Virus record (IMG/VR): IMGVR_UViG_3300042731_002987
Span: 1 to 43,733 of that record
Direction: 5' to 3' (one strand)
Origin: a virus
DNA length: 43,733 nt
Part shown: one piece after another, positions 1-43,733 of the stretch
Position numbering within the stretch: the first letter of the stretch is position 1
Layout of the letters: every line of letters starts with the position of its first letter
The notes under the pieces: model-generated
Database searches by the model: none
What the model saw: the letters and a program-made list of their open reading frames with translations, nothing else
Told to the model about the DNA's origin: nothing
Program-made: the position numbers and the translations under genes

Positions 1-69
1 GACGCAAAGAGAGCATCAGATAATGCTACTCATGCGATTCTTGTAATAGAGGGACCGAGGGCTGCTTCC
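1..69. repeat. Left copy of 69-bp terminal overlap
   Basis: These 69 bases are identical to 43665-43733. Joining the two copies keeps the J reading frame open across the junction, so this is most likely the assembly overlap of a circular or circularly permuted genome and not a biological long terminal repeat. A real short direct terminal repeat is possible, but it would lie inside a coding region, which is unusual. Confidence 0.9.
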
Positions 70-1047
70 ATAACCTATAGGGTGATCGATAACAATGTTC
101 TCCTTTTCATGTCCGCGTCGCAAGGATCATTCCCTGTTGTTGGGTATGAAATATTCAGAGGAGATGACTACCAAAGCCCGGATGAAACACTAAAGGTAAA
201 TGGGACGTTTGCCACCTTCTTCTTGCGCGAATCCGGGACTTATACGTTTTGGGTTCGTGGAATTGATACCTACGATAATCCTGGCGTCATATCCCCGATA
301 TCTATAACAGTTAATGAGCCGCCTGATTATGTTCTTGTCAAGGCATGGCAAACTGACTGGACTGGGACTCACACAAATACAATAGAATCTGATGGCTATC
401 TAATTGGGTGTGTCGATACGACAGAGACATTTGAAGAGCATTTCGACGACAACTCATGGACTAACCCAGACGATCAGATAACAGCAGGATATCCATACTA
501 TCTCGAGCCGACGTTGGACACAGGCGCGTATTCGGAAGAGTTCGACTATGGGTCTGTGATAGCAGCAGCGACCATATCATTAGACGGTCTGGAGACACAG
601 ATCACAGGGAGTACAAACGTTGTTGCGACAATATCCTACAAGGAAAACTCTGGAGACTCATGGACAGATATGTCGGCAGGAGTAAAAAGTGGGTTTGCAC
701 AGACGTTTCAGTATGTAAAGGTTGCTCTCGCGTTCACGGGGTCTGGGAATGATGACATAGTTCGTGTCCATAAAATTAACGTATTGCTGGACATCAAAAA
801 GAAGCGTGACTCAGGAATGGCGACGTGCAATTCTGGAGACAGCGGAGGAACAACGATAAATTTCAACAAGACGTTCTCGGATGTCACGAAAGCGCCAATT
901 GGGACGGTTGTTGATTCTACTTCGCCAAGGTATGTCGTGGTGGATTTTACGGATACACCAAATCCAACGAGCTTCAAGGCGCTAGTATTCGATGAAACAG
1001 GAACAAGGCAGACCAACCTGATAAGTTGGGATGTGGAGGGGTACTAA
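1..1047 (+). CDS. J: Tail tip protein J, C-terminal part (continuation across the circular junction)
   Basis: In-frame continuation of the gene starting at 40605: position 82 plus 43664 falls in the same frame, and the reading frame is open from base 1. The first about 100 residues complete a fibronectin III-like module (GYEIFRG, TYTFWVRGID, SPISITV). After it comes a beta-rich C-terminal domain of unknown fold. A GTG at 82 gives an apparent separate 321-residue ORF, but this is an artefact of where the circle was opened. The stop TAA overlaps the next start as TAATG. The exposed C-terminal domain is the best candidate for host-range variation. Confidence 0.85.
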   Translation, partial: DAKRASDNATHAILVIEGPRAASITYRVIDNNVLLFMSASQGSFPVVGYEIFRGDDYQSPDETLKVNGTFATFFLRESGTYTFWVRGIDTYDNPGVISPISITVNEPPDYVLVKAWQTDWTGTHTNTIESDGYLIGCVDTTETFEEHFDDNSWTNPDDQITAGYPYYLEPTLDTGAYSEEFDYGSVIAAATISLDGLETQITGSTNVVATISYKENSGDSWTDMSAGVKSGFAQTFQYVKVALAFTGSGNDDIVRVHKINVLLDIKKKRDSGMATCNSGDSGGTTINFNKTFSDVTKAPIGTVVDSTSPRYVVVDFTDTPNPTSFKALVFDETGTRQTNLISWDVEGY

Positions 1048-1685
1048 TGGCAGATTGGGACGAACCGACAATAGATACGCTGTACACGCAGATTCTCGAT
1101 GACCTGAAGGCGAGAGACGTAGACGCTGCACAGATGTTCTCGCAGGGATCCACAAATATTCCGGACAAGGCGATAGGGTATAGTGTCGGCGAGAATCGCC
1201 TAGTTATATATAATGAGGGGACGTCTACGTGGTATGATCTTCTTGGCGTGCTGGCATCTGAATACGGAGGCACTGGCAGGAGTTTAGTGGGTAAGGGTTC
1301 ACTTCTTGTTGGAGGTGGCTTAGGCGAGGCGATGGGATCTGTTGATGGGGCAGAAGGCTACATATTGGTATCAACTGGTTTTAGTTCTGACCCTGAATAT
1401 AAGAAGGCACCTTACAGGCAAATAATGGTATCACCTAGCGGTGGTGTGGTTGGCGTAGCACCTACAGGATGGACTGCACAAAAAACAGCGACGGGTAATT
1501 ATACTATCACAACAGGGTCAGATAATATAAATGGCATTCCGATCGCAACTGGTACGAATAGCCCAATAGTAAGTGTTGGCGTCACTAGAAGTGGGACTAA
1601 TACAATTTACGTGAGCATTAAGTATAACGCTGTTGATACGCTTGTTGACGCACAGTTTTCGCTGATATGCAATATTCCATACTGA
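1047..1685 (+). CDS. Small tail fibre-like protein
   Basis: A 212-residue protein directly after J. The start ATG at 1047 overlaps the J stop (TAATG) and has GGAGG 7 bases upstream; an in-frame start at 1026 would lie inside J and is rejected. The middle has the pattern EYGGTGRSLVGKGSLLVG, a motif widespread in phage tail fibre shafts. The C-terminal half is beta-rich and glycine/threonine-rich. No catalytic motif is visible. Position after J and composition suggest a tail-tip fibre or adaptor; the receptor is unknown. Confidence 0.6.
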   Translation: MADWDEPTIDTLYTQILDDLKARDVDAAQMFSQGSTNIPDKAIGYSVGENRLVIYNEGTSTWYDLLGVLASEYGGTGRSLVGKGSLLVGGGLGEAMGSVDGAEGYILVSTGFSSDPEYKKAPYRQIMVSPSGGVVGVAPTGWTAQKTATGNYTITTGSDNINGIPIATGTNSPIVSVGVTRSGTNTIYVSIKYNAVDTLVDAQFSLICNIPY

Positions 1686-3541
1686 CAATAGTGAGTAATT
1701 ATTTAGCTTTGATGTTTTTGTTTGCTTGGGTGCCTAGTGTTAATGCGGCTCTTGGCGACCCTGACCTGAATGGGTACGTATCTGATTATGAGTGTCGAGA
1801 CGGAGGCCCTAAGTGCGATGTGGACGTGGAATTCTATGTAGCCAAGGCGTGTGATTACACCATCAAAGAATCCGATGGCGACTGGCCATCCGCCGGAACT
1901 TTGTCTGGCAAGCATGTGATCTGTATAGAGCCGGGGGACTACACATCATTCACTAGCAATAAATCAGGGAATGTTCTGGCCTTAGAGGATAGTGGAGACG
2001 GGACGTCTGGCACTAATGGATATAATGTCTTCAAGTATTATGATCCGGCTAACCCAACCGGAGACGAGGATCCCTGGGATTTGGCAAAGTCAAAGCACTG
2101 TCTGATAGACAGACTGGATATCTATGGGGACTACTGGATTATTCACAGAATACCCTTTGGCCATACAGGTACAAATCAGCCCTACGGGAATAGACGACTA
2201 GGATCCGGCGAAGGTGGGCATCACATTTTCAACAGGATACTCGTCGAGGGTGAGGAAACACTAGCGATCGGAGGAGACGGAAAGCCAGATACAGAGGCAC
2301 GCTATAGTGGGTGGGCAGATGACACTCCTAACGGAACATCTGTCGGACATAATGTGATTCAGAACTCTGTATTTCGGTGGAACGGTCCTAAACCATCAGA
2401 GGAGAGTGTAGCTATTGACCCATACGACAGTGACAATAATTTTGTGGTAAACAATGAAATATATGACTATGTTGCTCACCCGGTACAACTTGGTGGGAAC
2501 CATAACCCAACTCAAGAGAATATAGTTGTAGAGAATAACGATCTATATGTGACGAGCAGGCTCTATGCTGACTGTAGTGACAACACTATGGATCCTAATG
2601 GGAGTTGTGATGCGACAGAGGGGCCGCTCTCCAGGAAAACAACTGGCACATCGTCAGGTCCTGTCATCATAAAGCACAACCGTTTGTGGGGACGACATCA
2701 GTGGGCAGGATCTTCACTATGTTGTAACGGCGATAGCGGACAAACTATGGGAGGATATTCTAATAGGCCATACAACATGGTAACAGGCAACATATTGATG
2801 GGCGGTCCGATTGCGATCAATAATATGGCTTCTCATGATAGTTACATAGGGAATATCTTTTTTGATTACAGAACATGGGAAGGGACTAAATATGCTCATG
2901 TTCTGCATCAGTGGAATGATCCAGGTGGTGGCAATCAAGAGAATAACGAGTGGTATCTGAACACTCTTATTGAGGCAGGCAACGGATCTAACGAGACAAG
3001 TTTCCCTGGGCTAAATACCGGGTATAACGACGTTAGATGCAATGTGTTAATAGATGCAGGCCCTAAGCAGTCAGGCAGCGCTGAAGGGACAGACATTGCA
3101 AACCATAACGCGTTCTATAACTCAACGTTGTTCACTTTCAACGAGAGCGCAGACAATGTGGACGAAGATGTTGTAACTAGAACATTGGGCGATAGCGATA
3201 CATACTCTGCCGGGCAAATAGCCAGATTCGGCCCATATACGGATTGTGATGATCCTACTGATGTAGAGTGCTTCCTGTACGAGGCCCAGGATAGTGGAAC
3301 AACAAGCGATCAATCAGTATCTGCTTGCAATACTCTGGATTGTACCTTTCAAGACGGGGACATCACCTGGGAGGCTATACGCGGTCCGTTCACATTCTGG
3401 AGGAAGCTAAGAACGACGCCGGAACAATTCACAATACCATATGCAGCAATTGGTGTAGGCGCTCCCGAGTATCAACAGTGTCCTAGTTCGCTTGGTAGTC
3501 GTTCATCCATTGGGATAAATAATGATACGGCTAATTGGTAG
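1667..3541 (+). CDS. Secreted-type right-handed beta-helix protein, paralogue 1
   Basis: A 624-residue protein. The first about 28 residues form a typical Sec signal peptide (hydrophobic core followed by PSVNA, then ALGDPD), which is not expected for a virion tail spike. The rest has the turn-rich repeats of parallel beta-helix proteins (pectate-lyase-like), with many short NxIYD, NNDLYV and HNRLWG segments and at least ten cysteines. It is a clear paralogue of the next gene: both contain a YVT-T/S-LY-C segment followed by II-HNR-W-G. The ATG lies inside the end of the previous gene and I see no good ribosome site, so it may be translationally coupled. It could be a tail spike with depolymerase activity or a protein exported by the infected cell. 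Catalytic residues were not identified. Confidence 0.6.
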   Translation: MQYSILTIVSNYLALMFLFAWVPSVNAALGDPDLNGYVSDYECRDGGPKCDVDVEFYVAKACDYTIKESDGDWPSAGTLSGKHVICIEPGDYTSFTSNKSGNVLALEDSGDGTSGTNGYNVFKYYDPANPTGDEDPWDLAKSKHCLIDRLDIYGDYWIIHRIPFGHTGTNQPYGNRRLGSGEGGHHIFNRILVEGEETLAIGGDGKPDTEARYSGWADDTPNGTSVGHNVIQNSVFRWNGPKPSEESVAIDPYDSDNNFVVNNEIYDYVAHPVQLGGNHNPTQENIVVENNDLYVTSRLYADCSDNTMDPNGSCDATEGPLSRKTTGTSSGPVIIKHNRLWGRHQWAGSSLCCNGDSGQTMGGYSNRPYNMVTGNILMGGPIAINNMASHDSYIGNIFFDYRTWEGTKYAHVLHQWNDPGGGNQENNEWYLNTLIEAGNGSNETSFPGLNTGYNDVRCNVLIDAGPKQSGSAEGTDIANHNAFYNSTLFTFNESADNVDEDVVTRTLGDSDTYSAGQIARFGPYTDCDDPTDVECFLYEAQDSGTTSDQSVSACNTLDCTFQDGDITWEAIRGPFTFWRKLRTTPEQFTIPYAAIGVGAPEYQQCPSSLGSRSSIGINNDTANW

Positions 3542-5105
3542 TCTTCTCCTGGCAGTGTCATTTTCCGCTTATGGCGGAATTCTTGACATGGACATCTCAG
3601 GGAATCTTAGGGCTGGGAGTTATGGAGCCCTAGAGTATACCGAGGGCGGGGGAACCCCACCTGGGGAGGTGGTGTATGAGATTGTTATAACTACCGTAAG
3701 TGGGTATGGGGCTTCGTGTGATCAGACATTTGATGATACATGGACGGAAAGCGAGATAGAAGATGAGCTGAACGGAGTAGACGCTGACAGGATATTCTGT
3801 TATGACCCGGACGATTACACTGGGCATGAAGAGTATGACATTACAGCGAGTGGCACAAGTTCTGACCCCAGATGGATCAGGCTGTCTGGAGTGGGAACTA
3901 CGCATCCTGTAGATCTTCAGACAGCAGAAGAGGCAAGGATCACGGGATTAAAGATAGATGGGGACAATTGGGTGGTTCATCGACTGACTATAGATGGAGA
4001 CAGTGGAGACCAGGATCACAGGGTAAAGTTATTTGGAGATGGCCATCTAATAGATCGTGTTTTGGTGGAGAACTGCGACGCGACAACGGCAGGGAACAGT
4101 AGGGCTTGCGTTGAGATTGACACTTCAGCGGACACAACCGTACAGAACTCGGTAATAAGGGAGACGAAAGAAGTCCCAACAGAGGACGCTCCTTGTCTGT
4201 CAGTAACGGGAGGTACAAGCGAGAATATTCATATCGTCAGGAATGAGATATATGACTGCGCTGGAGATTCGATCATAGTTAATGATGACTCAAGTGTCCC
4301 TGGGTTTGCAGCATATGATAACGACATATACGTGACCACAGGCTTGTATTGTGATTCTAACGGAGACCCTAACGCATCTGGTTTGTACTCATCAAGTAAG
4401 AATGCCGTAAACATGGAAGGAGGTGGGACAAGCGAATCGCCAGCAAAGATAATCCACAATAGGATATGGGGGTTTAAGGACTCTAATACGTCATGCGGGT
4501 CGAGCGGTTCAAATGGCGAAGCTATTGCATTTAATGAGGGGGCGTCAAGTGTCGATTATATTCTCGTTGGTGGAAACATTATAGAAGACGCCCCTATAGG
4601 GGTGTCATGTGGCGGCACAACCAATCCGAACAATATCTCAATATGGGGCAATCTATTCAATAACAACGAGAATGTAGGAGACGGGACAGGGTACATGGCA
4701 AACATGGATAGTTGTGATAAAGCAGAGGTGTATTTTAACACCTTTTCCAATACTACAGATTACTGGTTGAAGCTAGGAGCAGATGATCAGGATTACAGGT
4801 GTAACCTGATCGTTGACGGCATCGATAAAAATGGCTCCGCAGGAAGTAATGTCACAGCAGATTACAACGCGTTCTATGGGTCGTCATCGCAATGGACTAC
4901 GGGCAGCAATGACTACTGTGACGGCGGAGCTGGGTGTGATGTTGTGGATGCAGACGTCAGCAATTACATATATTACAGAAAACTTTTGACTGGCACAGAA
5001 CAGGCAACCATAAATGATATAGTAAGCCACAGCACGTCCCCTCATAAAGACAGCAATTGCCCTGCGGACAACATAACTAATAGCCCTTCTATCGGACATA
5101 ACTAA
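3522..5105 (+). CDS. Secreted-type right-handed beta-helix protein, paralogue 2
   Basis: A 527-residue protein, also with a signal-peptide-like start (MIRLIGSLLLAVSFSAYGG). After a 50-residue linker come beta-helix repeats (DGDNWVVHRLTIDGD, HIVRNEIYDC, KIIHNRIWG) with many cysteines, as in the upstream paralogue. Both proteins end in a short cysteine-containing tail with the SIG tripeptide (SSIGIN and PSIGHN). The start overlaps the previous stop by 20 bases. Independent retention of a leader in both copies suggests it is functional. The genomic place, between J and the tail adaptor genes, would fit a tail spike; the leader argues for export. Function is inferred from fold only. Confidence 0.6.
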   Translation: MIRLIGSLLLAVSFSAYGGILDMDISGNLRAGSYGALEYTEGGGTPPGEVVYEIVITTVSGYGASCDQTFDDTWTESEIEDELNGVDADRIFCYDPDDYTGHEEYDITASGTSSDPRWIRLSGVGTTHPVDLQTAEEARITGLKIDGDNWVVHRLTIDGDSGDQDHRVKLFGDGHLIDRVLVENCDATTAGNSRACVEIDTSADTTVQNSVIRETKEVPTEDAPCLSVTGGTSENIHIVRNEIYDCAGDSIIVNDDSSVPGFAAYDNDIYVTTGLYCDSNGDPNASGLYSSSKNAVNMEGGGTSESPAKIIHNRIWGFKDSNTSCGSSGSNGEAIAFNEGASSVDYILVGGNIIEDAPIGVSCGGTTNPNNISIWGNLFNNNENVGDGTGYMANMDSCDKAEVYFNTFSNTTDYWLKLGADDQDYRCNLIVDGIDKNGSAGSNVTADYNAFYGSSSQWTTGSNDYCDGGAGCDVVDADVSNYIYYRKLLTGTEQATINDIVSHSTSPHKDSNCPADNITNSPSIGHN

Positions 5106-6289
5106 TGGGACTAGAAGACTATGTACCGATAGAAGGGATAGAACCAGAAGGGGCTGGTGCTATATGGGAGGAGGGCGACCCGCCAAACGATCCGGTCGTC
5201 ACCAAAGTTGTTACTGAATCTACTTCCGCCGTAACAATTCACTGGACGCATGATGACTTAGGCGTTGACGACTTCCTGCTGGAGAGGTCATTAGACCAAG
5301 AAAGCTGGTCATCTGTAGACACAATACAAGCTGGTACTAGTCCATACAGTTATGAGGATTCTGGACTAGATATAGGTGGGAGGTATTACTACCGAGTAAG
5401 CGCACATAATTCGCTAAGCGGTTATTCGAATACGTCTGGCGGCGTTGGATATGTCCTGCCGATTCGAATGAACTTTGGGGAAGGAGCGTCAGGATTTCCT
5501 CAAGACTACCTGGATTCAGCCCAAGATTATTGGTGGGCTCATGATCACGATAGAATAACAAAGGATGGCACTGAAGAAGTAACAGTAGCGTTTTTCCCGA
5601 CGCCTGTGTCCGGGACAACTGATTCATCGTTATATCAAGCGCAGTGTCATCCGTACCCTGACGACACTATTCAGATAAGGTTCGATGTAACGCCAGGTAC
5701 ATATAATGTAAAAGCCAAATTTGAAGAGGGGGCACATAGCGAGTCGGGTCTTCGTGTTTTCGATATCAATGACCCGAATGACACCCTGACGAAGGTTGAT
5801 GACCTTGATGTATACGACGAGGTCGGCAAGTACGCTGCACACGACGAAGCATTCAGCGTAATTGTCGAAGCTGGCGAGCAGTTCGCACTTAACATTATTG
5901 CGAGCGTAGATGTACCTTTAATCTCTGCTCTCTCAATAGAGACGGCCAGTGTTGATATTGCAGATCTTGCGATATCTATAGGGTTTACAGATCCGGCTAT
6001 TACAGTCTCCCCAGGAGATATGCCGGTCACTATATCGATGTCTGATCCGGCTATTACCGTCTCCACTGGAGACATGCCGATCACTATATCGATGTCTGGA
6101 GGCCATACTCCGTTCCAGGCAGATGATATGCCCATCAACATAGGGTTTACGGACCCTCTTGTTGATGCAGACTTCACTAATCACCCGAGGTTGATCACAG
6201 TGCCATCATCCTCAAGAGCAATCACAGTCCTATCAGCAGACAGGGCAATATCGGTGCCGACGAATCCGCGCACCATTACGGTCGTATAG
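5105..6289 (+). CDS. FN3 and malectin-like carbohydrate-binding tail protein
   Basis: A 394-residue multidomain protein. Residues about 28-117 form a fibronectin III module (TIHWTHDD, YYYRVSAHNS). Residues about 120-285 resemble a malectin/di-glucose-binding module (RMNFGEGASGFPQDYL, then GTYNVKAKFEE). The C-terminus consists of 18-residue repeats built on DPAITVS-GDMPITISMS and then RAITV/RAISV/RTITV strings typical of phage surface proteins. ATG overlaps the previous stop. Neighbours are the beta-helix pair and small tail proteins. A role in binding a host glycan is likely; there are no enzyme motifs. Confidence 0.6.
   Translation: MGLEDYVPIEGIEPEGAGAIWEEGDPPNDPVVTKVVTESTSAVTIHWTHDDLGVDDFLLERSLDQESWSSVDTIQAGTSPYSYEDSGLDIGGRYYYRVSAHNSLSGYSNTSGGVGYVLPIRMNFGEGASGFPQDYLDSAQDYWWAHDHDRITKDGTEEVTVAFFPTPVSGTTDSSLYQAQCHPYPDDTIQIRFDVTPGTYNVKAKFEEGAHSESGLRVFDINDPNDTLTKVDDLDVYDEVGKYAAHDEAFSVIVEAGEQFALNIIASVDVPLISALSIETASVDIADLAISIGFTDPAITVSPGDMPVTISMSDPAITVSTGDMPITISMSGGHTPFQADDMPINIGFTDPLVDADFTNHPRLITVPSSSRAITVLSADRAISVPTNPRTITVV
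5990..6097 (+). repeat. Two tandem 54-bp coding repeats
   Basis: Units 5990-6043 and 6044-6097 differ at only a few positions and each encodes 18 residues (DPAITVS...ISMS). Diverged partial copies flank them (FTDPAITV upstream; DMPINIGFTDP downstream), so the block has expanded from a shorter beta-strand unit. Confidence 0.85.
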
Positions 6290-6297
6290 GGGGATAT

Positions 6298-6672
6298 ATG
6301 GCTACAGATTATGTAGATCCAGACAGTATTGATTTGATGCTTTCAGACATAGCTAATGCAGACCAGATGCATATCTGCTCGGCGAAACCGGCAAACTACG
6401 CAGCGGTTTCTGGCGTAACGCTTGGATATGTCGCTATGGCAGGTGGAGATTTCACGTTAGCAGATGCGAGTGGCGGTAACGGGCGAAAGCTCACAGTATC
6501 ATCGAAGGATATAACGGCGACAGATACCGGGACTGGGACTCACCTATGTCTTGTGGACGACGGCGAAACCACGCTCAAGGCTGCGCACGAGATAAGCGGT
6601 GTTTTAATGACGGAGACAGAGTCCAGGACATTCGCCTCATGGGATATCCCAACAACTCACGATGATACATAG
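6298..6672 (+). CDS. Small virion-associated protein of the tail-fibre region
   Basis: A 124-residue protein with GGGGGATAT just before ATG. It starts MATDYVDPDSIDLMLSDIANADQMHICSA when read in segments: an N-terminal IDLML-ANAD pattern followed by beta-rich sequence. Similar short proteins occur beside tail-fibre genes in many siphoviruses and are usually left unnamed. No enzymatic motif. It stands between the glycan-binding protein and the fibre-tail adaptor-like gene, so a structural role is likely. Confidence 0.55.
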   Translation: MATDYVDPDSIDLMLSDIANADQMHICSAKPANYAAVSGVTLGYVAMAGGDFTLADASGGNGRKLTVSSKDITATDTGTGTHLCLVDDGETTLKAAHEISGVLMTETESRTFASWDIPTTHDDT

Positions 6673-6674
6673 AT

Positions 6675-6968
6675 ATGGAATATCATGCGCAACTAGAGAT
6701 CCAGCAACATGAGGATGACGATCTAGATTATCCGGTGGACTTCTCGAGCTGGATACCGTCTGGGTCTGTCATTTCGTCTCATGTCGTTAGTCTCCAGGCC
6801 GGTCTGACTCTGGGCACAAACAGTCACACGGACGACTCTGTACTGTTCTGGGTGTCCGGAGGGACTGCTGGTACACAGTATGCTGCAGAGGTGAAAATTA
6901 CTCTTGATACTGGACAGATCTATGTGATCACGTTTTCTTTTTCGATTGTTGATGTTTTAACTGTTTAA
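6675..6968 (+). CDS. Phage fibre-tail adaptor-like protein
   Basis: A 97-residue protein with the pattern of the phage fibre-tail adaptor (gp77-like) family: D-DLDYPVDFSSWI at the N-terminus, a central VSLQAGLTLG strand and VLFWVSGGTAGTQYAAEVKI followed by a final strand. It starts 2 bases after the previous stop and ends the rightward late transcription unit. Its stop overlaps the stop of the convergent minus-strand operon. Family members connect fibres to the tail; the assignment is from pattern recognition only. Confidence 0.6.
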   Translation: MEYHAQLEIQQHEDDDLDYPVDFSSWIPSGSVISSHVVSLQAGLTLGTNSHTDDSVLFWVSGGTAGTQYAAEVKITLDTGQIYVITFSFSIVDVLTV

Positions 6969-7357
6969 GATTGCGGCTTAGAAGAATCCCTTTTGGCTCT
7001 CAATTCATTGATGACGGTTTCCATGTATGCAGTAAATTCGACTAGCCCATCATAATTTGATTCGTCTACCGCGTCTAGTATGGCCTTTCTCAAAGGAACC
7101 TCAAGTATATAGCAATCGTTTAATATTGTGCCAGCCTTCGATATAGTTCTTTTGCTATCTGGTTTAGGCGGGCCTATAAATGTTATAACTGGTTCTTCTG
7201 GGGAACCTAGTTCGCCTTTTTCTGATATCCATATACTGCCGTCTATTTCAATAGAGTATTCAATACATTCATCTATAACATCATCCAATATTCTCTTGAA
7301 TGTTGGGTTTATAAGCCTTTCAATCTGACCAAGTTCCCATCTTGATTCATATTCCAT
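6965..7357 (-). CDS. Hypothetical early protein at the end of the leftward operon
   Basis: A 130-residue acidic protein starting MEYESRWELGQIERLI. I place the start at 7357 because GGAGGT lies 8 bases upstream and this removes an overlap with the preceding gene; a longer in-frame start at 7399 lacks a ribosome site. The sequence is mostly predicted helical, with a charged N-terminus and a KRTISKAG segment. No known domain is recognised. It is the last gene of the leftward operon. Confidence 0.6.
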   Translation of the reverse strand: MEYESRWELGQIERLINPTFKRILDDVIDECIEYSIEIDGSIWISEKGELGSPEEPVITFIGPPKPDSKRTISKAGTILNDCYILEVPLRKAILDAVDESNYDGLVEFTAYMETVINELRAKRDSSKPQS

Positions 7358-7361
7358 TTGT

Positions 7362-7832
7362 TTATACCTCCGGATCCCATACAATTGGCACTGAGTCACG
7401 CACCGCCATCATCTTGAGCATTTCGTGGAACTCATGCGGAGACGGTGGTGGTTCATCAACCGCTTTCATCGCGATGCGAGAATTAGGCTGTCGAGCCTTC
7501 TGCATGCGCGTTAGGAATGCGTTGGGAGATATGTTAAGGGCCTTGCAGACATTCTCCACATGTTTAACTTCTCCAGGGTCCTCGAGACATCTATGTATGT
7601 AACGGTGAACAATTTGGCGGCCACACTCTTTTAGGTGGTCGCTCGAGCTTTCGAAAAACTCCGCGATGTTTGATAGGTTATGCTTATCGCAGTAATGAGC
7701 GATAGCGCCAACCATCCCGCGTATCCTTACAACATCAGCCTCTGTGCTGAACTTAACTTTGCACCGGTTTTTCCCAATGTGCAGATATTTGGATGCGACA
7801 TCGTTGATCTTATTTAACGGTATCCTGGACAT
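7362..7832 (-). CDS. Hypothetical helical protein
   Basis: A 156-residue, helix-rich and basic protein with VVRIRGMVGAIAHYCDKH and a C-terminal NVCKALNISPNAFLTRMQKA segment that could be a DNA-binding helix-turn-helix. Proline-rich linker PPPSPHE near residue 130. The gap before it holds hairpins and it follows the DUF1367 gene in the same direction. No firm family. A regulator of late leftward expression is possible but not shown. Confidence 0.5.
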   Translation of the reverse strand: MSRIPLNKINDVASKYLHIGKNRCKVKFSTEADVVRIRGMVGAIAHYCDKHNLSNIAEFFESSSDHLKECGRQIVHRYIHRCLEDPGEVKHVENVCKALNISPNAFLTRMQKARQPNSRIAMKAVDEPPPSPHEFHEMLKMMAVRDSVPIVWDPEV

Positions 7833-7965
7833 GGCAATATATTGTCCTCGGTAAAGGGGCCCACGTCTCGTGTGGGCAAACGGCGAACGCCCAGGGCGGA
7901 GTTCTCATGAGTCGCATGACCCTGTCATTCGCTGCCGGCGTTACAAGCCACTGGGCCGGCGGTGG
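7833..7965 (-). promoter_or_regulatory. Non-coding spacer with strong inverted repeats
   Basis: The only sizeable gap inside the leftward operon. It contains GCCCAC-N7-GTGGGC (near 7859-7877, followed on the minus strand by CCCTTT), TCATG-AGTCG-CATGA (near 7907-7921) and a GCCGGC pair around 7936-7961. The first hairpin could act as an attenuator or weak terminator between the DUF1367 gene and the gene at 7832. I see no ORF with a ribosome site in it. Confidence 0.4.
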
Positions 7966-8421
7966 CTAAAGAAACCCTACCCATCGCTCTGTCAGCTCAT
8001 CCAGCTTCTCTGGAGAATATTTCCCAGAAAACACATGCGATGAAATAACGTCCAGCACGTCTGAGTAAATCTGTTCCTTCAGTTCTGCTGAGCATTCATC
8101 GTAAGCAAGGGACTGCGCCTCCATCCTGATGTCCCCTTCCAGGTCAACCACATCTTGGTAATATCCGGCCAAAATGATCAAATCATCCCGGAACCTTTTG
8201 AAGGACTTCTGCCATCCGGCGCCCTCTGCAATTGGCTCCCAAGCGTCATATGCAAACCTCAACAGTGCCATTAGTTTTCGGTGAAACCTGGCGTTTTGCG
8301 GGACGCGCACATTGACCAGGACGACAGTGCCTACCTTGATCCGGTTTGCGTATTCGACGCCTTCTTCGCTAATGCAGTCGAAGTGCCCGCCTAAACCCTT
8401 TTGCATGTAGAACTCAGCCAC
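7966..8421 (-). CDS. DUF1367 family protein (phage recombination-associated)
   Basis: A 151-residue protein with the DUF1367 pattern: an N-terminal GGHFDCISEEGVEYANRIKVG and the core RFHRKLMALLRFAYDAWEP. DUF1367 proteins occur in lambdoid early operons near NinG- or Ref-type nucleases, and their activity is unknown. GTG start, overlapping the stop of the Ref-like gene as TAGTG, which points to translational coupling. The neighbourhood of ERF and an HNH nuclease places it in the recombination set. Confidence 0.75.
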   Translation of the reverse strand: MAEFYMQKGLGGHFDCISEEGVEYANRIKVGTVVLVNVRVPQNARFHRKLMALLRFAYDAWEPIAEGAGWQKSFKRFRDDLIILAGYYQDVVDLEGDIRMEAQSLAYDECSAELKEQIYSDVLDVISSHVFSGKYSPEKLDELTERWVGFL

Positions 8422-8687
8422 TATAGCTCCGCTATGAAGCGGATCCAGGTTTTGTGCAGAAGAAACGGCTCGGTTCCATAGTTTCTCTCGAATAACGTCT
8501 TGTCGGCATGGAAGGAGACACCTGGGATGCCTCCATTGTGATGATTATGGCAAAGAGGGATCAATAGCCCCTCTGGCGACTTCTGTCCCATTCCAGCGAA
8601 CGCCCGCGGGTGATGTAACTCAGCGGGACCGCTACAGATGATGCACCCAGAGTCTCGGATGATTTCCTTGTACTCAGTGAGAGTCAT
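8421..8687 (-). CDS. Ref-like RecA-dependent HNH nuclease
   Basis: An 88-residue protein with a zinc-binding CxxC near the N-terminus (GCIICSG), then ELHHPRAFAGMGQKSP and PLCHNHH, the His-rich pattern of the phage P1 Ref / lambda Orf-region HNH family. P1 Ref cuts DNA at RecA-made D-loops; members elsewhere work with phage recombinases. Shorter than P1 Ref, with only the nuclease module. Coupled to DUF1367 and downstream of ERF, consistent with a recombination role. Confidence 0.7.
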   Translation of the reverse strand: MTLTEYKEIIRDSGCIICSGPAELHHPRAFAGMGQKSPEGLLIPLCHNHHNGGIPGVSFHADKTLFERNYGTEPFLLHKTWIRFIAEL

Positions 8688-8817
8688 GACGCATCAACCA
8701 TATCCAATGATCATAGAAAGACTCTTCAGGGTGGTCGACCTTGATCAGGTAGTCGTCTTCGTCCATTACATTATGGTGCTCGTATGGCATTCGTGGTGTA
8801 TCGTCATGCGGTTCCAT
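8674..8817 (-). CDS. Small acidic hypothetical protein
   Basis: A 47-residue ORF starting MEPHDDTPRMPYEHH, with AGAGGTG a few bases before the ATG at 8817 and an end that overlaps the next gene start by 14 bases. Rich in His, Asp and Glu, with aromatic C-terminal DHWIWLM. The ribosome site and snug fit between 8821 and 8687 support it as real. No family. Confidence 0.55.
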   Translation of the reverse strand: MEPHDDTPRMPYEHHNVMDEDDYLIKVDHPEESFYDHWIWLMRHDSH

Positions 8818-8820
8818 AGA

Positions 8821-9018
8821 TCACCTCTCTTTGTCGATAGACTCAGCTGCCGCAGCAGCCTGAGCGTGTAAAGCGCGACCGATTCGATGCATGCTGGAAA
8901 GCGCCTCGTCGCGCATTTGAATACAATCATCATTAGCTAGTATAGGCCCTGACGCATATGACAACTGGTCAGCCCATGTGATGATTCTTTCCAGGTCAAG
9001 CCTGTGCCTGTTCGTCAC
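8821..9018 (-). CDS. Small hypothetical helical protein downstream of ERF
   Basis: A 65-residue protein with a GTG start at 9018, preceded by GGAGA at good spacing and lying inside the last 23 bases of the ERF gene. Sequence (V/M)TNRHRLDLERIITWADQLS then alanine-rich helix HAQAAAAAESIDKER. A longer frame starting at 9210 exists but would overlap ERF by more than 200 bases and is less likely. Helical, function unknown. Confidence 0.55.
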   Translation of the reverse strand: MTNRHRLDLERIITWADQLSYASGPILANDDCIQMRDEALSSMHRIGRALHAQAAAAAESIDKER

Positions 9019-9808
9019 TATCACTCTCCGTTTCCTGATTGATAGCATGCCATTCATCAGAATGCATGGCGGCGCGCTCGGCGGTCGTGAATATTCCCCC
9101 CTTGGTTGGAGCGACCCAAAGGTCTTTCTTTTCATCGTTTGTGAGTTCGGCCCATGCCTCCACAGCGATATGTAGGTTCCCTGTCTCGATTCCCTCCTTG
9201 ATCGCCGCAATTGATGGCCAGCTATCCCGAACGACCTCCATCATCGTGAGAAGATTGTCGCAGCCGCGGTCAAAGGACTGGGCATCGTCGTCCTGGTCCC
9301 CAGTGACAATGCCAAAGATGGCGCAAAAGGCGTATCGGTTTCCGAATGTCGATGCGGACCCACCCTTCTGCGAGTCAGTCATATAGGCTCTCTCATCAAT
9401 GATGGTTGTGAAGCGCGCGGTCTCGGAGTGCCCGGCATGATGGGTAACGATGCATTCAGAGACGAGAACGCCGTCTTGTGGTATGGATCTCGTCTGCCAT
9501 GAAAACCCGTGTTTCGTGATTAGAGGACCGACCTGACGGATAATTGAGTCCAGCTTGGCGTATCGGTAGCGAACCGACCTCTTATCCTTGTTCAAAACCT
9601 CGGTGTCCTTTTGGATGACTGGCATTTCCGCCTGTAGCGCGTTCATCGCGGCGTAGTACTGCCCGCGCGTCCATTCATCCCGGAGCTGTGTTCTAACCTC
9701 CATGAGGCGGTTTACCACCTCCAGGTTGCCGCTCTGGACAGCGGAAGCAATGACAGCCTGGATGTCGATGTCGGTTGGTGGTGCGAGCTGGCGTTCTTTG
9801 TCATTCAT
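8996..9808 (-). CDS. erf: ERF family single-strand annealing protein
   Basis: A 270-residue recombinase of the ERF superfamily (P22 Erf type), which anneals single strands in phage recombination and genome circularisation or repair. Visible family features: YAAMNALQAEMPVIQKD near residue 52-68, RYRYAKLDSIIRQVGPLI, ITKHGFSWQ and the aromatic-glycine patch GSASTFGNRYAFCAIFGI. The acidic C-terminus (ETESDSDEQAQA) resembles the SSB-interacting tails of such proteins. With the Ref-like nuclease and DUF1367 it forms the leftward recombination module. No partner exonuclease is apparent. Confidence 0.85.
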   Translation of the reverse strand: MNDKERQLAPPTDIDIQAVIASAVQSGNLEVVNRLMEVRTQLRDEWTRGQYYAAMNALQAEMPVIQKDTEVLNKDKRSVRYRYAKLDSIIRQVGPLITKHGFSWQTRSIPQDGVLVSECIVTHHAGHSETARFTTIIDERAYMTDSQKGGSASTFGNRYAFCAIFGIVTGDQDDDAQSFDRGCDNLLTMMEVVRDSWPSIAAIKEGIETGNLHIAVEAWAELTNDEKKDLWVAPTKGGIFTTAERAAMHSDEWHAINQETESDSDEQAQA

Positions 9809-9812
9809 GATT

Positions 9813-10223
9813 TCAAGCGTCTCTCAAGTCGTCGATGTCATTTCGGAGGCGGGCGATTTCTCCATTTAGAATGGCGATAGATCTCCTTCTCAATGCTTTT
9901 GCCAGAGCTTTTAGCTTATAGCGGTGCCTATATAACCGGATGTACTGGGAATAGCTTCCGATGATAGATTTCTCATCGTGCGTAAGCTTCCATTGACCAC
10001 GGACGACATGGAAAGCCTTTAGCTCCTCTGCGGTCATGTTAATAATGTCGGCAGCGCGGATCATAAGATCTGCTAGAATAGCGATTTGCGCGTCCTTCTC
10101 TGCGCAAGTTGCCGCAAGCCATGCGGCCTTCCAAGAGAAGTAATTGGCTGTGCCCTTGGCCTCGTTTGGATGGGCCTTCTCAAATTCCTCTGTAGCGAGG
10201 TCGCTATATTCCTGTGGAGTCAC
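9813..10223 (-). CDS. Paralogous small early protein, copy 1 (extended)
   Basis: A 136-residue protein, GTG start with AGGAGG 7 bases upstream. Residues 1-45 are unique (EEFEKAHPNEAKGTANYFSWKAAWLAAT resembles phage Ea22-type tails); the remainder matches the next upstream gene: DLMIRAADIINMTAEELKA, then KALAKALRRR. It also carries a 32-base DNA repeat shared with that gene. Predominantly helical. The family is unknown to me; tandem duplication followed by divergence is clear. Confidence 0.6.
   Translation of the reverse strand: MTPQEYSDLATEEFEKAHPNEAKGTANYFSWKAAWLAATCAEKDAQIAILADLMIRAADIINMTAEELKAFHVVRGQWKLTHDEKSIIGSYSQYIRLYRHRYKLKALAKALRRRSIAILNGEIARLRNDIDDLRDA
9883..9914 (-). repeat. 32-bp direct repeat, copy A
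   Basis: Identical to 10232-10263. It encodes the LKALAKALRRR end of the paralogous proteins, and perfect identity of the DNA indicates recent duplication or gene conversion. Confidence 0.85.
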
Positions 10224-10407
10224 CTTTAGCCCTCCTTCTCAATGCTTTTGCCAGAGCTTTTAGTTCGATGTAATTGGCGATGGCAGATTGATAATCGTGA
10301 GTAACCTTCCATTCTCCATTGACGACTTGGGAAGCCTTTGACTCCTCCGCGACCAAGTTAATAATGTCGGCGGCGCGGCTCATAAGATCTGCGTCATAGT
10401 CGTTCAT
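10204..10407 (-). CDS. Paralogous small early protein, copy 2
   Basis: A 67-residue protein starting MNDYDADLMSRAADII, with a strong AAGGAGGT 5 bases before ATG. The same helical core as copies 1 and 3 (ADLM-RAADIIN, KALAKALRRR). It overlaps the start of copy 1 by 20 bases. The shortest member defines the core module. No function assigned. Confidence 0.6.
   Translation of the reverse strand: MNDYDADLMSRAADIINLVAEESKASQVVNGEWKVTHDYQSAIANYIELKALAKALRRRAKGDSTGI
10232..10263 (-). repeat. 32-bp direct repeat, copy B
   Basis: Identical to 9883-9914, at the equivalent position of the second paralogue. Confidence 0.85.
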
Positions 10408-10410
10408 GTG

Positions 10411-10644
10411 TTACCTCCTTAGCGCGGCTATTTGACAGGCTCTTGCTTTGAGGATGGCGACAGTCTGCCGCATGCTGCGGTATGTAGTCACTAAGCCTGC
10501 TATATCCGTCTCACTGTATTGAGATCCCAGTCTAGAGAGCGGCTTCTGATACCAGCTTACATTGATCCCGGAAATATTCTGGAAGGCGTCAGCCTGTTCC
10601 TCAAGTACGTCCGCTGCTGCAATCATCAGATCACGATCATTCAT
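10411..10644 (-). CDS. Paralogous small early protein, copy 3 (divergent)
   Basis: A 77-residue protein starting MNDRDLMIAAADVLEEQ. It shares the D-LM-AAD- opening and a basic helical end (VAILKARACQIAALRR) with copies 1 and 2 but is otherwise diverged. GGAGG lies 9 bases before ATG; an adjacent GTG at 10647 is an alternative start. The start overlaps the stop of the upstream gene. Unknown function. Confidence 0.55.
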   Translation of the reverse strand: MNDRDLMIAAADVLEEQADAFQNISGINVSWYQKPLSRLGSQYSETDIAGLVTTYRSMRQTVAILKARACQIAALRR

Positions 10645-10843
10645 CACAAATATCCTCCAGTTGTCTAATTACGCCAGACACTGCTTTATTAAGCATTTCC
10701 CAGCGCCGTATAGCGATGAGCTGCGCAACGGCCTGGTCTGTCGTGTGACGGACACCTTCCCGCGGTTCCTGAATCTCTTGGATCTGTCTCTCGATAGCAG
10801 CCTGTAAAGCCAAGGCTGAGTCGAGCATCTCGTCCCATGTCAC
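10637..10843 (-). CDS. Small helical protein after the GSGYG ORF
   Basis: A 68-residue protein with GTG start at 10843, four bases after the stop of the GSGYG-repeat ORF, sequence (V/M)TWDEMLDSALALQAAIERQ then VAQLIAIRRWEML. The same frame is open upstream through the repeat (to 11122), where it would add about 93 residues of Ala/Thr/Pro repeat; I prefer the short form because that extension is only the repeat read in another frame. The stop overlaps the next start. Function unknown. Confidence 0.5.
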   Translation of the reverse strand: MTWDEMLDSALALQAAIERQIQEIQEPREGVRHTTDQAVAQLIAIRRWEMLNKAVSGVIRQLEDICDE

Positions 10844-10847
10844 AAAT

Positions 10848-11153
10848 CTAGCCGTTGCCGTAGCCGTCGCCGAAGCCGTAGCCGTCGCCGGAGCCGAAGC
10901 CGGAGCCGTAGCCAGAGCCGTAGCCGTAGCCGGAGCCGCCGGAGCCGAAGCCGGAGCCGAAGCCGGAGCCGAAGCCGTCGCCGGAGCCGTAGCCGGAGCC
11001 GGAGCCGTAGCCGGAGCCGTAGCCGGAGCCGTAGCCGGAGCCGTCGCCGCCGCCGTAGCCGGAGCCGTAGCCGGAGCCGTCGCCGCCGCCGTAGCCGGAG
11101 CCGTAGCCGGAGCCGTCGCCATCGCAGTTAGTGCTGTCTAGTCGATTACTCAT
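10848..11153 (-). CDS. GSGYG-repeat protein following the DUF6948-like gene
   Basis: A 101-residue ORF. ATG at 11153 overlaps the stop of the DUF6948-like gene (ATGAGTAA). After MSNRLDSTNCDGDG the protein is almost only Gly, Ser, Tyr, Asp and Phe (GSGYGSGYGGGDG). In other phages a similar GYGDGSGYG tail can follow or be fused to a DUF6948 domain, so this looks like a split version of that protein. No canonical ribosome site, but translational coupling is plausible. Alternative: the DNA is only a hexanucleotide expansion and is not translated in this frame. Confidence 0.5.
   Translation of the reverse strand: MSNRLDSTNCDGDGSGYGSGYGGGDGSGYGSGYGGGDGSGYGSGYGSGYGSGSGYGSGDGFGSGFGSGFGSGGSGYGYGSGYGSGFGSGDGYGFGDGYGNG
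10854..11122. repeat. GC-rich hexanucleotide repeat array
   Basis: About 270 bases built from GCCGGA, GCCGTA, GCCGTC and GCCGAA units. Long higher-order copies occur near 11041-11110. It keeps two minus-strand frames open at once. Such tracts are prone to copy-number change by slippage. Confidence 0.9.
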
Positions 11154-11523
11154 GGCAAGCATCAAACGTCTCGCGAGCCTTTTCCGATGTTGGTATTAGT
11201 TCGATTGCTTCCGTCAGCATGATCACTGGTGACTCGACAGATATGCGGCTTTTATCCGGATCAATACCATGTAAGGCTACTTCAGACAAAGTGAAAGCCC
11301 CGCCCCATTTCCATAGACGCCGAGAGTCACGCAAAAGAACAGCCCTGCCATCAACAGACTCAACAACCCCTAAATGGACCCCAGCTGAAAAAGTGCGGAC
11401 CACGCAATGGCGGCCAGAAAATGCCAGGGCGGGTGAGAAAGAAGGGGAAGAACTATCTTGATCAAGATCGTCTCTATCTTCAATGAGGTCGGCCAATCGT
11501 AATAGCTTTTGTAGGTTATTCAC
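11146..11523 (-). CDS. DUF6948-like protein
   Basis: A 125-residue protein. Residues about 38-105 carry the DUF6948 pattern: HCVVRTFSAGVHLGVVESVDG, AVLLRDSRRLWKWGGAFTLSE and, towards the end, IMLTEAIELIPTS. GTG start, GGAG nine bases upstream. DUF6948 proteins are common in phage early regions and their role is unknown. The first 35 residues (LADLIEDRDDLDQ, acidic) are an extra N-terminal segment. Coupled to the GSGYG ORF. Confidence 0.65.
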   Translation of the reverse strand: MNNLQKLLRLADLIEDRDDLDQDSSSPSFSPALAFSGRHCVVRTFSAGVHLGVVESVDGRAVLLRDSRRLWKWGGAFTLSEVALHGIDPDKSRISVESPVIMLTEAIELIPTSEKARETFDACHE

Positions 11524-11528
11524 AATCT

Positions 11529-11645
11529 TTAACTCCGTAGAAGTTTGAAAAACCGGCGTGTGCTACGCCGAGCCTGCCGCAGGCATCCGCAGCACCCGTC
11601 CCGCATGATCGATGCGAACCAGAGAGCGTCTCGCATTTTGTTCAT
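11529..11645 (-). CDS. Small basic protein, 38 residues
   Basis: An ORF starting MNKMRDALWFASIMRDG, with a good GGAGGATC just before the ATG. Cysteine pair CCGC in the middle and a very basic C-terminus (RQARRSTRRFF). The stop lies 6 bases upstream of the next gene start and its last codons supply that gene's ribosome site. Small size makes it uncertain. Confidence 0.4.
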   Translation of the reverse strand: MNKMRDALWFASIMRDGCCGCLRQARRSTRRFFKLLRS

Positions 11646-11682
11646 GTGATCCTCCAGAAATCCTCTTGCCTAACAATGCGTA

Positions 11683-11910
11683 TTAGAAACGCATAGGCAG
11701 CGGTATGATAAACATGGTATCTGCCTTTTCCCCGTTCTTTAATCGCTTCCACTCCCACTTACAGTCTTCAGCGGTTGACCCTTTCGATTGGCAGTACTCC
11801 ATAAACTCAACCCTCTCTTTTTCTTTATTTCCAAACTGTAAAAATACCCATGCTAAAATACCAATAATCCAAATAACAATCAGCAGCTCAATCAAAGTAA
11901 AATCTTTCAT
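11683..11910 (-). CDS. Small membrane protein with type IV pilin-like N-terminus
   Basis: A 75-residue protein starting MKDFTLIELLIVIWIIGIL. This is nearly the class III (prepilin) signal of type IV pilins and pseudopilins: short leader, F+1, TLIE with E+5, then a hydrophobic helix. The residue before F is Asp, where prepilin peptidase normally needs Gly. The soluble part has two cysteines about 12 apart (EYCQSKG, EDCKWEW) and a basic end, like small one-helix phage membrane proteins. GGAGG 9 bases before ATG. It could be a coincidental transmembrane helix, a host-derived pseudopilin fragment, or a pilus-interfering peptide. Confidence 0.6.
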   Translation of the reverse strand: MKDFTLIELLIVIWIIGILAWVFLQFGNKEKERVEFMEYCQSKGSTAEDCKWEWKRLKNGEKADTMFIIPLPMRF

Positions 11911-11915
11911 TGTCG

Positions 11916-12308
11916 TTAACCTCCAGCAATATCAAGCCCGCGCAGCTCCATAGCTGTCGATTTCCATCCTCTGGACCATGAGACAGTGACGTCTGTCCCG
12001 CCGGGGGCCTCAACCATTGTGGTGTATAGGTATACAGGGGATCCGATAGCGTTTCCTTGGAGACGTACGGTGAACTCGCCAGAATCTCCGTAGAAGTCTC
12101 CAGAGACCACTGGGCGCCCGCTCCAGAGGAACCCTTGTGGGAGCCCAGCCCTGATGTGTTCCTTATATGTACGATAGACATCCCGCACAGGGGCGGAGAC
12201 TGTCCATGATGCTTGGTTGTCTGTGCGGGCCCGCAGGTCGGCGACGTTCTGGGTGGCGCATCCCAGCAGGATGGATGCGGCGATAAGTGCTGTTAGTAGG
12301 CGTGTCAT
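11916..12308 (-). CDS. Phage-encoded lipoprotein
   Basis: A 130-residue protein with a classical lipoprotein signal: MTRLLTALIAASILLGC, with lipobox LLGC and the modified Cys at residue 17. The mature part is a compact beta-rich domain of about 110 residues (VYRTYKEHIRAG, YLYTTMVEAPGGTDVTVSW). GGAG seven bases before ATG. Phage lipoproteins in early operons often block superinfection at the envelope (Cor- and Llp-like proteins), but no specific family is recognised here. Next to another small membrane protein. Confidence 0.65.
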   Translation of the reverse strand: MTRLLTALIAASILLGCATQNVADLRARTDNQASWTVSAPVRDVYRTYKEHIRAGLPQGFLWSGRPVVSGDFYGDSGEFTVRLQGNAIGSPVYLYTTMVEAPGGTDVTVSWSRGWKSTAMELRGLDIAGG

Positions 12309-12508
12309 GGTCTGTCTCCAATATCATCTGGATATTCACTGTCATCTGGAGACCACAGGCCGGCGCACTGCGGATCTATATCCGGATGTTCGCCGAAAAA
12401 GATTTCCCTGGCGGTATCGATATTTTTAGCGTTTATGTATCCGGAATCTCCTCCGTCGGTCTCGTAAAAAAATTTAACCATTTCGTTGTTTGTTAAGGTG
12501 GTCTTCAT
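12305..12508 (-). CDS. First gene of the leftward operon, small acidic protein
   Basis: A 67-residue protein starting MKTTLTNNEMVKFFYETDGG. I choose ATG at 12508 (GAGG upstream); an in-frame start at 12556 would lie in the promoter. Acidic C-terminus (SPDDSEYPDD). The end overlaps the lipoprotein start by 4 bases. First product of the leftward promoter, so expressed earliest. No family. Confidence 0.6.
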   Translation of the reverse strand: MKTTLTNNEMVKFFYETDGGDSGYINAKNIDTAREIFFGEHPDIDPQCAGLWSPDDSEYPDDIGDRP

Positions 12509-12534
12509 GTCTGGCCTCGTCTGTTTTCCTTCTC

Positions 12535-12624
12535 TGTAGTAGTATAATAGTACCACAGCACAGCCATGTCAAGCATTATCGTAGTAGGAAGATATTACTT
12601 GACAAGGGGGAGAATACTACTACA
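12535..12624. promoter_or_regulatory. Operator region with inverted TGTAGTAGTAT motifs
   Basis: TGTAGTAGTAT at 12535-12545 and its exact reverse complement at 12614-12624. The first abuts and partly covers the leftward -10 box and the second lies just before and across the rightward -10 box. A related CGTAGTAGG lies between them near 12580. A near-palindrome (one mismatched pair) spans 12539-12553. The symmetrical arrangement suggests one repressor controlling both promoters, most simply the HTH protein next door. Confidence 0.6.
12544..12572 (-). promoter_or_regulatory. Leftward early promoter
   Basis: On the minus strand TTGACA (12567-12572), a 17-base spacer and TATTAT (12544-12549). This is a near-consensus sigma-70 promoter. 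It precedes the first leftward gene by about 35 bases. Confidence 0.75.
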
Positions 12625-12626
12625 AT
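12599..12626 (+). promoter_or_regulatory. Rightward promoter of the HTH regulator
   Basis: TTGACA (12599-12604), a 16-base spacer and TACAAT (12621-12626). Expected transcription start is about 12633, the first base of the GTG codon of the regulator, so the message may be leaderless. Confidence 0.7.
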
Positions 12627-12632
12627 GGAATC

Positions 12633-12824
12633 GTGACGAAGATGAACTTACTAACCGAAGTGCGAAAATTAGTCCTGCGCAGCGCCCTGACAAGGGAGCA
12701 GATCGCGAAGGGTGCTGGCGTAGAGCGTGATTGGCTCAACGCGGTCACGCAAGGAAGGATTAGGGATCCTGGCGTGACGAAGATCCAGAAGTTACACGAT
12801 TTCCTGACGGCTCAGCAGGAATGA
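12633..12824 (+). CDS. Small HTH transcriptional regulator (Cro-like size)
   Basis: A 63-residue protein, all of it one helix-turn-helix domain: LTREQIAKGAGVERDWLNAVTQG is the recognition region (residues about 19-41) followed by a stabilising helix. No oligomerisation or autoproteolysis domain. Start is GTG at 12633 or ATG at 12642; no ribosome site precedes either, and the predicted transcript starts at about 12633. It is the only regulator at the divergent promoter, so it likely represses both directions like Cro. A hairpin terminator follows at once. Confidence 0.65.
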   Translation: MTKMNLLTEVRKLVLRSALTREQIAKGAGVERDWLNAVTQGRIRDPGVTKIQKLHDFLTAQQE

Positions 12825-12849
12825 GGACTCCTCCCCAGCAACTGGGATT

Positions 12850-12880
12850 GCCGGTCGCCCGATGGGTGGCCGGCTGTTTT
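12850..12880 (+). terminator. Rho-independent terminator after the HTH gene
   Basis: GCCGGTCGCCC-GAT-GGGTGGCCGGC forms an 11-pair stem with one mismatch and wobble pairs, followed by TGTTTT. It would end the short regulator transcript. Confidence 0.65.
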
Positions 12881-12911
12881 AACAGGGACTTACTATATTG
12901 AGAGGTGAACA

Positions 12912-13160
12912 ATGAACATTTACATTCTGATGGCTCAACGCAAATGCGCCTACCCTGGTCAGTACGCGCCGGAGGCGCTGGCATGTATGAGCGGACCTGA
13001 GTACAGCGACAATCCCGGCTACTTGCACGATGCGCGCCAGAGCAACATCGATACTGGAGATTTTGACGCCGTTGAGATTGTTGCCCTCACGGTGGACAGA
13101 AACGAAATTGACAGGAGACTGTTTCCTGCGACAGAGCCTGTTTCGGCGTCTTGTGCATAA
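12912..13160 (+). CDS. Hypothetical protein (MNIYILMAQRKC family)
   Basis: An 82-residue protein, GAGAGGTG before ATG. Opening MNIYILMAQRKCAYPGQYAPEAL cut short here for length: the QRKC-YPGQYAPEAL pattern is found in small phage proteins of unknown function. The stop codon TAA lies inside the outer GCATAAC box of the attC-like element that follows, so the C-terminus may have been set by that insertion. Confidence 0.6.
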   Translation: MNIYILMAQRKCAYPGQYAPEALACMSGPEYSDNPGYLHDARQSNIDTGDFDAVEIVALTVDRNEIDRRLFPATEPVSASCA

Positions 13161-13248
13161 CGTTGCCCTCAGCCGCCCGCGCCGGCTGAGGACTTTAAGC
13201 CAGAGATAAGCGCCGACGGCGTGGGTCGGTTGGAGGGCTTTGTTATGC
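13155..13248. repeat. Integron attC-like element 1
   Basis: Outer boxes GCATAAC (13155-13161) and GTTATGC (13242-13248) are exact complements. Then a 3-base unpaired spacer on each side, then GCCCTC pairing with GAGGGC, one unpaired base, five further pairs, another unpaired base, and an inner CCCGCGCCG/CGGCGTGGG stem. Box-spacer-box with extrahelical bases is the architecture of attC sites. Orientation cannot be fixed from the ORFs: the arm with the extra bases suggests the opposite orientation to the plus-strand ORFs. Confidence 0.6.
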
Positions 13249-13472
13249 CGTGGTACACGACGGCGGACGCCAGAAGAGACGCGCGAGACGCGGAATATAT
13301 TGTAGAGCTAGAGCCTGGCGTCTGGGCCTGCGATGTAGAGCAGAGCGACCCCGGGAGGGTATGCGACCCGTGCAACGCGCAGCGATTTGGCATGCGGGAA
13401 GCCGCCGACGCTGCGCTCGCGGCAGCGAGAGCATTCCGCCCGTTTGTGCATGCTCGGGTTGTTGCGGCATAA
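13245..13472 (+). CDS. Cassette-like ORF between two attC-like elements
   Basis: A 75-residue protein starting MPWYTTADARRDARDAEY. ATG at 13245 sits in the GTTATGC box of element 1 and TAA at 13470-13472 in the GCATAAC box of element 2, so the ORF exactly fills the interval. GGAGG lies 8 bases before ATG. Two cysteines in VCDPCNAQRFG and an alanine-rich C-terminus. High GC compared with neighbours. No family recognised. Another frame (13250-13573) is open but reads through element 2 and is rejected. Confidence 0.5.
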   Translation: MPWYTTADARRDARDAEYIVELEPGVWACDVEQSDPGRVCDPCNAQRFGMREAADAALAAARAFRPFVHARVVAA

Positions 13473-13543
13473 CGACAAGCATAACCGACGCAAAACCAAG
13501 CGAAGCGCCGGTTTTAGCGTCCGAGTTTATGCGCTTGTTAGGA
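13467..13543. repeat. Integron attC-like element 2
   Basis: Outer boxes GCATAAC (13467-13473) and GTTAGGA (13537-13543) pair at AAC/GTT only. Inside, ACAAGCATAA faces TTATGCGCTTGT, then AACCGACGC faces GCGTCCGAGTT with two single unpaired bases, then AAAACC faces GGTTTT. Minus-strand reading TAACAAGCGCATAAAC is very like known attC arms. A different right-hand box from element 1 is what hybrid boxes between different cassettes look like. Confidence 0.6.
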
Positions 13544-13565
13544 ATTTTCAACGAGGATAAATACG

Positions 13566-13820
13566 ATGAGTAACAGTTCTAGTTCAAGCAGTAGCGGTAT
13601 CAGCGTGATCGGCCTTCTCGGCGTGGTGTTCGTGACCCTCAAACTTACCGGCTATATCGATTGGTCGTGGTGGTGGGTGACTGCGCCTTTCTGGGGTAGC
13701 TTTGCCCTGGCGCTAGCGATCCTGTTAGTGGGTGGCGTCGTGTTGTTTGCCAATAAAATCATGAAAGACCGCAAGGCCAAATACGAGAAGTTGCCGATAA
13801 ATGGTGGGAACAGCACCTAA
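13566..13820 (+). CDS. Small two-helix membrane protein with serine-rich start
   Basis: An 84-residue protein, MSNSSSSSSSGISVIG, then transmembrane helices at about 11-27 and 42-62 with a tryptophan cluster between (DWSWWWVTAPFWG), and a basic tail. Similar S-rich WSWWWV proteins are found in phages and bacterial genomes without a known role. It follows attC-like element 2 and could be the gene of a third cassette, but no attC-like element follows it. Its 3' end overlaps the next reading frame by about 40 bases. Confidence 0.6.
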   Translation: MSNSSSSSSSGISVIGLLGVVFVTLKLTGYIDWSWWWVTAPFWGSFALALAILLVGGVVLFANKIMKDRKAKYEKLPINGGNST

Positions 13821-14089
13821 AAGTACACTCCCACCCGTACAGAAAAGAAATATGGGAAAAACTGGCAGCATTGGACAAGGAAACCGCGACCGCCAAAGAC
13901 GTGGCAGATATTATCGGTAACACGTCTTGGGCAAGAGAACAGAAATGTGACGAATGCGGCCAGTATGTCGGTGCTTTGGTAGAGATTGGAGAAGAATATG
14001 ATTATGAGAGCAGTATTGCATGGGTATATCGCCGGTGTATAGAGAAAGCGGTGGGCCTTTTTGGGGATGCCGAACAGGCAGATGAATAG
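13781..14089 (+). CDS. Zinc-ribbon-like phage protein lacking a normal start codon
   Basis: The frame reads IREVADKWWEQHLKV, then YRKEIWEKLAALDKETATAKDV cut here for length, DVADIIGNTSW and CDECGQYVGALVEIGEE. I recognise this as a known small phage family whose N-terminus includes the KWWE-HLKV part. No ATG, GTG or TTG occurs in frame between the upstream stop (13754) and a TTG at 13871 that would remove the conserved N-terminus. ATA at 13781 is the best-placed codon; the start given is a guess. The start region is overlapped by the membrane-protein gene before it, so it may have been damaged by an insertion. Confidence 0.45.
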   Translation: MREVADKWWEQHLKVHSHPYRKEIWEKLAALDKETATAKDVADIIGNTSWAREQKCDECGQYVGALVEIGEEYDYESSIAWVYRRCIEKAVGLFGDAEQADE

Positions 14090-14465
14090 GGTTAAGCACC
14101 ACCTCGAGCGTGCCGTGGCAGCCCTTGGCGGCCAAGTGATATGGGGAGACGAGAAGCCTAAGCGGAACGATGTTGTTGTCCCGTATGATGCCATACAGAG
14201 GCTCTACAACGATATGATGGTGCCGCCCATGATGTGTGCCAAGGAGATAAACAAGCAGCGCCAGGCGCGTATCAGGGCGCTCTGGAAGAAGGGCCTGCCA
14301 TCATTGGAGAACTGGAGGAACTATTTCCTGCATGTGCAGGAGTCAAAGTTCCTGATGTCGAAGGTTCCTCCAAGCAACGGATACAAACAGTTCCGCGGAA
14401 GCCTGGACTATCTCATTCACCCAACTAAGTATCTTGAGATAAAAGAAGGCAAGTATCATGGTTGA
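14082..14465 (+). CDS. Replication-protein C-terminal-like protein
   Basis: A 127-residue basic protein starting MNRVKHHLERAV; the ATG overlaps the previous stop (ATGAATAG). The C-terminal half, WKKGLPSLENWRNYFLHVQ, SKFLM and FRGSLDYLIHPTKYLEI followed by KEGKYHG, is the tail motif of phage replication initiators and helicase-loader proteins (a DnaT/O-protein-like end that contacts the helicase). The usual N-terminal winged-helix DNA-binding domain is missing. It could be a stand-alone helicase loader or a trimmed initiator. No other replication gene is evident. Confidence 0.5.
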   Translation: MNRVKHHLERAVAALGGQVIWGDEKPKRNDVVVPYDAIQRLYNDMMVPPMMCAKEINKQRQARIRALWKKGLPSLENWRNYFLHVQESKFLMSKVPPSNGYKQFRGSLDYLIHPTKYLEIKEGKYHG

Positions 14466-14670
14466 TAATTATTTGGTGGTTAAACACCTATGCTGGGTGC
14501 ATAGGGATGCGCAACAAAAACCAAGCGATAAGGAAAGGATTCTCATCTATTCGCCTAAAGAAGATGTGTATAGAATCATTCAAGGAGAATTAACGGCTTG
14601 GGATTACTACGAAGATGCAGAATGGTGGGCGATTATAGATGGCCCAATAGGAGACAATGAGAATGGCTGA
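14458..14670 (+). CDS. Small hypothetical protein
   Basis: A 70-residue protein starting MVDNYLVVKHLCWV, with AGAAGG upstream and its start inside the end of the replication-like gene. Aromatic and acidic C-terminal half (WDYYEDAEWWAIIDGP). It separates the two copies of the KYLEIKEGKYH sequence. No family. Confidence 0.5.
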   Translation: MVDNYLVVKHLCWVHRDAQQKPSDKERILIYSPKEDVYRIIQGELTAWDYYEDAEWWAIIDGPIGDNENG

Positions 14671-14785
14671 CTACGAAAGAGTCCCAGCAAAGCAGAAGCA
14701 GAAAGGCCCGGAGGAAGCAGTTGACATGCTGACTGACATATTGGTCAAGTACCTCGAAATAAAGGAGGGGAAATATCATGACTGA
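14663..14785 (+). CDS. 40-residue protein ending in a copy of the replication-protein tail
   Basis: Starts MADYERVPAKQKQKGPEEAV and ends LVKYLEIKEGKYHD, nearly the same last 12 residues as the gene at 14082-14465 (KYLEIKEGKYHG). The DNA copies differ at synonymous sites. It starts within the end of the previous gene and ends inside the start of the next. It may be a remnant left by insertion of the intervening gene, or a helicase-binding peptide. Confidence 0.45.
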   Translation: MADYERVPAKQKQKGPEEAVDMLTDILVKYLEIKEGKYHD

Positions 14786-15140
14786 GTATCTCCAGGCCGA
14801 GGACGTGTTCCGTCTCGTGCGGGAGCATATGCGCGGCATGCCACGCCCAGCAATTAGCGATGAATATGTCGGTATGTATCGAACCCCGGATAGATTGAAA
14901 TGCCCGATCGGTGCATTAATACCAGACGAACTATATAACCCGGAGTACGAGGGGATAGGGGTAGAGGTATTGTTACGTAAATTAGGCGCAGTGGATCTCT
15001 TTGGAAAGGAGATAGGCAAGGGTATTGATGAGTTATTGGTTGATATCCAGGACATCCATGATGGTGTAAATCCAGAAAGATGGATGGAAGAACTTGACTG
15101 TCTAGAGGAGCGCTGGGAATCTTGGTTGTATGGTGCCTGA
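14778..15140 (+). CDS. Hypothetical phage protein (CPIGALIPDELY motif)
   Basis: A 120-residue acidic protein, GGAGGGG before ATG. It contains RLKCPIGALIPDELYNPEYEG cut for length and a C-terminal LLVDIQDIHDG-NPERW-EEL pattern. Small proteins with CxxG-LIPD-LY and L-IHD are frequent in phage accessory regions; the function is not known to me. It overlaps the previous gene by 8 bases and the next by 11. Confidence 0.55.
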   Translation: MTEYLQAEDVFRLVREHMRGMPRPAISDEYVGMYRTPDRLKCPIGALIPDELYNPEYEGIGVEVLLRKLGAVDLFGKEIGKGIDELLVDIQDIHDGVNPERWMEELDCLEERWESWLYGA

Positions 15141-15618
15141 CTACGACCAGCGCCCAAAGGCTAAGCCTGCGGAGCAGCGCCCAGCCGATGTCCTAGACAC
15201 GATCACAGAGCATCTCTCGGCATATGGAGAAGGAGGAAGGAGGATGCCGGAGCCCATGCCGTTGGTGCCTAGAGAGGCAGCACAGTGGTTTATCCGCTTG
15301 ATGGGCGATCCGTATTCACACGAGAGGCCGCGCAGGGCGCCGCTGGCTGGGTCTCAGGGCCACAGATGGATACTACCCTACCACGAGCGTCTCTTGGCCG
15401 CTCTGAGAGTGTTTCTCACGCTCACGACAAAGGAGCGTCAGTTTGTTGTAGAGGCCACGGAGTATGGATGCAGGTGGCGCGGAGAGCCGATAGATATGTA
15501 CCGCCTGGTATGCGAGGAAACCATCAAGTACCGCGGCATCTCGTCGGAAGAGCAACGAAAGTATTGCAAGGAGAAGGTGGTTGCGGTGAAACGTATTAAG
15601 AAGGAGAAATCAATATGA
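15130..15618 (+). CDS. Hypothetical protein
   Basis: A 162-residue protein starting MVPDYDQRPKAKPAEQRP. A proline-rich N-terminal 60 residues, then a helical part (YHERLLAALRVFLTLTTKERQ) and a very basic end (VKRIKKEKSI). The start overlaps the previous gene and the end overlaps the next start by 4 bases, so it sits in a continuous operon. The helical region is reminiscent of phage accessory replication or regulatory proteins but I cannot assign one. Confidence 0.5.
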   Translation: MVPDYDQRPKAKPAEQRPADVLDTITEHLSAYGEGGRRMPEPMPLVPREAAQWFIRLMGDPYSHERPRRAPLAGSQGHRWILPYHERLLAALRVFLTLTTKERQFVVEATEYGCRWRGEPIDMYRLVCEETIKYRGISSEEQRKYCKEKVVAVKRIKKEKSI

Positions 15619-15911
15619 GATATTATGAAGAAGTCCAAGTGCCAGCAAAGAAACAAAAGGTTTTGACTAAAACCACATGTGATTTGTGTGGAGCAGAAGC
15701 AAAAAAAGGGTTGTGGGATAGCTCTATTTATGAGGTAAATGAAACTGTTGTAGAGGTAACAGTAAGGCAAAAAGAAGGAGAAACTTATCCTGAAGAAGGA
15801 TGGGGGACAGATTACAAAGTCGATATATGCCCAAAATGCTTCAAGGATAAATTGATTCCTTGGCTTGAATCACAAGGATGTAAGGCAGAAAGAAAGGAAT
15901 GGGAATACTAG
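15615..15911 (+). CDS. Zinc-ribbon protein
   Basis: A 98-residue protein with a two-knuckle zinc site: TTCDLCGAEA near residue 22 and ICPKCFKDKLIPWLESQG near residue 71. Between them are beta strands (TVVEVTVRQKEG). Such small Zn-binding proteins with CDLCG and CPKCF are common in phage early regions. AGGAG before ATG. AT-rich compared with the gene before it. Function unknown. Confidence 0.6.
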   Translation: MRYYEEVQVPAKKQKVLTKTTCDLCGAEAKKGLWDSSIYEVNETVVEVTVRQKEGETYPEEGWGTDYKVDICPKCFKDKLIPWLESQGCKAERKEWEY

Positions 15912-16001
15912 TTCGGAAAGCGTAAATCCTCGGCGGTTGTTCTGAAGAATCATATAGCGAATGACTGTTATTGTCATAAGGATAAACAGAGAGGTGAAGA
16001 T

Positions 16002-16235
16002 ATGAACTGTAACGGGTGTATATATGCTGAATGGAATCGAACAAAGAATGGCAGGCTCCACCCAGGCGGCGACGGAGTATGCAGGTATGAATATGTGATT
16101 ACGGAATTGCCTGCCTCGATGTATTGGACGCCTGTTTCTTCGACCCCACAACCGAAGGGAGGTTTTATTAACAGAAAAGAAGAATTGAAAAAACCATGTG
16201 TATATTATGAGGAGGGGGATGGTAATGAGCAATGA
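16002..16235 (+). CDS. Small cysteine-rich protein
   Basis: A 77-residue protein starting MNCNGCIYAEWN with further Cys at GVCRYEY and KPCVYYEE: a C-x2-C...C...C pattern that can bind zinc. GAGAGGTG 5 bases before ATG. The 90-base gap upstream has no clear promoter. The end overlaps the next gene. Function unknown. Confidence 0.6.
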   Translation: MNCNGCIYAEWNRTKNGRLHPGGDGVCRYEYVITELPASMYWTPVSSTPQPKGGFINRKEELKKPCVYYEEGDGNEQ

Positions 16236-16407
16236 AGACTATCGCGCGGCCCACGACGCTATGAGTCATGCACAGAGGGAATTGAATACGCTCGCCTCGA
16301 TGGCCAGGAATTTGCGGATAAGGATAGCCACAATTGAGCCTATTGACAGGGAGCGGAAGATTCTGGAACTGTTTGAGGAAATGTGCAAGATATTTGGATC
16401 GGATTAG
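16225..16407 (+). CDS. Small coiled-coil protein
   Basis: A 60-residue protein starting MSNEDYRAAHDAMSHAQ, start chosen at 16225 because of GGAGGGGG upstream. Mostly one long amphipathic helix (RELNTLASMARNLRIRI) with an acidic end. It overlaps the gene before by 11 bases. Function unknown. Confidence 0.5.
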   Translation: MSNEDYRAAHDAMSHAQRELNTLASMARNLRIRIATIEPIDRERKILELFEEMCKIFGSD

Positions 16408-16408
16408 T

Positions 16409-16636
16409 ATGAAATGTTCAATATGTGGTGGACTAGTAACGTGGCGCGGTCCCTTAACTGATCTTACTCACACAGAGTGTAATGATTGCGGTGGGATAAA
16501 CTGCCAAATTTTTGAAGATTATACGGAATGCGAAACATGTGAAGGTACTGGTGTTATTGATGAGCGGATAGGAGGCATATCAAGATCTAATCCAGAGTCA
16601 GTCTGTCCTGATTGTGACGGCAAAGGATATCTTTGA
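16409..16636 (+). CDS. DnaJ-type zinc-finger protein
   Basis: A 75-residue protein with several CxxC knuckles: MKCSICGG, ECNDCGG, CETCEGTG and CPDCDGKGY. The last two form the CxxCxGxG-like zinc hairpin of DnaJ. Start at 16409, one base after the previous stop; a longer frame from 16334 overlaps the upstream gene and is rejected. Probably a small nucleic-acid or protein-binding factor. Confidence 0.6.
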   Translation: MKCSICGGLVTWRGPLTDLTHTECNDCGGINCQIFEDYTECETCEGTGVIDERIGGISRSNPESVCPDCDGKGYL

Positions 16637-16638
16637 AG

Positions 16639-17085
16639 ATGACTGCCATTACTCTAAGGATAGATGGAGATCCTGTAGGGAAGGGGCGCCCGCGTTTTAC
16701 TAGAGGGCGCGCATACACTCCAATCAAAACTAGGCAGTGGGAGGAGGCCGCAAAGGTTGTTGCCAAAGCAAAAATGAAAAGCAGGGAGCCGATTGACTGT
16801 CCAGTGGACGTAACAATCGTGGCATACATGCCTTACCCTGATACATGGCCGAAGTGGAAAAAGAGACTCGTGACGCCTCATGGAGTGTTTATAAGCCACA
16901 CTGGGAAACCAGATATAGACAATATCGCAAAAGCCGCTCTAGATGCGATCAGCGGAATTGTTATTACAGACGACGCTAGGATAACTGATTTGAGGATATG
17001 CAAGCGATATTCTGATAATCCTGGGGTAGCCATAACAGTCACAGCGAAAGATATGCCATGCACTCACACTGTTAGGAAGCCATGA
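16639..17085 (+). CDS. rusA: RusA family Holliday junction resolvase
   Basis: A 148-residue endonuclease that resolves Holliday junctions and branched DNA before packaging. Family signatures: GDPVGKGRPRFTRG at the N-terminus, HTGKPDIDNIAKAALDAISG with the metal-binding aspartates, and ITDDARI. ATG at 16639 taken as start; a TTG at 16633 overlapping the previous stop is possible. It works downstream of the ERF recombination module. Length is slightly above E. coli RusA (120). Confidence 0.9.
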   Translation: MTAITLRIDGDPVGKGRPRFTRGRAYTPIKTRQWEEAAKVVAKAKMKSREPIDCPVDVTIVAYMPYPDTWPKWKKRLVTPHGVFISHTGKPDIDNIAKAALDAISGIVITDDARITDLRICKRYSDNPGVAITVTAKDMPCTHTVRKP

Positions 17086-17297
17086 TGCCAACGTATGAAG
17101 TTGAGATAAAAGGACATGCGGTCATAAAGGCGGAGAATATTGTGGAAGCAAGGCAATTGGCGAAAAAGATTCGAATCATTGGTGAACGCATTGGTTCGCA
17201 CCGCGCGGAAAATAACAAATATATGGTTGATTATGAGGTCTCAATACCAGAACGCCACGTGTCTATGCCTGTGAGGAAGCCAAAACATGATTACTAA
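17082..17297 (+). CDS. Small hypothetical protein
   Basis: A 71-residue basic protein starting MMPTYEVEIKGHAVIKAEN. The opening resembles a small ferredoxin-like sensor fold (beta strand, then ENIVEARQLAKKI helix). ATG overlaps the RusA stop by 4 bases. Unknown role. Confidence 0.55.
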   Translation: MMPTYEVEIKGHAVIKAENIVEARQLAKKIRIIGERIGSHRAENNKYMVDYEVSIPERHVSMPVRKPKHDY

Positions 17298-17514
17298 ACG
17301 AAATGGCAAGCAGTATATTTCAGTTGGTGTTGGCGCGCCTGAAGATCGCGGATTATTTGCTGCTGGAACATGGTTCTTTAGTAGAAATGGCTGGCAGTCT
17401 ATAGGGGTAGAAATATCTGTAGAAATGTTTGATATGTTGCAATCTCTTATTACTACTCCTGGTGTTGTTGAGTATTACGAGTCACTCAGGAATCGGAATA
17501 GAAAATGCCGTTAA
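17287..17514 (+). CDS. Small hypothetical protein
   Basis: A 75-residue protein starting MITKRNGKQYISVGVGAPEDR; a beta-rich first half, then a helix EMFDMLQSLITTPG and a basic end. The start lies inside the previous gene (11-base overlap). No family recognised. Confidence 0.5.
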   Translation: MITKRNGKQYISVGVGAPEDRGLFAAGTWFFSRNGWQSIGVEISVEMFDMLQSLITTPGVVEYYESLRNRNRKCR

Positions 17515-17543
17515 GCAAATGTTAGAAATAGAGGCAGAAAGAA

Positions 17544-17810
17544 ATGGGAAAATTTAAGGCAGGTGACCATGTCAAATGGACGAGCAAATCAGGAGGATAT
17601 GAAAAGACGAAACGAGGCATTATCGTGGAAGTTATATGGACTGGATTAATGCCTAATGAAGACGAGCTTATTATTAAATATAACGCAACCAGTGCTTATG
17701 GCGGTGGATTAGGCAGGGACCATGAAAGTTATATTGTCCTGGTAACGCAACCAGGCAATCGTAAGTCAAGACTTTATTGGCCTAAAGTTTGTTTGTTGGA
17801 GAAGGAATAA
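17544..17810 (+). CDS. SH3/KOW-like small protein
   Basis: An 88-residue protein starting MGKFKAGDHVKWTSKSGGY. The KAGDHVKW and RGIIVEVIW pattern is that of small SH3-like barrels (KOW-type) seen in phage accessory genes. AAAGAAATGGG upstream gives only a weak ribosome site. The stop overlaps the next start as TAATG. Confidence 0.5.
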   Translation: MGKFKAGDHVKWTSKSGGYEKTKRGIIVEVIWTGLMPNEDELIIKYNATSAYGGGLGRDHESYIVLVTQPGNRKSRLYWPKVCLLEKE

Positions 17811-18343
17811 TGGAAACTGAAAAAAGCATGTTACAGAAAGCACGTGATGCCCTGGGATATTTGAGCGTGGCTACCGTGAAGGAGATAGCAGAGCATCTGG
17901 ACGAGCCCACCAACAAGGTATCAAAGGCTGTAAGCAAGTTGAAGGAGCGGGGCGAGGTTGAGGCGACCAATTATGGCGAGTTGCCTCCGTTTAGCTGGAC
18001 GCTGAAAGACCAGTATAACGACACAGGGTCTGCGGGTGCATATAAGCACCCCAATGAATTGCCACAACTTGCAGACGCAACAGACGCAACAGGCGCACAG
18101 GTTATCGAGGAATCGTTCAAATATGTGCCATTTACGGAGCCTGATGAAGAGTCCGAACTTCCAGACTGGGAAGATATCAAGCCAGAGCTTCAGAAGCTCC
18201 GTGAAAGCGAGCGCCCGCAGATCAGTGATCTCGAGCTAAAGCGGATGGTGCTTGGTGAATTATCTGAGATCACTAGTTCGCGAATTGCATCCGTCCTTGA
18301 TGCTATTCTTGACGACCTGGAGTATTTTGATAATGACGATTAA
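17810..18343 (+). CDS. Winged-helix protein with acidic C-terminus
   Basis: A 177-residue protein, start at 17810 (TAATG overlap, AGAAGGAAT upstream). Residues about 8-55 form a winged helix (VATVKEIAEHLDEPTNKVSKA, KLKERGEVEA; segment cut for length). The middle is a disordered linker rich in Thr and Ala; the C-terminus is acidic with a helix ASVLDAILDDLEYFDNDD. It could be a regulator or an adaptor in replication. No close family recognised. Confidence 0.55.
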   Translation: METEKSMLQKARDALGYLSVATVKEIAEHLDEPTNKVSKAVSKLKERGEVEATNYGELPPFSWTLKDQYNDTGSAGAYKHPNELPQLADATDATGAQVIEESFKYVPFTEPDEESELPDWEDIKPELQKLRESERPQISDLELKRMVLGELSEITSSRIASVLDAILDDLEYFDNDD

Positions 18344-18566
18344 TATAATAAAAAAGAAGCAATTTGATATGTGGGCCTCTGAAAAATTTATCGAATATGC
18401 TTCTGAGAGCGTGTCAAGAAAGGGCAATGGTGTATATCTTGATAGACTTAGATTCATGGTCCGTTTATCGGGAGGATATAAAGTAACTCTTGGAGACCAA
18501 AATATTTATGATGGCGATAGCTTTATGGAGGCTGCTAATGCATATCATAGGACTGCGTTGACATGA
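18333..18566 (+). CDS. Small basic hypothetical protein
   Basis: A 77-residue protein starting MTINIIKKKQFDMWASEKF. ATG at 18333 overlaps the end of the winged-helix gene; a start at 18252 would overlap by 90 bases and is rejected. A helix-strand pattern with a TLGDQNIYDGDSF turn. No family. Confidence 0.5.
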   Translation: MTINIIKKKQFDMWASEKFIEYASESVSRKGNGVYLDRLRFMVRLSGGYKVTLGDQNIYDGDSFMEAANAYHRTALT

Positions 18567-18643
18567 AGTACCTAGCAATAGCTATCATCGCGCTGATCGT
18601 GTGTTGGACTACCTGCCCGCGGCATACTGGGCCAGATAAATGA
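18563..18643 (+). CDS. 26-residue membrane or lipoprotein-like peptide
   Basis: MKYLAIAIIALIVCWTTC then PRHTGPDK. A hydrophobic helix with two cysteines. Both ends overlap neighbours by 4 bases (ATGA type), the arrangement used by the genes on either side, which supports translation. Too short for family assignment. Confidence 0.45.
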   Translation: MKYLAIAIIALIVCWTTCPRHTGPDK

Positions 18644-18876
18644 CCCTGAATGAAGCTCTAATCGCTGCAAATGGGAAGTGGTTTCGACCTGTAACATGGC
18701 GTGGATCAGGAGCTGCCTATTGTATTAATGACGACTATTTGTGCATTGTCCCAGCTCCTCATGGAGTAACGCCTTCCTCAATTAGGAATAGCGATATCAT
18801 CCAGGATTGGGAAGTTGTTTACCCTGGTGATGTTCTGTCTGAAAGTGGCTATAGGAGAAGACGAGATGAGCGCTGA
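18640..18876 (+). CDS. Tad2-like (DUF2829-like) protein, candidate Thoeris inhibitor
   Basis: A 78-residue protein, MTLNEALIAANGKWFRPVTW near the start and SDIIQDWEVVYPGDV near the end. The opening (NEAL-A...G-W-RP--W) and the -DWEVV ending match the small DUF2829/Tad2 fold, whose phage members sequester the cyclic signal of Thoeris defence. The family is broad and most members are untested, so the anti-defence role is inference. The start overlaps the peptide before it; neighbours are other unassigned accessory genes. Confidence 0.45.
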   Translation: MTLNEALIAANGKWFRPVTWRGSGAAYCINDDYLCIVPAPHGVTPSSIRNSDIIQDWEVVYPGDVLSESGYRRRRDER

Positions 18877-19171
18877 GGCAAGAGACATCAACGGCAAGCT
18901 ACTGGGTCCCGGTGATCATGTTATTCTGGTAAAAACAGGCAATCCAGCAGACGTGGGCAAGTCTGGCGAGGTCATTCGGCCTGTTCCAGGAGATGATATA
19001 CCAGATGGCAGGATCATAGTGAAATTCTCAAGGAAAATTACGACTGCCACAGGGAGCATGGTCAAGTGGTGTCTTCCGTGGGCACACGCATTGCTGAAGA
19101 TAGACGGTCGGTGGTCACCAGAGAAGGAGGACCAGGAGCCAGTTGACGCCAGCCTCCCAAATGACGTATAG
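18866..19171 (+). CDS. Hypothetical protein, last of the accessory operon
   Basis: A 101-residue protein starting MSAEARDINGKLLGPGDHV, with GGAG 8 bases before ATG. The GPGDHVILVKTGN and KSGEVIRPVPGDD pattern is a small SH3-like barrel as in other phage KOW-like proteins. An acidic tail. A terminator-like hairpin follows 12 bases after its stop. Confidence 0.5.
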   Translation: MSAEARDINGKLLGPGDHVILVKTGNPADVGKSGEVIRPVPGDDIPDGRIIVKFSRKITTATGSMVKWCLPWAHALLKIDGRWSPEKEDQEPVDASLPNDV

Positions 19172-19183
19172 TGCTCCGCACAG

Positions 19184-19218
19184 ACAAAAGGCCCACCCGC
19201 GATGGATGAGCCTTTTGT
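19184..19218 (+). terminator. Terminator-like hairpin
   Basis: ACAAAAGGC (19184-19192) pairs with GCCTTTTGT (19210-19218) around a 17-base loop that can add CCA/TGG pairs. The T-run is inside the stem, so on the plus strand this looks like a terminator, possibly bidirectional. It closes the accessory operon. Confidence 0.6.
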
Positions 19219-19224
19219 TCGGGA

Positions 19225-19458
19225 ATGATGGTTTGCCGCCGCTTCCCGAGAGAATCCTACCATACCGAATCTCTCGAACCGCGTCAAGCCTTTATTCCCC
19301 GTGACGGGTATCCCCACGGCTACGATAACGCGCCGGCCTATCAGTACATCAGCCCAGAGGCGCTTGAGACCGGCGCCAGGAAAAACCAGTGTAGCTGGAC
19401 CAGGGGACGTGTCGGCGTGTTAAGGAATGACATCCGATTTGGACAGTATCTTTGCTGA
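19225..19458 (+). CDS. Doubtful ORF
   Basis: A 77-codon frame (MMVCRRFPRESYHT...). It lacks a ribosome site, contains the inverted repeat at 19247-19276 and has unlike-neighbour composition (arginine-rich start). The segment PRDGYPHGYDNAPAYQYI looks protein-like, so a decayed gene is possible. Listed for completeness. Confidence 0.2.
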   Translation: MMVCRRFPRESYHTESLEPRQAFIPRDGYPHGYDNAPAYQYISPEALETGARKNQCSWTRGRVGVLRNDIRFGQYLC

Positions 19459-19491
19459 TGACCAATTTTCTCTAAGGCTTAATATTAACAG

Positions 19492-19540
19492 CCTGTAGAG
19501 ACAGGGCGGTAATGAAGCCGCTTGGTCCCATAGGGGTCCA
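19492..19540 (+). ncRNA. Possible structured RNA of three hairpins
   Basis: CCTGT-AGAG-ACAGG (19492-19505), GCGG...CCGC (19506-19521) and TGG-T-CCC-ATA-GGG-G-TCCA (19523-19540) follow each other without gaps, just upstream of the leader of the gene at 19576. This compactness suggests an RNA element, perhaps a 5' regulatory structure. Not matched to any known class. Confidence 0.3.
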
Positions 19541-19554
19541 GCAAAGGTCTAGAT

Positions 19555-19571
19555 GAAACTATGGTTGGAGG
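19555..19571 (+). repeat. 17-bp leader repeat, copy 1
   Basis: GAAACTATGGTTGGAGG, exactly repeated at 20905-20921. In both places its GGAGG end is the ribosome site of the following small gene. Confidence 0.85.
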
Positions 19572-19575
19572 AAAT

Positions 19576-19779
19576 ATGGCAAATTCAAACATTTTACTCT
19601 GGGCAAACAAGAACGAACAAAAGCATGAGTTTGTGCCACATGACAAACGGTATCTATCGATAGACAGCGCTGAACCACATTGCAGTAAATCGGTAAAATA
19701 CCTTAATAGGCAAGATAATACCCGGTATCGTTGCAAGCATGATTATAGTGAATATGGAATAGTAGAGGAAAAGGCATGA
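19576..19779 (+). CDS. Small basic hypothetical protein
   Basis: A 67-residue protein starting MANSNILLWANKNEQKHEF. ATG at 19576 follows the GGAGG of the 17-base leader repeat; a start at 19561 inside that repeat is rejected. Contains His and Cys residues (PHCSKSV, RYRCKHDY) that could bind a metal. The end overlaps the next start by 4 bases. Confidence 0.5.
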   Translation: MANSNILLWANKNEQKHEFVPHDKRYLSIDSAEPHCSKSVKYLNRQDNTRYRCKHDYSEYGIVEEKA

Positions 19780-19895
19780 TTGAATGGCTCGAGCACTTAG
19801 TATTTTGGCTCATGGTGTGGATCAGTGGGGCTATGGCGTTTGCAGTATTCTGGAGTATCGCCATGAATAAATTGAATCCTCGAGACGATGACTAG
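19776..19895 (+). CDS. 39-residue single-helix membrane protein
   Basis: MIEWLEHLVFWLMVWISGAM then AFAVFWSIAM and an acidic/basic tail NKLNPRDDD. One long tryptophan-rich transmembrane helix. Overlaps the previous gene (ATGA). It lies just before dcm and far from the lysis genes, so a holin role is not favoured. Confidence 0.5.
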   Translation: MIEWLEHLVFWLMVWISGAMAFAVFWSIAMNKLNPRDDD

Positions 19896-19899
19896 ATGA

Positions 19900-20904
19900 A
19901 TGAAAACCATGCACATGTTTGCCGGAGCTGGAGGCGGCATGCTTGCGGATCTGATACTTGGTCACCAGCCTATGGTAGCCATAGAGTGGGATCATTACTG
20001 TTGTGAAGTTCTCAGAGAGAAAGCAGAAGATGGATGGTTTCCTGGATTGCACGTGTTCGAAGGAGACGCCAGGCTGTTCCCTGCATCCGATTGGGCGGGA
20101 CGAGTGGATTGCATCCATGCAGGATTCCCTTGTCAGCCTTTTAGCCTTGCCGGAAGTCGAAAGGGCTCGGAAGATGAGCGCGACATGTGGCCAATCACGC
20201 TCGATACCATTCGGACGATACAACCAAAATGGGTCTTTCTCGAAAACGTCCCTGGGCTTGTTTCCTGGAACGGAGGTGAGCGGGTGGCCCACATCGTCGG
20301 GGAACTGGCCGGGCTGGGCTACATGGGATCTCACGGCGTGCTGGGAGCTGTCGACGTGGGCGCTCCGCACAGGCGGAAACGATGGTGGTTGCTTGCAAGG
20401 CGTGCCGACACCACAAGCTCGAGACGGCGATCATCGGGGAGCACAATCGAAACGATATTGGAATCCAAAGCGCAGCAACGATTTACCAGACTATGTGGCG
20501 GCAATGTGGCAGACTCCAGTCGCAGACGATGCGGTGGAGAGAAAAGTCGGAAAGTACAACAGTCGCGGAGAGCCGAAACTGTCGGCGCAGGTGAAGATGT
20601 TCCCGACACCGACCACCAGCGGATTGAATGGTGGAAGCAACAGCAGAAACGCAGCCAAGGCGAGAGGGACCTGGCCGACACCAACAATACATGGCAATTA
20701 CAATCGCGTAGGAGCGAGCAAGTCAAGCGGGGACGGATTAGCGACAGCGGTAGGGGTAAAGGCGAATGGTGGGCAACTGAATCCGACGTGGGTCGAGTGG
20801 CTAATGGCGTGGCCTCTCGCGTGGACAGAATTAAGGCGCTCGGTAATGGGCAAGTCCCGCTCCAAGCGGCGCTAGCGTGGGTGATGTTAGGAGGTCCGCT
20901 TTGA
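19900..20904 (+). CDS. dcm: C5-cytosine DNA methyltransferase (Dcm family)
   Basis: A 334-residue enzyme that methylates cytosine at C5. Motif I FAGAGGG (residues 7-13, SAM binding), motif IV GFPCQPFS with catalytic Cys 78, motif VI ENVPG (115-119), motif VIII VGAPHRRKRWW (near 165), target-recognition region about 180-285, and motifs IX-X near the end (DRIKALGNGQVPLQAALAW). All catalytic motifs are intact, so it is probably active and protects phage DNA from host restriction. No partner restriction enzyme is present. Most of its length is overlapped by another ORF in the +1 frame (20030-20875). Target sequence not predictable. Confidence 0.9.
   Translation: MKTMHMFAGAGGGMLADLILGHQPMVAIEWDHYCCEVLREKAEDGWFPGLHVFEGDARLFPASDWAGRVDCIHAGFPCQPFSLAGSRKGSEDERDMWPITLDTIRTIQPKWVFLENVPGLVSWNGGERVAHIVGELAGLGYMGSHGVLGAVDVGAPHRRKRWWLLARRADTTSSRRRSSGSTIETILESKAQQRFTRLCGGNVADSSRRRCGGEKSRKVQQSRRAETVGAGEDVPDTDHQRIEWWKQQQKRSQGERDLADTNNTWQLQSRRSEQVKRGRISDSGRGKGEWWATESDVGRVANGVASRVDRIKALGNGQVPLQAALAWVMLGGPL
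20030..20875 (+). CDS. Alternative-frame gene nested in dcm (LNPTWVEWLM family)
   Basis: A 281-residue frame entirely inside dcm, ATG at 20030 (GTG at 20003 possible). It is not random: it reads CTCSKETPGCSLHP, DEWIASMQDSLVSLLALPEV, a TWDLTACWELS-WALRTGG segment, several WPTPT/VPTPQ boxes and GGQLNPTWVEWLMAWPLAW near its end. I recognise this set as a protein family found on its own beside cytosine methyltransferases in many phages. The dcm frame over the same bases is also fully conserved, so both appear to be coding. Function unknown. Alternative: the family elsewhere is itself only an over-annotated shadow of dcm. Confidence 0.55.
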   Translation: MDGFLDCTCSKETPGCSLHPIGRDEWIASMQDSLVSLLALPEVERARKMSATCGQSRSIPFGRYNQNGSFSKTSLGLFPGTEVSGWPTSSGNWPGWATWDLTACWELSTWALRTGGNDGGCLQGVPTPQARDGDHRGAQSKRYWNPKRSNDLPDYVAAMWQTPVADDAVERKVGKYNSRGEPKLSAQVKMFPTPTTSGLNGGSNSRNAAKARGTWPTPTIHGNYNRVGASKSSGDGLATAVGVKANGGQLNPTWVEWLMAWPLAWTELRRSVMGKSRSKRR

Positions 20905-20921
20905 GAAACTATGGTTGGAGG
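20905..20921 (+). repeat. 17-bp leader repeat, copy 2
   Basis: Exact copy of 19555-19571, here supplying the ribosome site for the gene at 20926. The two copies bracket the dcm locus and the two small genes before it. Confidence 0.85.
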
Positions 20922-20925
20922 TTTT

Positions 20926-21183
20926 ATGAGTAAAGATATGAGTGCGGCGCTTGAGAAGGCTCATAGAGTTGCGAAAGAGAAGCGTGAAAAGAGACTTGCT
21001 GAAGGACTATCCGCAAATATGTCACCAGATGAGAAAGCGGACGCGTATCCTTCTTCACTAAAGAGAGCAATCGTTGCTATGTGCTACTAGTGTATGGGTA
21101 GAGAGCCAGGATGGAGACAAATGGTGAATGATTGCACAGCCACTGGGTGCGCTTTATTTAAACATAGACCGAAAAGACGATGA
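20926..21183 (+). CDS. Small zinc-binding phage protein interrupted by an in-frame amber codon
   Basis: An 86-codon frame starting MSKDMSAALEKAHRVAKEK, with TAG at 21088-21090. Before it: SSLKRAIVAMCY; after it in the same frame: CMGREPGWRQMVNDCTATGC then ALFKHRPKRR. The pieces together match a common phage family with KAI-AKCY-x-CMG ... C-x4-C-LY--RP, where x is usually an acidic or polar residue. A change of CAG or GAG to TAG would give this. Strong ribosome site from the 17-base leader. Either a nonsense mutation, readthrough, or two separate peptides (54 residues, and 20 residues from ATG 21121 with GGAG upstream). Confidence 0.55.
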
Positions 21184-21518
21184 CAGATGACTGGATAGAT
21201 GATGTGCTCAGGGAGTGGGCGCGCGACTACCGCGGAGGATATCCTAATCTAGAGACGGTCTGTATATTGGGGATATTGGACAAAGTAAGAGGCAGGACGC
21301 CTGATCCGTCCCAGTTGTCAGAGAAGGTAGAGGCGTATCTATGCGAGCTGAATAAGTCCGCCCCGTTAATGGTTAAGGTCATATGTTCTGAATATCTGAC
21401 AACCGGGATGAATAAAGGAGATAAGGCGAAGATGCTCAAAATGAGAAAGGCGGATTATCTGTCGCGCCTGAAGAATGCAAAGGAATGGATGACATATCGG
21501 TTTAAGCAAGATGGATAA
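21180..21518 (+). CDS. Q-like late antitermination protein
   Basis: A 112-residue protein starting MTDDWIDDVLREWARDY. The WIDDVLREW opening, the central LCELNKSAPLMVKVICSEYL helix pair and the C-terminal helix-turn-helix-like LKMRKADYLSRLKNAKEWM are the pattern of phage Q-type/ArpU-like late regulators. Its place immediately before the lysis and head genes is the expected one. If so, it acts on RNA polymerase at a late promoter upstream; I could not locate that promoter. The start overlaps the stop of the amber-interrupted gene. Confidence 0.55.
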   Translation: MTDDWIDDVLREWARDYRGGYPNLETVCILGILDKVRGRTPDPSQLSEKVEAYLCELNKSAPLMVKVICSEYLTTGMNKGDKAKMLKMRKADYLSRLKNAKEWMTYRFKQDG

Positions 21519-21663
21519 ATTGATGTTGTGGTTCACGGTTTATCTTCATGCCGCTATAGGGATAGGATGCCTGATTATTGGTGAATGGTTTCCGGCCATG
21601 CTGTGTGTTCAGGTCGTTTATTACGCTTGGCTGGTTTGCGAAAGTGTTGACGACACTTATTGA
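21511..21663 (+). CDS. Small two-helix membrane protein, holin candidate
   Basis: A 50-residue protein: MDKLMLWFTVYLHAAIGIGC, then LIIGEWFPAMLCVQVVYYAW and an acidic tail. Two hydrophobic helices with a short turn. It overlaps the Q-like stop by 8 bases and precedes the endolysin, which is the usual holin position. Shorter than most holins, so a membrane-anchored accessory is possible. Confidence 0.45.
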   Translation: MDKLMLWFTVYLHAAIGIGCLIIGEWFPAMLCVQVVYYAWLVCESVDDTY

Positions 21664-21690
21664 TTTGACGGGGAACCAGAAATATGCTAA

Positions 21691-21810
21691 ATGAGGATAG
21701 GATGCGAGAATTGTCAATCGGCGTGGATAGTTGAGGAAGAAGGGGTAGAAGTGAAACATATAAATACCGTGAAGTGGTGGGAGAAAGCCATGCGTAAGCG
21801 CTCGCATTGA
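21691..21810 (+). CDS. 39-residue CxxC protein
   Basis: MRIGCENCQSAWIVEEEGVE followed by a basic helix ending KAMRKRSH. One zinc knuckle half-site. The end overlaps the TTG start of the endolysin. Only a weak ribosome site, so it is uncertain. Confidence 0.4.
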   Translation: MRIGCENCQSAWIVEEEGVEVKHINTVKWWEKAMRKRSH

Positions 21811-22184
21811 ACCTAAAACATTTCAATATCAGTGAGTTTGACTCGCCGGACGAGCCTGGGTCTGGTTCCAGGATGAACATGCTATTCCTGCACATGATAG
21901 ATGAGGCCCGGGAGATTGCTGGCGTGCCGTTCGTCATCACAAGCGGCTTTCGGACCGATTCCCACAACAAGGAAGTGAGAGGTGTAAGGGGATCAGCGCA
22001 TACTAAGGGCCTCGCAGCAGATATCAGATACAGACGGCCTCGGGAACTCGCCTATATCCTGAGAGGAGTTTTTGCTGCTGGGTTTGGTCGGACAGGCATC
22101 GGCCCGAACTTCGTTCATATCGACATCGACTACAGCAAGCCAGTAGTGTATTGGGACTACCAGGGAGTGGAGCATGTGGCCTGA
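21807..22184 (+). CDS. Endolysin, M15-type D-Ala-D-Ala peptidase
   Basis: A 125-residue peptidoglycan hydrolase that cleaves the peptide stem. Visible features of the M15A peptidases: MNLKHFNISEFDSPD opening, SGFRTDSHNKEV, the metal-binding GSAHTKGLAADI (His and Asp) and FVHIDID near the C-terminus with the last His ligand. Single catalytic domain and no cell-wall-binding domain, typical of Gram-negative phages. TTG start overlapping the previous gene; the N-terminus fits the family exactly there. Release needs a holin, for which small membrane proteins lie on both sides. Confidence 0.85.
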   Translation: MNLKHFNISEFDSPDEPGSGSRMNMLFLHMIDEAREIAGVPFVITSGFRTDSHNKEVRGVRGSAHTKGLAADIRYRRPRELAYILRGVFAAGFGRTGIGPNFVHIDIDYSKPVVYWDYQGVEHVA

Positions 22185-22375
22185 TGTCTGATGAGCCCAA
22201 TATGACTATTCCCAGCGCTGTCGGGAAGACTGGCCAGTGGATAGGCATTAGTGTAATCCTTCTTACGGTGATGTATCTCGTGTTTGACAATGAGGCCGCT
22301 CGAGACGAGCAGCATGCCTCGCAAATGGCCTCCTGCATAGCGATAGAAGCAGAAAGAGTCAGACAAAGCCCTTAG
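22184..22375 (+). CDS. Single-helix membrane protein of the lysis cassette
   Basis: A 63-residue protein starting MSDEPNMTIPSAVGKTGQW, one transmembrane helix (IGISVILLTVMYLVF) and a charged periplasmic or cytoplasmic tail with one Cys. ATG overlaps the endolysin stop (TGATG); a start at 22151 is rejected. It could be a holin, antiholin or part of a spanin pair. Confidence 0.5.
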   Translation: MSDEPNMTIPSAVGKTGQWIGISVILLTVMYLVFDNEAARDEQHASQMASCIAIEAERVRQSP

Positions 22376-22392
22376 CGAAAAGACTGAAATGT

Positions 22393-22683
22393 ATGCAGAG
22401 CCCCGGACAAATTGCGATTACGGTGCTCGGAGCGTCGGTGGCGGGGGTAATTACAGCGATAATAGTTACGACGGCAGCGCAGCTAAAGCCATTCACCCAG
22501 AAAGAAGCGGAAGTATTGTCACACGATTGCCACCAGCTCGAAAAAAGAGTGGAGAACCAGTGGCAATCGATAGAGGACGTCAGAGAGCGTCTAATAAGGC
22601 AGGAAGAGAGAGTAGACCTACTACTTGGGGGACGGGAGGTTTGGTGGCCATCACGATCGATATTGGAATCGGGGCAGCAGTAG
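22393..22683 (+). CDS. Membrane-anchored coiled-coil protein (inner-membrane spanin-like)
   Basis: A 96-residue protein: N-terminal helix (IAITVLGASVAGVITAIIV) and then a long charged coiled coil (LEKRVENQWQSIEDVRERL) ending in WWPSRS. This is the topology of an inner-membrane spanin (Rz-like). No outer-membrane lipoprotein partner is obvious, although frames nested inside were not excluded. A second open frame (22389-22712) is mostly glycine-rich shadow. Lysis role inferred from position. Confidence 0.5.
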   Translation: MQSPGQIAITVLGASVAGVITAIIVTTAAQLKPFTQKEAEVLSHDCHQLEKRVENQWQSIEDVRERLIRQEERVDLLLGGREVWWPSRSILESGQQ

Positions 22684-22712
22684 GCTTGTTGATAGTCATG
22701 CTGTTTCTGTAG
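22644..22712 (+). CDS. Possible 22-residue membrane peptide
   Basis: GTG start with GGGAGG 4 bases upstream: (V/M)AITIDIGIGAAVGLLIVM then LFL. A nearly pure hydrophobic helix, overlapping the end of the spanin-like gene. Small membrane peptides occur in lysis cassettes, but at this length chance is hard to exclude. Confidence 0.3.
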   Translation: MAITIDIGIGAAVGLLIVMLFL

Positions 22713-22722
22713 GAGAGAGAAA

Positions 22723-23073
22723 ATGAGCAATCTGAAAGAGACTAGAGAGCTTTTCAAGGCCCTGGCAGAGCTTGCTATTGTGGCTTCTGGGTTCGTCGGA
22801 GGCGGCCCAATAGGCCAAGTGCAGATATTCAGGCTTCTAGGAATGTGGGGCACAATCGCAGATGCAATCGAAGGTATTGACAAGATCCCTTCAGAGCTGG
22901 GCGATCTAGACGCGTCTGATCTCGAGGATTTGAGACTGTTGGCTCTGAAGGTGGCTGACAGCTATGGGGTGAATGTGGACCGGGCCGGCGACTCCAGGCT
23001 GTTGGCTGATGGGACTCTGAATATTGCCGAAGGACTGAGGAAGGTGGCCAAGGCAGTTGGCAAGATCAAGTGA
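22723..23073 (+). CDS. Hypothetical helical protein
   Basis: A 116-residue protein starting MSNLKETRELFKALAELAIV, with AGGAGAG upstream. Helical, acidic middle (SELGDLDASDLEDL), glycine-rich hydrophobic GFVGGGPIGQVQIF. It lies between lysis genes and the HNH gene. Could be a late accessory; no family assigned. Confidence 0.55.
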   Translation: MSNLKETRELFKALAELAIVASGFVGGGPIGQVQIFRLLGMWGTIADAIEGIDKIPSELGDLDASDLEDLRLLALKVADSYGVNVDRAGDSRLLADGTLNIAEGLRKVAKAVGKIK

Positions 23074-23074
23074 G

Positions 23075-23386
23075 ATGCCGACAGCACCACCAGTATTCAG
23101 ACAACCATACTCAGGCGCCGCGGACAGGCGCAAGCGCCACGACGCAAAGAGAGGGAACAGCGCGCAGCGTGGGTATAACACACAATGGAAGAAGGCCAGG
23201 GCAGCATGGCTGGCAGAGCACCCACTGTGTGTAGCCTGTGAGAAGCGTGGCGTGGTGAAGGCAGCTACTGTGGTGGATCATATCGTGCCGCATCGGGGAG
23301 ACCCGATAAAGTTCTGGGATAGTGGGAATAACTGGTGCTCGTTGTGTGTTTCGTGTCATAACAGGAAGACAGCGAGTGGAGAATGA
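23075..23386 (+). CDS. HNH endonuclease next to the terminase
   Basis: A 103-residue nuclease: basic N-terminus (DRRKRHDAKRGNSAQRGYNT), HPLCVACEKRG, then VVDHIVPHRGDP with the catalytic His and CSLCVSCHNRKTA with the zinc cysteines and last His. This is the free HNH type found just upstream of TerS/TerL in cos and HK97-like phages, where it supports terminase cleavage. Start at 23075 (overlap with the upstream frame otherwise). Confidence 0.8.
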   Translation: MPTAPPVFRQPYSGAADRRKRHDAKRGNSAQRGYNTQWKKARAAWLAEHPLCVACEKRGVVKAATVVDHIVPHRGDPIKFWDSGNNWCSLCVSCHNRKTASGE

Positions 23387-23643
23387 TGTGGAGCAAAGAA
23401 GCAATTTCCTATCTTGATAAATATTATGCTCCATGCGGCCCATGTGCGTTATGCGGACATAGAGATAAGCGACATCGGTTATGGGATGCTTTTCTAACAC
23501 TTAGTGAAAATGGATATAGTCCTGACGAGATAAGCGAAGAGCATGACGTATCAATTGAACACGTGGAGGCAGTGTTGTTGATTCTTCCTTATCGCAGGGG
23601 TGGATCAGCGCATGTATTCAGGAAGACAGCAAGTGGTAACTGA
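23383..23643 (+). CDS. Small zinc-knuckle and HTH-like protein
   Basis: An 86-residue protein starting MMWSKEAISYLDKYYAPCG. CGPCALCGHRDKRHRLW carries a possible zinc site, followed by a helix-turn-helix-like GYSPDEISEEHDVSIEHVEA. The last residues (FRKTASGN) copy the end of the HNH gene (NRKTASGE) at both protein and DNA level. The start overlaps the HNH stop by 4 bases. Probably an inserted small gene. Confidence 0.5.
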   Translation: MMWSKEAISYLDKYYAPCGPCALCGHRDKRHRLWDAFLTLSENGYSPDEISEEHDVSIEHVEAVLLILPYRRGGSAHVFRKTASGN

Positions 23644-23675
23644 TAGCAACAGAGAACCGTCTGATTGGATGTACC

Positions 23676-23774
23676 ATGAGTCAGAAACTTGTTGGTGATG
23701 GATGCCAATACTGCAACCCAGAGAAGACAGAAGAGATCATGGAAGAGAACAGGATTGAGGATAGTGAAGTGTGA
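23676..23774 (+). CDS. Possible 32-residue CxxC peptide
   Basis: MSQKLVGDGCQYCNPEKTEE then an acidic tail. One CxxC pair. No good ribosome site. The following 115 bases up to 23889 hold a short CAGCC/GGCTG hairpin near 23810 and no further gene. Confidence 0.3.
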   Translation: MSQKLVGDGCQYCNPEKTEEIMEENRIEDSEV

Positions 23775-23889
23775 TGGGCGGATAAACAGGGGAGGGGGGA
23801 TCGGATCTTTACAGCCTGATAGGCTGCGACCGTCGCCCAAAAGAATCTTCCGCATCTGCGAATTTATCTTAGAATTGGTCTAAATTATC

Positions 23890-24270
23890 ATGGCTCTAGC
23901 ACAACCTACAGCGATTCATAAACTTAAAGGATCATACGAAAGGAATCCTGAGCGGGAAAACAAGAAAGAGCCCATGCCTAAAGGTGAGGCAGGAGATCCG
24001 CCAGATGAGCTCACAGACGCCGAGAAGGCGGCCTGGTATGAAGTCCTCAAATATGCCCCGCCCGGGGTGATATTCGACTCTGACAGGCTTGCCCTCGAGG
24101 GTCTAGCGAAGCTGATCGTGGAAATGCGGGAACTGGGGACCAAGTTTAACCCTGCCAAGATAGGCCGATTCCAGGGGTTTCTGGCCCATTTTGGGATGAC
24201 GCCATCCTCGAGGTCTAAGATTGTGGCAGTCAAGAGGCCTGGTGAGGACGATCCGTGGTCGAAGCTATGA
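23890..24270 (+). CDS. terS: Terminase small subunit (P27 family)
   Basis: A 126-residue protein. PPDELTDAEKAAWYEVLKYAP near residue 37 and the ending FGMTPSSRSKIVAVKRP are the P27-type small terminase pattern. It recognises the packaging site and hands DNA to TerL. It starts after a 115-base spacer that may contain the packaging site. Separated from TerL by an inserted methyltransferase. Confidence 0.8.
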   Translation: MALAQPTAIHKLKGSYERNPERENKKEPMPKGEAGDPPDELTDAEKAAWYEVLKYAPPGVIFDSDRLALEGLAKLIVEMRELGTKFNPAKIGRFQGFLAHFGMTPSSRSKIVAVKRPGEDDPWSKL

Positions 24271-24941
24271 GGCCCAGAGTGCAGTTGTTGCACATAGACT
24301 GCATGGAGTATATGCGCGGTTTGCCGGACAACGCGTTTGATCTTGCCATCGTCGATCCGCCTTATGGAATAGGGCAAAGTGGCGAGAATAATTATAGACG
24401 CAATAATTTGGCGGTTGCAACAAACTACAAGCCATTTTATGGTGGAGACCTGTCGCCGCCAGAGGTGGAATACTTTCATGAACTGTTTCGCGTGAGCATA
24501 AATCAGATCATATGGGGGGCGAATCATTTTATCGATAGAATCAATAAGCCTTCCCCATGTTGGATTGTATGGGACAAGGATAACGGGGCAGACTTTGCTG
24601 CTGATAGTGAGCTTGCGTGGACAAGTTTTAAAACAGCAGTGAAAAATTTTAGGTTTAGATGGCAAGGCATGTTGCAAGGAAATATGTATAACAAGGAAGC
24701 AAGAATCCATCCAACCCAAAAACCAGTTGCGCTATATAAGTGGTTACTAATGAAGTACTCCAAGCCAGGAGAAAATATTCTCGATACGCATATGGGTAGC
24801 GGTTCAAGTGCTATTGCGGCGAAGCAATTTGGATGTGACTTTGTTGGGTGCGAGATTGATAAGTATTATTACGATAAAGCGGTTGATCGCTTCAATAATG
24901 AGACATCTCAGGTAGAACTGCCATTAGCGCAACCGCTGTAG
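24267..24941 (+). CDS. DNA adenine-N6 or cytosine-N4 methyltransferase
   Basis: A 224-residue beta-class methyltransferase. DPPYGIG (catalytic motif IV, residues 30-36) comes before the SAM-binding GSGSSAIAAKQFGCDFVG motif near the C-terminus, the order of the beta class. RIHPTQKP near residue 150 is the conserved step before motif I. The motif I region reads DTHMGSGS where many have DPF-GSG. No restriction partner. It overlaps TerS by 4 bases and runs into the TerL coding region, so it has been inserted between the two terminase subunits. It likely provides anti-restriction at packaging. Confidence 0.85.
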   Translation: MRPRVQLLHIDCMEYMRGLPDNAFDLAIVDPPYGIGQSGENNYRRNNLAVATNYKPFYGGDLSPPEVEYFHELFRVSINQIIWGANHFIDRINKPSPCWIVWDKDNGADFAADSELAWTSFKTAVKNFRFRWQGMLQGNMYNKEARIHPTQKPVALYKWLLMKYSKPGENILDTHMGSGSSAIAAKQFGCDFVGCEIDKYYYDKAVDRFNNETSQVELPLAQPL

Positions 24942-26626
24942 AGCGCGACTACTGTGCCATAGCTCAGAAATACGCTTCTGATGTAGTTTCTGGCGAGATA
25001 CTGGCTTGCAAGTATGTCCAGCAGGCTTGCCAGCGCCAGATAGATGATCTCGAGCGGGAAGATTGGTCGTATACCTTTAATGAGGACAGAGCCAGCCGTA
25101 TCTGCCGTTTTATTGAGCTTCTGCCCCACATCAAAGGCAGGTGGGCACGAGAACGGAAGCTGATAACGCTTGAGCCCTGGCAGATATTCAAGCTCACGAC
25201 GATATTCGGGTGGATAGACGCGCAGGGGCGCCGGCGGTTCAAAACGGCGTATCTTGAAGAACCCAGGAAGCAGGCAAAGAGCACCGTATCAAGCGGTGTC
25301 GGCCTCTATGGCCTTGTGGCTGACGACGAGATGGGCGCTGAGATCTATTCTGCGGCCACTACACGAGATCAGGCGCGGATAGTATGGTCTGATGCCAAGG
25401 CGATGGCTGCGAAGTCCTCCGGCCTCAAGAGGCGGTTCGGGGTTGTCCCGTCGGCACACTCTATCTATACAAACGAGACAGGAAGCTCGTTCAAGGCCCT
25501 CTCGAGGGACCAGGGCGGCAATCTGGATGGTCTGAACGTCCATATCGGTATTATTGACGAGCTCCACGCCCACAAGACCCGGGATGTCTTCGACGTCATC
25601 GAGACGGCCACAGGAGCTAGGGACCAGCCGCTTCTCTGGCTGATAACGACAGCAGGGTTCAACCGGGCAGGCATTTGTTATGAGCAGAGAGCCTATTCTA
25701 TAAAGGTCTTGTCCGGGGTTGTGGACGACCCTGAATATTTCGCGATCATCTATACGGTAGACGATGAAGACCTTGAGGATATAGGGAAGTGCATATCTGA
25801 CCAGAAGATATGGGCTAAGGCGAACCCTAACTGGGGCGTCTCGGTAAGCCCGGACGATATCGCCAGGAAGGCGCGCAAGGCTCGCGAGATGGCCGCGGCA
25901 CAGAACAATTTCCTCGCCAAGCATCTGAACGTCTGGGTCAACTCAGATGTGGCATGGATGGACATGGCTGCGTGGGATCGTTGTGCTGACCCTGAACTTG
26001 ACGAGCTGGACTTTGTTGGCGATAGAAGCTGTGTGGCGGCGGACTTGGCGACAAAGACTGATATTGCCCCATTGGTTTCTCTGTATGAGAGAGACGGACA
26101 TTATTACTGTTTTGCACGGCACTACCTCAACGAAGATGCTGCCGAGGACGGGCGGAATAGTCAGTATTCAGGGTGGTCCCGGGAAGGGCGCTTGATATTA
26201 ACGCCTGGGAATATCACAGATTACGGGTATATCGAGGAAGACGCCCGCCGGCTGATGTCGGAAGCATCTCCGGAAGCCATATTGTTCGATCCCTGGCAGG
26301 CGTCCTATCTGATCCAGAGGTTACAGGCGGATGGCGCCTCTGCGGTGGAGTATCGGCAAAGCGTGCAGAACATGTCAGAGCCAATGAAGCAGCTCGAGGC
26401 TCTTGTGTTATCAGGCAAGTTCCATCATGACGGAGATCCTGTCCTGGCATGGATGGCGAGCAATGTTGTTTGTCATGTTGATGCGAAAGAGAACATATAC
26501 CCTCGGAAAGAGTTTCCGCAGAATAAAATAGATGGGATTGTCGCTCTGATAATGTGCATTGGGTATATGAAAGCGAATGAAAACGGCGAAAGTGTTTATG
26601 AATCACGGGGAATTGTTGTCTTATGA
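24923..26626 (+). CDS. terL: Terminase large subunit (start codon non-canonical)
   Basis: The packaging motor: ATPase plus RNase H-fold nuclease. From the proposed ATT at 24923 it is 567 residues. N-terminal LACKYVQQACQRQ and LEPWQIFKLTTIFGW; Walker A EEPRKQAKST (about 112-121); Walker B IIDELHAH (about 210); nuclease Asp in VAADLATKTD. No ATG, GTG or TTG exists in frame before 25316, which would delete Walker A. The frame is open from 24902. ATT at 24923 gives an N-terminus of normal length for the family. The region overlaps the end of the inserted methyltransferase. A sequencing error or translational coupling with a rare start are the alternatives. Confidence 0.85.
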   Translation: MSATAVERDYCAIAQKYASDVVSGEILACKYVQQACQRQIDDLEREDWSYTFNEDRASRICRFIELLPHIKGRWARERKLITLEPWQIFKLTTIFGWIDAQGRRRFKTAYLEEPRKQAKSTVSSGVGLYGLVADDEMGAEIYSAATTRDQARIVWSDAKAMAAKSSGLKRRFGVVPSAHSIYTNETGSSFKALSRDQGGNLDGLNVHIGIIDELHAHKTRDVFDVIETATGARDQPLLWLITTAGFNRAGICYEQRAYSIKVLSGVVDDPEYFAIIYTVDDEDLEDIGKCISDQKIWAKANPNWGVSVSPDDIARKARKAREMAAAQNNFLAKHLNVWVNSDVAWMDMAAWDRCADPELDELDFVGDRSCVAADLATKTDIAPLVSLYERDGHYYCFARHYLNEDAAEDGRNSQYSGWSREGRLILTPGNITDYGYIEEDARRLMSEASPEAILFDPWQASYLIQRLQADGASAVEYRQSVQNMSEPMKQLEALVLSGKFHHDGDPVLAWMASNVVCHVDAKENIYPRKEFPQNKIDGIVALIMCIGYMKANENGESVYESRGIVVL

Positions 26627-26766
26627 AGCCAGATGTCAATGATATAGTGGCTTTAGTGGGACTTTCGCTGCTCGGAATTGGGCTTTTTTTCCTTCATCCA
26701 GCGGCAGGGTTTATTGTCCCCGGGTCGATATTGATCCTTGCTGCACTGTGGCGGGTGTCTAAGTAA
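26623..26766 (+). CDS. 47-residue two-helix membrane protein between TerL and portal
   Basis: MKPDVNDIVALVGLSLLGIG then LFFLHPAAGFIVPGSILILA and ALWRVSK. Two hydrophobic helices joined at HPAAG. Overlaps TerL (ATGA) and the portal start (TAATG), so it is translated as part of the packaging operon. Small proteins of this form occur at the same place in other HK97-like phages; role unknown. Confidence 0.6.
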   Translation: MKPDVNDIVALVGLSLLGIGLFFLHPAAGFIVPGSILILAALWRVSK

Positions 26767-27980
26767 TGGGGTTTCTCGCTGGCATGGTTGAGCATAGAGC
26801 GGAGGCGACGGGTTCGGTTCATCCTCGTGACCCAGTTCTGGCTCAATGGTTCGGCGGAGGCACAGCAACTGCTGCTGGCATGAATGTGACGACTGACAGA
26901 GCGCTTATGGTGTCTGCTGTGTATGCGTGCGTTCGCGTTATTACAGAGACAGTCGCCATGCTACCTCTAGTGATCTATCGGCGCACCTCAGACGGCAAAG
27001 AACGCGCCCCAATGCATCCGCTGTATACGCTGCTTCATGACCAGCCGAATCGGTGGCAGACGTCTTTCGAGTGGCGGGAGATGATGGCCGGCCACCTGGC
27101 TTTGAGGGGGAATGCGTATTCTGAGCAGATATCCACGGGAGGAAGGGGCATATCTGAGTTGATTCCGTTGCATCCTGATCGGGTACGTCCGTTCTGGGCG
27201 CCTGATAAGCGTGTTGCCTATGAATATGTCCCGGAAGAAGGCCCTTCCAGGGTGATCTTGCAGGATGAGATGCTGCACATCCGCGGGCTTGGGTTCGATG
27301 GGTTGCGGGGCATGAACCCGATTGAATGCCAGCGTGAAACTATCGGTATGACGATGGCAGTAAACGAGCATGGCGCCAGGATGTTTTCGAACGGTACTCG
27401 ACTGAGCGGAGTTCTGGAACATCCGCACAGACTCGGAGAAGAATCGGCCCGCAGACTCAAGGATTCGTGGCAGGCGGCATATGCCGGGACTGGGAATTCA
27501 GGGAAAACGGCCGTTTTAGAAGAGGGCATGAAGTGGCATTCCGTCGCACTTTCGAATGAGGACGCCCAGTATCTTGAGACGCGAAAATTTCAAATTGCTG
27601 ATATTGCAAGAATGTTCCGCATACCGCCACACTTGATCGCGGACCTGGATCGCTCTACGAACAACAATATCGAGCACCAGGGCATGGAGTTTGTTGTTCA
27701 TTCCATGGGGCCTTGGTTTAAGCGATTCGAGCAAGCAATACAGCGTGATCTGATTACGCAGAAGAACACCTATTTTGCGGAATTCCTGGTGGATGCGCTT
27801 CTACGAGGGGACTCTGATGCGAGATCTAATCTATATAAGTCTGGGATTCTGGATGGCTGGATGACTAGGAATGAGGTTAGAGCAAAAGAAAACATGAACC
27901 CATTAGAAGGTCTTGACGAGCCGCTGGTGCCGCTCAATATGGCCACTCCTGGGCAGGAGGAAGTAGTAAATGAAGATTGA
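26766..27980 (+). CDS. HK97-type portal protein
   Basis: A 404-residue protein forming the dodecameric ring at the capsid vertex. HK97 portal features: TDRALMVSAVYACVRVITET near residue 44, LPLVIYRR, HPLYTLLHDQPN, W-EMMAGHLALRGNAY and the clip/stem region DIARMFRIPPHLIADLDRST. Position between TerL and the S78 protease is canonical. Its end overlaps the protease start by 11 bases. Confidence 0.95.
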   Translation: MGFLAGMVEHRAEATGSVHPRDPVLAQWFGGGTATAAGMNVTTDRALMVSAVYACVRVITETVAMLPLVIYRRTSDGKERAPMHPLYTLLHDQPNRWQTSFEWREMMAGHLALRGNAYSEQISTGGRGISELIPLHPDRVRPFWAPDKRVAYEYVPEEGPSRVILQDEMLHIRGLGFDGLRGMNPIECQRETIGMTMAVNEHGARMFSNGTRLSGVLEHPHRLGEESARRLKDSWQAAYAGTGNSGKTAVLEEGMKWHSVALSNEDAQYLETRKFQIADIARMFRIPPHLIADLDRSTNNNIEHQGMEFVVHSMGPWFKRFEQAIQRDLITQKNTYFAEFLVDALLRGDSDARSNLYKSGILDGWMTRNEVRAKENMNPLEGLDEPLVPLNMATPGQEEVVNED

Positions 27981-28554
27981 ACGGCGAACATTTGCGCTTG
28001 ATAGCGTGAAAATTGAAAGGCTGGATGATGAGACGCCTGTTATCCGGGGACATGCTGCGGTATTCAACCATCTGAGCGAAGATCTTGGTGGTTTCAGAGA
28101 GCAGATTTCCCCTGGGGCTTTTGCTGATGCATTATCGGAAAGCCAGGACGTGCGAGCTCTATTCAACCATGATCCTTCATTGATTCTCGGTCGGAACAGG
28201 TCAGGCACGTTGCGATTGAAGGAGGATAAAGAGGGTCTGGCGGTTGAGATAGATCCACCTGACACTCAGTATGCGAGGGATCTAGTCGTATCGATGGATC
28301 GCGGTGATGTATCACAGATGTCATTCGGGTTCAGAGTCAGGAGAGGCGGACAGAGGTTGGAGAAAACTAAGGACGGACAGATTATCAGGACGCTGACGAA
28401 TGTAAATTTGTTCGATGTATGCCCGGTGACATATCCAGCATACCCGGATACAGATGTAGCTCTCAGGTCTGTACAGGACTGGCAAGCCAGCCTGTATAAC
28501 CCGACACAGCATAATTTGAGGCGGTTACGTCTCGAGTTAGAAGAATTGCGATGA
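27970..28554 (+). CDS. Prohead serine protease (S78, HK97 family)
   Basis: A 194-residue protease that processes the capsid delta domain during maturation. Pattern of the family: RTFALD, IRGHAAVFN, LFNHDPSLILG with catalytic His 67, and the nucleophile in DVSQMSFGF (Ser 118). C-terminal VCPVTYPAYPDTDVALR is typical. It acts on the major capsid protein encoded next. Confidence 0.9.
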   Translation: MKIERRTFALDSVKIERLDDETPVIRGHAAVFNHLSEDLGGFREQISPGAFADALSESQDVRALFNHDPSLILGRNRSGTLRLKEDKEGLAVEIDPPDTQYARDLVVSMDRGDVSQMSFGFRVRRGGQRLEKTKDGQIIRTLTNVNLFDVCPVTYPAYPDTDVALRSVQDWQASLYNPTQHNLRRLRLELEELR

Positions 28555-28576
28555 CCGCTGGTCACGCGATAACTAG

Positions 28577-28597
28577 CCGCCCACGGGCGGTATTATT
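28577..28597 (+). terminator. Hairpin between protease and capsid genes
   Basis: CCGCCC-AC-GGGCGG followed by TATTATT. A short loop and no strong T-run; it may reduce read-through or shape the message between low-copy protease and high-copy capsid genes. Confidence 0.4.
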
Positions 28598-28617
28598 ACG
28601 CCAAGAGGAAACCAAAG

Positions 28618-29850
28618 ATGAGTATTGAACTCAAGCAATTGCGTGACCAGCGTGGGGAAATGATCGCTGCCGCTCGCGCCATTATTGATAAGGCAGAGTC
28701 AGAGAAGCGGGACCTGACCGATGAGGAACAGGCCAAGTACGATGGCATGATCGCCGATCAGGACAAGCTGAAGGGCAAGATTGATCGTGAGGCTCGCCAA
28801 CAGGAGCTGGACCGCGAGGCCGCAGAAAGTGCTCTGCGCGTCAGAGAAGAGAGCCCGGCCAAGCGCACTGGCGGCGAAGAAGACACCAGAGAGGCCAGAT
28901 CCAACAAGGCGTTCGTCCGCTATCTGAAAACCGCCAGGATAGACGGGGAAGGCGCAGACGATCTTCGTGCACTTCAGGTTGACGTGGACGTTGAGGGCGG
29001 CTATCTGGTGCCTCCGGAGCAGTTCGTTAATCAGATCATCAAGAACGTCGACAATATGACGTTCGTGCGCCGTGCCGCGACTACATTCACTGTTCCAATG
29101 GCAGAAAGTCTTGGTGTGCCAACCCTAGACACCGATGTCGACGATGCGACCTGGACGGCTGAACTGTTGACTGGTTCTGAGGACACGGCGCTGCGTTTCG
29201 GTAAGCGCGCACTTCATCCTCACCCTGTAGCAAAGCGCATCAAGGTCAGTAATACCCTGATCCGCAAGTCGCTTGTCCCGATCGAGAATTACGTCCAGAT
29301 GCGACTGGCATACAAGTTCGGGATCACGCATGAGAAGGCGTTTCTGACTGGATCCGGATCTAATCAGCCGCTTGGGCTGTTTACGGCCTCGTCTGATGGT
29401 ATTTCAACGTCTCGAGATGTTTCGACTGGGAACGCGTCAACATCGATCAAGTTTGATGGCCTGATTGAGGCGAAGTATAGCCAGAAGCAGCAGTACTGGA
29501 ATAATACCACATGGCTATTCCACCGCGACGCCATGAAGCAGATCAGCAAGCTGAAAGATGGCGAGGGGCAGTACATCTGGCGCGAATCCGTTCGCGAGGG
29601 CGAGCCTGACCGTATTCTGGGGCGCCCCGTTGAGATCAGCGAGTATGTGCCGAGCACGTTCACTTCCGGTAAATATGTCGGTCTTCTTGGGGACTTTTCG
29701 TACTATTGGATTGCCGATGCGCTGTCCTTGCAGTTCCAGCGTCTCGTCGAGCTGTACGCTGCCACCAACCAGGTCGGATTTATTGGCCGGTTGGAGACGG
29801 ATGGCATGCCGGTTCTGGAAGAGGCTTTCGCCCGAGTGAAGCTGGGCTAA
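28618..29850 (+). CDS. Major capsid protein (HK97 fold)
   Basis: A 410-residue protein. Residues 1 to about 100 are a charged coiled coil (delta domain acting as scaffold: AIIDKAESEKRDLTDEEQAK), then the mature shell domain beginning near LRALQVDVDVEGGYLVPPEQ. Later features: the TFTVPMAESLG strand, HEKAFLTGSG-NQPLG and GRPVEISEYVPS. Cleavage by the S78 protease near residue 100-110 is expected. AGAGGAAA upstream. Confidence 0.95.
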   Translation: MSIELKQLRDQRGEMIAAARAIIDKAESEKRDLTDEEQAKYDGMIADQDKLKGKIDREARQQELDREAAESALRVREESPAKRTGGEEDTREARSNKAFVRYLKTARIDGEGADDLRALQVDVDVEGGYLVPPEQFVNQIIKNVDNMTFVRRAATTFTVPMAESLGVPTLDTDVDDATWTAELLTGSEDTALRFGKRALHPHPVAKRIKVSNTLIRKSLVPIENYVQMRLAYKFGITHEKAFLTGSGSNQPLGLFTASSDGISTSRDVSTGNASTSIKFDGLIEAKYSQKQQYWNNTTWLFHRDAMKQISKLKDGEGQYIWRESVREGEPDRILGRPVEISEYVPSTFTSGKYVGLLGDFSYYWIADALSLQFQRLVELYAATNQVGFIGRLETDGMPVLEEAFARVKLG

Positions 29851-29877
29851 TCTGATCAAATAAAGAGGACAGAAGAG

Positions 29878-30315
29878 ATGAATTTGTCGAAAAATGTGAA
29901 GATCAGCCAGGCTGTTACTGTTACGGCTGGTGCTGCTGGAACGACCGATATTGAGGGCGCAATCCTTGATATGTCTGGGTTCGAGGGTGTGCTGGTTGTC
30001 GTGCAGATGGGCGCGATTGTGGCCGGCGCAGTGACTTCAATCAAGATGCAGCAGGATACTGCTGCTGCAATGGGGTCTGCTGCTGACCTTGAAGGTACGT
30101 CACAGACTATTGCCGCTGATGACGATGAAGAGACGTTCTACATCGATCTGTATCGTCCGCTCGAGCGATATGTGCGGCTGAAGGTCTTGCGTGCCACGCA
30201 GAATGCTACCCTCACCGCGACGTATTACCAGTATGGCGCACGCAGCCTGCCGGTGACTCACGGGTCGAATGTGTCAGGTGAGCAGCACAGTAGCCCGAGC
30301 GAAGGCACTGCTTAA
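29878..30315 (+). CDS. Small head-associated protein, probable capsid decoration
   Basis: A 145-residue beta-rich protein with (Ala/Val/Thr)-rich strands and the motif IDLYRPLERYVRLKVLRATQ, found in a protein commonly following HK97-type capsid genes. GAGGACAG 7 bases upstream of ATG. Head decoration or stabilisation is inferred from position. A strong terminator follows. Confidence 0.6.
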   Translation: MNLSKNVKISQAVTVTAGAAGTTDIEGAILDMSGFEGVLVVVQMGAIVAGAVTSIKMQQDTAAAMGSAADLEGTSQTIAADDDEETFYIDLYRPLERYVRLKVLRATQNATLTATYYQYGARSLPVTHGSNVSGEQHSSPSEGTA

Positions 30316-30331
30316 ACCTGACTGAAGTGAT

Positions 30332-30357
30332 GGGGCGGCTATCCCCGCCCCTTTTTT
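30332..30357 (+). terminator. Rho-independent terminator after the capsid pair
   Basis: GGGGCGG-CTATCC-CCGCCCC followed by TTTTTT: a classic strong terminator. It would keep capsid and decoration messages separate from the connector and tail genes. Confidence 0.85.
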
Positions 30358-30371
30358 AAGAGGAACAACAA

Positions 30372-30734
30372 ATGTCCGACGCAACGACGAACGACACAAC
30401 TGGTGTCTACATGGAACAGGGCGGTCAGACGCTTACTGTGGGCACTTCCGGTGTTTTGGATGTGGTGTCTGGAGGGAAGATCAAGGCCGCCGGCACGCAG
30501 GCATCCAACATCGCTGATGCTTCTGCATTGACAGAGAACAGCGGAGTAATAGGCGGCACTAATGATGGTGACCTGCCTGATATTGATACTGTCTCAGGAA
30601 GCCCATCTCAAGCGGAGGTTACGGCAATTCGAGACGCTGTAAGAGAGGTGGCGGCAAGCCATAATACTCTTGTGACAAAGGTCAACGCCGTTATTGCTGT
30701 CCTCGAGGGGATTGGTGCGGCTGCGTCTTCATAA
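30372..30734 (+). CDS. Small virion protein with coiled-coil end
   Basis: A 120-residue protein, AGAGGAAC before ATG. First half is a Gly/Thr-rich beta part (TGVYMEQGGQTLTVGTSGVL) typical of head fibre stems; the C-terminus is a helix (VREVAASHNTLVTKVNAVIA). Likely trimeric head fibre or spike protein. No enzyme motif. Confidence 0.5.
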   Translation: MSDATTNDTTGVYMEQGGQTLTVGTSGVLDVVSGGKIKAAGTQASNIADASALTENSGVIGGTNDGDLPDIDTVSGSPSQAEVTAIRDAVREVAASHNTLVTKVNAVIAVLEGIGAAASS

Positions 30735-30782
30735 TGCGCGGAAACTATGAGCGGGCCGTCGTAGGCCCGGAGGAATTGGCAG

Positions 30783-31040
30783 ATGGCAGACAATTATTCT
30801 GCGTTTACTGCGGGGCTAGAGTCTCCAGCGGAACATGCTGTAGCTGTATCCCCGCACGACACAAACGACCTCGCCACAACCCCACGAGCCCTATACATCG
30901 GGACACAGGGCGACGTAAAGGTTGATATGGCTGGTTCAGGTGCGGTGACATTCGTTGCTGTCAGTGGGCTTTTGCCGGTGCGCGTGACAAAGGTATACGA
31001 CACCGGAACTGATGCGGACGATATCGTAGGGATCTGGTAA
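30783..31040 (+). CDS. Small head or spike-base protein
   Basis: An 85-residue protein with GGAGG 7-8 bases upstream. HAVAVSPHDTNDLATTPRAL, YIGTQGDVKVDMAGSGAVTF and LPVRVTKVYDTGTDADDIV match a common small virion protein of siphoviruses. Often associated with head fibres or connector assemblies. The end overlaps the next start by 1 base (TAATG). Confidence 0.6.
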   Translation: MADNYSAFTAGLESPAEHAVAVSPHDTNDLATTPRALYIGTQGDVKVDMAGSGAVTFVAVSGLLPVRVTKVYDTGTDADDIVGIW

Positions 31041-33040
31041 TGCGGATTGGCCTTGGTCTATCGTTGACTGGGTTGCGGAATAGGTCGAGCATTCCTTCGT
31101 GGTTGTCTGGGGCTGCATTCAGGACAGATCAGAGGGTTCTCAGTGTTGGAGCTCTGCCTAACGGCGCAAGAGTCAAAGATCTTACTGATAATGCCAATCA
31201 CCCTGTCTGCTTGAGTGGTTACGGGTACTCGCTTGACGGGGTGGCGAACGAGGTTGCTTCTGGTAATGTCGGTATGCTGTCGAATAGGGACAGATTCACC
31301 ATCGAAGTGATTGCTTCTATTTCTGATGCAGAGAGCGATCAGATATCAATACAGCAATTTACCGGCTACACAGATAGAGTAAAATTTTATTGGTATCCCA
31401 CTACCAGTGGCACAATATCAGTGATAATATCTTTTAGTGGCTCATCACATCAAGGCTACGCACAAAATATCTCGCTAGAATCAGGGAAATATTATAGTTT
31501 TATTCTTGTTTACGATGGAAGGGAAGTGGTACCTGGAGACAGGTATAAGATATACAAGGATGGACAGCCAATAAGTTTAACAATTAGTGGGACGCCACCT
31601 GAAAATACAGATGCGGTAAGCCCTAACCCTGTTACGATTGGGCTCAGTAATGAGCAGTACTTTGCTGCAACTTATTCAAAAGTCTGTATCTGGTCCGAAC
31701 CCTTCACCGCAGACGATGTAGCATACGCCTACGCCAACCCAGAGAAACTGGTAACAGAGCGTCCCGGCACCAGTATCCTGCCCGGACACCTCGTCTCCCG
31801 TCCTCACCTTGGCGGGCCGAGTGTGGGGGATTACCTGCCTGACCTTGGGAGCAGGTCACGATACGTTGATATAGATATAGATCCTTGGGATACGTCTGGA
31901 TGGGCTGAACGTGGAGGGAACGAAGTAATAACAGATCAAACTGAGGCGTCTGTGCTTTCGCCTGGAAATTATTTATCAAAGTTTGAGAATATTGCTGATT
32001 CAAGTGATGTGTGGGAAGTTGCTACGTTGGCATCAGCGAATAGACCTTATGATCCTGAGTTTTACTTCAAGAAGATATCATATAGTGGAAGTGGTATTTT
32101 GATCGTATCAAATCCCTATGGCGATCCGAAGGGGCAATGGAGTGTTGATTTGTCAGTTCTTGGGGAAGACGAAGTTTTATTAACCAGTGAGCATGAGGCT
32201 GTCACGGTAGATATACCATTTAAGAGTAATGATGGATCACCAGGAATTGGCATTCAATTCAAAACTAGCAGCGTAAATAACATTTCAAACTTTTACGCTG
32301 GCGGGTTCAAGATTTTAGACAAACAACCTTTGCCCTCATGGGAGAACGTCTCCGGTGGGGGAACGCCTGTTCCAAAAATCAGTAGTGCTGTCGGACCTGT
32401 GCAACAGTGGTGCCTGACAGACCGGAGTGACTACCATGTATTCGATGGTGTGGATGATTATGTGGACTGCGGCGATGTAGGGGACCACACGGATGATTTC
32501 ACGTTGGTTTGGTATGGGGTTCCAGGAGTTGCAGATACAGGCACCTTAATAGGTAGAAGATCAGGGAGTAGTAGCCAATATCAATTTTACCCACATAATG
32601 ATGGCACGTTGAAACTGTTTGCAGATATCGTCTACACATCGACTGGGGTGTTGTCGGGCGGGGTAGATTTGTGTGGTGTGACTATTGATGGGATAGCGTC
32701 TGAGTTTTATATAAATGCTGTTGCAGCAGGCACAATTTCGCCAACGGTAGGTTCTGTTGCAGATAACTTTCTGATTGGCGCGTATAAGCAGGCTGCGCCG
32801 ACAGCATTCCTTAAGTCATTACCCATTTTCACTGCCGTCTTCGACTCACCTTTTGACCAAGACGATTGGGACGAACTCTACAACAACGGCTCCCCCATCT
32901 TGCCCAGCCAGCACAGTAAATGGAATTCAAACTGCCTGGAGGTGATAAACAATGGGGCCGGATGGACAGCTCAAGGAGAGACTACATCAGTGACAGTAGA
33001 AGGTAGCCCAGTGACAACCAGCATACCGAGGTCCGCGTAA
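31040..33040 (+). CDS. LamG/concanavalin-like head protein, mosaic
   Basis: A 666-residue protein with two lectin-like jelly-roll modules: residues about 50-235 (NRDRFTIEVIASI, SFILVYDGREV, VTIGLSNEQYFAATYSKVC) and about 470-625 (YHVFDGVDDYVDCGD, FTLVWYGVPG, FLIGAYKQAAPTAFLKSLP). Between them, about 280-435, is an AT-richer segment (RYVDIDIDPWDTSGW) that looks inserted. Located among head genes, so probably a capsid surface protein that binds glycans or mucus. GC content changes along the gene point to mosaic assembly. Confidence 0.6.
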   Translation: MRIGLGLSLTGLRNRSSIPSWLSGAAFRTDQRVLSVGALPNGARVKDLTDNANHPVCLSGYGYSLDGVANEVASGNVGMLSNRDRFTIEVIASISDAESDQISIQQFTGYTDRVKFYWYPTTSGTISVIISFSGSSHQGYAQNISLESGKYYSFILVYDGREVVPGDRYKIYKDGQPISLTISGTPPENTDAVSPNPVTIGLSNEQYFAATYSKVCIWSEPFTADDVAYAYANPEKLVTERPGTSILPGHLVSRPHLGGPSVGDYLPDLGSRSRYVDIDIDPWDTSGWAERGGNEVITDQTEASVLSPGNYLSKFENIADSSDVWEVATLASANRPYDPEFYFKKISYSGSGILIVSNPYGDPKGQWSVDLSVLGEDEVLLTSEHEAVTVDIPFKSNDGSPGIGIQFKTSSVNNISNFYAGGFKILDKQPLPSWENVSGGGTPVPKISSAVGPVQQWCLTDRSDYHVFDGVDDYVDCGDVGDHTDDFTLVWYGVPGVADTGTLIGRRSGSSSQYQFYPHNDGTLKLFADIVYTSTGVLSGGVDLCGVTIDGIASEFYINAVAAGTISPTVGSVADNFLIGAYKQAAPTAFLKSLPIFTAVFDSPFDQDDWDELYNNGSPILPSQHSKWNSNCLEVINNGAGWTAQGETTSVTVEGSPVTTSIPRSA

Positions 33041-33753
33041 TGTTTTTGATCGGCATCAAACCATCTCTCGCGGATCGCACAGTCGACCCGCCGTATCTCG
33101 ATGAACTCGGGTTACCGGAGCAGGACGAGGAAGGCGAAGACCTCCCCATTCCGACCTATGCTGAGCATTGCCTTGCGAAAGGCATCTGGCAGTACGTCGA
33201 GGACATCAACGAAGACAGCCAGGACTACCGTCTCTACTGGACGATCAAACATGGGCTGATGTCCTCTGGAGGTTTCGGGCGAGATCTTTACGACAGGTGC
33301 TTCAACACTTCAAACCCATCCGCCATCGTGATGACCGCAGACGACTACCGGGCGGATTACGACTCCGGGTTTAAGGAACCCTACGGCGAGAGCTTATACC
33401 TGACCTTCGGAGTGGCCGACACGTCAGGACAGACCGCAGGACACTCGTACTATTCTCTCCTGCCGACAGATATCGCCTCTGCCTGCTCTATCTCACCGAA
33501 CCGGACATGGGCCTGGGTGATGTCTAGAACGGTCGCAGGGAACCGTCTGGGAGCGTCCAGCAGGCTGTCGACTGCCGACTACTCCAGCGTGATCCTTCAA
33601 CTCAAGAAGCTACCCAATGCCCGAGATGGTTGTGCAGTGAGAATGATCGAAGAAGTCCTTGCCGGGAACGTGACCGGGGTGGATATCCTGAACGTCAGGC
33701 AGGCGCGAGAGGTGGTAAGGGCACCGGGCTTTGATATTGAGGAAACGCCGTGA
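33040..33753 (+). CDS. Hypothetical protein of the head region
   Basis: A 237-residue protein starting MFLIGIKPSLADRTVDPP. Acidic first 50 residues; no motif recognised. It overlaps LamG protein and next gene tightly (TAATG, GTGA). Higher GC than flanking genes and the next one, so these two probably came together as a unit. May be a partner of the LamG-like surface protein. Confidence 0.55.
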   Translation: MFLIGIKPSLADRTVDPPYLDELGLPEQDEEGEDLPIPTYAEHCLAKGIWQYVEDINEDSQDYRLYWTIKHGLMSSGGFGRDLYDRCFNTSNPSAIVMTADDYRADYDSGFKEPYGESLYLTFGVADTSGQTAGHSYYSLLPTDIASACSISPNRTWAWVMSRTVAGNRLGASSRLSTADYSSVILQLKKLPNARDGCAVRMIEEVLAGNVTGVDILNVRQAREVVRAPGFDIEETP

Positions 33754-34298
33754 GTACCGACGCCTTCGGTTTAGTCCTGAATCGCCCGTTTAATAATGCG
33801 TGGAACGGGGACGGGCGTGGGATCGAGCATTATGCTACAGCGGTTGATTCGACATCAGGGCTGTCTCTTGGGTGTTACGCCAATTTGTGGGATGTGACGA
33901 CAGAGCAGGTCTTGATCGCTAATGTCGAGGCAGGAGTAGAGACTGCGGTAACGGTTCTATCTTCAGAGGTGACACTGACTCAAGACGCATCAGCATGGGT
34001 CGCTGACATCGTTGCCGATACGCCGACAGCTATTGTCTGTACGGATGACGGAAAGGTCTATACAGGAACTCAAGCGACATTTACTGCAAGTACGACATCG
34101 GGTTCTGCCGCGACCATCCCATCGGATCAAGGTATCGCGATCAGTGGGTATGCCGACGAAACCGACCAATGCACAGGAGAGCAGGACGACCAATTCGTCT
34201 ATGCGGGAATACTGACAGAAGCTCAGGCCCGCGAGTGGTGCCACTACACGCTTACACAGCACGGTATAACTCCTGATTGGCCGAAGGTGGCGCCGTAA
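33750..34298 (+). CDS. Hypothetical head-surface protein
   Basis: A 182-residue protein, GTG start. N-terminal MSTDAFGLVLNRPFNNAWNG then Thr/Val/Ala-rich beta strands (TLTQDASAWVADIVADTPTA) and a helical end (LTEAQAREWCHYTLTQHG). The C-terminal helix resembles the end of LamG-type phage proteins. Surface protein by composition and position. Confidence 0.5.
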   Translation: MSTDAFGLVLNRPFNNAWNGDGRGIEHYATAVDSTSGLSLGCYANLWDVTTEQVLIANVEAGVETAVTVLSSEVTLTQDASAWVADIVADTPTAIVCTDDGKVYTGTQATFTASTTSGSAATIPSDQGIAISGYADETDQCTGEQDDQFVYAGILTEAQAREWCHYTLTQHGITPDWPKVAP

Positions 34299-34924
34299 TG
34301 TTTACAAGAGTAATCACTGCACCAGCGGCAGAGCCAATAACACTGGAAGAGGCAAAGGCGCATCTGCGGGTGTTGGATACCGATCAGGATACTGGCATCA
34401 CTGCGATGATAGTAGCGGCCAGGGAATGGGCTGAACAGGTAACCTGGCGGGCGCTGATAACGCAGACACTCGAGGTGTATCTGGATTCGTTCCCATGTTT
34501 TTATGTGCGCAATCAAACATGGCCTCGGTATGCAGGGGATACTCAAGGACACATTGTTTTGCCAAGGCCGCGTCTTCAGTCTGTCACGTCAGTAAAGTAT
34601 ATCGATGAGGACGGAGACGAACAGACTTTGTCCTCAGACAAGTATCATGTAGACACGAAGGCGGAGCCTGGGACGATCAGTCTGGTATCTGGCGAGACAT
34701 GGCCGACGACGAAAGAACTGCATCCCCAACCTGTAACCGTCAAGTATGTCGCAGGATATGGGGACAATGCATCGGATGTGCCGCAGCCAATCAAGTCAGC
34801 GATGTTGTTGAGAATCACTGACCTATACGAATTTCGGGGGGAGAAAGTAGCTGGAACAGCCATGTCGACGTCGAAAGCTGTGGAGGCTTTGCTGTCGATA
34901 TACTCGGCAAAGAGGTTCATGTGA
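34298..34924 (+). CDS. Head-tail connector protein (gp6-like)
   Basis: A 208-residue protein starting MFTRVITAPAAEPITLEEAK. The EPITLEEAKAHLRV opening, AREWAEQVTWRALITQTLE helix and a late VKYVAGYGDNASDVPQPIKS region are typical of the HK97 gp6 / connector family. It forms the ring below the portal. ATG at 34298 overlaps the previous stop. Confidence 0.85.
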   Translation: MFTRVITAPAAEPITLEEAKAHLRVLDTDQDTGITAMIVAAREWAEQVTWRALITQTLEVYLDSFPCFYVRNQTWPRYAGDTQGHIVLPRPRLQSVTSVKYIDEDGDEQTLSSDKYHVDTKAEPGTISLVSGETWPTTKELHPQPVTVKYVAGYGDNASDVPQPIKSAMLLRITDLYEFRGEKVAGTAMSTSKAVEALLSIYSAKRFM

Positions 34925-35256
34925 CGCTCGCTAATACGGCCAAACATAAGGTCCAGATACAGCGTAATACGCCCACACAGGACTCATATGGCGCCGAAGT
35001 AGACTCCTGGTCAAGCATCGGCACCAGGTATGCCGAGATAACGCCTCTGAGGGGCACAGAGAGGCAGACAGCCCAGCAGCAGTTTGCCGAAGCAGATATC
35101 AGGATTCGCGTCCGTTGGGATTCAACTATATCCGGTATGGCGCCGAAGGATAGAGTTTACTGGGTATCTGGTGACAAGTATTACGACGTAGAGTCTGTGC
35201 TAAGCATCAACGAAGGATACAAGATGCTCGAGATCATGGCTCGGCAGGTGGTGTGA
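34921..35256 (+). CDS. Head closure / head-tail adaptor protein
   Basis: A 111-residue protein of the SPP1 gp16 type head-closure family: HKVQIQRNTPTQDSYGAEVD, ITPLRGTERQTAQQQFAEAD and RVYWVSGDKYYDVESV. GTG start. It seals the portal channel and docks the tail. Confidence 0.85.
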   Translation: MTLANTAKHKVQIQRNTPTQDSYGAEVDSWSSIGTRYAEITPLRGTERQTAQQQFAEADIRIRVRWDSTISGMAPKDRVYWVSGDKYYDVESVLSINEGYKMLEIMARQVV

Positions 35257-35720
35257 TGGCTGAACAACTATACGTCCAGGGATTAAAGGAATTAGAGATT
35301 AAGCTGAGCAAGCTAGAACAAAAGTTAGCTGCTAAGACGCTCAAGTCTGCTATGACATATGCTGTGTCGCCTGTTAAAAGACAGATGAAAATGGCCGCGC
35401 CTGTTGGCAAGGAGCCGCATAGGTCATACAAGAAAATAGCCGGAGGTAAAGGCAGGTTGTTGCCGCCTGGGTTCTTGAAAAAAAGCATCAAGCACATCAC
35501 AAGGGTAGACAAAAGGCGTGGCACTATTTCAGCCTTTATAGGCGTTAAGTCAGAGGCATTCTATGGCGTTCAGTTTCTCGATGTCAGGGATTATAAAGTA
35601 CAGACTAAGCCGTTGCCTCATACTCCGTGGTTTAAGACTGTATTTGAGGCGAATGCTCAGACTATGGTTGATCGTTTTAGGTATAAATTAAGGGAAAAGG
35701 TTGAGGCTGCGGCAAGGTGA
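35256..35720 (+). CDS. HK97 gp10-like tail completion protein
   Basis: A 154-residue basic protein: GLKELEIKLSKLEQKLAAKT helix, TYAVSPVKRQMKMAAPVG and C-terminal PLPHTPWFKTVFEAN, which is the signature of HK97 gp10 proteins. ATG at 35256 used (GTG at 35253 possible). Needed for head-tail joining. Confidence 0.85.
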   Translation: MAEQLYVQGLKELEIKLSKLEQKLAAKTLKSAMTYAVSPVKRQMKMAAPVGKEPHRSYKKIAGGKGRLLPPGFLKKSIKHITRVDKRRGTISAFIGVKSEAFYGVQFLDVRDYKVQTKPLPHTPWFKTVFEANAQTMVDRFRYKLREKVEAAAR

Positions 35721-36169
35721 TCAAGATTGTGGAGAGCTTGAAGCTGATTCCACATATCCCTCAAGCTATCGAGTTGATTCATTTCCTCAAGTACATGACT
35801 CCGGATTCTAGACTTGGGGTAGGTACTGGATGGTCCGGAGAGAAGACGTTGCATACTCACGGAGAGATGAAGCCGTTTACTGACCTGGTGGATCAGCACG
35901 CCCCTGGCAAGCGAATAGAGGCATGGGCGAACGTAACAAGATACGGCCAATATACAGCGCCCCATAATCACCACCAAGCAGACGAAGTAGCGTTGATCTA
36001 CCTGCAAGTCCCTAATGATCCTCCCAGGACGGTATTTCCGGACAAGGATGTGTCATACCTCCCGAAGGTCGGAACCATGCTGATATTTAGCGGTAAGGAT
36101 GTCCATGAGGTGGAAGTCCAGCAGACTCACGGCGAGCGCATCAGCGTAGCATACAATGTATTCAGATGA
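35717..36169 (+). CDS. 2OG-Fe(II) oxygenase-like protein inserted in the connector module
   Basis: A 150-residue protein, GTG start. AWANVTRYGQYTAPHNHHQA then LIYLQVPNDPP, and GTMLIFSGKDVHEVEVQQTH followed by GERISVAYNVFR: the succession of His-containing strand, central strand, second His and R-x-S-V-x-x-N strand is that of short 2-oxoglutarate/Fe(II) dioxygenases (2OG-FeII_Oxy_5 group) or a related double-stranded beta-helix. Metal ligands would be in the HNHH region and DVHEV. Unusual place: between gp10-like and tail-completion genes. Substrate unknown; a tail or head modification or a host metabolite are possible. Confidence 0.6.
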   Translation: MIKIVESLKLIPHIPQAIELIHFLKYMTPDSRLGVGTGWSGEKTLHTHGEMKPFTDLVDQHAPGKRIEAWANVTRYGQYTAPHNHHQADEVALIYLQVPNDPPRTVFPDKDVSYLPKVGTMLIFSGKDVHEVEVQQTHGERISVAYNVFR

Positions 36170-36558
36170 TTGAGACAGGTCTAGTTACGTTTCTGAATGC
36201 TGACACTGGTGTGTCTGCAATTACTGGGACAAGGATATACCCGATGATTCTGCCGCAGAATCCTACCTATCCAGCTATCACGTATTCCAGAAATAGTGTG
36301 GATAGGGATATGACTCTTGAGGAAGGACAGACTGATTTCGCATCGGCAGACATTCAAATAGACGCATGGTCTACAAGTTATTCAGGAGCGAAAACTCTAT
36401 GGCAGGCGATAAAGGACGCCATACAGAATTTCCAGGGTTCTATGGGAGCAATTGCTGTGCAAAGGGCTTTTGTGGTTGGTGACCTGGATGTATACGAGCC
36501 AGATGTAGGCGCGTATCGGTGTAGCATGACTGTTTCAATATGGCATACAGAGGCATAA
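36166..36558 (+). CDS. Tail completion protein (DUF3168, gp17-like)
   Basis: A 130-residue protein: IYPMILPQNPTYPAITYSRN and the late IQIDAWSTSYSGAKTLWQAI match DUF3168 tail terminator/completion proteins. It caps the tail tube and joins it to the head. Overlaps the oxygenase-like gene by 4 bases. Confidence 0.8.
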   Translation: MIETGLVTFLNADTGVSAITGTRIYPMILPQNPTYPAITYSRNSVDRDMTLEEGQTDFASADIQIDAWSTSYSGAKTLWQAIKDAIQNFQGSMGAIAVQRAFVVGDLDVYEPDVGAYRCSMTVSIWHTEA

Positions 36559-36562
36559 GACG

Positions 36563-36985
36563 ATGGCTGGTGATTTTATAGGTGCTGGTGGTGTTGACTT
36601 TAAGTGGGGGGACGGGGCGTCGCCGGAGGCATTCACTTTGGTCCCTGGTCTCGTTTCTTTGTCTGGACTAGGAAAGACCAATCCATTGGTTGATGTGACG
36701 GACTTCGACTCTGCGGCAAGGGAATACATATCTGGCCTAAGTGATGGGGTCGAAATCACAGCGGAGTTCAACCATGACTTGAGCGATACCACGCAGGCGG
36801 CGATAGTGACAGCAGTTGACAACGGGACAAACAACAATGTCCAGGTTGTTCTCACAGACGGGACTGACACGATTACTTATGACTTTGCTGTTGCACCAAT
36901 AGGGTGGAGTACTGTTCCGAGCATTGATGAGGCGACACGTATTCAATTCACGCTGAAGATTAGCGGGGACATATCGACAAGCTAA
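36563..36985 (+). CDS. Major tail tube protein
   Basis: A 140-residue protein: GAGGVDFKWGDGASPEAFTL, a central FDSAAREYISGLSDGVEITAE and a C-terminal RIQFTLKISGDIS. Matches the short tail tube family (TTP, HK97/lambda-like fold). Located directly upstream of the tail chaperone, the usual order. The stop overlaps the next start (TAATG). Confidence 0.85.
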   Translation: MAGDFIGAGGVDFKWGDGASPEAFTLVPGLVSLSGLGKTNPLVDVTDFDSAAREYISGLSDGVEITAEFNHDLSDTTQAAIVTAVDNGTNNNVQVVLTDGTDTITYDFAVAPIGWSTVPSIDEATRIQFTLKISGDISTS

Positions 36986-37308
36986 TGGATAAGAACGAGT
37001 TTTTTCAGAAGTGCACTGTTAAACGCGAGACTTATCACGTTGACGATAATGTTTATTTCGAGATCCACGAACTCTCTCTTTCCGATCGAGATGCTGTCCA
37101 GGAAGCGTTTCAGAGCGATCAGACTGATAGGGGCAAGCTCGCTCGGGTGGTTGTAGCTGGGTGTGATCTATTTTCGGAGGATGACATACCTCAGTTGATG
37201 CAGCTTCCTGAGACTATTGTGCTTGGCATCGCTAATAGGATATTCGAGATCAGCGGCATGTCTGAAGATGAAGCCAAAAAAAAGCCAGCACACCTGAAAA
37301 CCGCCTAA
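36985..37308 (+). CDS. Tail assembly chaperone, short form (gpG-like)
   Basis: A 107-residue protein (unframeshifted product), MDKNEFFQKCTVKRETYHVD to ...KKKPAHLKTA. Functions with the longer form in shaping the tape measure for tube assembly. The C-terminal lysine run is the slippery site. Confidence 0.85.
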   Translation: MDKNEFFQKCTVKRETYHVDDNVYFEIHELSLSDRDAVQEAFQSDQTDRGKLARVVVAGCDLFSEDDIPQLMQLPETIVLGIANRIFEISGMSEDEAKKKPAHLKTA

Positions 37309-37601
37309 AGCACCTTCTATGCCTCTCGCTTGGTAGGACTCTGGCAGAGCTGGGACAGACCATGACCGCTCGAGAGTTCGACCAGTGGGCTGCATATTAT
37401 GAGACGTCTCCGTGGGGCCCAGACCGAGACAACTGGCATAGCGCTCAGATATCAGCAATTCTTGCAAACGTGTATCGACCGAAAGGAGCCCAGGAGCGCA
37501 AGCCAAAGGACTTTATGTATGAGAGCAAGAATGACCGTGATTCACGTGAAACAATGCAGACTTTGGCTGCACTGAAAGCAATGGCGAAGCCTAAGAAATG
37601 A
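36985..37601 (+). CDS. Tail assembly chaperone, -1 frameshift product (gpGT-like)
   Basis: Shift at A AAA AAG (37278-37284) moves into the frame of 37362-37601. The joined protein continues KKKASTPENRLKHLLCLSL, GRTLAELGQTMTAREFDQWAAYYE cut for length, and SPWGPDRDNWHSAQISAILA: the T-domain family of lambda GT-type chaperones. Frame offset of -1 is confirmed by coordinates. About 205 residues. The internal ATG at 37362 is not likely to be a true start. Confidence 0.85.
37278..37284 (+). promoter_or_regulatory. Programmed -1 ribosomal frameshift site
   Basis: Slippery heptamer A AAA AAG within a run of eight A (37276-37283), in the right phase for -1 slippage from the G frame to the T frame. 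Same heptamer as E. coli dnaX. A downstream pairing element was not resolved. Confidence 0.85.
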
Positions 37602-39391
37602 CCGATCTAGCTAAATTAGTCGTCAGGATGGAGGCAGATAGCGCACGCCTTCACAAGGACCTTAAGGACGCCACCAAAAGATTAAACTCTTTTGGAAGAA
37701 GAACAGACAAGGTTCTTGGTGGGGTAAAGAAAGGGTTTGCTTTACTTGGCGGCGCCGCTTTGGTTGGTGGTTTTTCTGCGCTCGTGAAGTCAACGATAGA
37801 CGCGTCAGATAAAGTTCAAAAGTTGGGCGTCAGACTTGGAGCCTCTGTGGAGGCCCTTAGCGAATACAAGCATGTAGCCGATCAGACAGGCGTTTCATTC
37901 GAAACCCTTACTATGGGCTGGCAAAGGATGACGCGGCGTGTTTCCGAGGCTGCTCAAGGGATGGGAGAGGCTCGTGGAGCACTTAAGGAACTTGGCGTTG
38001 ATGTGCAGGCATTGAACCAGCTAAGTCCTTCACGGCAGTTTGAATTATTGACGGATGCCCTCGAAGGGGTGGAAAGCAGCTCAGACAAGGTTCGGATAGC
38101 TATGAAGCTGTTCGATTCTGAGGGTGTTGCATTGCTTCAGACGATGAAAGGAGGCACAGAGGCAATCAAGGATATGAGGGAGCAGAGCAGGGAGTTAGGA
38201 GCAACGTTGACTGATGAGCAGGCAGCAGGATTTGCCGCTGTAGCCGATGCCACTGGGACATTCAATACGGCTCTCAGAGGTGCTGCACAAGCATTGGCAG
38301 CCGAATTGAGCCCGGCTGCGACATCAACGCTTGAAGCTCTCACCGGTATGGTGAAGTGGGTAACAGGCACGATGATCCCGACATTTCAGCGGCTCACGGA
38401 TACTATATTCGGAACTCATACACAGTTATCCCAGATGTCAGTGGCATCCAGGGAGTTTTTTTTACAAAAAACATATCAAGATCTACAGCGCACGCAGAAA
38501 GACTTGCAGCGCGTTTCTGATGCACTCGACACAAGGATTAAGATTGGCGCCAGGGGCAGGAATTTAAGGGGGCTTAGGACCCAATATAATGCGCTGTCTA
38601 AACAACTAGTGGAGCAGGCAGAGCGATATGGTGAGCTATACAATGCAATTAATACTATTGACAAGCCCACCAAGGTTGTTGCATCTAATCTTGATGCTAT
38701 AGGCGCTGCCGGAAACAAAGCGGCAGGCGGGCTCAAGAAGGCGGCTAATGCAGTAGAAGAGGTTGATAAATCTATCGAGGGCATGGTCCTAGATGCGAAA
38801 GTCTCTTCACTAGTCACTGACCTAGACGAGATGTGGGATGGGATAAGTGACATAAGTAGCGAATCATTGATGAAGTTAGAGGCTGAGCTAGACACACTCA
38901 CTGGAAATGTCAAAGAGATAGACCCAGTAGCTAGAGATCTTGGTCTCACATTCAGTTCTGCGTTCGAGGATGCAATCATATCTGGCAGGTCATTTAGAGA
39001 TGTCCTGAAAGGGATAGCTGAAGACATAGAGCGCATATTTTTGCGCAAGATTGTCACAGAGCCCCTAGCTAAAGCGGTGTCTGGAGCTGCAAGCAGTTTC
39101 GCGTCAAGCCTGTATGGAAATGCCAGGGGAGGGCTGTATCGAGTCGGAGGTAGTGTTGGAGAACACCCTGTAGCACTCAACGCCAGGGCAGGTGAGACAG
39201 TAGCAGTTATGCCGACAGGTGGGGCTGGGAATATCAATGTGACTATCAGAAATGAAGGTACGCCACAAGAGGTGCGAAGAAGCAGCGCCACTGTAAGTGC
39301 TGATGGGATAGTCCTGGACGTCTTGACCAGAGACATCGAACGTGGTGGCCCGATCAATAACCTGATCCGTGGGTCTGTGAGCAGAGGATGA
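37598..39391 (+). CDS. Tape measure protein
   Basis: A 597-residue protein that sets tail length (by length, a tail of roughly 90 nm at 1.5 angstrom per residue). N-terminal coiled coil (ARLHKDLKDATKRLNSFGRR), hydrophobic GGAALVGGFSALVKS helix, SYKHV-like LGASVEALSEYKHVADQTG and a C-terminal AFEDAIISGRSFRDVLKGIAE. Stop overlaps the next start. A run of eight T at 38456-38463 is notable but in frame. Confidence 0.9.
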   Translation: MTDLAKLVVRMEADSARLHKDLKDATKRLNSFGRRTDKVLGGVKKGFALLGGAALVGGFSALVKSTIDASDKVQKLGVRLGASVEALSEYKHVADQTGVSFETLTMGWQRMTRRVSEAAQGMGEARGALKELGVDVQALNQLSPSRQFELLTDALEGVESSSDKVRIAMKLFDSEGVALLQTMKGGTEAIKDMREQSRELGATLTDEQAAGFAAVADATGTFNTALRGAAQALAAELSPAATSTLEALTGMVKWVTGTMIPTFQRLTDTIFGTHTQLSQMSVASREFFLQKTYQDLQRTQKDLQRVSDALDTRIKIGARGRNLRGLRTQYNALSKQLVEQAERYGELYNAINTIDKPTKVVASNLDAIGAAGNKAAGGLKKAANAVEEVDKSIEGMVLDAKVSSLVTDLDEMWDGISDISSESLMKLEAELDTLTGNVKEIDPVARDLGLTFSSAFEDAIISGRSFRDVLKGIAEDIERIFLRKIVTEPLAKAVSGAASSFASSLYGNARGGLYRVGGSVGEHPVALNARAGETVAVMPTGGAGNINVTIRNEGTPQEVRRSSATVSADGIVLDVLTRDIERGGPINNLIRGSVSRG

Positions 39392-39750
39392 GCACAGCGA
39401 TTCAATTCCCGGATTATGGGAAATTATTGGTTGAGGGGTTCAAAAGCTCGTCTGAGCCTAATATCCTTGCAACACAAATGGAGTCCGGTCCAGAGAAGGA
39501 GGCCCTTCTGGGCTCTCAAATAAAAGACCGGTATCAGGTTACTTATCAGTTCACTGCTGCTCAGTATGTTGTGTGGTTGAACTGGCATAAGTCTGTTCTT
39601 GGGAACGGGTTGGCTGAGTTCTTTTGGAAGGACCCACGATCAAACAAGAGGATAGTTGTCAGCATAGAAGGCGGAAAGTTCGATGTGTCACCAGTATCTG
39701 ACTCCTGGGACAATATCCGCGTCAGTTTCACTCTTAGGACATATAGGTAA
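39388..39750 (+). CDS. Minor tail protein (gpM-like)
   Basis: A 120-residue protein starting MSTAIQFPDYGKLLVEGFK. Matches small minor tail proteins after the tape measure (lambda M position): QVTYQFTAAQYVVWLNWHKS and the final IRVSFTLRTYR. Part of the tail-tip hub. Overlaps both neighbours. Confidence 0.75.
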   Translation: MSTAIQFPDYGKLLVEGFKSSSEPNILATQMESGPEKEALLGSQIKDRYQVTYQFTAAQYVVWLNWHKSVLGNGLAEFFWKDPRSNKRIVVSIEGGKFDVSPVSDSWDNIRVSFTLRTYR

Positions 39751-40247
39751 TGTCGCGTCAGATCTCAAGCTTTGGAAAAGAGGAACTCAATAAGATAAAA
39801 CCGACGCGCCAGCGTGTGTCTCTGTTGGAGGTAACGCATCCAGATCTTGCAGAGACTGCGCGGGTGGTAAACAACGATCGGGACGTAACGCATAACGGAG
39901 AGACATATATAGCCCTCGGCTTCGATATTGTGTGGCCTGATGACATGTCGCAGGGTCAACCTCGTGCCCGTCTTTCCATCAGTAATGTGACCAAGGAGTT
40001 CATGGGGTTCCTGGAGACATCTAATGGAGGCCAGGGCGCGCAGGCAAGGATTGTGTCTACTTTCCTACGAAAAGGTGTGAACTCAACAGACACAACAGGC
40101 GTGGAAGAGTGGGCATTCACTCTTGATCTGTCTGACATAACGGTCAGCAATCTTACCGTGTCAGCAGCGCTTGGGTACGAAGACATCCTCAATCGCAATG
40201 GACTCCCCTGGGTATACAACGCAGAGACCGCTCAAGGTGCCATCTGA
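39750..40247 (+). CDS. Minor tail protein (DUF1833, gpL-like)
   Basis: A 165-residue protein. RVSLLEVTHPDLAETARVVN, YIALGFDIVWPDDMSQGQPR and AALGYEDILNRNGLPWVYNA are the DUF1833 pattern. These proteins take the lambda L place in the tip hub. Starts at the previous stop and overlaps the NlpC-like gene by 50 bases. Confidence 0.8.
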   Translation: MSRQISSFGKEELNKIKPTRQRVSLLEVTHPDLAETARVVNNDRDVTHNGETYIALGFDIVWPDDMSQGQPRARLSISNVTKEFMGFLETSNGGQGAQARIVSTFLRKGVNSTDTTGVEEWAFTLDLSDITVSNLTVSAALGYEDILNRNGLPWVYNAETAQGAI

Positions 40248-40608
40248 GCATTGGTCGGCCCAGTATGTTGGGCGTACGTATGAAGAGGGAAATTGCGGAA
40301 TGCTGGCGCAGACAGTTCTGCGTGAGGTTTTTGGAAAGCACTTGGCCCTCCCGGTAGACACGAAGAACAGGAACGGACCTCGAGACATCATCGACGACTA
40401 TGGCGTGAGGATTCAGATTCCGTCTGAAGGAGATGCCTGTGTAATGACACATGCGCAGGACACAAAGTGGCATGTTGGTGTTGTCGGGGTTGTAAATCAT
40501 AGAATTTGGGTTCTACACTCAATGGTGACAACAGGGGTGGTTTTCACTCGAGCGCGCGACCTATCAAAAATGAATCTGCGGATTGAGGGATATTACCAGT
40601 GGAGATGA
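40198..40608 (+). CDS. Tail-tip NlpC/P60-like peptidase (gpK-like)
   Basis: A 136-residue protein starting MDSPGYTTQRPLKVPSEHWS. EGNCGMLAQTVLREVFG places a Cys followed by a helix, and TKWHVGVVGVVNHRIWVLHS supplies the His: the NlpC/P60 (C40) arrangement. In the tail tip such enzymes open peptidoglycan during entry. ATG at 40198 chosen; TTG at 40171 is an alternative. Its end overlaps J by 4 bases. Confidence 0.7.
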   Translation: MDSPGYTTQRPLKVPSEHWSAQYVGRTYEEGNCGMLAQTVLREVFGKHLALPVDTKNRNGPRDIIDDYGVRIQIPSEGDACVMTHAQDTKWHVGVVGVVNHRIWVLHSMVTTGVVFTRARDLSKMNLRIEGYYQWR

Positions 40609-43600
40609 CTGCACAGGTCACGCACTGTCCCCATCCAGTTTTGTCGCAAGAAGGGAGAGTAGTACGGGAAATAGAGATATTACCTAGGGAGACTATAGGC
40701 TCAGTCTTGTCTCGGTGCCATATTGATGTGGATGCCGGTCAGTTTGTGGTGTCTGTAAATGGGAATGTCACGGAAGACATGGGGTTGATTGTCTCTCATG
40801 GAGACATGGTAGCTATTAGAGCAATTGTGGAAGGAGGCGGAGACTCAGACCCGTTAAGGGTAATTCTGTCCCTCGCTGTTGTTGTGGCCGCTCCATATCT
40901 AGGTGGGTATGTCGGCGGCTATTGGGCAAGCCAGGCGGCAACAGCAGGGGTGGCGGCGTTAACCGTTGTTGGCGGTTATGCATTAGTTAATTCGATCATC
41001 CCTCCAGGACACAAAGCAACAGCATTATCCAGCCAACAGGACGAAACGTCCCCAACATATAATCTTAGTGGTGCGCGCAATCGAATCCGCCTGAATCAGC
41101 CGATGCCGTTGATCTATGGGACGCACAAGTTTGTCCCTGATTTAGCCATGAAGCCATATACTGAGATCAGGAATGGCGATTTATACCTTTTCGTGGTTTA
41201 TGGTATGGGTCTTTCTTTGGAGGCAACTTTTACAGACTTCAAGATTGGTGACACGCCGCTAAGCAGCTACAAGGATGTCGAGGTTGAATGGAGCGACTAC
41301 AATGGCAGGCTTTCAAAGTTCGCGGGGAACGTCGATACACTTGATGTAGGATCCGAGTTGAATGCTGCGGCTGGTTGGGTTACCAGAACGACGAGCGATG
41401 ATACAAGAATACTCGCAATAGACATAGTAGGGACACTATATCACGTTGCTGATAATGGAGATCTCGATTACCACAACGTAAAGTTCGACGGAGAGTACAG
41501 GAAGGTAGGAGCAGCGGAGTGGACGTCCTTTTTCTACGATACCGAGGAGTTGTTCCACGACTACTATTGGTCTGCCGGGTATACCCCTGAAGGGAAACCT
41601 GGATTGCCTGGAGGCGCTTTTTGGGTTCAGGTGGCGTATGGAGATACTGACCCGAACGAGCACACAGAAGGTGAAGAGTGGGGGACGATCACGGATGAGG
41701 GTTATGATTATTTCGCTCCAGCGTCTGCTACGCATACTGTAACTTGGACGTATAGACATTTTGATGCCGCTGGAGATGATCCAACGCCAACACGGAGATA
41801 TTATGCGTCGATCGATTCAATCATAATATCAAACAACACAACCAAGGCAGTACGCGTATCTCGGCAACGATATGTAGAGGCCGGCCAGTATGAGGTAAGG
41901 CTAAGACGCAATTCACCGGAGGATGACAACGACAGATATCAATCGTCATTCACATGGAGTGTTCTGCGTTCATATCAGCGTGACGAGTCCGATTATACAG
42001 GGCAAAGAAGACTTGGACTCATCATCAGGGCCAGCGAGCAGATTTCTGGTGTAGTGGACACACTATCGTGTATAGCCAGCGCAAAAATACCAGTTTTCGT
42101 TGATGAAGTATGGAATAGGTTGTATACCTCTAACCCAGCATGGGCATTCCTGAATGTCGCTTTGGGCAAAAGTCATACTGATGGCAGAAGGCTTTATGGC
42201 GGCGGCCTACACCCATCAAGAATAGACTATGACTCAATAATAGACTTTGCGGCATGGTGTGACGAGAAGGGATGGACGTTCGATTATGTATTTGATAAGA
42301 CCGAGCCTGTAGAGTCAATGTTGACAACTATCGCCATGGCCGGCAGGGGCGCATATACATGGGCCAGCGGCAAGCTCGGGGTGATATGGGACGAGGAAAG
42401 ACTGCCAGCGGTAGCGATGTATGGTATGCCGAACATAGTCGCAGGGAGCTTCACGGTTAAGTATCTGTCCGCCCCTGGTGTAGACGCAATAGAGTGTAAT
42501 TACCTGGACGCAGCAAATGACTACCAGGCTCAAACTATCCGAGCTGATGTGCCTAATGCTCAAGGAACAGGGAACGTAGCAAGGAAAGATCTGGCTGGGG
42601 TAACATCGAAAGCAGTAGCAAACCGCCACGCAAACCTAATCGCGGCAGAGCAATACTATAGGCGCCGGCGAATATCATGGGAGACTGACCTAGAGGGAAT
42701 GGTTTGCACGCGAGGGGATGTTATAAGGTTGTCTCATGATCTGACGCAGTGGGGGTACTCTGGGAGGCTGTTAGCTGGATCCACGATAAACGGAGTATCG
42801 ATCATAACCCTTGATAGGGATGTCCCATTCACAGAAGGTCAGGACCACTGGGTTATGCTGCGACAGCCGAATGGTACGTATGACCATTACCAAGTGTATA
42901 ACTATAGTGGGAGCGTTAATCGATCGCTCATCAGGCTACAGACTAACCCTCCGTTGCTACCGGACCAGGACGTATATAACAGTTCATACGACTATGTGTG
43001 GTTTTACGAGCCATCAACAACCCCTGGCAAGAATGCGAAGATCATCGATCTTAGTCCGGTAAATGAGAGACAAATACGGATTGTCGCGACTGATGAAGTA
43101 AACCAGTTCTACGATTCCGAATATAATCCTACATGGGAGCCGCCACAAAACGAGTACTACGGCCCGGTACCTGCTGTCAACGGCATCGATGTCACAGAGG
43201 TATTGCTGAGCAAGGCTGGGCAGTCTGAATGCAATCTCTATTTTGATATAGAGAATGCCATAGGAGTGAGGCTCCGTATCAAGCGAAACGACGAATCCTG
43301 GCGGGATTACGGAGAGATTCGTGGCACTGACTGGAGCGGCAGATATCAGCAGGGTGATGTGCTCCAGATAGAAGCTAAGCCGTGGGCGGTAGCAGTAACG
43401 CTTGCAAGCGCCACATTCATCAAGACATATAATGTACTTGGGAAGCTGGCGCCTCCATCGGATGTAACAGGCTTCTACGCTGAAATATGGAATCAGAACA
43501 TCAGGCTGCGGTGGAATCCTATACCGGATGTAGATGTCGAGTTTTACGAGGTCAGGTATGGGGCCTCGTGGGAAGATGGTGTGACAATAGCGCAAGGACT

Positions 43601-43733
43601 TACAACAGAGGCGGTATACAGACAGCTAACAGCAGGAACGCATAATTTCTGGGTGAAGGCACATGACGCAAAGAGAGCATCAGATAATGCTACTCATGCG
43701 ATTCTTGTAATAGAGGGACCGAGGGCTGCTTCC
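40605..43733 (+). CDS. J: Tail tip protein J (host-specificity protein), N-terminal 1043 codons; continues at position 1
   Basis: Large tail-tip protein of the lambda gpJ type. It closes the tail tube and carries receptor-binding parts. It begins MTAQVTHCPHPV and overlaps the stop of the NlpC/P60-like gene by ATGA. Residues about 85-125 hold two hydrophobic glycine/alanine-rich stretches, as in other J proteins, followed by the conserved region with RIRLNQPMPLIYG. The parts I translated, at the start and at the right end, contain no stop. Joined through the terminal overlap with 1-1047 the protein is 1368 residues, somewhat longer than lambda gpJ (1132). The C-terminal third contains fibronectin III-like modules (one begins near APPSDVTGF). 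The order chaperone, tape measure, M, L, K-like, J is the lambda order. Receptor specificity is not predictable from sequence alone. Confidence 0.9.
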   Translation, partial: MTAQVTHCPHPVLSQEGRVVREIEILPRETIGSVLSRCHIDVDAGQFVVSVNGNVTEDMGLIVSHGDMVAIRAIVEGGGDSDPLRVILSLAVVVAAPYLGGYVGGYWASQAATAGVAALTVVGGYALVNSIIPPGHKATALSSQQDETSPTYNLSGARNRIRLNQPMPLIYGTHKFVPDLAMKPYTEIRNGDLYLFVVYGMGLSLEATFTDFKIGDTPLSSYKDVEVEWSDYNGRLSKFAGNVDTLDVGSELNAAAGWVTRTTSDDTRILAIDIVGTLYHVADNGDLDYHNVKFDGEYRKVGAAEWTSFFYDTEELFHDYYWSAGYTPEGKPGLPGGAFWVQVAYGDTDPNEHTEGEEWGTITDEGYDYFAPASATHTVTWTYRHFDAAGDDPTPTRRYYASIDSIIISNNTTKAVRVSRQRYVEAGQYEVRLRRNSPEDDNDRYQSSFTWSVLRSYQRDESDYTGQRRLGLIIRASEQISGVVDTLSCIASAKIPVFVDEVWNRLYTSNPAWAFLNVALGKSHTDGRRLYGGGLHPSRIDYDSIIDFAAWCDEKGWTFDYVFDKTEPVESMLTTIAMAGRGAYTWASGKLGVIWDEERLPAVAMYGMPNIVAGSFTVKYLSAPGVDAIECNYLDAANDYQAQTIRADVPNAQGTGNVARKDLAGVTSKAVANRHANLIAAEQYYRRRRISWETDLEGMVCTRGDVIRLSHDLTQWGYSGRLLAGSTINGVSIITLDRDVPFTEGQDHWVMLRQPNGTYDHYQVYNYSGSVNRSLIRLQTNPPLLPDQDVYNSSYDYVWFYEPSTTPGKNAKIIDLSPVNERQIRIVATDEVNQFYDSEYNPTWEPPQNEYYGPVPAVNGIDVTEVLLSKAGQSECNLYFDIENAIGVRLRIKRNDESWRDYGEIRGTDWSGRYQQGDVLQIEAKPWAVAVTLASATFIKTYNVLGKLAPPSDVTGFYAEIWNQNIRLRWNPIPDVDVEFYEVRYGASWEDGVTIAQGLTTEAVYRQLTAGTHNFWVKAHDAKRASDNATHAILVIEGPRAAS
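43665..43733. repeat. Right copy of 69-bp terminal overlap
   Basis: Exact copy of 1-69. It lies inside the J reading frame. The non-redundant genome length is therefore 43664 bp. Confidence 0.9.

Follow-up and report, generated by a model that had tools for sequence, protein, structure and literature searches.

A probable two-subunit C5-cytosine DNA methyltransferase encoded by overlapping genes in a tailed-phage dcm locus

Introduction

Lee, Kam and Shaw reportedly found in 1995 that the small gene of M.EcoHK31I is encoded within the large gene in a different frame and that both are required. One polypeptide of this enzyme contains conserved motifs I–VIII and X and the other contains motif IX, while the predicted target-recognition domain (TRD) has been placed in the large subunit (PMC3404938). 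M.AquI is likewise a two-polypeptide C5 enzyme, broken in the variable region (PMC3404938). Among phages, coding potential in both frames has been noted for the methylase pairs of Cluster O mycobacteriophages (Corndog 6/7 and Firecracker 5/6), for which a frameshift, a hop or two products were left as options (PMC4351075). Outside these sources, no paper naming such an arrangement was found in the open-licence literature on phage dcm overlaps, nor did the open-licence literature searched yield frame-by-frame constraint, an assignment of the TRD to the +1 frame or an account of the breadth of the family.

The locus described here lies in a viral DNA of 43,733 nucleotides (IMG/VR record IMGVR_UViG_3300042731_002987), analysed as a whole and referred to below as the window. 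As in M.EcoHK31I and M.EaeI, its large polypeptide (alpha) contains motifs I–VIII and X and lacks motif IX, which, as in M.EcoHK31I, is found in a small predicted polypeptide (beta) of an overlapping alternative frame. Unlike M.EcoHK31I, which was compared by description only, the window has a TRD region that is constrained solely in the small +1 subunit, and its methyltransferase is taken to be a solitary phage gene. The small subunit of M.AquI has both motifs IX and X, whereas motif X of the window lies in alpha; Firecracker-type relatives (L195) are nearer to the M.AquI split than the window type is. In Cluster O, an alpha-like gene similarly shares sequence with a +1 gene that encodes C-terminal parts of a methyltransferase, but motif X belongs to the +1 gene and the overlap is shorter. 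A closer parallel in position is gene 51 of Paenibacillus larvae phage Redbud, which lies within gene 50 at the same +1 offset in dcm and is homologous to beta; its annotation goes no further than an internal hypothetical gene, or a second methyltransferase in sister phages, and gives no function. The families to which the two products belong, phrog_363 (alpha) and phrog_1008 (beta), are both labelled DNA methyltransferase, a label that is silent on their being overlapping frames of one locus. The two-polypeptide kind of enzyme is already known from M.EcoHK31I and M.AquI, and the present locus is probably a further case of a kind that is far more widespread than annotated.

Two open frames in one locus

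The dcm ORF (19900–20904, plus strand) encodes the 334-residue alpha subunit, which contains C5-cytosine DNA methyltransferase motifs I–VIII and X and matches PF00145 (E 9e-39) and phrog_363. Its +1 frame is open for 296 codons (19985–20875) and matches phrog_1008 (E 6e-24); the beta gene, delimited by the stop-depletion boundary discussed below and containing 0 stops, is placed at 20117–20875 on the same strand. A preliminary description of this DNA had taken the +1 product for a recognizable phage protein and its opening for more than chance. The family match agrees with the former, the boxes that had been listed being present in order, and synonymous shuffling agrees with the latter, since not one of 5000 shuffles of the window's dcm kept 20090–20872 free of stops, of which there were 5.6 on average, and +1 runs among them reached 295 codons at most, against the 296 observed.

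The same depletion extends across the family. In 105 non-redundant loci, clustered at 75% nucleotide identity, the +1 frame contains 0 stops against 396.6 expected from synonymous shuffles of alpha, and the +2 frame contains 1221 against 1173 expected. Because these loci had originally been found with beta, the test was repeated on 80 loci retrieved with an alpha-only query, all of which proved to be open (0 +1 stops against 241.3 expected). The control, 169 flanking ORFs, contained 1723 +1 stops against 1709.8 expected, with none stop-free.

Substitutions in 23 disjoint close pairs of loci assign the constraint to one frame or the other, region by region. In motifs I–VIII, the counts at alpha codon positions 1/2/3 are 239/84/502, resembling those of the flanking genes (183/84/441). 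From motif VIII to the motif X segment they are 539/152/105, which becomes 152/105/539 in the beta frame, as is normal for a coding gene; in the C-terminal segment the counts at alpha positions are 95/48/99. Overlap-aware dN/dS on the same pairs (with 95% bootstrap over pairs) is 1.16 (0.97–1.55) for alpha and 0.11 (0.08–0.16) for beta in the middle, or TRD, region. In the catalytic overlap it is 0.12 for alpha and 0.34 for beta, the beta figure being possibly an underestimate, as the constraint on alpha is not the same at all codon positions; in the C-terminal region it is 0.30 and 0.29, both frames being constrained at motif IX. Alpha between motifs VIII and X thus evolves neutrally, and does so family-wide. 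In a comparison of the window with a locus from a Magnetovibrio assembly (L286), the middle is 69% identical in the beta frame and 49% in the alpha frame, with differences of 19/24/43 at beta positions 1/2/3.

It could be argued that the +1 frame is a shadow ORF, open only through dcm codon usage. Its relatives do lie inside dcm ORFs, the very observation that the preliminary description had named as pointing to a shadow ORF if frame-specific constraint were missing, and part of the +1 similarity over motifs IV–VIII stems from the conservation of alpha: a held-out profile of the beta N-terminus scores 110 bits against 73 for synonymous shuffles, with 98 of the 105 loci above every shuffle. The corresponding profile of the TRD and motif IX, however, scores 110 bits against 15 for shuffles, with all 105 loci above every shuffle. 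Codon usage also leaves unexplained the 0 stops where 397 and 241 were expected, with flanking controls at expectation, and a beta dN/dS of 0.11 exactly where alpha is neutral. The shadow-ORF reading is refuted by this frame-specific constraint, and its probability is practically nil. The overlap is real and both frames are genuine, as had been proposed for the window and as is borne out by the 105 loci without a +1 stop.

The catalytic half

Every element of a C5-cytosine DNA methyltransferase catalytic domain that was looked for, namely motifs I, IV (Pro-Cys), VI (ENV) and VIII, is present in alpha. Its large catalytic, S-adenosylmethionine (SAM)-binding domain (19900–20409, plus strand; dN/dS 0.12) includes FAGAGG, GFPCQPFS, ENV and GAPHRRKR, and in motif IV (GFPCQ, 20122–20136) with its catalytic Pro-Cys, residues G75, P77 and C78 are invariant (alignments A2 and A6). 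By sequence (phmmer), the similarity to M.HhaI covers residues 4–171, motifs I–VIII only (E 5e-17); by structure, the alpha model aligns with about 170 columns of M.HhaI (E 8e-15), and the best PDB matches span the same part. In the AlphaFold model, this domain has a pLDDT of 80–98 in 10-residue blocks.

Beyond it lies a central linker with ADT/VPDT/LADT repeats (20413–20799, plus strand), open and unconstrained in the alpha frame and predicted to be disordered from about residue 190 to 300 (pLDDT mostly below 50 over residues 191–300). Order returns at the C-terminus, where a helix is modelled at residues 307–329 and the final blocks reach a pLDDT of 93–96. Motif X (ALGNGQVP, 20833–20859, plus strand) lies in this helical region, in which dN/dS is 0.30; G315 and V319 are invariant and N316 and P320 nearly so.

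With the matches confined to motifs I–VIII and residues 190–300 disordered, alpha appears to lack a recognition domain and motif IX of its own; neither was found in the alpha polypeptide, in which the stretch between motifs VIII and X is disordered by AlphaFold and neutral by dN/dS. The earlier view that the dcm frame keeps every methyltransferase motif does not hold in this respect, as motif IX is found in the +1 frame and the folded recognition domain is missing from frame 0. The Pfam model PF00145 stops at motif VIII, and neither in artificial alpha–beta chimeras nor in single-chain relatives did it extend to the TRD, motif IX or motif X.

The probable recognition half

Three parts can be distinguished in beta, all on the plus strand. 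The N-terminal segment (20117–20407) lies over alpha motifs IV–VIII and is recovered by a held-out profile. The TRD region follows (20408–20776), with the PTP boxes VPTPQ, WQTPV, FPTPT and WPTPT and a beta dN/dS of 0.11, and then a box of the form L-N-P-x-W-V-E-W-L-M-G-W/F-P, which in the window is LNPTWVEWLMAWPLAWTEL (20777–20833) and overlaps the GRVANGV..RVDR segment of alpha. In an alignment of 82 sequences, P, E, W and M of this box are invariant, and both frames are constrained here. LNPTWVEWLM is assigned to motif IX by its position and signature, since it occupies in the +1 frame the place that motif IX has in single-chain relatives; no significant match to an enzyme of solved structure was obtained, a motif IX/X profile reaching DNA methyltransferase 4onj at E 1.5 only.

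The relation of beta to the enzyme is revealed by mycobacteriophages Shauna1 (gp67) and Nimbo (gp63), in which the N-terminal part of alpha, the TRD with its PTP boxes, motif IX and motif X follow one another in a single frame. Aligned to this single chain with hhalign, alpha falls on columns 31–216 (E 3e-40) and beta on columns 300–381 (E 4e-8). Since they are fused in frame behind the same catalytic domain in these phages, the TRD and motif IX of beta are, as judged from such homology, an original part of the enzyme and not the product of an overprinted birth. The beta N-terminal segment was not found in Shauna1 or Nimbo and is probably overprinted. Taken by region, in-frame homologues exist for the TRD and motif IX, none was found for the beta N-terminus, and the alpha linker is neutral, so that overprinted parts look limited to the beta N-terminus and the alpha central linker. 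The earlier suggestion of a gene born by overprinting within dcm, whose relatives separated later, may therefore be kept for these two parts; it does not apply to the TRD and motif IX.

Profiles and models add little to this picture. Beta has no match in Pfam or NCBIfam, its profile retrieved nothing useful from PDB sequences, and its AlphaFold model is of low confidence (pLDDT 57, pTM 0.32), with no PDB fold matched by Foldseek, for which reason no fold is claimed for the TRD. The missing Pfam and NCBIfam matches, together with an N-terminus that has no counterpart in single-chain enzymes, would suit a protein unrelated to the enzyme, such as an anti-restriction factor, that was overprinted on dcm and has no more than the overlap in common with it. 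Such a protein would not be expected to show homology to precisely the half that the enzyme lacks, namely the TRD and motif IX, next to an alpha without either, and we consider this explanation very improbable. Beta is best read as the DNA-recognition half of the methyltransferase, a role suggested by its alignment to the single-chain enzymes.

Start of the beta gene

Resolved by codon, +1 stops across the family are about as frequent as expected in the upstream part and disappear some 10 codons before motif IV, which suggests that the conserved beta begins later than GTG 20003, near 20105–20117 in the window. ATG 20117 is likely to be the best start candidate there, with ATT 20108, ATG 20030 and GTG 20003 as alternatives. 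A beta-frame start codon is found at codons -8 to -2 in 90 of 100 loci against 70.7 expected. Shine–Dalgarno-like matches of at least 4 at the internal start show a modest excess (49 loci against 35.5 expected from synonymous shuffles, a comparison that allows less than the raw counts seem to), and such support is weak in the window's own clade. In that clade, +1 stops over codons -36 to -2 number 0 against 4.3 expected. The cysteine-rich CTCS..GCS..HP stretch lies upstream of the family stop boundary and mostly mirrors conserved alpha residues. The overlap of about 850 bases described earlier is thus real as a long overlap, although its conserved part, as bounded by the +1 stops, is shorter, and the functional overlap of alpha and beta, given the probable later start, is probably about 760 nt.

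Relatives and distribution

Searches with the +1 protein (tblastn) retrieved Paenibacillus larvae phages, Acinetobacter phage ABMM1, a Lacticaseibacillus phage, plasmids and many IMG/VR contigs. When loci were scanned with four profiles (alpha motifs I–VIII, alpha motif X, beta N-terminus and beta TRD/IX), the alpha parts were in frame 0 and the beta parts in +1 in 184 of 198 loci, and the same pattern was found in 72 of 80 loci from bacterial and archaeal assemblies, some contigs having come up in more than one scan. Taxa of the assembly loci include Pseudomonadota, Bacillota, Verrucomicrobia and Planctomycetota.

Stand-alone relatives encoded beside phage methyltransferases, on which the preliminary description had drawn, were not encountered: apart from a few fragments, the beta relatives that were fetched are contained in a dcm ORF, with the same +1 offset. 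The loci without the alpha catalytic part, 5 viral and 3 from genomes, are contig-end fragments or remnants such as L033, and no stand-alone beta gene was seen among the fetched relatives beyond these.

Another split is found in Firecracker, Juno112, Euratis and Eidsmoe, in which the TRD, motif IX and motif X are all in the +1 frame, and the TRD and motif X are likewise in +1 in IMG/VR loci such as L013, L045, L089, L113 and L231. In all of these a single +1 shift would complete the chain, which is in keeping with the proposal that ribosomes leave the alpha frame after motif VIII and continue in +1, by frameshifting or bypass, to yield one polypeptide; a frameshift or hop was also kept possible for Cluster O (PMC4351075). 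In the window type, however, motif X belongs to frame 0 and is under constraint in that frame (alpha dN/dS 0.30), which requires translation of alpha right to its end. The +1 frame is also stop-free across motifs IV–VIII, although a shift after motif VIII would make no such demand on it. Frameshifting is therefore regarded as unlikely for this type, and two separate polypeptides are preferred.

Several relatives show features of their own. In Propionibacterium phage B22 gp50 (L204), which is single-chain, the Pro-Cys of motif IV has an intein-like interruption (CFVAGTSVL...VVHNC). The Paenibacillus polymyxa plasmid pAP1 (L006, 2290–2520) contains the motif IX box twice in the +1 frame, as LNPTWVECLMGF and LNPAWVECLMGF, possibly an internal duplication of the TRD/IX region. 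A short alpha/beta pair in L209 (2010–2732) has a strongly reduced beta TRD/IX (MMMWPTDYTAL) and is possibly a decaying or minimal variant. The prophage-type copy in Escherichia coli PT62 (L366, 1501–2238) is 94.5% identical to Salmonella phage S9-5; RefSeq lists only alpha for this copy, and the annotation of S9-5 does likewise.

Proposed enzyme, its history and significance

The dcm locus probably encodes a two-subunit C5-cytosine DNA methyltransferase from overlapping genes, similar to M.EcoHK31I. From the computed dual coding, the constraint by frame and the in-frame fusion in relatives, we infer that alpha, read in frame 0, would bind SAM and perform the chemistry with motifs I–VIII, followed by a passive disordered linker and motif X. 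Beta would be translated from the same message in the +1 frame, from an internal start near alpha motif IV, and would provide the TRD and motif IX that read the DNA sequence; the two would then assemble into one active heterodimer, as in M.EcoHK31I. Phage methyltransferases give protection from host restriction, and the role of this enzyme is most likely the methylation of phage (and host) DNA, by which restriction would be avoided.

As alpha needs its C-terminal motif X, the TRD region has to be read through in a frame without selected information, which accounts for a centre that is neutral and disordered. The enzyme may once have been contiguous, with frame changes around the TRD and subsequent mutual overprinting, in which the alpha linker would have arisen over the beta TRD and the beta N-terminus over alpha motifs IV–VIII. 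Shauna1 might be a re-fusion, having kept an alpha-like linker before the TRD. A broader proposal, to which we give an even chance, is that dual-coded C5 methyltransferases form a pan-phage class, with either frame ancestral in those parts where its partner is overprinted. Catalysis would be in frame 0 and DNA specificity wholly in +1, with the alpha centre as a neutral read-through linker; specificity could then change while the catalytic protein stays as it is, and in many phages, prophages and plasmids standard annotation would overlook the small subunit.

What was a suspected shadow ORF becomes a well-supported case, in tailed phages, of a long overlap on the same strand for which the constraint on each of the two frames has been measured, and a testable answer is offered to the puzzle of the Cluster O mycobacteriophages. 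Many phage and prophage entries named 'DNA cytosine methyltransferase', such as the alpha-only entries of E. coli PT62 and Salmonella phage S9-5, probably describe half an enzyme, and alpha cloned alone would be expected to yield a protein that is inactive or lacks specificity. Methods for the detection of overlapping genes could also be tested on these loci as natural cases.

Genome context

The window is the genome of a tailed phage with terminase, portal, major head and tape-measure genes. Its ends are identical 69-bp direct repeats (1–69 and 43665–43733), which suggests a complete, circularly assembled genome. A 24-nt leader repeat resembling a ribosome-binding site (GAAACTATGGTTGGAGGnnnTATG; 19555–19578 and 20905–20928) brackets the dcm region, the first copy lying just before a small ORF upstream of dcm and the second right after dcm. 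A second DNA methyltransferase gene (24255–24941; phrog_67, E 6.5e-49) is found just before the terminase gene. Duplicated segments at 9878–10073 and 10227–10392 (95% and 82% identical) lie beside a gene for an Erf-like annealing protein, and a long array of 12-nt-based tandem repeats (10826–11154) falls largely within a reverse-strand ORF (10637–11122).
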